Shown here: one piece after another, positions 1 to 23,671 of the stretch | How positions within the stretch are numbered: the stretch's first letter is position 1 | Layout of the letters: every line of letters begins with the position of its first letter | Virus record (IMG/VR): IMGVR_UViG_3300043410_000649 | Span: 1 to 23,671 of that record | From: a virus | DNA length: 23,671 nt | Strand: one strand, 5' to 3' | Made by a program: the position numbers and the translations under genes | Notes under the pieces: model-generated | Told to the model about the DNA's origin: nothing | What the model saw: the letters and a program-made list of their open reading frames with translations, nothing else | The model's database searches: none

Positions 1-36
1 AAACCACAGAAGAAAGCTGCTGGTCGTGGTGGTTGA
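1..36 (+). CDS. C-terminal end of a cut-off gene
   Basis: The window opens inside a reading frame that encodes KPQKKAAGRGG and then stops at TGA. Only 11 residues are present, so the protein cannot be identified. The Lys/Arg/Gly-rich tail is all that can be described. The next ORF overlaps this end in another frame, as is usual for genes packed in a phage operon. Confidence 0.5.
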   Translation, partial: KPQKKAAGRGG

Positions 37-436
37 ACGACAGACAGTTCCACGTGATGCATATTTTATGCTCACAGTAAAGTGGAAAGGTGGATTCACC
101 CATGATGTTGCTTGTCGTGGGTTCAATCTAAAGTCGAATATCAATTTCGTTGAGTCTCTTGAATATGTTGATTCCTACGAATATGTTGAATGTGATGAAG
201 AAAATTATAATCTAAAAGTTTTTGGAGATGGATCAGAATGGGAATCACAGCCAGTTGCGGACACAAAGTCAAAGAAATCGAAGACCTCTACGACATCGCC
301 ACGAAAGAGTGGAGCATCGGTGAAGAAGGGTGGACGAAAGCCATCGGCTACAAAAGTGTCTGCCACTCCTGTAAAAAAGACTACGAAGAAAACGACGAAA
401 TCCTCAATAACGAGCAAGAAGAAAATCACTGGTTGA
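26..436 (+). CDS. Hypothetical phage protein with Lys/Thr/Ser-rich tail
   Basis: Function unknown. The frame encodes up to 136 residues. The first half reads like a folded domain (WKGGFTHDVACRGFNLKSN, then a Tyr/Glu-rich stretch). From about residue 78 it becomes a low-complexity Lys/Thr/Ser/Pro tail. The start is uncertain: GTG at 26 or 29, or ATG at 68, and none has a clear Shine-Dalgarno. The frame is open to the left edge, so the true start could even lie outside the window. The tail overlaps the next ORF in another frame for about 200 bases. It may be a genuine basic tail or simply read-through of the neighbour's codons. The first half looks like a real phage protein; the tail is less certain. 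Confidence 0.55.
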   Translation: MVVERQTVPRDAYFMLTVKWKGGFTHDVACRGFNLKSNINFVESLEYVDSYEYVECDEENYNLKVFGDGSEWESQPVADTKSKKSKTSTTSPRKSGASVKKGGRKPSATKVSATPVKKTTKKTTKSSITSKKKITG

Positions 437-444
437 GCTCATGA
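238..444 (+). CDS. Small putative zinc-binding phage protein
   Basis: A 68-residue protein with Cys-Gly-His near the N-terminus (residues 7-9) and Cys-His-Ser-Cys at about 42-45, a spacing compatible with one zinc site. The C-terminus is acidic. A GGAG sequence lies about 10 bases upstream of the ATG. Small CGH...CxxC proteins of this build are common in tailed phages, but no function is known. It sits entirely inside the 3' half of the preceding ORF in a different frame. The Cys pattern and the Shine-Dalgarno argue that this frame is translated. Confidence 0.72.
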   Translation: MGITASCGHKVKEIEDLYDIATKEWSIGEEGWTKAIGYKSVCHSCKKDYEENDEILNNEQEENHWLSS

Positions 445-446
445 GA

Positions 447-475
447 ACGCCAATATATACATGGCGTCTTATATT
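447..475 (+). terminator. Possible hairpin terminator
   Basis: ACGCCA (447-452) pairs with TGGCGT (462-467) around a 9-base AT loop, followed by CTTATATTT. It sits just after the stop of the small zinc protein. The tail is not a clean T run, so it may be weak or only an mRNA hairpin. Confidence 0.35.
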
Positions 476-487
476 TCACCCGAAGCA

Positions 488-504
488 CCATAAGTATGTT
501 ATGG
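488..504. repeat. Inverted repeat upstream of the Bug-like gene
   Basis: CCATAA-GTATG-TTATGG is a perfect 6-bp inverted repeat in the 112-base gap before the gene at 557. It could be an operator or a small mRNA hairpin. No canonical promoter can be read in this gap, so its role is open. Confidence 0.3.
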
Positions 505-556
505 TAAAACTATATTTAAATTTAACAATTAAAGGTATATCCTGGAGAATGAAACG

Positions 557-1447
557 ATGAAATACTTATTTTCGCTGTTACTTTTTATATCAACGACAGC
601 ATTTGCAGCAACACCAGTTAAGATTTACACACCATATGGTCCAGGACACAGTGGAACACCTGCCATGTTACGAATCATCGATGAAGCCAATTCTTCGCAG
701 AGTGCATATAAGTTTATTCTAGAATTTAAACCTGGAGGAAATCAGATAATTGCTCTGAAGTCAATGGATGAAAATAGTCTTGCGATTATTGCACCTGCCT
801 ACGTTGAGAATGTTGCGTCTGGTAAAATCAATGAATCTGATTATGTTCCTATTCATGCACTCGGAGATGCTTGTTGGGTTGGTATTTCAAATGGTTCTCT
901 CTCTGGAAGAAAAGAACTTGTTGTTGGTGGTGTCGGGTTCGGAAACGCAACTCATCTAACTGCGTTGGCTCTTGGCGATAAGTATAAGTTCTCCGTGAAG
1001 TATGTGATTTTTAAATCAAACAATGATGCTCTTATTAACATGACAGGCAACAATGGAGTTGATTTTGTTATTGACAAATATGAAGCGTATGAGTCAATGA
1101 AAACCAAAAACAAAAATCTAACGCTGGTTGCTGCATCTTGTCCAACAAGAATGCCTCAAGTCAAAAATTTGAAAACATTTAAAGAGATTGGAATTGTTGC
1201 ACCTTATGTGTTTAACATAACAGTGGCTCATAAAGACATGAACTCAGTACAACGCAAAGCCATTGCAATTATTCTGAATAGTGCAACAGCCAAGATTGGT
1301 CAAAGGGAAATTTATAATCTCTCGGGAATGGCACCACCACTGTTTGATTCTATCTCTGCTGAAGACTTCTATGATAAATCAACGAACATGGTCCGACTTT
1401 TGCAACTGAAATATAAGGAAAAGATCGCAAAAGCCCAAGACAATTAG
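557..1447 (+). CDS. Bug/TctC-like periplasmic solute-binding protein
   Basis: A 296-residue exported protein. Residues 1-17 form a signal peptide (MKYLF, a hydrophobic Leu/Ile core, then TAFA before ATP), so it should reach the host periplasm. The mature part resembles the tripartite tricarboxylate transporter receptor (TctC/Bug) family. The strand-loop VKIYTPYGPGHSGTPA matches the family PYxPGGxxD ligand loop, EFKPGGN matches the KPGAGGN segment, and VGGVGFGNATHL and KNLKTFKEIG match later family motifs. The length (about 300) is normal for the family. No TctA/TctB membrane partner is in the window. GGAG stands 8 bases before the ATG. In bacteria these receptors bind small carboxylates and are very abundant in Betaproteobacteria. 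Here the gene is likely an auxiliary host-derived gene; its ligand is unknown. Confidence 0.72.
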   Translation: MKYLFSLLLFISTTAFAATPVKIYTPYGPGHSGTPAMLRIIDEANSSQSAYKFILEFKPGGNQIIALKSMDENSLAIIAPAYVENVASGKINESDYVPIHALGDACWVGISNGSLSGRKELVVGGVGFGNATHLTALALGDKYKFSVKYVIFKSNNDALINMTGNNGVDFVIDKYEAYESMKTKNKNLTLVAASCPTRMPQVKNLKTFKEIGIVAPYVFNITVAHKDMNSVQRKAIAIILNSATAKIGQREIYNLSGMAPPLFDSISAEDFYDKSTNMVRLLQLKYKEKIAKAQDN

Positions 1448-1483
1448 ACCACATGGAATAACATTTCAAAGGCAAACCCCTAT

Positions 1484-1507
1484 ACCCTACTAAAATGTAG
1501 GGTTTTT
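1484..1507 (+). terminator. Rho-independent terminator
   Basis: ACCCTAC pairs with GTAGGGT around a TAAAA loop, followed by TTTTC. It closes the transcription unit of the Bug-like gene. Almost the same hairpin recurs at 7035, where it again precedes a CATAAT promoter. Confidence 0.85.
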
Positions 1508-1557
1508 CACATTGTAAGTCGTTGATTTTAAACATCTTTTTAGACGAAAAATAGTCC

Positions 1558-1586
1558 TTTACATTAATTCACTTTTCAGGCATAAT
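1558..1586 (+). promoter_or_regulatory. Sigma70-like promoter
   Basis: TTTACA (1558-1563), a 17-bp spacer ending AGG, then CATAAT (1581-1586). The predicted start is near 1593, leaving a leader of about 18 bases with an AAAAGGA ribosome site before the gene at 1611. The block CCTTTACATTAATTCA is repeated at the promoter at 7070. Confidence 0.82.
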
Positions 1587-1610
1587 TATATTATAGGATG
1601 AGAAAAGGAA

Positions 1611-1814
1611 ATGAAAATGTTTGAATCAAAAGTGTTGAATGTAGTTGAAAAGGTTCTTGGTGACGTGAAAGCTGGTTTTACCTGCGGATGCTTGTTTGTT
1701 GAGTGTTCTGTCGCTGATGCCGTGAAACTCGAAACTGCTCTTTTGGCTGAAAAACAGTTCGGTGGAATTATTTTGAGTCGTGTTGGTAATGAAACTGCCT
1801 ACGACTTTGTGTGA
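1611..1814 (+). CDS. Small hypothetical protein
   Basis: A 67-residue protein of unknown function, with no membrane segment. It contains a Cys-Gly-Cys-Leu-Phe-Val-Glu-Cys stretch (residues 25-32). AAAAGGA is well placed before the first ATG; a second in-frame Met two codons later is an alternative start. It is the first gene after a strong promoter, so it and the following operon are probably made early in infection. Confidence 0.72.
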   Translation: MKMFESKVLNVVEKVLGDVKAGFTCGCLFVECSVADAVKLETALLAEKQFGGIILSRVGNETAYDFV

Positions 1815-1835
1815 AATTGAAAAGGAATTGAAAAT

Positions 1836-1988
1836 ATGTATATGATTGTTAATAAAAATACTAAAAATGAAATGTTGTTATGTCGTACTGTTATGGCTCT
1901 AAAGTCTGCTCTTGAAAGTGTTGATGTTGAGTCTGTTGAAATTAAGGTTGTTACTAGCCACTCCCTCAATGATCCAATGGAGCAGTGA
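1836..1988 (+). CDS. Small hypothetical protein (50 aa)
   Basis: MYMIVNKNTKNEMLLCRT begins a 50-residue ORF ending SHSLNDPMEQ. AAAAGGAATTG lies just upstream of the ATG. It fills the gap between the gene at 1611 and the membrane protein at 1990, and its last codons carry the GGAG of that next gene. The composition looks like a real soluble protein (VDVESVEIKVVTS). Function unknown. Confidence 0.6.
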   Translation: MYMIVNKNTKNEMLLCRTVMALKSALESVDVESVEIKVVTSHSLNDPMEQ

Positions 1989-1989
1989 T

Positions 1990-2145
1990 ATGATTCGTGT
2001 TATAATTGGTCTTTTGCTTGCCTTCGGTGCAGTTGGTGGTCTTGACAACAATGAACCAGTGATTCCATGTTTATTTGCTGCCGTTGTTGGTTTGTTTATT
2101 ATGTATAGTGGTGTTTCCTCAAGGAGTTTCAATGAGATACGGTGA
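1990..2145 (+). CDS. Small two-segment membrane protein
   Basis: A 51-residue protein with two hydrophobic stretches, about residues 3-16 (VIIGLLLAFGAVGG) and 26-42 (IPCLFAAVVGLFIMYSG), separated by a short acidic loop. GGAG sits 7 bases before the ATG, which follows the previous stop by one base. An in-frame upstream extension exists but would lie inside the neighbouring gene. Probably an inner-membrane peptide; function unknown. Confidence 0.65.
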   Translation: MIRVIIGLLLAFGAVGGLDNNEPVIPCLFAAVVGLFIMYSGVSSRSFNEIR

Positions 2146-2359
2146 TTATAAGGGTAAAACATACGACGCTGAGCATGGTTCGTTCTTCGATCGTGGATCC
2201 GCTGATTCTTATTATGGTCGCCCACGTGACCCACATAAAGGTGGAGTTGGTGGAATGTCTGGTCTAAGAATCGAAGCAAAAACCTCTGCGGAGTTTGAAG
2301 CGTACCATGCTGGTTATGATTACAATGAAGAATACGGAGACAAAAAGTCATGGGATTAA
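2132..2359 (+). CDS. Conserved phage hypothetical protein (RGSADSYYGR motif)
   Basis: A 75-residue hydrophilic protein. It contains the motif FDRGSADSYYGRPRDPH (residues about 19-35) and ends AYHAGYDYNEEYGDKKSWD. From memory, this arrangement is seen in small proteins of many tailed phages, without known function. The start is chosen for AAGGAG spaced 6 bases before the ATG. The gene overlaps the end of the upstream membrane protein and the start of the downstream one. Confidence 0.78.
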   Translation: MRYGDYKGKTYDAEHGSFFDRGSADSYYGRPRDPHKGGVGGMSGLRIEAKTSAEFEAYHAGYDYNEEYGDKKSWD

Positions 2360-2568
2360 CCAATGTATTGAAGTGGCTGGGAACTGGGTTTACTCTGGCT
2401 GGCGCACTGGCCACATCGCTGGCAGTAGATCCACTGAACGTCTACCTATTCAATGCTGGTGCCGTAACATGGTTGGTTGCTGCAACCCGAATGCGTGAGA
2501 GTAGCCTGATTGTGGTTAACGCTGGTCTTTTGTCAATTTATGTGTTTGGTTTAATTTATCGCATGTAA
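2350..2568 (+). CDS. Small phage membrane protein
   Basis: A 72-residue protein with three hydrophobic segments: about residues 10-25, 30-45 and 51-69. A polar MRES turn lies between the last two. It starts inside the 3' end of the preceding gene. The pattern (NVYLFNAGAVTWLVAATRMRESSLIVVNAG) resembles small membrane proteins found in many phages. Function unknown. Confidence 0.72.
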   Translation: MGLTNVLKWLGTGFTLAGALATSLAVDPLNVYLFNAGAVTWLVAATRMRESSLIVVNAGLLSIYVFGLIYRM

Positions 2569-2583
2569 GAAAGCGAGTGAGAA

Positions 2584-3009
2584 ATGAGTTATTGTCGATG
2601 GTCAAGTGATGGGTTTGGTTGTGATGTTTATGTCTATGAGGATGTCTCTGGTGGATTTACTTGCCATGTTGCTTCTCGTAAAATCGTAAACCTGCACGAA
2701 GCACCACATTGCCCAAGTTTCTTTGATTATCCAACAGATAAAGACGGAAAAATATCCGATGAATCTGTCTCTGATTTTGTTGGTAAACATCATATCTATA
2801 TGGAATGGCTCCGTGAAAAGGCAATTCGTGAGCCAATTGGATTAGAGTGGGACGGAAAGTCCTTCAATGTGGAGACAGCAACCAGCATGGGTAACGAATT
2901 GTCTATATTGAAGGAGATGGGTTATAGTGTACCACAATATGCCATTGATGCTTTATTGGAAGAAGGTAAAGAAAATGGTGAACAAGCAACTGAGGATTTT
3001 TTGAAATGA
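2584..3009 (+). CDS. Conserved phage hypothetical protein (MSYCRWSSD)
   Basis: A 141-residue soluble protein. The N-terminal MSYCRWSSDGFGCDVYVYEDVSGGFTCHVASR block looks like a compact beta-rich domain and is typical of a widespread phage family of unknown role. The C-terminal half is helical (LREKAIREPIG, LSILKEMGYSVPQYAIDALLEEGKE). Its end overlaps the ATG of the 2H phosphoesterase, so the two are probably translated together. Confidence 0.8.
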   Translation: MSYCRWSSDGFGCDVYVYEDVSGGFTCHVASRKIVNLHEAPHCPSFFDYPTDKDGKISDESVSDFVGKHHIYMEWLREKAIREPIGLEWDGKSFNVETATSMGNELSILKEMGYSVPQYAIDALLEEGKENGEQATEDFLK

Positions 3010-3500
3010 TCGCAACACTGCAACAATATGCCAAACATAAGGATGGCACCTACGTATCAATGGACCTGACACCTGAGTCCAGACAACTTCTTGACAACTT
3101 TGTTGAGATGAATCTTGGTCTCACGGAGCGTGTTGATCCATCAACATATCACATCACTGTTATCTACTCAAGAACTCCTGTTCCATCCGCTGAATTTTGC
3201 TCTGGTCTCACGACAGAAACAGAGGCACAGGTACTTGGATATGAAGTATTTCCAACCAAGAACGCTGGTAAGTGTCTCGTGATGAGATTGAAGTTCACCT
3301 TTGCAGAGTTTCTAAACAAGAAACTGACAAGCGAGGGTGCGACTTCTGATTATGATTCATATAAACCACATCTGACAATTGCCTATGACACACAACAGGA
3401 TCTAGATGTTCAATTTCCAATCCCTCAATTTCCACTTAAATTTGGTCCAGTTAACGTCGCTCCACTAAATCCAGAGTACACACCTGAGAATAAGGATTGA
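3006..3500 (+). CDS. acb1: 2H phosphoesterase, Acb1-like (possible anti-CBASS)
   Basis: A 164-residue protein with two HxT motifs: H49-I-T51 (in YHITVIYSR) and H122-L-T124 (in KPHLTIAYD). Their spacing and surrounding hydrophobic strands define the 2H phosphoesterase fold. The N-terminal phrase AKHKDGTYVSMDL and the IYSRTPVP context recall T4 gp57B (Acb1). That enzyme hydrolyses the cyclic oligonucleotide signals of CBASS defence. The start overlaps the previous stop (ATGA) and length is close to T4 Acb1. The fold call is solid. The specific anti-CBASS role is inferred from resemblance; an RNA 2',3'-cyclic phosphodiesterase is the alternative. Confidence 0.72.
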   Translation: MIATLQQYAKHKDGTYVSMDLTPESRQLLDNFVEMNLGLTERVDPSTYHITVIYSRTPVPSAEFCSGLTTETEAQVLGYEVFPTKNAGKCLVMRLKFTFAEFLNKKLTSEGATSDYDSYKPHLTIAYDTQQDLDVQFPIPQFPLKFGPVNVAPLNPEYTPENKD

Positions 3501-3502
3501 TT

Positions 3503-3802
3503 ATGTTTAGTAATGAACCAGATTTCCAAACCTATGATTATGCCATAGGTGGAAAACTTATAGTGGCTCATGCTACCCTCGATGAGAATTTCTCTCAATT
3601 GATGAATACTGACCACGAAGCACGAATGGAAGTAAAAAGAAAACTGATCAACGACATGGCTGAGTACATCCTTGAAAACAAACTGGTCGAATTCACTCAA
3701 CAAAAAGAACCAATCATGTTTCAAACTCGTATCGCTGTTCGTGCATATATGGCTCCAGATTCCACTGTTCGACTACTAAGACTGGCCAATAAAATCCTAT
3801 GA
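3503..3802 (+). CDS. Hypothetical phage protein
   Basis: A 99-residue soluble, mainly helical protein of unknown function (EARMEVKRKLINDMAEYILENK in the middle). The ATG at 3503 is preferred because AAGGA lies six bases upstream; a TTG six bases earlier is a weaker alternative. It ends in an ATGA overlap with the next gene. Confidence 0.75.
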   Translation: MFSNEPDFQTYDYAIGGKLIVAHATLDENFSQLMNTDHEARMEVKRKLINDMAEYILENKLVEFTQQKEPIMFQTRIAVRAYMAPDSTVRLLRLANKIL

Positions 3803-4194
3803 AAATCTTTGTAATTGCAGGAACTGGCGATGAAGCCAGACAATGGATCAATGGTAATATACAAAAGAGAGCCAACAATGGTGAAACTACCTACTCACTC
3901 TCTGACTATGTCTACGTTTCCAGTGTAGATAATCTAAGAGGAACGCAAAATCCACATGGTGTATTCATTGGAAACTGGCTGGGTAGACCAGACATTATGA
4001 CAATCGTTGAACAATTAATGGTTTCCAGCACAATTCCAAACAGTGCACTGTATGACATCTATAAAGATCTAAAGCCAAAGGTAAGACCAACTCCAATATA
4101 TAAAGGTTCTGGACAACAAGCCATCAACAACGCTGCAAGACTACTCAGTGATGCCATCGACGCAGAAGCCCTAAAACAGGTGACACAACCATGA
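3799..4194 (+). CDS. Conserved phage hypothetical protein (KIFVIAGT)
   Basis: A 131-residue protein beginning MKIFVIAGTGDEARQWI, a strand followed by a Gly-rich turn and helix that looks like the first unit of a Rossmann-type fold. The central YVYVSSVDNLRGTQNPHGVFIGNW block is characteristic of a family seen in many phages, from memory. No catalytic motif can be named. ATGA overlaps link it to both neighbours, so it is translationally coupled. Confidence 0.78.
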   Translation: MKIFVIAGTGDEARQWINGNIQKRANNGETTYSLSDYVYVSSVDNLRGTQNPHGVFIGNWLGRPDIMTIVEQLMVSSTIPNSALYDIYKDLKPKVRPTPIYKGSGQQAINNAARLLSDAIDAEALKQVTQP

Positions 4195-4418
4195 ATCATG
4201 AATATAAAGCACTACCAATGAAGACTATCCTAGATCCAAAGGGAAATCCATACATCTCCATTATCGATGATGATAAGCTAGTTAGAATCCAACTACACTC
4301 CTACGATAAGATCCATCCATCATTCGTAAACCTTGACAAACGATGCCTATCAGAACTAATCCAAGCACTCCATGAAATAGCCAACAATAATGATAATGTA
4401 GGAGAATATTATGAATAA
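4191..4418 (+). CDS. Hypothetical phage protein
   Basis: A 75-residue soluble protein of unknown function, with an apparent beta-rich N-terminal half (PYISIIDDDKLVRIQLHSYD) and a helical C-terminal half. It starts at an ATGA overlap and its 3' end contains the ribosome site and ATG of the next gene. Confidence 0.68.
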   Translation: MNHEYKALPMKTILDPKGNPYISIIDDDKLVRIQLHSYDKIHPSFVNLDKRCLSELIQALHEIANNNDNVGEYYE

Positions 4419-4917
4419 TTATGCAAAACATGCTATTAATGAGTTTAAAGCTGTAGGATGGCTCGATGAAAATAACAGATACACTGATGAAATGCAGGAG
4501 ATTATCTGCACTCACATTTTAGATCTGCTAAGAGTTTTCTCTGATGAAGAACATTCTGGTTCTTCTGCTCCCTATGCTATTAATCTATTTTCTAGACTAG
4601 CCAAGTTCGAACCAATTGCTCCACTGACTGGTGAAGACTGGGAATGGAACGATACAGGGCATGGTACGCTACAAAACCGTAGAGCATCCCATGTGTTCAA
4701 AGATATCAGTACTGGCGAAGTATATGATATTGACGGTAAAGTTTTCTGGGAGTGGTCTGGAACTAAGGAAAATCCGTTCAAGTCTTACTATACATGCAGA
4801 GAATCTAGAGTGCCAGTGACTTTTCCTTATACAGTACCAGATAAGCCACAGTACATCTATCGATACTCAGATGCTGAGCCACGATGCCTTCCACAAACTG
4901 AAGCAGGTTTTCTATGA
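4411..4917 (+). CDS. Conserved phage hypothetical protein (PLTGEDWEWN)
   Basis: A 168-residue protein. A helical N-terminal third is followed by the block FSRLAKFEPIAPLTGEDWEW, then a beta-rich region with QNRRASHVFKD and YDIDGKVFWEW, and CRESRVPVTFPYTVPDKP. This order of motifs is familiar from a large family of phage proteins without assigned function. GGAG lies 8 bases before the ATG. The gene ends in an ATGA overlap. Confidence 0.82.
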   Translation: MNNYAKHAINEFKAVGWLDENNRYTDEMQEIICTHILDLLRVFSDEEHSGSSAPYAINLFSRLAKFEPIAPLTGEDWEWNDTGHGTLQNRRASHVFKDISTGEVYDIDGKVFWEWSGTKENPFKSYYTCRESRVPVTFPYTVPDKPQYIYRYSDAEPRCLPQTEAGFL

Positions 4918-5189
4918 ACTGGCTCGCAAAGGTAACACCAATCTCTGAAGCCAGAAAAGTCCAGCAAATGACTCTGGAAGAGATTATGATGGAGCTAAAG
5001 AACTATGGACGTCCACGTGTGGGAATGTATGGAGATGATAATACATGGTACTGCTCCGTGGAAATGAATACAAATACAGTGGGTGCGGACTTCAAGTGTT
5101 CGTCTGACTTTAGGCAAGCAACTCCAACTCATGCAGCAAAACAATGCCTAGAACGAGTCCTGAAAGCAGTGGAGCAGTACAGAACATGA
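4914..5189 (+). CDS. Hypothetical phage protein
   Basis: A 91-residue protein, helical at both ends, with a central strand-rich part (DDNTWYCSVEMNTN). The last part (HAAKQCLERVLKAVEQY) looks like a helix packing onto a small beta sheet, reminiscent of double-strand RNA-binding-like or dosage folds, but this is only shape. ATGA overlaps at both ends. Confidence 0.7.
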   Translation: MNWLAKVTPISEARKVQQMTLEEIMMELKNYGRPRVGMYGDDNTWYCSVEMNTNTVGADFKCSSDFRQATPTHAAKQCLERVLKAVEQYRT

Positions 5190-5755
5190 AAGTCATCATC
5201 GCTGGTGGTCGCAACATAACCGATTATAGTCTAGTCCTCTCTGCTATTCGGGAAAGCGGATTTACAATCACAGAAGTCGTTTCTGGAATGGCTCCAGGAG
5301 TAGATACCCTAGCTGTCCAATACGCTAAGGAAAACGATCTACCACTCCAACAATTCTGGGCAGAATGGGGATTCTATGGAAAATCCGCTGGTCCAATTCG
5401 TAATCGAAACATGGCGAAGTATGGAGAAGCACTAATCGCTATCTGGGATGGAAAGTCTCGTGGTACAAAGAACATGATTGAGGAAGCGACCAAGAGAAAT
5501 CTACCAGTCTATGTCCTAAGAACAGATGAAGATCGTCTTGCAACTCTTGAAGATGCTCTGGAATTCGATAAGAAACGAAACTATACCTATACCTGTAATT
5601 GCCATACCTGCTATCCAATCTCTGCTCTTGATTCATCCTCTGTGTTTATGAGGCTATGTCCAGAGTGTGGAAACAAAAGATGTCCAAAAGCCACTAATCA
5701 TATTAATCCCTGTACAAACTCCAATGAACCGAATCAACCTGGAAGTAAATACTAA
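5186..5755 (+). CDS. SLOG-family (DUF2493-like) protein with C-terminal Cys cluster
   Basis: A 189-residue protein. Residues 1-112 carry the marks of the SLOG/DUF2493 (YspA-like) Rossmann fold: IIAGGRN (4-10), VVSGMAPGVD (31-40), GPIRNRNM (69-76) and LIAIWDGKSRGT (83-94). These loops bind nucleotides or nucleotide-derived ligands in the superfamily, which includes DprA and LOG proteins. The C-terminal 55 residues add Cys at 137, 139, 142, 158, 161 and 166, a probable zinc ribbon. ATG is chosen because it overlaps the previous stop as ATGA; a longer in-frame start would lie inside the neighbour. The ligand is unknown. Confidence 0.8.
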   Translation: MKVIIAGGRNITDYSLVLSAIRESGFTITEVVSGMAPGVDTLAVQYAKENDLPLQQFWAEWGFYGKSAGPIRNRNMAKYGEALIAIWDGKSRGTKNMIEEATKRNLPVYVLRTDEDRLATLEDALEFDKKRNYTYTCNCHTCYPISALDSSSVFMRLCPECGNKRCPKATNHINPCTNSNEPNQPGSKY

Positions 5756-6102
5756 TGACCTACGAAGAACGACAAATATTAAATCAAAAACACATCGATA
5801 AACCAGAAGTTGGAGACTACTGGAATGAAATGTTCTGTCCGTATCATATCGTCCTTGCAGTGACAAAAACCCATGTAATTATCTGCGATAAGAAGAAAGA
5901 TCTAGATGATGGATGGACTTTTGATCTAACAGAAACGAAAACAATCACTCTGGAAGAGCATAAGAACCTCGTGACATATTCAACCATGAGAGATAAGTTC
6001 GTGGCAGATGTAACTCCAAAGTGTAGACTATTACCTCTCGTGGAAGAATGGCGTAAAAATCGTCGTGAAGCAATGCTACAAGATATGGAATATTTCCTCT
6101 AA
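5755..6102 (+). CDS. Conserved phage hypothetical protein
   Basis: A 115-residue protein. PEVGDYWNEMFCPYHIVLAV followed by HVIICDKKK suggests a small beta barrel of the kind seen in many short phage proteins, with a helical C-terminus (LPLVEEWRKNRREAMLQDM). It begins at a TAATG overlap with the SLOG gene. Function unknown. Confidence 0.76.
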   Translation: MTYEERQILNQKHIDKPEVGDYWNEMFCPYHIVLAVTKTHVIICDKKKDLDDGWTFDLTETKTITLEEHKNLVTYSTMRDKFVADVTPKCRLLPLVEEWRKNRREAMLQDMEYFL

Positions 6103-6113
6103 TCAGTCTATTA

Positions 6114-6326
6114 ATGTGTAACTGTCTAATCTGGGCAATATGGATGAAATTTCGCTGGGGTGGAAAAATTACCTGGAGAAAGAGTCGAACATGGATTGGA
6201 TTCCATAATACATGGATAAGTCCTAAAGGAATAGAATGGGAGTTTACTCTTGAACGAGTGAAGATACATCCATGGTGGTATATTCCAATGTGCTATAGAG
6301 GAATCGTTAAGCGTGTATTTAGGTGA
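6114..6326 (+). CDS. Trp-rich basic small protein
   Basis: A 70-residue ORF with an unusual amount of Trp (about 10) and Arg/Lys. No recognised domain. The ATG at 6144 (MKFRWGGK) is an alternative start, and neither has a strong ribosome site. The regular alternation of aromatic and charged residues suggests a real small beta-rich protein. Confidence 0.5.
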   Translation: MCNCLIWAIWMKFRWGGKITWRKSRTWIGFHNTWISPKGIEWEFTLERVKIHPWWYIPMCYRGIVKRVFR

Positions 6327-6352
6327 CCTGTGTGGAGTGAATGAAAGCGATA

Positions 6353-6360
6353 CTAAATAG
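6353..6360 (+). promoter_or_regulatory. Candidate T4-type late promoter (CTAAATAG)
   Basis: CTAAATAG in an 86-base non-coding gap, about 53 bases before the zinc-finger gene at 6413. It resembles the T4 late consensus TATAAATA, read by the phage sigma gp55 with gp33. Three more copies occur in the window. Confidence 0.4.
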
Positions 6361-6412
6361 ATGATTATGGTCTACTACCGCAAAAAATCCTGACACAATT
6401 CCCAGACTACTC

Positions 6413-6736
6413 ATGAGTTATCGTGAAAAACAATGTCCCTACTGCGGGAAACTTCATAAAAAGCGTGGACCATTCTGCTCTAAGGTTTGCTCCAATAAAA
6501 ACCGAACATACTCTGAAGCCACTCGGCTGAAGATGTCTCAGAGTCAATCACTGGCTCAATCTACTCCTGAATCAATGGAACGAAATCAACAGCTGGTTGA
6601 AAAGGGTCGACTAGCACTGATTCAGCGACGCACTCCAGAAGAAATTGAAACAAATCCTGATAATCTATATCTTCCACCCATGCAACATAGCGAAGGTAAG
6701 GTTATTGATGGTGATTTGTGGTTCGATGCGGACTAA
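6413..6736 (+). CDS. Conserved phage zinc-finger protein
   Basis: A 107-residue protein. The N-terminus holds CPYCGKLHKKRGPFCSKVC, a CxxC...CxxxC pattern (C8, C11, C22, C26) with basic residues between, consistent with one zinc finger. The middle is helical and charged; the end is acidic (KVIDGDLWFDAD). This domain order is common in short phage proteins, from memory; DNA or RNA binding is plausible but not shown. There is no clear ribosome site. Confidence 0.76.
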   Translation: MSYREKQCPYCGKLHKKRGPFCSKVCSNKNRTYSEATRLKMSQSQSLAQSTPESMERNQQLVEKGRLALIQRRTPEEIETNPDNLYLPPMQHSEGKVIDGDLWFDAD

Positions 6737-6752
6737 TTGCAAGAAAATAAAT

Positions 6753-6781
6753 TTGACATTTATTTGACTTCGAGGTAAAAT
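6753..6781 (+). promoter_or_regulatory. Sigma70-like promoter
   Basis: TTGACA (6753-6758), a 17-bp spacer ending GAGG, then TAAAAT (6776-6781). The predicted +1 is near 6788. The AAGGA ribosome site and ATG of the gene at 6812 follow. Confidence 0.82.
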
Positions 6782-6811
6782 ACAGTGTAGGGTTTGAAAT
6801 AAGGATATTTA

Positions 6812-7003
6812 ATGAAAAACTACTGTGTTGAAGCTGTTGATGAGTTTGAAGCTGTCTATCGTGAGTACTTTGAAAGCGTTTCTGAAGCGTTTTTAAGGGT
6901 TTCTGAGTGGCTTTCTTGGCATGAGTCGGGTGAAACCCCTCTTTATGAACTTAGACTGCTTGAAGGGTCTGAAATCCTTGAAAAATACGAGTTTTTGGAC
7001 TGA
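6812..7003 (+). CDS. Small acidic hypothetical protein
   Basis: A 63-residue, strongly acidic helical protein (EAVDEFEAVYREYFESVSEAF). AAGGA is well placed. It is alone between its own promoter and terminator, a compact independent transcription unit. Small acidic early phage proteins often bind host enzymes or mimic DNA, but nothing here shows a target. Confidence 0.72.
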   Translation: MKNYCVEAVDEFEAVYREYFESVSEAFLRVSEWLSWHESGETPLYELRLLEGSEILEKYEFLD

Positions 7004-7034
7004 TATTTTCTCCTTTAAAATCAATTATCTAGAT

Positions 7035-7058
7035 AACCCTACTGTATGTAGGGTTTTT
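7035..7058 (+). terminator. Rho-independent terminator
   Basis: AACCCTAC pairs perfectly with GTAGGGTT around TGTAT, followed by more T residues. It closes the single-gene unit before it. Stem and tail nearly match the terminator at 1484. Confidence 0.9.
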
Positions 7059-7069
7059 CACGAAATACC

Positions 7070-7098
7070 TTTACATTAATTCAGTTCTAAGGCATAAT
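7070..7098 (+). promoter_or_regulatory. Sigma70-like promoter
   Basis: TTTACA (7070-7075), a 17-bp spacer ending AAGG, then CATAAT (7093-7098). It begins only 12 bases after the terminator tail. The predicted +1 is about 7105, which fixes 7130 as the sensible start of the next gene. Confidence 0.85.
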
Positions 7099-7129
7099 TA
7101 CTCTATTGAATATGAAAAAGGAAGTGAAT

Positions 7130-8029
7130 ATGACTAAAGCTGTGACCGAAATCCGGTTTAACGAGAAATCCGGAAAATTTGAAGGTTTCTTTAAGGGTTC
7201 TTTGGTTAAGCGTACTCAGGATAAGAAGTATCTTGAGAAAATGCTCATGAAATTGGCTAAAGACGAGCAGTCTAGTATGGCAGCTGTTCGTAACGAGAAG
7301 TTCGGCATCAATGAGCGATTCGGTTTCGTTGAAAAGTTGGTGAATATGGTGGCATCGGGCGTCCAACCGAGTGCCGTTATCACTGGTGAGGGTGGCCTAG
7401 GTAAGACTTACACTGTAACTAAGACTCTAGAAGCCAATGGTCTCAAGGATATCTCTGATTTGGCTGATTTTCAGGTTGGAACAATCATTAACATGCGTAA
7501 GTGCTTCACCACTGTTAAGGGGTACTCTACTCCAAAGGGTTTGTACCGCACTTTATTCGAGAACAACAAGTCAATTATTGTATTTGATGACTGTGACAGC
7601 ATTCTTAAAGACCCTGTTGCATTGAATCTTTTGAAGTCAGCTCTTGATTCATACGGTAAGCGTATCATTTCTTGGAATGCCGATATGCGTGATGAAGATC
7701 TTCCACGTAGCTTCTCCTTCGAGGGTCGTGTAATCTTCATCTCTAACATGACTCAAGATGGTGTTGACCAAGCGATTCGTTCACGTTCTATGATGATTGA
7801 CCTATCAATGACACCTGACCAGAAAATCGAGCGCATGGAAACCATTGCTCAGTCAGATGAGTTTTTACCTGAGTATGATACCCAAGCGAAAACCGATGCT
7901 CTTGCTCTAATTCGTGATATTAAAGATGACGTAAAGGAAATTTCCCTTCGTACATTGATTGCCGTGACTAAGATCCGTGCATCCAATAAAGACTGGAAAG
8001 ATCTTGCTACATACATGTTGACTGCTTAA
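7130..8029 (+). CDS. AAA+ ATPase
   Basis: A 299-residue ATPase. Walker A is GEGGLGKT (86-93) and Walker B is IIVFDDCD (149-156). A sensor-1 Asn follows in VIFISNM (about 206), and a probable arginine finger lies in AIRSRSMM (217/219). A charged N-terminal region of about 80 residues precedes the core, and a helical lid domain follows. The start is the third possible codon, chosen for AAGGA eight bases upstream and its place after the mapped promoter. Its partner and substrate are unknown; a DNA-remodelling or loader role would fit such a phage early gene, but this is inference. AAGGAG in the end of the gene serves the next small ORF. Confidence 0.85.
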   Translation: MTKAVTEIRFNEKSGKFEGFFKGSLVKRTQDKKYLEKMLMKLAKDEQSSMAAVRNEKFGINERFGFVEKLVNMVASGVQPSAVITGEGGLGKTYTVTKTLEANGLKDISDLADFQVGTIINMRKCFTTVKGYSTPKGLYRTLFENNKSIIVFDDCDSILKDPVALNLLKSALDSYGKRIISWNADMRDEDLPRSFSFEGRVIFISNMTQDGVDQAIRSRSMMIDLSMTPDQKIERMETIAQSDEFLPEYDTQAKTDALALIRDIKDDVKEISLRTLIAVTKIRASNKDWKDLATYMLTA

Positions 8030-8038
8030 GGAGTTATT

Positions 8039-8197
8039 ATGGGTAAAATGAAAGAACTATACGAAAATATAAACTATCTCTTGGATAATACTCTTCTAAG
8101 TTGTAGTGAAATTGCCGATGAACTTGAGTGTCCAGTGGACTGGGTCAATGAGATTGTTGAGTCCAGATGGGAGATGATCACTGGGGGTAGGGGTTAA
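8039..8197 (+). CDS. Small HTH-like protein (52 aa)
   Basis: A 52-residue ORF with AAGGAG six bases before its ATG, directly after the AAA+ gene. The stretch LSCSEIADELECPVDWVNEIVE reads like a helix-turn-helix: a short helix, a Cys/Pro turn, then a second helix. A second tiny ORF at 8757 has a similar layout. Too short to assign, but DNA binding is plausible. Confidence 0.62.
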   Translation: MGKMKELYENINYLLDNTLLSCSEIADELECPVDWVNEIVESRWEMITGGRG

Positions 8198-8231
8198 AAG
8201 AGGCGACTTTATATGTCGGGTCCCCTTTTCC
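8196..8231 (+). terminator. Possible imperfect terminator
   Basis: AAAAG (8196-8200) can pair with CTTTT, then GG with CC and CGAC with GTCG around a TTTATAT loop, with an A/C mismatch and a 3-base bulge. It lies right at the stop of the small HTH-like gene and before the tandem repeats. Termination here would isolate the next promoter. Confidence 0.4.
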
Positions 8232-8248
8232 TGTATGGAGAGCGATGT

Positions 8249-8311
8249 AATAAACCCAGACGTATTTTTAATAAACCCAGACGTATTTTTAATAAACCCA
8301 GACGTATTTTT
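8249..8311. repeat. Three perfect tandem 21-bp repeats
   Basis: Three head-to-tail identical copies (8249-8269, 8270-8290, 8291-8311) of a unit that reads AATAAACCCAGACG, then TATTTTT. They end five bases before the -35 of a consensus promoter. Twenty-one bp is two helical turns, so a bound protein would sit on the same face each time. This suits activator or repressor sites, an UP-like AT tract, or replication iterons. The region 8198-8352 has no gene; these repeats, a possible terminator and the promoter fill it. Confidence 0.95.
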
Positions 8312-8316
8312 ATTCC

Positions 8317-8345
8317 TTGACATATATCCATTATTGGAGTATAAT
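8317..8345 (+). promoter_or_regulatory. Consensus sigma70 promoter downstream of the repeats
   Basis: Perfect TTGACA (8317-8322), a 17-bp spacer ending GGAG, perfect TATAAT (8340-8345). The predicted +1 is at 8352/8353. This is the best-matching promoter in the window and it drives the cluster of tiny genes through the nuclease-like gene. Confidence 0.92.
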
Positions 8346-8352
8346 TACATAC

Positions 8353-8439
8353 ATGGACGAATCTGTTTTTAAACTCGGTCCAAAAATCGCCTGCAAAATT
8401 TTTTGTCCTGGAACCTTTTTATGGAGATATTATGATTAG
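8353..8439 (+). CDS. Possible leaderless 28-aa leader peptide
   Basis: An ATG at the predicted transcription start opens a 28-codon frame (MDESVFKLGPKIACKIFCPG...) that stops at TAG inside the start of the gene at 8432. If translated it would be leaderless and would couple termination to the next start. Composition (two Cys, aromatic end) gives no function. Non-coding leader is the alternative. Confidence 0.3.
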   Translation: MDESVFKLGPKIACKIFCPGTFLWRYYD

Positions 8440-8662
8440 TTTGGATACTGAAACATGTGATAACATTACTCGACTCAATCTAACTGAGTATAGGGATCTT
8501 CTACAGTCAGAATTGGATCAATGGAATACCAATCCTAAAACTGAGGATAATCCAACTGGATATTGGTTACACCCTGAAGATGTCATTGGTAATTTTGAGC
8601 GTATTAAAAGGTTAAATTTGGTTCTTAATGACTTTGGTGGAGAGTTATATGGAAGTAACTGA
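8432..8662 (+). CDS. Small hypothetical protein
   Basis: A 76-residue, acidic, helical protein of unknown function. ATGGAGATATT gives a good ribosome site. A helix (LNLTEYRDLLQSELDQW), an Asn/Pro-rich loop and a second helix (VIGNFERIKRLNLVLNDF) suggest a helical hairpin. It begins the operon of tiny genes. Confidence 0.7.
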   Translation: MISLDTETCDNITRLNLTEYRDLLQSELDQWNTNPKTEDNPTGYWLHPEDVIGNFERIKRLNLVLNDFGGELYGSN

Positions 8663-8750
8663 GGTTTTAATTGTATTTGCCTACATCATTGGATTAGTGA
8701 GTTTGGCTATATTCATTGGATGTTTCATTAGAAAGATTCTTTTTGGATAA
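8649..8750 (+). CDS. Single-span membrane peptide (33 aa)
   Basis: A 33-residue ORF. After MEVTE comes one long hydrophobic helix (VLIVFAYIIGLVSLAIFIGC), then RKILFG, so it should insert in the membrane with a basic cytoplasmic end. GGAG precedes its ATG, inside the end of the previous gene. Phage operons often contain such peptides; no role is known. Confidence 0.6.
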   Translation: MEVTEVLIVFAYIIGLVSLAIFIGCFIRKILFG

Positions 8751-8756
8751 GAATAT

Positions 8757-8891
8757 ATGATTACTAAGACAAAGGATTTGATACATGCAGTGAGAGAACT
8801 GCTGGAACGGCATCTGGATGTTTATGAAATATCTTCCAGACTGCATGTTGATCCATATATTATACAACAAATTATTGATATGTTATCATGA
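8757..8891 (+). CDS. Tiny HTH-like protein (44 aa)
   Basis: A 44-residue ORF. RHLDVYEISSRLHVDPYIIQQIID resembles a helix-turn-helix of the kind used to read DNA (helix, short turn at HVD, helix), and the short N-terminal helix would complete it. It ends in an ATGA overlap. The layout parallels the small protein at 8039. No upstream ribosome site is obvious. Confidence 0.55.
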   Translation: MITKTKDLIHAVRELLERHLDVYEISSRLHVDPYIIQQIIDMLS

Positions 8892-9055
8892 GTGACGAGC
8901 AGATTTTACAAGAATATGAGAGATTCCTAGAGTACTACGACGGGAATGTTCCATCAATGGAGCATGAGCCTATACGCTTTGCTTCCTATGTGAAAATGTT
9001 TAGATATTATACTGAGAGGGAACAAAATGAGAAGCAAAGAACAAGCAATATTTGA
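8888..9055 (+). CDS. Small acidic hypothetical protein (55 aa)
   Basis: A 55-residue acidic ORF rich in Tyr and Glu (QEYERFLEYYDG). It starts at an ATGA overlap. Its 3' end overlaps the first 29 bases of the nuclease-like gene, whose AGGGA ribosome site lies within it. Function unknown. Confidence 0.55.
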   Translation: MSDEQILQEYERFLEYYDGNVPSMEHEPIRFASYVKMFRYYTEREQNEKQRTSNI

Positions 9056-9638
9056 AGAAGTTATTTTTAACTATAATCCAAAGTTTGCCATTGGAACTGC
9101 GCTTAGACAGTGTGCCCAGGAAGATCCGTCAGACTTTAATGTTACACGGCTGGTTGAAAAGACCATTAATCACTGTTGCGGATTAGTTGTTGAAAGTGAT
9201 GAACACCATGACGCTGTCAGTGCAACGGGAATTAAGTTCGAACATAAAACTGCATCGGTTCTAATTAAACCAGCGCATAATTCCAAGAACTCATACCCAT
9301 GTAAAATTACAAATTGTATGTCTGGAAGTGGTGTTGCAAAGACTGGGCATCTTTGTGTTGTAATGTATAATCCTCATTACAATAATGGTGATATTGATTA
9401 TTTCTTCATCCCCTCTGAGAAAGTTGAAGGGTTGGTCACTGTTGAGGTTGGAAAACCCAGTGCAATTAAAGGTACATGGAACAGACAATCGTTTTATACA
9501 GATAAGTTGGGTCGGTATCAGGTGGATTCCTTTGAAGAATTGATTGACAAAATACATCTTGCTTCTTCAGGTGGAACTCATACGTATGAGACTCTTTTCC
9601 CAAAAACCTCTGTTTCATTTGACGCATTTTTTGCTTGA
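9027..9638 (+). CDS. Putative PD-(D/E)XK-type nuclease
   Basis: A 203-residue protein. DEHHDAVSATGIKFEHKTAS (residues 58-77) holds an acidic residue (D62) followed after a short strand by E72-x-K74, the core of the restriction-endonuclease-like fold. YFFIPSEKV (about 130-138) is like the strand and loop after that core in several such enzymes. Eight Cys/His residues are scattered without an obvious zinc site. AGGGA precedes the ATG. The stop TGA lies inside the -35 of the next promoter. The nuclease call rests on motif spacing alone; another alpha/beta fold is possible. Confidence 0.5.
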   Translation: MRSKEQAIFEEVIFNYNPKFAIGTALRQCAQEDPSDFNVTRLVEKTINHCCGLVVESDEHHDAVSATGIKFEHKTASVLIKPAHNSKNSYPCKITNCMSGSGVAKTGHLCVVMYNPHYNNGDIDYFFIPSEKVEGLVTVEVGKPSAIKGTWNRQSFYTDKLGRYQVDSFEELIDKIHLASSGGTHTYETLFPKTSVSFDAFFA

Positions 9639-9663
9639 CATTTAATTGATTTGGTAGTATAAT
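9635..9663 (+). promoter_or_regulatory. Consensus sigma70 promoter overlapping a stop codon
   Basis: TTGACA (9635-9640) contains the TGA stop of the upstream gene. A 17-bp spacer ending TAG is followed by TATAAT (9658-9663). The predicted +1 is near 9670, giving a 12-base leader with AGGAG before the metallophosphoesterase. Confidence 0.9.
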
Positions 9664-9681
9664 AAAGTTTTAGGAGTTGTT

Positions 9682-10626
9682 ATGAAAATTGGAGTTTGTT
9701 CTGATCTGCATCTGGAATTCGCCGATGTGGATATTAAAAATATAGATAATGTTGATGTCCTGATTTTATCTGGGGACATTCTCGTTGAAAATGATCTACA
9801 ACAAAGAGATATTCATAATGTGATGGAGGGACTTGGTCGTTCCGCTCGATTCCATGATTTCTTCAAACGTGTTTGTTCAGAGTTTCCACATGTTGTTTAT
9901 GTGGCAGGTAATCATGAGCACTATCATGGAGACTTCAAGTATACTTTGTCTGGATTGAAGGAGAAACTATCACACAATAAGAATCTTCACATCCTTGATA
10001 GAGAGATTTTTAAACTCAATGATACCTTGTTTGTTGGATCAACATTGTGGACTGACATGAACAAGGAAGATCCTCTGACGCTATTTCATATCCAGCGTGC
10101 AATGAACGATTTCCGTTGTGTTTCGAATAGTCATCGTATGGTCTCCAGTAAGGTGCCACTGTATGAAAAGAATCCTCTTTATACAGAAGATGGTAAGAAT
10201 GGTCCAATGTATAATAAAGATAAGAATGGATATTATATTAAGATTGGTGAGAAGACAATTGAATCAGCATCTAGGTTTTCCCCTGAAGATGCAGTTGTTG
10301 AACATGGTAAATCTCTTGGATACATCAAAACAATTTATGAGACTATGCAACCATGGGAGCAGATGGTAGTTGTTGGCCATCATACACCGAGTCATAAAAG
10401 TTGTCATCCACGTTATGCGAAAGATGACCTAATGAATGGTGGTTATCACAGCGACCTTGATCAATTTATTCTTGATCGACCAGGAATTAAACTTTGGACT
10501 CATGGTCATACTCACGAAAAATTTGATTATACTATCGGAGAAACTCGTGTCGTGTGTAATCCAAGAGGTTATTCAGGATATGAAGAAATTGCCGATGGTT
10601 TTACATTAAAGGTAGTTGAAGTATGA
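9682..10626 (+). CDS. Calcineurin-like metallophosphoesterase
   Basis: A 314-residue enzyme with the full metallophosphoesterase motif set in order: DLH (8-10), GD (31-32), GNHEH (76-80), then GHH and GHTH near the C-terminus. These ligate two divalent metals for phosphoester hydrolysis. The segment between GNHE and GHH is long and polar, a family-specific insertion. AGGAG lies eight bases before the ATG. The substrate is not evident: nucleic acid ends, cyclic nucleotides and phosphoproteins are all known in the superfamily. It overlaps the next tiny gene at ATGA. Confidence 0.88.
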   Translation: MKIGVCSDLHLEFADVDIKNIDNVDVLILSGDILVENDLQQRDIHNVMEGLGRSARFHDFFKRVCSEFPHVVYVAGNHEHYHGDFKYTLSGLKEKLSHNKNLHILDREIFKLNDTLFVGSTLWTDMNKEDPLTLFHIQRAMNDFRCVSNSHRMVSSKVPLYEKNPLYTEDGKNGPMYNKDKNGYYIKIGEKTIESASRFSPEDAVVEHGKSLGYIKTIYETMQPWEQMVVVGHHTPSHKSCHPRYAKDDLMNGGYHSDLDQFILDRPGIKLWTHGHTHEKFDYTIGETRVVCNPRGYSGYEEIADGFTLKVVEV

Positions 10627-10802
10627 TAACTGATAAAAAGATGGAACAACAAGTAGAGAATATCAAAAACAAAATCTGCCCATCAGATATTGATAATGCC
10701 GTTCTTTACTTGTTCACAGAATTAACTAAGGTTAAACATGAGAATGATAACCTAAAGCAAGAAATTAAAGAATTATATTGGAGATTACAGGAGCATGATT
10801 AA
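10623..10802 (+). CDS. Small coiled-coil protein (59 aa)
   Basis: A 59-residue ORF starting at an ATGA overlap. The second half (LTKVKHENDNLKQEIKELYWRLQEHD) has heptad spacing of Leu/Ile typical of a coiled coil. It ends directly against the next ATG. Function unknown; a similar short coiled-coil ORF occurs at 20513. Confidence 0.62.
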   Translation: MITDKKMEQQVENIKNKICPSDIDNAVLYLFTELTKVKHENDNLKQEIKELYWRLQEHD

Positions 10803-11090
10803 ATGCCAAAGATGACATTTATAGCACAACACAAAGACCTTTTGACAAATACTGAGAAGTATAACATAACAGTTGATTCTTATGCAGATTCATTGTATGA
10901 GATTATTGAAAACTTTGAATTGTTTTTGAGGGGAAGTGGATTTTACTTGGATGGAAGATTGGAAATTGTTCCATTCGATGAAGATCCACCTAATTTTGAT
11001 TTCACGGAACTGTCTAAAGTGTCTAAAGCCAACGACAGTTATTTTAGTTTTTTAGAAGAATATGATAGAATTGGAAATTGTTCAAAATGA
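10803..11090 (+). CDS. Conserved phage hypothetical protein
   Basis: A 95-residue protein. MTFIAQHKDLLTNTEKYNITVDSYADSLYEIIENFELFLRGSGF suggests an amphipathic strand pair followed by a helix, and the C-terminal half is acidic. Conserved small phage proteins have this build, from memory. GGAG lies at the end of the preceding ORF. ATGA overlap with the MazG-like gene. Confidence 0.7.
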   Translation: MPKMTFIAQHKDLLTNTEKYNITVDSYADSLYEIIENFELFLRGSGFYLDGRLEIVPFDEDPPNFDFTELSKVSKANDSYFSFLEEYDRIGNCSK

Positions 11091-11461
11091 GTAAAACTTT
11101 TACAGATGTAGCAGTATTTCTTGCAGCATGCGGTCAAAAAACTCCAAACATTCCGTCACCACCGAATGATTTGTCAGAGCTATACAAGAAACTTATCAAA
11201 GAAGAAACAACTGAGTTCTGGGAAGCAGTTGAAGCCGAGGATGACGCAGAGCAACTGGATGCGTGTTTCGATATGATTTGGGTCATTGTCGGATATATGA
11301 AAGCACGTGGTTGGGATTGCGAAGCTGCGTGGGACGAGGGTGCGAAGTCTAATCTGAGTAAAATTGATCCTATCACTGGTAAGGTTATTCGTCGCGAAGA
11401 TGGTAAGATCCTTAAACCAGATGGTTGGAAACCACCAGATTTTAAGAAATTTATTGCTTGA
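11087..11461 (+). CDS. MazG/HisE-like nucleotide pyrophosphohydrolase
   Basis: A 124-residue all-alpha NTP pyrophosphohydrolase. The metal site motif EExxE (E39, E40, E43) is followed by D58 and D62 in LDACFDMIWV, the usual EExxE...ExxD-like arrangement of four helices. The C-terminal IDPITGKVIRREDGKILKPDGWKPPDF is typical of phage members of the family. They hydrolyse (d)NTPs to monophosphates; phage forms may adjust dNTP pools or alarmone levels. ATG is chosen for the ATGA overlap. The stop TGA sits inside the next promoter's -35, and a HAD nucleotidase follows, which fits a nucleotide-metabolism pair. Confidence 0.82.
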   Translation: MSKTFTDVAVFLAACGQKTPNIPSPPNDLSELYKKLIKEETTEFWEAVEAEDDAEQLDACFDMIWVIVGYMKARGWDCEAAWDEGAKSNLSKIDPITGKVIRREDGKILKPDGWKPPDFKKFIA

Positions 11462-11486
11462 CATTTATTTAAAACCAGAGTATAAT
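11458..11486 (+). promoter_or_regulatory. Consensus sigma70 promoter for a leaderless gene
   Basis: TTGACA (11458-11463) includes the upstream TGA stop. The spacer is 17 bp ending AGAG, and TATAAT (11481-11486) follows. Counting +1 seven bases after the last T gives 11493, exactly the A of the next ATG, so the mRNA would have no leader. Confidence 0.9.
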
Positions 11487-11492
11487 TATACT

Positions 11493-11996
11493 ATGAATGA
11501 TATTACACTTTACCTTGACATGGACGGAGTTCTTGCAGACTTCAATAAGGCATACACAAAGTATGACCCAAACAAAGAAGATCGTCTAAAATTTAGATCC
11601 GCTGTTATGGATTATAAAATTTTCGAAGATCTAGATTTTATGAAAGACACGCAAGAACTATTGAATCATGTTTCAAAATTACATAAAGTTGATGTTCAAA
11701 TTTTGACATCGATGGGAACTCACGACCCATTTCAAGGTAACGAAGCTAAGTACCAGAAACTAAAATGGTTGGATAAACATAATATTCCATACAAAGCAAA
11801 CTTTGTTCGCAGTAAAGAAGAGAAAGCTAATTACGCAACACCAACTTCTATTCTTATTGATGACAGTGTTGGATGTGTAGCTCCATTCATTAGAGCAGGT
11901 GGAACTGGAATTCTTCACGTAAATGCCAGTGACACCAATACTTTACTTGATTCTGTTATTTTACAGATTCGTGCACTGAAAGCATTGAGGTCTTAA
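11493..11996 (+). CDS. HAD-family 5'-nucleotidase
   Basis: A 167-residue HAD phosphatase. Motif I is YLDMDGVLADF with the nucleophile D9 and acid/base D11. Motif II is the Thr/Ser in ILTSMG. A conserved Lys follows in FVRSKEEKANYA, and motif IV is ILIDDS. The size and motif I wording match phage and mitochondrial-type 5'(3')-deoxyribonucleotidases. The enzyme would remove phosphate from (d)NMPs, acting after the MazG-like enzyme in the upstream gene. The ATG coincides with the predicted +1 of its promoter and there is no Shine-Dalgarno, so translation is probably leaderless. A longer in-frame extension exists but lies inside the neighbour. Confidence 0.85.
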   Translation: MNDITLYLDMDGVLADFNKAYTKYDPNKEDRLKFRSAVMDYKIFEDLDFMKDTQELLNHVSKLHKVDVQILTSMGTHDPFQGNEAKYQKLKWLDKHNIPYKANFVRSKEEKANYATPTSILIDDSVGCVAPFIRAGGTGILHVNASDTNTLLDSVILQIRALKALRS

Positions 11997-12283
11997 TGAT
12001 TGACATTTTCCTAACAACATTTGAGTGGATTAAGTATGACTGGCATAGTAATCGTAAGCGTTTTGTTATTGAGTTGTTGGCTTGGGCTATTAGCATTGGC
12101 TGTAGTATTACCATGGCTCTTACTGTTCCCACTCCTCCACTACTTGTTTTATATCCTATCTGGATTTCTGGTTGTGCTATGTATGCTTGGGCTGCTTACA
12201 CTCGGAAATCTTTTGGCATGCTTGCTAACTACATGCTTTTAGTGACGATTGATTTTATTGGCTTAATTAGGATGGTTTTATAA
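11996..12283 (+). CDS. Multi-span phage membrane protein
   Basis: A 95-residue protein with three hydrophobic segments (about residues 24-42, 48-66, 73-93) joined by short polar turns (RKSFG). It begins at a TAATG overlap with the nucleotidase. It resembles small phage inner-membrane proteins in size and pattern; function unknown. Confidence 0.72.
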   Translation: MIDIFLTTFEWIKYDWHSNRKRFVIELLAWAISIGCSITMALTVPTPPLLVLYPIWISGCAMYAWAAYTRKSFGMLANYMLLVTIDFIGLIRMVL

Positions 12284-12284
12284 T

Positions 12285-12350
12285 ATGATTAAATTATCTA
12301 CAATGAATCCTGTTCCGAAAGTGAAATGTAATGTTTCGGTTGTGGGCTAA
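12285..12350 (+). CDS. Very short ORF (21 aa), doubtful
   Basis: ATG just after the membrane protein stop opens MIKLSTMNPVPKVKCNVSVVG and then a TAA. Its 3' end overlaps the start of the next, better supported gene. It may be a leader peptide coupling translation to that gene, or chance. No ribosome site. Confidence 0.25.
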   Translation: MIKLSTMNPVPKVKCNVSVVG

Positions 12351-12480
12351 GGCACTTGGTGAAAAAGCTGGTTCTGACGATAATGAAGCAGATAGAGTTG
12401 CTTGGATTCGGACTGGTATTGTTCTTGTGTATATTATTACAAATTTTTTTATTATTGCTGGCGTAATTCGCCATTGGTGA
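12331..12480 (+). CDS. Small single-span membrane protein (49 aa)
   Basis: A 49-residue protein. The N-terminal half is polar and acidic (MFRLWAKALGEKAGSDDNEADRVAWIR), and the C-terminal half is one hydrophobic helix (TGIVLVYIITNFFIIAGVI) ending RHW. The composition and the WAKALGEKA...AGVIRHW pattern are familiar from small phage proteins, from memory. It was found by reading the frame directly; the ribosome site is weak. Confidence 0.7.
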   Translation: MFRLWAKALGEKAGSDDNEADRVAWIRTGIVLVYIITNFFIIAGVIRHW

Positions 12481-12482
12481 CT

Positions 12483-13028
12483 ATGAATATATTTTATCTA
12501 GATAGAAATCCTAAGTTGTGTGCTCAAGCACACGTTGATAAACATTGCGTGAAAATGATATTGGAATATGCACAATTACTTTCTACTGCTCATCGTGTGC
12601 TTGATGGGATTCAATCTATTGGCTTGTCTAAAACTGGTCGCAAACAAACGAGATATGTTCTTCCTGACCAGCGTGAATCTATTTTGTATTCTGCTACTCA
12701 CATCAATCATCCTTCAGCTATTTGGTGTAGGCAATCATATAGAAATTATATGTGGTTGGCTGAACTCTTAGAAGAACTCTGTGGTGAATATACATATCGC
12801 TATGGTAAAACACATAAAGTTGAATCATCTGGTTTAATGCAAACATTGAAAAATTATTTCCCAGGAAATATTCCATCCAATAAAGATTTCACAGAACCAA
12901 CACCAGCCATGCCAGATGAATATAAAGTATCTGGCGACTCTATCCAATCTTACATAAATTATTATCTTGGAGATAAACAAAGAATGTTTTCTTGGAAGAA
13001 ACGGGAAACTCCTTCTTTCATTCGCTAA
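12483..13028 (+). CDS. Conserved phage protein (MNIFYLDRNP family)
   Basis: A 181-residue protein with the motifs of a widespread phage family of unknown role: MNIFYLDRNPKLCAQAHVDK, then HCVKMILEYAQLLSTAHR, THINHPSAIWCRQSYRNY, GEYTYRYGKTHK, and EPTPAMPDEYKV. The conserved His, Cys and Asp in the first 30 residues could form a catalytic or metal site. An in-frame upstream extension is Tyr/Cys-rich and lies inside the membrane gene, so ATG at MNIFYLD is chosen. Its stop codon TAA lies within a CTAAATAG late-promoter-like motif. Confidence 0.82.
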   Translation: MNIFYLDRNPKLCAQAHVDKHCVKMILEYAQLLSTAHRVLDGIQSIGLSKTGRKQTRYVLPDQRESILYSATHINHPSAIWCRQSYRNYMWLAELLEELCGEYTYRYGKTHKVESSGLMQTLKNYFPGNIPSNKDFTEPTPAMPDEYKVSGDSIQSYINYYLGDKQRMFSWKKRETPSFIR

Positions 13029-13032
13029 ATAG
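13025..13032 (+). promoter_or_regulatory. Candidate T4-type late promoter (CTAAATAG)
   Basis: CTAAATAG overlaps the stop of the upstream gene and precedes the AAGGAG site and ATG of the gene at 13049 by 17 bases to the ATG. It could start late transcription of the PhoH-endolysin-exonuclease run. It resembles TATAAATA of T4 late promoters. Confidence 0.45.
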
Positions 13033-13048
13033 AATTGAAGGAGTCATT

Positions 13049-13297
13049 ATGCCAACATATACATTTCGAAACAAAGAAACAGGTGAAGAGTTTGAACAAT
13101 TCATGGGAATCTCAGCTCGTGAAGAATATCTAAAACAAAATCCCCACTTAGAAACTTTAATTCTTGGTGCACCAGCACTTGGAGATTCTGTTCGTTTAGG
13201 GATCAGAAAAACTGATGCGGGATTTAAAGAAGTTTTACAGAAAATTCATGATAAGACAGCAGGAAGTGCATTAAATAAAACAACAAAACAACTATAA
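13049..13297 (+). CDS. FmdB-like small protein lacking zinc Cys
   Basis: An 82-residue protein beginning MPTYTFRNKETGEEFEQFM. The phrase parallels the FmdB zinc-ribbon family (MPxYxFxC..CG..FE), but the Cys positions are occupied by other residues, so no metal site is left. It continues APALGDSVRLGIRKTDAGFKEVLQKI, familiar from T4-like phages. AAGGAG is ideally placed. Role unknown; it lies directly before phoH. Confidence 0.75.
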   Translation: MPTYTFRNKETGEEFEQFMGISAREEYLKQNPHLETLILGAPALGDSVRLGIRKTDAGFKEVLQKIHDKTAGSALNKTTKQL

Positions 13298-13307
13298 GGA
13301 ACTGTGA

Positions 13308-14081
13308 ATGGCTCGTAAAGCTCCAATTAAAACTGGTGATGAGGTAGGTGAGAAAACAGTGAGAGGTGTTACAGTTAATAAACCAAATAATTCTTTAAGA
13401 ATTAAAATTGATGACTTAAAGACATTTGATCCGTTAACTGAAAATCAGAAATTATTTTTTGATGCGTATAAACGAGGAGATTATTTCGTTGCATTACACG
13501 GAGTAGCTGGTACTGGTAAAACCTTCTGTGCTTTGTATAAAGCAATTGAAGAGGTGTTAGATAAAGGAAACCCATTCGATAAAATTATTGTTGTTCGATC
13601 AGCAGTTCAATCTCGTGAGATTGGTCACCTTCCAGGTGATGTCAACGAGAAGATGGAAATTTTCCAACAACCATATCGTCAAATTTGCGAAACATTATTT
13701 GACAGACGTGATGCTTGGGATAGATTAGAAGAACAGCATCATATTGAATTTATTTCTACATCGTTCATTCGTGGTATGTCGTTTGACGACGCTATCATTA
13801 TTGTAGATGAGATGCAGAATTTAACATTTGAAGAGATTGACACAGTTATGACTCGTGTTGGTTATCGTTCAAAAATTATTTGGTGTGGCGATTATCGTCA
13901 AACTGATTTAAATAAACGTAAGACAGACGTATCTGGTATTTTGAAGTTTTTTGATATAGCCCAACATATGGGAGCGTTTACTCGAATTGAGTTTACTGTT
14001 GATGACATCGTTCGTTCGTCTTTGGTTAAGGATTATATTTTAGCTAAATTAAAATATGAAGATTACGAGGATAGCAAATGA
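13308..14081 (+). CDS. phoH: PhoH-like ATPase
   Basis: A 257-residue P-loop protein. Walker A is GVAGTGKT (65-72), Walker B is IIIVDEMQN (163-171), and SAVQSREIGHLPGDVNEKM (98-116) and the GDYRQTD stretch (194-200) are the family signatures. The domain occupies residues 40-250, after a basic, disordered N-terminus. In bacteria PhoH belongs to the phosphate-starvation regulon and is an ATPase linked to RNA metabolism; the phage role is not settled. Very common in T4-like aquatic phages. It ends in an ATGA overlap with the endolysin, so the two are co-translated. Confidence 0.93.
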   Translation: MARKAPIKTGDEVGEKTVRGVTVNKPNNSLRIKIDDLKTFDPLTENQKLFFDAYKRGDYFVALHGVAGTGKTFCALYKAIEEVLDKGNPFDKIIVVRSAVQSREIGHLPGDVNEKMEIFQQPYRQICETLFDRRDAWDRLEEQHHIEFISTSFIRGMSFDDAIIIVDEMQNLTFEEIDTVMTRVGYRSKIIWCGDYRQTDLNKRKTDVSGILKFFDIAQHMGAFTRIEFTVDDIVRSSLVKDYILAKLKYEDYEDSK

Positions 14082-14698
14082 TAACAGTAGAACAATTCCA
14101 TCACTTATTCCCAAGAAACACTGATCCAGATGGATGGGTCTCTTCAATGAATGAAGTGTTTCCAACGTATGAGATTAATACACCACAACGTGTTGCTGCG
14201 TTCTTGGCTCAATGTGGTCACGAATCTGGTGGCTGGACTGTATTTGAAGAAAATTTAAACTATTCAGCTAAAGGTTTGAATAGTATTTTCAAGAAGTATT
14301 TTCCAACACTTGAATCTGCTCAACCATATGAACGCAAACCGCAAATGATTGCCAATAAGATTTATGCTAATCGTATGGGTAATGGCGATGAAGCTAGTGG
14401 TGATGGATATAAGTATCGTGGGCGTGGACCAATTCAATTAACTGGTAAGTCTAATTATACTCAATACGCAAAAGACATGTTTGACGATTGGGAAAATTTG
14501 GTGGAGAATCCAGATTGGGTAACTGAAGATAAAGACTTCGCTCTTATGTCAGCTATTTGGTTCTGGAATAAAAATGGTTTGAATAGAGAAGCAGACGCAG
14601 GTGATATCAAGACAATGACACGTAAGATTAATGGTGGATATATTGGACTTGAAGACCGAATTAAACATTACAATGAGGCAATACATTTACTAACATAA
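14078..14698 (+). CDS. GH19 endolysin (chitinase/lysozyme-like)
   Basis: A 206-residue glycoside hydrolase family 19 protein. FLAQCGHESGGW carries the catalytic Glu (about E49), a second acidic cluster follows in VFEENLNYSA (56-64), and YKYRGRGPIQLTGKSNYT (111-128) is the family substrate-binding signature. The domain fills the protein; there is no signal peptide, so it needs a holin or other route to the wall. It cleaves peptidoglycan glycan strands for lysis in phages. Overlaps its neighbours at both ends (ATGA, TAATG). Confidence 0.9.
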   Translation: MITVEQFHHLFPRNTDPDGWVSSMNEVFPTYEINTPQRVAAFLAQCGHESGGWTVFEENLNYSAKGLNSIFKKYFPTLESAQPYERKPQMIANKIYANRMGNGDEASGDGYKYRGRGPIQLTGKSNYTQYAKDMFDDWENLVENPDWVTEDKDFALMSAIWFWNKNGLNREADAGDIKTMTRKINGGYIGLEDRIKHYNEAIHLLT

Positions 14699-15348
14699 TG
14701 AAAACTTTTATACATCATGATTTTGCGAAACTAGAACGCATTACTACACCAGAGGTGAGGTTATATAAAACTCCCTCTGGTAATTCTTATCCATCTGTAA
14801 CTTCTGTCACAGGATTGCATACCGCTAAAGGTATTGCTGAGTGGAGAAAAAGAGTAGGAAATGAAGAAGCTAATAGAATTTCAGCAAGAGCCTCGTCAAG
14901 AGGAACACGTGTCCACCAACTGTGCGAAGATTATCTTAGATTTGGAAAAGCTGATGCGGACATATTCGATCAAGAAATGTTCGGATCAATCAAATTTCTA
15001 CTCGATCAGATTGACAACATCCACTGCTTGGAAACGCCATTATGGAGTGATCACTTACAAGTCGCTGGGACAGTTGACTGTATCGCAGAGTTCCAGGGTA
15101 AACTTAGTGTTATAGATTTTAAAACATCATCTCGTCCTAAAGATAGAGATGATATCCATAATTACTTTATGCAATGTGCTGCATATTCTGTTGCATTTGA
15201 AGAACGAACAGGAATTCCTATTGGAAGACTTGTAATTATTATGGCAGTTGACAACGAGGAACCAAGATGGTTTATTGAGAAGCGTGATAATTGGATCGGT
15301 GGATTTAAAAAGTTGCGTTTGGAATATAAAAATTTAAAAAATATTTGA
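14698..15348 (+). CDS. PD-(D/E)XK exonuclease (RecB/Cas4-like)
   Basis: A 216-residue nuclease with the full RecB-type motif set: H73 in RVHQLCE, E112 in LETPLW, D127 in VAGTVDCIAE, D140-F-K142 in SVIDFKTS, and Q159...Y163 in FMQCAAYS. These coordinate the metal and define an exonuclease of the type often found in T4-like aquatic phages. The first 60 residues (SYPSVTSVTGLHTAKGIAEWRKRVG) match the N-terminal part of these phage enzymes. It likely trims DNA ends in recombination or host DNA breakdown. Its TGA stop lies inside the -35 of the next promoter. Confidence 0.9.
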   Translation: MKTFIHHDFAKLERITTPEVRLYKTPSGNSYPSVTSVTGLHTAKGIAEWRKRVGNEEANRISARASSRGTRVHQLCEDYLRFGKADADIFDQEMFGSIKFLLDQIDNIHCLETPLWSDHLQVAGTVDCIAEFQGKLSVIDFKTSSRPKDRDDIHNYFMQCAAYSVAFEERTGIPIGRLVIIMAVDNEEPRWFIEKRDNWIGGFKKLRLEYKNLKNI

Positions 15349-15373
15349 CAAATATATAAAACTGGAGTATACT
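15345..15373 (+). promoter_or_regulatory. Sigma70-like promoter upstream of the tmRNA region
   Basis: TTGACA (15345-15350) contains the exonuclease stop. A 17-bp spacer ending GGAG is followed by TATACT (15368-15373). The predicted +1 is about 15380, after the ATG of the ORF at 15375. So it may chiefly serve the tmRNA about 200 bases on, or the ORF uses another start. Confidence 0.85.
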
Positions 15374-15374
15374 T

Positions 15375-15575
15375 ATGTTATATGTCGATTATAAGTTTGA
15401 CCTAAATGATAATATTATCATTTTTGATTCTGATTTAAAATTAACTACTCAGACCAATGAGAAGAAGTGGGGTAATTTACCACAAAGTTGGAAAGAGGGT
15501 GATATGTTTAAACTCATCACAGGTGCTAATGGTAATGTTACATTAGTTAAACTAACAACCGATGGTAAGATGTAA
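15375..15575 (+). CDS. Small hypothetical protein before the tmRNA
   Basis: A 66-residue protein, probably a small beta barrel (MLYVDYKFDLNDNIIIFDSDLKL, WGNLPQSWKEGDMFKLI, then VTLVKL). It looks like a real phage protein, but its ATG is two bases after the -10 hexamer and five bases before the predicted +1. It could be translated from readthrough of the upstream operon. It ends directly against the tmRNA acceptor piece. Confidence 0.62.
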   Translation: MLYVDYKFDLNDNIIIFDSDLKLTTQTNEKKWGNLPQSWKEGDMFKLITGANGNVTLVKLTTDGKM

Positions 15576-15643
15576 AGAATTGTTGTAATCCCTTCAAAGC
15601 GAAGGCATGTTGGACGAGGGTTCGATTCCCTCCACCTCCACCA

Positions 15644-15705
15644 GAAGTATATTGACGATCCGAGTATTCTGGAAGCAAACACGAAAGTGGCAATGTACTT
15701 CTGAT
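15644..15705 (+). other. Excised intervening segment of the permuted tmRNA
   Basis: It lies between the CCA end and the first G of the coding piece. Its ends pair: AGAAGTATATTG (15643-15654) with CAATGTACTTCT (15691-15702), 12 bp with one U-G pair, closing a 36-base loop. This helix stacks on the acceptor stem and would present both cut sites to tRNA-end processing enzymes such as RNase P and 3' exo/endonucleases. Confidence 0.8.
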
Positions 15706-15790
15706 GGGGGTGACCAGGTTTCGACAGCGTGAGATAGTAGAGACGGCAACACGGTAGGCGATGACCGTAAATCAAGCAAATAAAGTAAAT

Positions 15791-15823
15791 GCAAACGATA
15801 ATGTTTGGGCTCTTGCAGCGTAA
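15791..15823 (+). other. tmRNA tag reading frame (ANDNVWALAA)
   Basis: GCA resume codon, then AACGATAATGTTTGGGCTCT, TGCAGCG and TAA: ten codons, ending in Ala-Leu-Ala-Ala. ALAA ends are recognised by ClpXP/ClpAP in proteobacteria. The tag follows AGTAAAT, a usual context for the resume codon. It is close to the E. coli ANDENYALAA form. Confidence 0.92.
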
Positions 15824-15893
15824 GCTGACTTGACCTGAGGTTTCGCTGACTGTCCTTATTACCCAATCAGTCAGCACTTACATAGGAATATAA

Positions 15894-16979
15894 ATGACCG
15901 AAGTTATTGGTAGAAGTGTTTGGGATTACTCTGAGTTAATGTCTGATGAAAATTGGAAATATGCATTGACAGATTCCGATATCGAAGAGATTGATTCTGC
16001 CATCGCATATGTGATTAATAATCAAATACCTTTGGAGAGTTTGAATAAACAAAATTTCCCATTAAAACACTTATCAGAAAAACTGGAATATCTACTTCAG
16101 GAAATTAATACTGGTAGAGGTTTTGTTTATATTACAGGTCTGCCTGTTAAAAAGTATAATGAACTTGAATCAACAGTTGCTTATCTTGGATTAAGTGTTT
16201 ATCTTGGTAAACTTCGTTGCCACAATAGTCATGGTTGGATGATGAATCGTCTGATCGATATGGATAGAGATAAGAAAAATCCAAATACGTTGTTGGCACA
16301 AACGAGTATTGAGTTTACAACTCACACTGATAGTTGCGACATTGTTGGAATTCTTTGTATACAAAATGTTTCAAAAGAAAATGGTGGCGACACATACGTA
16401 GCAAGCAGTGGTGCGATTCATAATAAAATGTTAAATGATACACCAGAATTACTTGAACAACTATTTCATGAATTCCCTTGCGATCGTAGAGGACAAATTC
16501 CAGAAGGCAAGGATCCATGGTATATGATGCCTGTATTTTCTTGGTTTCATGGTAATTTAACTACTTGGTTCCACAGACAATATATAAATTTAGTACAAGG
16601 AATTTATCCAGAAGCTCCAAGGGTGACTGAGAAAGAGCAACTTGCATTAAAGACGTTCGAGAAAATATCAACTGATCCAAATTATATGATTAACTTTCAT
16701 ATAGAATCTGGTGATATGATTTTTATGAACAATCTAACAGTTGTTCATGGAAGAACTACTTGGCGTGATGGTGATAGCTTTGAGGACAAGCGATATCTAT
16801 ATCGTGTTTGGTTATGTCAAGAATCTGGCATTAAAATTCCAGATTGTTATAAAGATAGATGGGGATCTACAACCCCAGGAGATCGTGGTGGGTTTTATGG
16901 AAAACCTAACATCAAATATAAAGTTCCATCATTACAGGAAGTAATTGATGATACTGCTGCTACAGCAAAGAAAGGGTAA
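15894..16979 (+). CDS. 2-oxoglutarate/Fe(II) oxygenase, TauD/TfdA-like
   Basis: A 361-residue oxygenase with the complete facial triad: H144-x-D146 in FTTHTDSCDI and H285 in LTVVHGRTTW, followed by Arg304 (or R300) in KRYLYRVWL for binding 2-oxoglutarate. GGDTYVASSGAIHNKM and FHIESGDMIFMNN are usual for the TauD/clavaminate-synthase branch. The N-terminal 140 residues are the family's lid. AGGA lies 9 bases before the ATG, immediately after the tmRNA. Such enzymes hydroxylate small molecules, but phage relatives can also modify nucleobases or proteins. The substrate is unknown. Probably an auxiliary gene picked up from a host. Confidence 0.85.
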   Translation: MTEVIGRSVWDYSELMSDENWKYALTDSDIEEIDSAIAYVINNQIPLESLNKQNFPLKHLSEKLEYLLQEINTGRGFVYITGLPVKKYNELESTVAYLGLSVYLGKLRCHNSHGWMMNRLIDMDRDKKNPNTLLAQTSIEFTTHTDSCDIVGILCIQNVSKENGGDTYVASSGAIHNKMLNDTPELLEQLFHEFPCDRRGQIPEGKDPWYMMPVFSWFHGNLTTWFHRQYINLVQGIYPEAPRVTEKEQLALKTFEKISTDPNYMINFHIESGDMIFMNNLTVVHGRTTWRDGDSFEDKRYLYRVWLCQESGIKIPDCYKDRWGSTTPGDRGGFYGKPNIKYKVPSLQEVIDDTAATAKKG

Positions 16980-16980
16980 T

Positions 16981-17160
16981 ATGAAAAAATCTTTATTGTT
17001 GATTGCGTCTTTAATGTTATCAACTACATTAATGGCTGCTACTCCTAAAAAGAATGAAAAGAAACCAGAATGTAAACCTAGTAAAGAGGTAGTTTGTAAA
17101 GATTCTTTAAAGGGTAAGGAAAGACCTACTCCAAAGAAAAAGAAAACAGAAGCTAAATAG
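16981..17160 (+). CDS. Small exported Lys-rich peptide
   Basis: A 59-residue ORF. MKKSLLLIASLMLSTTLMAA is a good signal peptide with probable cleavage before or near TPKKN. The mature part of about 39 residues is almost all Lys, Pro, Glu, Thr and two Cys (C42-like and C51-like spacing within ECKPSKEVVCKD), suggesting one disulfide in the periplasm. It starts one base after the oxygenase stop with AAAGGG upstream. No homology can be claimed. A periplasmic factor acting on the wall or outer membrane is a guess. Confidence 0.6.
   Translation: MKKSLLLIASLMLSTTLMAATPKKNEKKPECKPSKEVVCKDSLKGKERPTPKKKKTEAK
17153..17160 (+). promoter_or_regulatory. Candidate T4-type late promoter (CTAAATAG)
   Basis: CTAAATAG contains the TAG stop of the exported peptide. 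A 72-base leader follows before the gene at 17233. The leader holds TGATGG/CCATCA, a possible hairpin, and AAGGAG near the ATG. A long leader, strong ribosome site and terminator suggest high-level expression. Confidence 0.45.
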
Positions 17161-17232
17161 TATTACACGTTGGTTGATGGATCCAAATAAAACCATCATT
17201 ACACAACACTCATAACACACAAGGAGTAAAAC

Positions 17233-17505
17233 ATGAGTAACATGACACCTTTCGAGATTCGTCTCGAGCTTTTAAAAATGGCCAAAGATATGCTCAATGA
17301 TGAGTACTACGGCAAGCGTGAACAAATTAGCAACGACTGGCATATGAAAGTCGAATCTGCTAAACTAAATGGAGGCACGATTCCTGATCATCCAGGTTTC
17401 CCCGCTATCCCAACTGAAACAGAAATTATCGCAAAGGCAACTGCCTTAAATGGTTTCGTTTCTAACATCCCACTAGATACAAAGACTAGCAAGAAGTCCA
17501 CCTGA
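17233..17505 (+). CDS. Conserved T4-like phage protein (MTPFEIRLELLKMAKDML)
   Basis: A 90-residue protein. The first half is an amphipathic helix with EIRLELLKMAKDMLNDEYYGKREQ; the second has a Pro-rich segment and EIIAKATALNGFVS. This arrangement is conserved among T4-like aquatic phages, from memory, with no known function. AAGGAG sits 8 bases before the ATG. It is bounded by a possible late promoter and a clear terminator, so it is probably made in quantity as its own unit, perhaps a structural or packaging component. Confidence 0.82.
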   Translation: MSNMTPFEIRLELLKMAKDMLNDEYYGKREQISNDWHMKVESAKLNGGTIPDHPGFPAIPTETEIIAKATALNGFVSNIPLDTKTSKKST

Positions 17506-17514
17506 TAGGGATCT

Positions 17515-17538
17515 GGGTGTGCATTTCGCACACCCTTT
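17515..17538 (+). terminator. Rho-independent terminator
   Basis: GGGTGTGC pairs perfectly with GCACACCC around ATTTC, followed by TTTAA. The 8-bp GC-rich stem is the strongest after that at 23112. Its T tail is short. Confidence 0.85.
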
Positions 17539-17557
17539 AACTAATTAAGGAGATAAT

Positions 17558-18115
17558 ATGCGAGTATATAAAAATATATTCCTAATCATCTTAGCAATGA
17601 TTGTCATGACTGTTACCGCAGTCGCTTATCAAAATGAATTTAAATTACTTGATGTTAAATATTCAGATTTAACTAAGGATGCCAAACGACAAGTAGATTG
17701 TTTAGCTGAAAACATTTATCACGAAGCTGGACATGAGGAACAAGAAGGAAAAGTGGCAGTCGCCATGGTAACATTAAATAGAACACAAGACCCAAGATAT
17801 CCTAAAGATATTTGTGGTGTTGTTAAACAAAAGGTAAACTTAACATGTCAGTTCTCTTGGTTCTGCATGCCAGTTACTTTAAATAAGAGAAGCGATAGAT
17901 ATCTAGAATCACTAGATGTTGCTTTACATGTTTATGCTAATTATGAAAAATTACATGACATGACCAAAGGTGCTTTATATTATCATGCTGATTATGTAAA
18001 CCCTAAATGGAAATTAGAAAAGACTGTTGTTATTGGTCGACATATATTTTATAAAGAAAGTGGTAAACATTATGATGCAAAAATTAAATCTACAACTAAA
18101 GGAAGACCAATCTAA
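17558..18115 (+). CDS. SleB-like cell-wall hydrolase
   Basis: A 185-residue protein. An N-terminal hydrophobic segment (residues 5-24, FLIILAMIVMTVTAVAY) is a signal anchor or signal peptide. The rest is the SleB/Hydrolase_2 domain: CLAENIYHEAGHEEQEGKVAVAMV (48-71) with catalytic Glu about E56, then LNRTQDPRYPKDICGVV, CQFSW (97-101) and GALYYHADYVNPKW (138-151). Such enzymes cleave the peptidoglycan glycan chain as lytic transglycosylases. The membrane segment suggests export through Sec or a SAR-type release. A second wall enzyme besides the GH19 endolysin. AAGGAG precedes the ATG. Confidence 0.88.
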   Translation: MRVYKNIFLIILAMIVMTVTAVAYQNEFKLLDVKYSDLTKDAKRQVDCLAENIYHEAGHEEQEGKVAVAMVTLNRTQDPRYPKDICGVVKQKVNLTCQFSWFCMPVTLNKRSDRYLESLDVALHVYANYEKLHDMTKGALYYHADYVNPKWKLEKTVVIGRHIFYKESGKHYDAKIKSTTKGRPI

Positions 18116-18629
18116 ACATTCGTTCTTCTTATTGATGGAAGACATTTCACTTACTACTTGTAAACAGGCTGTTGAGTGGATTCTAGAAGCCAATTTCTCA
18201 GAAGAACGTCCGAGTATGTTAAACCTAATCGTCTGCTCTCCAGGTGGCGATTTAAATGCTGCTTTTGCTTTAGTTGATACTATGCGTGGTTCTGCCATCC
18301 CAATCAGAACAATTGGTTTAGGTCAAATCGCATCAGCTGGTTTATTGATTTTCATTTCTGGCGACAAAGGACAAAGAATTTTGACTCCTAACACTTCAAT
18401 TTTATCTCATCAATATTCATGGGGTGCTTTTGGTAAGGAACATGAATTATTTGCCACAATTAAAGAATTTGATTTAACTACTAAACGTATGATTGCGCAT
18501 TATAAAAAATGCACTGGTATGGCAGAACAAAACATTCGTGATGTTCTATTACCACCACAAGACGTTTGGTTGTCTGCACAAGAAGCAAAGAAACATGGAT
18601 TATGCGATGATGTTAAAGATCTTAAGTAA
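18072..18629 (+). CDS. clpP: ClpP-like serine protease
   Basis: A 185-residue ClpP-fold protease, near the normal length of about 195. Catalytic Ser is S89 in GQIASAG, His is H113 in SILSHQYSW, and Asp is D164 in QDVWLSAQEA; all three are present. SPGGDLNAAFALVDTM (56-71) is the family's turn before the first catalytic helix. ClpP forms a 14-mer barrel that needs ClpX or ClpA to unfold substrates, including proteins with the tmRNA tag. It starts inside the SleB-like gene (two ATG in a row at 18072 and 18075). Related phage ClpP proteins are sometimes prohead proteases, an alternative role. No ATPase partner is visible nearby. Confidence 0.88.
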   Translation: MMQKLNLQLKEDQSKHSFFLLMEDISLTTCKQAVEWILEANFSEERPSMLNLIVCSPGGDLNAAFALVDTMRGSAIPIRTIGLGQIASAGLLIFISGDKGQRILTPNTSILSHQYSWGAFGKEHELFATIKEFDLTTKRMIAHYKKCTGMAEQNIRDVLLPPQDVWLSAQEAKKHGLCDDVKDLK

Positions 18630-18798
18630 ATATATTCGTTATTCTGGTATTTGGTTTGGGTTAGTAATTAACCCATTTCACTGGACGTTCTCGTCTCAGT
18701 TTTTACATCCAGATGAGTTGAATCCAAACATGAAAGGAATTTACATTTCCATTGGTCCAGTTTGGGTTCGTGTTGTTATTGATGATGGTTCATGGTAA
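18610..18798 (+). CDS. Small conserved phage protein (IRYSGIWFGLVINPFHW)
   Basis: A 62-residue protein with alternating hydrophobic and aromatic residues: IRYSGIWFGLVINPFHW and MKGIYISIGPVWVRVVIDDGSW. It resembles a small beta-rich phage protein family; it may sit at the membrane but has no long helix. The ATG at 18607 or 18610 is chosen because both lie in the end of clpP with no upstream stop conflict. Function unknown. Confidence 0.68.
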   Translation: MLKILSKYIRYSGIWFGLVINPFHWTFSSQFLHPDELNPNMKGIYISIGPVWVRVVIDDGSW

Positions 18799-18807
18799 GG
18801 AGACTTT

Positions 18808-19053
18808 ATGAGTATGGAAAAAAACAATGATAGTTTGGCGTTTATTATTGGTGTAGTTTTAGTTGTTATTACAGGCATAGTCTGCGCAACTTATTACAAC
18901 ATTAAACGTGACGATAACCTAAAATCGAACATTGAATCTGCCATTGTAAAGGGTATTGACCCAGTGGCTGTTCGTTGTGCCTATGAAACAAGCAGTAATA
19001 CCTGTGTTGTGTATGCAGCCAACCACAATAGGGAATTCCAGCCTAAAAAGTGA
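18808..19053 (+). CDS. Single-span membrane protein
   Basis: An 81-residue protein. Residues 10-29 (LAFIIGVVLVVITGIVCATYY) form one transmembrane helix; the remainder is polar with two Cys (RCAYETSSNTC), possibly a disulfide if exported. AAGGAG precedes the ATG. No relation recognised; a spanin-like or small inner-membrane role is possible but not shown. Confidence 0.68.
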   Translation: MSMEKNNDSLAFIIGVVLVVITGIVCATYYNIKRDDNLKSNIESAIVKGIDPVAVRCAYETSSNTCVVYAANHNREFQPKK

Positions 19054-19067
19054 TCCTAGAACCACCT

Positions 19068-19105
19068 ACAGTTAAGGGCTAAAATATTTTTAAACTCTTA
19101 CCTGT
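19068..19105 (+). other. Imperfect hairpin in the gap before the terminator
   Basis: ACAGTTAAGGG can pair with CTCTTACCTGT over 11 positions, with one mismatch and one G-U, around a 16-base AT loop. It lies just upstream of a second perfect hairpin. It could be an RNA 3'-end stabiliser or a small RNA. Confidence 0.35.
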
Positions 19106-19116
19106 AAAGGATTAAA

Positions 19117-19144
19117 ATACCCCTATTTTTAGTAGGGGTATTTA
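19117..19144 (+). terminator. Rho-independent terminator
   Basis: ATACCCCTA pairs perfectly with TAGGGGTAT around TTTTTAG, running into TTTA. Its 3' end overlaps the -35 of the next promoter, so ending and starting transcription are joined at one site. Confidence 0.85.
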
Positions 19145-19169
19145 CATTAATTCAATAATGGGGTATAAT
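19141..19169 (+). promoter_or_regulatory. Sigma70-like promoter
   Basis: TTTACA (19141-19146), a 17-bp spacer ending GGGG, TATAAT (19164-19169). The predicted +1 is near 19176, and TAGGAG lies before the ATG at 19199. TTTACATTAATTCA is shared with the promoters at 1558 and 7070. Confidence 0.9.
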
Positions 19170-19198
19170 TATATTATTGAATTGATTAGGAGATGGTT

Positions 19199-19417
19199 AT
19201 GCGTTTAGAAGTTGGTAATGAGATTAAATGGGTTTCTGCTGCTGGTGTCTTAACTGGTACTGTGAAAAACATCGTTTTGGATCTAAATGCTGCTGAACAA
19301 ACTATTCCATGGATGACTATCACTGACGTTGAGAATAACTTTGGTAAAAAACTATCAAATGTCTATATGTGCGCAAATGATAATCATTTGAAGATGATGA
19401 AAGTTCAAGTTCTTTAA
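19199..19417 (+). CDS. Small conserved phage protein (SH3-like?)
   Basis: A 72-residue protein. EVGNEIKWVSAAGVLTGTVKNIVL with an IPWMTITDVENNFG continuation suggests a small SH3- or KOW-like barrel. The ATG at 19199 is preferred over one six bases earlier because TAGGAG gives correct spacing. First gene of a transcription unit. Function unknown. Confidence 0.75.
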   Translation: MRLEVGNEIKWVSAAGVLTGTVKNIVLDLNAAEQTIPWMTITDVENNFGKKLSNVYMCANDNHLKMMKVQVL

Positions 19418-19434
19418 TTGAAAGGAATTATATT

Positions 19435-19887
19435 ATGGGTTTAGATATGTATTTGTCAGCTAAGCGTTATTTGTCTGATTATAACGAAGAAGAAAAATCA
19501 GTTAAAACTGAAGTTGATAAGATTCCAATTTCTGGTAAAGGTTTTATGCAGGTCAAAGAAATTACCTGCGAAGCTATGTACTGGCGAAAGTCGAATGCTA
19601 TTCATAAATGGTTTGTTGATAACTGTCAGGATGGTATAGACGAATGTCAAGAATCTTATGTTAGTATTGAAGACTTGAAAAACTTGAGGAATATTTGTTC
19701 CGAGGTTCTTGCTGATGTGAGTAAAGCGAACGAGTTGCTTCCACCACAATCTGGGTTCTTTTTTGGTGGCACGGATATTGACGAATACTATATTGCAGAT
19801 TTACGTGAAACTGTTGAAGTGTTTGATAAAATCTTGCAAACACCAGACGTAGATCGTTGGTCTTTCACTTACCAATCTTCTTGGTAA
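19435..19887 (+). CDS. Conserved phage protein (MGLDMYL family)
   Basis: A 150-residue protein that begins MGLDMYLSAKRYL, has YWRKSNAIHKWFVDNCQDG (about residues 49-67) and ends with LPPQSGFFFGG and DEYYIADLRETV. This motif set marks a very common phage protein family of unknown role. GGAATT lies upstream of the ATG. It follows the small protein at 19199 in the same unit. Confidence 0.85.
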   Translation: MGLDMYLSAKRYLSDYNEEEKSVKTEVDKIPISGKGFMQVKEITCEAMYWRKSNAIHKWFVDNCQDGIDECQESYVSIEDLKNLRNICSEVLADVSKANELLPPQSGFFFGGTDIDEYYIADLRETVEVFDKILQTPDVDRWSFTYQSSW

Positions 19888-19893
19888 TATTAC

Positions 19894-19922
19894 TTGACTT
19901 TTATTCATAAATCGGGTATAAT
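19894..19922 (+). promoter_or_regulatory. Sigma70-like promoter for a leaderless gene
   Basis: TTGACT (19894-19899), a 17-bp spacer ending CGGG, TATAAT (19917-19922). Seven bases after the last T is 19929, the A of the next ATG. The downstream bases TATAATTATATTATG nearly match those at 11481. Confidence 0.88.
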
Positions 19923-19928
19923 TATATT

Positions 19929-20273
19929 ATGATGATTTTTACTGCACCACAGCGATCCAAGAAACGTAAGCCTACGGCAAAGCAACGGGAGTTGACTAAG
20001 TCTTGGAATGAGCTGTTAAAGAAGTATCCTACAAAGAATCTTGCTGCAAAGTCAACAGATCTCAGTAGCGTATACTCACTTGGGAAACCTGCTTGTCGTG
20101 AGACACCTAAGATTCCAAGTCTTCCATTTACTGCTGGTCCATGCACTAAACCACCAACGAAACAATACACTGGTACTAAGGTAAAGGGTATTGGCACAAT
20201 GCACAAGTCTAATGCTGTTCCAATTTTTAGCGACGAGGAAGCTAAAGATATTTCCACTATGAGGAGAGGATAA
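19929..20273 (+). CDS. Conserved phage protein, probably leaderless mRNA
   Basis: A 114-residue basic protein of a family known from many phages: a Lys/Arg-rich start, then ELTKSWNELLKKYPTK, ACRETPKIPSLPF and KQYTGTKVKGIGTMHKSNAVPIF. Function unknown. Two ATG in tandem begin it and no Shine-Dalgarno precedes them. The first ATG is exactly at the predicted +1. It ends in a TAATG overlap with the next gene. Confidence 0.82.
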   Translation: MMIFTAPQRSKKRKPTAKQRELTKSWNELLKKYPTKNLAAKSTDLSSVYSLGKPACRETPKIPSLPFTAGPCTKPPTKQYTGTKVKGIGTMHKSNAVPIFSDEEAKDISTMRRG

Positions 20274-20509
20274 TGGGTAAAGAATTATGGAAAATTGTTC
20301 TTCAGCCAGATGGTTCTTGGCAACATGTTTACCGAGAAGTTGAAGATTTTAAACCACTAGATGGTCATGGTCTTGCTGCTTTATACTCAAAGAAACAAAA
20401 TGATCCTAGATCACTAGAAGATTTACGTGAAGACATTATTGAATTGGCTTTGGAACATTCTGATTATGAAGAATCAAAAATTGTGTTAGAACATGTTATG
20501 AGGAAATGA
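20273..20509 (+). CDS. Small hypothetical protein
   Basis: A 78-residue acidic protein. The first half (ELWKIVLQPDGSWQHVYREV) looks like a beta hairpin, and the second is helical (LEDLREDIIELALEHSDYEESKIVLEHV). It begins at a TAATG overlap with the gene before it and is translated with it. Role unknown. Confidence 0.7.
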   Translation: MGKELWKIVLQPDGSWQHVYREVEDFKPLDGHGLAALYSKKQNDPRSLEDLREDIIELALEHSDYEESKIVLEHVMRK

Positions 20510-20512
20510 TAT

Positions 20513-20677
20513 ATGTTTTGCGTTAGATGTTTAGAACATGAAAATGAGATTGATAAACTTAGACAAGAAAATCATTTGCTTAAGCAAAAGGTTTCTTCTC
20601 TTGAAAGTACGGTAGAAGCACTATCTTTAGATGTAGCTTTTTATAATGGTAATGTAAAACTAGGTGAGAGTAAATGA
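20513..20677 (+). CDS. Small coiled-coil protein (54 aa)
   Basis: A 54-residue ORF. MFCVRCLEHENEI carries CxxC and His near the start; then IDKLRQENHLLKQKVSSLESTVEAL is a classic heptad coiled coil. AGGAAATG sits upstream. It ends in an ATGA overlap. Found by reading the gap between its neighbours; similar in type to the ORF at 10623. Confidence 0.62.
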   Translation: MFCVRCLEHENEIDKLRQENHLLKQKVSSLESTVEALSLDVAFYNGNVKLGESK

Positions 20678-20937
20678 TGCGTTCAGAATACCAACAAATT
20701 GTAACAGCTGCAAATTATGGAACTAAAGCAGAAATAGTAGCAATCCATTCTGCTTTGATTAAAGAGAAGATGAAGATGGATAAGTTCTTCAGTCTTTATC
20801 TTGATAAATTTGAAAAGAAGATGGACTCAGATAAACCAAACACCCCTATTTGGGATTTATATAAAAAGAAGACGAAAGAATATGCAGATCTTAACCAATC
20901 AATCAGAGCAGCTGAGTACTATTTACGAAAACCTTAA
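20674..20937 (+). CDS. Small helical hypothetical protein
   Basis: An 87-residue Lys-rich, almost wholly helical protein (ALIKEKMKMDKFFSLYLDKFEKKM and EYADLNQSIRAAEYYL). It begins at an ATGA overlap; a second Met is an alternative start. It precedes the gp33-like gene by one base. Role unknown. Confidence 0.7.
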   Translation: MMRSEYQQIVTAANYGTKAEIVAIHSALIKEKMKMDKFFSLYLDKFEKKMDSDKPNTPIWDLYKKKTKEYADLNQSIRAAEYYLRKP

Positions 20938-20938
20938 T

Positions 20939-21157
20939 ATGTTTAGAAGCGCAAACGAATTCTCATTGCATATAGAACAAATTGTTCGTGAGAAACGCAT
21001 CACTTATATGGATGCTGTTTTAGAATATTGCAAAGAAAACTTTTTAGAACCTGATGATGTTGCAAAACTAATCAATAAATCTTTGAAAGAAAAGATTGCA
21101 ATGGACATGCAGGAACTTAATTATTTACCAAAAACCGCAAAACTCGAAGATGTTTAA
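20939..21157 (+). CDS. 33: gp33-like late transcription coactivator
   Basis: A 72-residue protein. ITYMDAVLEYCKENFLEPDDVAKLINKSLKEKIAMDMQELNYLP follows the pattern of the T4 gp33 core, MSYLEATTAFLEENSIPETQ...IEKIQSEAIDENLL (from memory). gp33 bridges RNA polymerase and the sliding clamp to activate late promoters. It is shorter than T4 gp33 (112), lacking an N-terminal extension, as in other aquatic T4-like phages. Its position before gp59 and gp32 supports the call. Confidence 0.8.
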   Translation: MFRSANEFSLHIEQIVREKRITYMDAVLEYCKENFLEPDDVAKLINKSLKEKIAMDMQELNYLPKTAKLEDV

Positions 21158-21344
21158 TAAATTTAAAACTCAAATTTCTGTTGGCATTTTTGCTATCATT
21201 TGGTTCTCAGTGGGAATCTATTGGTTAATGCAACAACCTAAGCATGGCGTTGTTGTTATTGATTGTTCTCTTGTTGAGATATCTCCTGATTTCACTACAG
21301 AGATGCGAGCAGCTTGTAGGAAAGCACAAAGTGGACGGATTTAA
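21150..21344 (+). CDS. Single-span membrane protein
   Basis: A 64-residue protein. Residues 8-27 (ISVGIFAIIWFSVGIYWLM) span the membrane; the rest is HGVVVIDCSLVEISPDFTTEMRAACRKAQ, a conserved-looking periplasmic or cytoplasmic tail with two Cys. It starts inside the end of the gp33-like gene and its last bases overlap the GTG of gp59. Function unknown. Confidence 0.7.
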   Translation: MFNKFKTQISVGIFAIIWFSVGIYWLMQQPKHGVVVIDCSLVEISPDFTTEMRAACRKAQSGRI

Positions 21345-21945
21345 AGCGTACAAATATTACATGGCTGTTAAATTGCATTTCACTAAAGACGATTTTGATG
21401 TATTTAAAAATCGTGGTAACATTAAAGGAACTCGTGAAGCGTTTAATGCTAGAAACGATAGGTATGCGTTTGAGAAGTTGGCAAGAAAATATCCAGTCGA
21501 TAAAGACTTGATTCAATTTTATGTGTCTAACTTTGCATACGGAAACGAATCTGCAGTATATGCGTCAGAAGAAGCTGATACATACTTACTTGAGTGGAAT
21601 AAAAGGAAGCAGTCAATAACTAAAGTGTTCTCAGATGATTGCAATAAAATTTTGATGGACGCTTACAAGAATAAACACAAAGAAAGTAGTATATTTTATT
21701 TGACAAATAAGTCATATTCAAGTATACTTAAGTTATTCCTTGGTGGTCAGATAAGTTTAGAAACTGTTAGAATCTTAGATGACCTAAACCCAATGATAGA
21801 TAATTGGAAAGAAAACACTTCAATGTTATTGTTGTTAGAAAATGAAATTAGAAGAATTGAAAAATCTAAAGGTTTCGTTAAATATGATGTTGATAAAATT
21901 CAAAAAGTTTTTAATGATTTCAAGGAAGAACTAAAAGAGTTGTAA
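21331..21945 (+). CDS. 59: gp59-like helicase loader
   Basis: A 204-residue protein, close to T4 gp59 (217). DGFKAYKYYMAVKLHFTKDDFDVFKNRGNI (2-31) and RNDRYAFEKLARKYPVDKDLIQFYVSNF (43-70) follow the T4 protein's order DGKSVYKLYLMIKQH...RRDKYFFQKLSEKY (from memory). gp59 loads the gp41 helicase on gp32-coated DNA at forks and recombination intermediates. It starts at GTG; AGGAAAG lies about eight bases upstream and the first codon overlaps the preceding gene. It contains a promoter-like sequence at 21700. Confidence 0.85.
   Translation: MDGFKAYKYYMAVKLHFTKDDFDVFKNRGNIKGTREAFNARNDRYAFEKLARKYPVDKDLIQFYVSNFAYGNESAVYASEEADTYLLEWNKRKQSITKVFSDDCNKILMDAYKNKHKESSIFYLTNKSYSSILKLFLGGQISLETVRILDDLNPMIDNWKENTSMLLLLENEIRRIEKSKGFVKYDVDKIQKVFNDFKEELKEL
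21700..21728 (+). promoter_or_regulatory. Internal sigma70-like promoter, likely for gene 32
   Basis: TTGACA (21700-21705), a 17-bp spacer ending AAG, TATACT (21723-21728), inside the gp59 coding region. It has the same form as the promoter at 15345. The predicted +1 is near 21735. It would raise transcription of the gene at 21947 and of gene 32. Confidence 0.7.
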
Positions 21946-21946
21946 T

Positions 21947-22153
21947 ATGGGCAAGACACATCACAAACAGTCACGTAAGTTTGATGACGAATTTTCCAGT
22001 GGGCGATCTGGAAAACATGCAAAACATACCAATGGTAAAAAAACTAACGGTATGAAAACGCTAAATAGTTATGTTGAAGAAGATTATGATGATCCTTTCG
22101 AGGACGAATTTGAAATTCAAGATGAGATATTCATACAACATACAAAATCTTAA
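21947..22153 (+). CDS. Conserved small charged phage protein
   Basis: A 68-residue protein. It is basic and His-rich at the N-terminus (KTHHKQSRKFDDEF, RSGKHAKHTNGKKTNGMKTLNSY) and acidic at the end (EEDYDDPFEDEFEIQDE). It separates gp59 from gp32, one base after gp59. The charge split suggests a nucleic-acid or gp32-binding protein, but no evidence shows it. A CTAAATAG motif lies within it. Confidence 0.72.
   Translation: MGKTHHKQSRKFDDEFSSGRSGKHAKHTNGKKTNGMKTLNSYVEEDYDDPFEDEFEIQDEIFIQHTKS
22061..22068 (+). promoter_or_regulatory. CTAAATAG motif inside a coding region
   Basis: A fourth copy of the late-promoter-like octamer, in frame with the protein before gene 32 and 110 bases before the gene 32 start. 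It could give late expression of gp32, or be chance in AT-rich coding DNA. Confidence 0.25.
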
Positions 22154-22177
22154 TACATTTAATATAAAGGAAATACG

Positions 22178-23095
22178 ATGGACATTCAAACACTTCGCAA
22201 AATGCGCAATTCTGACTTCGGCAAAATCGCTGGAGAATTCGAGAAAATCGCAAATCCCCAAACAGAATCAAAGTCATATAATGACGATCGCTTCTGGCGT
22301 CTTGAAGGCGACAAAGCAGGTAATGGCACAGCCACAATTCGTTTTCTACCACGAGTAGAGGGTGATGAGTTGCCATGGGTTCGTATCTTTAGTCATGGAT
22401 TCCAAGGTCCAACTGGTAAATGGTATATCGAAAATTCATTGACCACTCTTAATGAGAATGATCCAGTTGGTGAGTTGAATACTAAATTATGGAACTCTGG
22501 TTCTGAAGCCAATAAAGAAATCGCCCGTAAACAAAAACGTAAACTAAGTTTCACTGCTAACATTCTCGTGGTAAGCGACCCAAAGCATCCAGAAAATGAA
22601 GGTAAGGTATTCTTGTTTAAGTTTGGTAAGAAAATCTTTGATAAAATTATGGACAAAGCTCGTCCAACTTTCGAAGATGAGAAACCAGTAAACGTATTCG
22701 ACTTCTGGGAAGGTGCGAACTTTAAATTGCGTATGCGCAAGAAAGATGGTTTCACTAACTATGATGAATCAACTTTCTCTGACCCAGCACCAATTTCTCA
22801 GGATGATGAGGAAATTGTTCGTATCGCTAATGCTCAACATAAGTTGTCTGAATTTACTGATCGTAAGAACTTTAAATCGTATGATGAGTTGAAGAAGAAA
22901 CTTGAAGAAGTTCTTTCTGGTGATTCGTTCACAGGTTCTACTGCTGCAGCTATCGCTGAAGAAGATCGTCCTGTTGCTTACACTCCAACTATTCCATCTA
23001 AACCAGCACCAGTGGCTGCTTCTAAACCAGCACCTAGTGATGATGACGATGAAGATGTAATGTCTTACTTTGAGAAGATTGCTCGAGAAGATTAA
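22178..23095 (+). CDS. 32: gp32-like single-strand DNA-binding protein
   Basis: A 305-residue ssDNA-binding protein matching T4 gp32 (301). The N-terminal basic helix (LRKMRNSDFGKIAGEF) mediates cooperativity. The core has GTATIRFLPR, IFSHGFQGPTGKWYIENS, SFTANILVVSDPKHPENEG, VFLFKFGKKIFDKI, WEGANFKLRMRK and GFTNYDES. A Pro/Ala linker leads to the acidic tail SDDDDEDVMSYFEKIARED, which recruits partners. The three Cys that bind zinc in T4 gp32 are absent; the His of the site remains in SHGF. AAAGGAAA lies upstream. A strong terminator follows. Confidence 0.95.
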   Translation: MDIQTLRKMRNSDFGKIAGEFEKIANPQTESKSYNDDRFWRLEGDKAGNGTATIRFLPRVEGDELPWVRIFSHGFQGPTGKWYIENSLTTLNENDPVGELNTKLWNSGSEANKEIARKQKRKLSFTANILVVSDPKHPENEGKVFLFKFGKKIFDKIMDKARPTFEDEKPVNVFDFWEGANFKLRMRKKDGFTNYDESTFSDPAPISQDDEEIVRIANAQHKLSEFTDRKNFKSYDELKKKLEEVLSGDSFTGSTAAAIAEEDRPVAYTPTIPSKPAPVAASKPAPSDDDDEDVMSYFEKIARED

Positions 23096-23111
23096 TCGAG
23101 TATAGGTGATA

Positions 23112-23137
23112 AAAAAGGCAGCTTCGGCTGCCTTTTT
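23112..23137. terminator. Bidirectional rho-independent terminator
   Basis: AAAAAGGCAGC pairs perfectly with GCTGCCTTTTT around a TTCG tetraloop. The A and T tracts make it act on both strands, ending gene 32 from the left and the minus-strand gene from the right. Confidence 0.96.
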
Positions 23138-23141
23138 GTTT

Positions 23142-23671
23142 TTAAGCGTAACGACTTCGTAAGTATCTACTCATCGTTTGGTCTTGATTTCTTACTGGTA
23201 ATTTAACTACTTGACTTGTAGTATTCTTCACATTGGTAGTTGGTGCGATAACAGCAGTTCCACCAGCACCACCACCTTGGTTAGCCATAGAAGCACCTTG
23301 GTTTTCTCCAGATTTATTATAAACTGCATTAGCATTACCCATAGCAGCACCCATAGCAGCTATTTTCTCAGTAGGTAAAGCAGCAATTGCTTTAATCTTA
23401 TCAGGGTCAACTGATGAGAACATCTTTAATCCAACACCAAGTTTCTCAACACCGATACCAGCTTTTTCTATGTTCGGTCCTTTGTCGCCGAGTTCCATAA
23501 TTTGCTCGATTGGTGTTTTCTGTCCAGTAACTTTAGATAATAAACCACCAACCAAGTTACCTACTCCAGCAACCGCAGTTGCTCCACCAAATGTAGCTAA
23601 ACCAGCAGCCACCGCCACTAGTCCAGCACCAACACCAAGTAAGTTACTTCCATCAATCTCAGATAACTTAA
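23142..23671 (-). CDS. C-terminal part of a tape-measure-like tail protein (partial)
   Basis: The frame runs open to the right edge, so only the last 176 residues are present. They are rich in Gly, Ala, Val and Leu (GVGAGLVAVAAGLATFGGATAVAGVGNLVGGLL), then contain helical repeats with Gly-Val-Gly and Pro-Asp, an NQGGGAGG linker and the ending TTSQVVKLPVRNQDQTMSRYLRSRYA. Long Ala/Gly hydrophobic stretches and this kind of C-terminus are found in tail tape measure or tail-lysin-type virion proteins. A GTG at 23618 could be read as a start but the frame continues upstream with no stop. It converges on gene 32. Confidence 0.5.
   Translation of the reverse strand, partial: KLSEIDGSNLLGVGAGLVAVAAGLATFGGATAVAGVGNLVGGLLSKVTGQKTPIEQIMELGDKGPNIEKAGIGVEKLGVGLKMFSSVDPDKIKAIAALPTEKIAAMGAAMGNANAVYNKSGENQGASMANQGGGAGGTAVIAPTTNVKNTTSQVVKLPVRNQDQTMSRYLRSRYA

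What the first reader, a model, noticed from the sequence alone, without database searches (positions are those of the whole stretch)
15580..15878. A phage genome carries a circularly permuted (two-piece) tmRNA gene
Seen directly: the T-arm, the 3' acceptor strand and CCA lie upstream of the GGGGGUG 5' strand, the GGUUUCGACA element and the tag ORF. The two acceptor strands are fully complementary with a G-U at the third pair, the alanine identity G3:U70. Permuted tmRNAs are established in alphaproteobacteria, some cyanobacteria and some betaproteobacteria. One-piece tmRNAs are known in a few phages. A permuted, apparently complete one in a T4-like phage is at least rare, and I know of no functional study.
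Basis: partly seen in the sequence, partly recalled or inferred. Interest (0 to 1): 0.92.

Follow-up and report, generated by a model that had tools for sequence, protein, structure and literature searches.

The report
Two-piece tmRNA gene in a phage
A T4-like virus of bacteria carries its own split ("two-piece") version of the RNA that rescues stuck ribosomes; such genes were already known in a few sea phages, but here it is a standard gene of a whole phage group, and in sister phages the spacer between its two pieces holds small protein-coding frames.

Summary
Window 15581-15878 holds a complete, circularly permuted tmRNA gene (Rfam tmRNA_permuted 152.8 bits against a cut-off of 47; beta_tmRNA 149.1 against 84; ARAGORN permuted, tag ANDNVWALAA). 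The implied novelty is mostly wrong: two-piece tmRNAs are published in phages, including the T4-like phages Melnitz and Mosig (PMC9004378). The window is a new member, of beta rather than alpha type. It is not a stray capture. At least 78 of 80 related IMG/VR loci carry it in the same slot, between the PD-(D/E)XK exonuclease and a phage ClpP/gp32; the other two end under 0.8 kb past the exonuclease. Selection is visible: compensatory changes in the acceptor stem across the two pieces, G3:U70 in all 122 distinct sequences, and a fixed ALAA tag end with synonymous codon turnover. None of 17 phage records encodes SmpB, so the RNA most likely works with host SmpB. The unexpected part lies in relatives: the intervening segment is an exchangeable cassette. 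In 13 of 44 long versions (0.2 expected) it is filled exactly by a small ORF ending in the TGA beside the acceptor. One such family is under purifying selection. The window has the short, ORF-less cassette. No expression data exist.

The parts
15345..15373 (+). sigma-70-like promoter TTGACA-17-TATACT upstream of the small ORF and tmRNA
   Evidence: 11 of 12 consensus positions; consensus match only (3 found, 2.5 expected in shuffles). In 56 of 121 relatives a TATAAT lies within 80 nt upstream of the first RNA piece, in most of them 11-19 nt upstream
15375..15575 (+). small ORF (66 aa) between exonuclease and tmRNA, unknown function
   Evidence: the ORF listing; relatives upstream of the tmRNA in some other clade members
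15581..15643 (+). piece 1 of the tRNA-like domain: P2 3' strand, T-arm, 3' acceptor strand, A73, CCA
   Evidence: RF04321 and RF01850 alignments; 63/63 identical to L095
15644..15705 (+). intervening segment (62 nt, no ORF), expected to be removed; terminal helix 15642-15654 with 15691-15703
   Evidence: fold -28.4 kcal/mol, z -4.4; helix covariation in 109 relatives; 61-nt match at 98% to L219/L167
15706..15790 (+). piece 2, first part: 5' acceptor strand GGGGGTG, D-loop-like GGTTTCGACA, P2 5' strand, pre-tag region
   Evidence: RF04321 alignment; 98% identical to L045
15791..15823 (+). tag reading frame ANDNVWALAA-stop
   Evidence: ARAGORN coding part 241-273 of the gene starting at 15551; tag conservation in relatives
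15824..15878 (+). 3' part of piece 2 with hairpin GCTGACTG...CAGTCAGC 15845-15875
   Evidence: beta_tmRNA model runs to 15882; fold
14698..15348 (+). PD-(D/E)XK exonuclease, conserved upstream neighbour
   Evidence: Pfam PF12705, PHROG 298
18075..18629 (+). ClpP-family protease, conserved downstream neighbour (ORF call 18027-18629); Ser/His/Asp positions present
   Evidence: Pfam PF00574; aligned to solved ClpP; found in all 14 clade records searched

Best explanation
The locus is a functional, phage-owned, circularly permuted tmRNA gene of beta type. It is transcribed as one precursor (a promoter-like site lies upstream). The intervening-segment helix stacks on the acceptor stem and holds the two pieces together while host tRNA-processing enzymes cut out the segment (inferred from known permuted tmRNAs), leaving a two-piece tmRNA joined by the acceptor and P2 pairings. 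Host alanyl-tRNA synthetase charges it through G3:U70, host SmpB carries it to ribosomes stalled on broken messages, and it adds ANDNVWALAA, which sends the fragment to Clp proteases: the host's, and possibly the phage's own ClpP with a host unfoldase. Its benefit would be keeping ribosomes free during infection, when phage nucleases create many stop-less messages. Gene identity and selection on it are shown; expression, processing and benefit are inferred.
For: Two covariance models and ARAGORN agree. Same slot and strand in at least 78 of 80 relatives. In 122 distinct phage sequences the acceptor pairs 7/7 with G3:U70 always, including compensatory GGGGATG/CATCTCC (17 sequences) and GGGGCAG/CTGCTCC (1), so the two separately encoded strands change together (my extraction favoured complementary strands, so the full 7/7 rate is partly selected for). 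Intervening-segment helix: 95% standard pairs against 65.5% (sd 1.2%) when partners are dealt anew, and 9 of 9 pairs show at least 3 Watson-Crick types. Tag: A9 and A10 invariant, A7 35/36 and L8 33/36, in 36 distinct tag DNAs, with several synonymous codons at each. Distances of piece 1 and piece 2 correlate (r 0.63) although the intervening segment separates them. No SmpB in 17 phage records. One tmRNA copy in each of 17 records.
Against: No expression, charging or processing data. Host unknown. The phage has no SmpB and no ClpX, so all partners must come from the host. Two contigs keep only a remnant of the gene, so it is not strictly indispensable.
Confidence: 0.75

Rival explanations
1. 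Re-routing module: the phage tmRNA works chiefly to mark proteins for the phage's own ClpP, encoded 1-3 kb downstream, changing what is degraded during infection.
For: ClpP present in all 14 clade records searched and mostly 1.0-3.0 kb downstream of the tmRNA; Ser, His and Asp of the triad aligned with solved ClpP, all three found by motif in 87 of 95 distinct clade sequences; a separate T4-type prohead protease exists in 14 of 17 records, so ClpP need not be the capsid protease.
Against: Melnitz, Mosig and HTVC008M have the tmRNA but no ClpP; no phage ClpX; tags keep the ordinary ALAA end that host ClpXP reads.
Confidence: 0.15
2. Decoy: the phage RNA competes with host tmRNA for SmpB and blocks ribosome rescue, as reported for the tag-less RNA of phage DS6A.
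For: A precedent is cited in PMC11915505.
Against: The DS6A form lacks a tag frame; here the tag frame is intact and its ALAA end is conserved through synonymous change, and all charging features are intact.
Confidence: 0.06
3. Passenger: a piece of host tmRNA gene picked up by imprecise excision of an element integrated in ssrA.
For: tmRNA genes are frequent integration sites (PMC11915505) and PMC9004378 discusses gene exchange with a prophage as a possible origin for Melnitz.
Against: Full length, syntenic across a whole clade, under selection; no integrase seen among the window proteins I scanned.
Confidence: 0.03

Closest known systems
Methylophilales phage Melnitz and Pelagibacter phage Mosig ssrA (two-piece phage tmRNA, PMC9004378)
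   Same: Permuted tmRNA in a T4-like phage, downstream of the PD-(D/E)XK exonuclease and upstream of gp32; closest cultured gp32 is Melnitz, 54.6% identity. HTVC008M also has an alpha-type copy.
   Different: Theirs score best as alpha_tmRNA (106.7 and 67.6 bits); this clade scores as beta_tmRNA. Melnitz has a glutamine riboswitch next to it, the window has none. They have no ClpP.
Betaproteobacterial permuted tmRNA (Rfam RF01850)
   Same: Same architecture and covariance model; ALAA tag end as in Accumulibacter/Rhodocyclus ANDERFALAA.
   Different: The intervening segment is 62 nt with encoded CCA here; in the 18 bacterial loci it is 29-49 nt and the third base of CCA is often C or T (my scan pattern limited segment length).
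Permuted tmRNA of Pseudomonas phages SM1 and PA_L9 (Samunavirus), Xanthomonas phage XacN1 and Synechococcus phage BUCT-ZZ01
   Same: Permuted; beta-type by covariance model where tested (SM1, XacN1, BUCT-ZZ01); tags ending in AA.
   Different: Unrelated or distant phages; SM1 has a 112-nt intervening segment without ORF; the gene is unannotated in SM1 and XacN1.

Membership tests
Permuted (two-piece) tmRNA | Permuted gene order: T-arm/3' acceptor/CCA upstream of 5' acceptor, D-loop-like and tag | tested here: met
   Sequence, RF04321 full-length match 1-213/213
Permuted (two-piece) tmRNA | Acceptor stem pairs across the two pieces, with alanine identity G3:U70 | tested here: met
   7/7 pairs in the window; G3:U70 in 122 of 122 distinct relatives, with compensatory variants
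Permuted (two-piece) tmRNA | Tag frame with Clp-type C-terminus and stop | tested here: met
   ANDNVWALAA-stop; conserved in relatives
Permuted (two-piece) tmRNA | Score above the curated cut-off | tested here: met
   152.8 against 47 bits
Permuted (two-piece) tmRNA | Mature RNA consists of two pieces, intervening segment removed | not testable with these tools
   Needs RNA end mapping
Permuted (two-piece) tmRNA | Works with SmpB | not testable with these tools
   No SmpB in 17 related phage records; host SmpB presumed
Beta-type permuted tmRNA (RF01850) | Best subtype model is beta rather than alpha or cyano | tested here: met
   Only beta reported after clan competition in the window and in the clade loci tested; alpha in Melnitz, Mosig, HTVC008M
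One-piece tmRNA (RF00023) | Contiguous 5'-to-3' order | tested here: not met
   Permuted order

The most novel reading that the evidence does not exclude
In these phages the intervening segment of the permuted tmRNA gene is a dedicated, exchangeable cassette that can carry a small protein gene between the two RNA pieces. Its ribosome-binding site lies in the 5' strand of the processing helix and its stop codon is the conserved TGA beside the 5' acceptor strand, so tmRNA maturation and expression of the nested gene would be coupled. The window carries the short, gene-less version, which matches at 98% the segment of a phage whose exonuclease is only 78% identical in protein sequence, while its nearest relative carries the 41-aa gene.
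Probability: 0.5. Interest if true: 0.75.

Novelty: new member of a known kind. Interest (0 to 1): 0.5.

Why it matters
It shows that phage-borne two-piece tmRNA is the rule, not an oddity, in a T4-like clade, and that alpha- and beta-type RNAs occupy an equivalent slot in related phages. That bears on the published claim that Melnitz's alpha-type tmRNA records a host switch: the slot may be old and its content replaced. If small genes really sit inside the intervening segment, permuted tmRNA genes are also a new kind of nested gene, and the reason why this odd permutation persists becomes open to test.

Tried and rejected
Glutamine riboswitch as in Melnitz: none in the window. Phage SmpB and ClpX: none. 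ClpP as the capsid protease: a separate T4-type protease exists in 14 of 17 records. Relatives of the TauD-like neighbour: none in phage records or viral contigs. A stricter genome scan with the phage-like TCTGATGG ending found nothing. Split-gene idea for the two remnant contigs: no T-arm piece elsewhere on the 32-kb contig. Nested-ORF proteins: no convincing Pfam or PHROG family and no match in cultured phages for the two tested. No structure prediction was run.

Full report
OBSERVATION. The finding stands. Positions 15581-15878 of the + strand contain, in order, the P2 3' strand, a T-arm (15616-15632), the 3' acceptor strand CACCTCC (15633-15639), A73 and CCA (15640-15643), a 62-nt intervening segment, the 5' acceptor strand GGGGGTG (15706-15712), GGTTTCGACA, a tag frame (15791-15823, ANDNVWALAA) and a 3' hairpin (15845-15875). 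Rfam's permuted model matches end to end with 152.8 bits (cut-off 47) and the beta-type model with 149.1 (cut-off 84). ARAGORN reports a permuted tmRNA with the same tag. The intervening segment folds into a 13-bp helix that stacks on the acceptor stem (-28.4 kcal/mol, z -4.4).

SETTING. The window is a complete 23.7-kb virus record. Its gp32 is closest among cultured phages to Methylophilales phage Melnitz (54.6%); PhoH, a PD-(D/E)XK exonuclease, a GH19 endolysin and a ClpP are also present. Near-complete relatives of 160-175 kb carry the T4-type prohead protease. This is a T4-like phage; its host is not known. A betaproteobacterial host is a guess from the tmRNA type.

WHAT IS KNOWN. Buchholz et al. 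2022 (PMC9004378) found 402 of 18,146 phage genomes with tmRNA, 133 unique structures, 53 of them two-piece by ARAGORN, mostly aquatic, and described Melnitz and Mosig. The 2025 tmRNA database paper (PMC11915505) lists 79 bacteriophage tmRNAs and made the RF04321 model. The window is therefore a new member of a known kind.

A CORE GENE. Of 80 IMG/VR loci found through the exonuclease, 76 have a permuted tmRNA by ARAGORN or motif. L240 has it by covariance model (124.5 bits) and L179 by motif. L201 and L244 end less than 0.8 kb past the exonuclease. Order and strand are constant: phoH, GH19, exonuclease, tmRNA, a small ORF, a cell-wall hydrolase, ClpP, gp32. Some of these loci come from the same or near-identical populations, so the effective number is smaller. 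In Melnitz and Mosig the tmRNA likewise lies downstream of the exonuclease and upstream of gp32, but those RNAs score best as alpha_tmRNA, whereas the clade scores as beta_tmRNA. Either an ancestral slot had its RNA replaced, or the same place was used twice; I did not resolve which.

SELECTION. In 122 distinct sequences the acceptor strands always pair and G3:U70 is always present, with compensatory variants that change both strands. My extraction favoured complementary strands, so the 7/7 rate is partly selected for, but the compensatory variants are not an effect of that. The intervening-segment helix shows 95% standard pairs over nine pairs in 109 sequences, against 65.5% (sd 1.2%) when partners are dealt anew, and all nine pairs show three or more Watson-Crick types; sliding the partner drops pairing to 42-54%. 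In 36 distinct tag DNAs the final AA never changes and the preceding AL almost never, while codons do. A TATAAT lies within 80 nt upstream of piece 1 in 56 of 121 loci, in most of them 11-19 nt upstream; in the window a TTGACA-17-TATACT lies before a small upstream ORF.

PARTNERS. No SmpB (0 of 17 records) and no ClpX (0 of 17), but ClpP in 14 of 14 clade records and in none of Melnitz, Mosig, HTVC008M and C48C1. Ser, His and Asp of ClpP align with solved ClpP, and all three are found by motif in 87 of 95 distinct clade sequences. A tag-and-degrade module is attractive but not shown, because other phages have the RNA without ClpP.

MOSAIC STRUCTURE. Pieces of the window's tmRNA have different nearest relatives: piece 1 is 63/63 identical to L095, the intervening segment 98% to L219/L167, piece 2 98% to L045, and tag plus hairpin 100% to L218/L222/L315. 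Exonuclease distance predicts piece 1 weakly (r 0.20) and piece 2 hardly (r 0.05, 62 of 500 permutations as high), while pieces 1 and 2 agree with each other (r 0.63). The slot is inherited; the sequence appears to be shuffled between phages.

NESTED ORFS IN RELATIVES. Among 44 distinct intervening segments of 100 nt or more, 13 are filled by an ATG frame that starts 10-14 nt after CCA, mostly behind an AAGGA-like site, and ends exactly in the TGA of the TGAT beside the 5' acceptor strand; 0.2 are expected from shuffles. They fall into at least six dissimilar peptides (41, 47, 52, 54, 62 and 64 aa); a seventh, from L310, is a 34-aa frame with little to recommend it. Others have frames that end slightly earlier or read on into the RNA. 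The 41-aa family has five variants with pS 0.69-0.88 against pN 0.11-0.28 in the divergent pairs, the mark of a translated gene; the 62-aa family is too similar to judge. The helix is kept (7-9 of 9 pairs in all these cases). Two later scans asked for TGATGGGG at the segment end, which favours but does not create frames ending there; the shuffles kept that ending. The held literature mentions only a tRNA and a repeat inside such segments. This does not occur in the window itself, whose segment is short and ORF-less, but its nearest relatives L095 and L096/L173 have it.

VERDICT. A real, complete, conserved permuted phage tmRNA: a known kind with new breadth. Function as trans-translation with host SmpB is the best reading (0.75). 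The nested-gene cassette in sister phages is the part a specialist would not expect.

Noticed in passing
L095, L096, L107, L300, L305 (41 aa); L155, L189, L208 (62 aa); L126 (52 aa); L205 (54 aa); L284 (47 aa); L321 (64 aa): Small ORFs exactly filling the intervening segment of permuted tmRNA genes, 13 of 44 long segments against 0.2 expected; the 41-aa family shows purifying selection.
   Followed up: partly
L139 and L135 (contigs G022, G021); L273:1399-1545: tmRNA remnant in the usual slot: T-arm piece gone, 5' acceptor strand, tag (ANDNYAPFEIALAA by eye) and 3' hairpin kept; the missing piece is not elsewhere on the 32-kb contig.
   Followed up: partly
window 15894-16976: TauD-family dioxygenase directly after the tmRNA hairpin; no relative found in cultured phages or IMG/VR contigs, so a likely recent cargo gene.
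   Followed up: partly
L255 (Xanthomonas phage XacN1): Unannotated permuted tmRNA in two equal-scoring copies (37231 and 356026), with a GOLLD RNA (227 bits) about 1 kb away.
   Followed up: no
L041, L043 (Pseudomonas phages SM1, PA_L9): Permuted tmRNA in Pseudomonas phages (beta-type by model in SM1), although Pseudomonas itself has the one-piece form (general knowledge); unannotated in SM1.
   Followed up: no
L114, L122, L185, L213: T-loop variant TGCAAAT occurs together with D-loop variant CAGTATTCGAC, suggesting coordinated change between the two pieces.
   Followed up: no
L137 intervening-segment ORF; L116:696-818; L051:7228-7341: A small ORF found inside the intervening segment in one phage has homologues just upstream of the tmRNA gene in others.
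   Followed up: no
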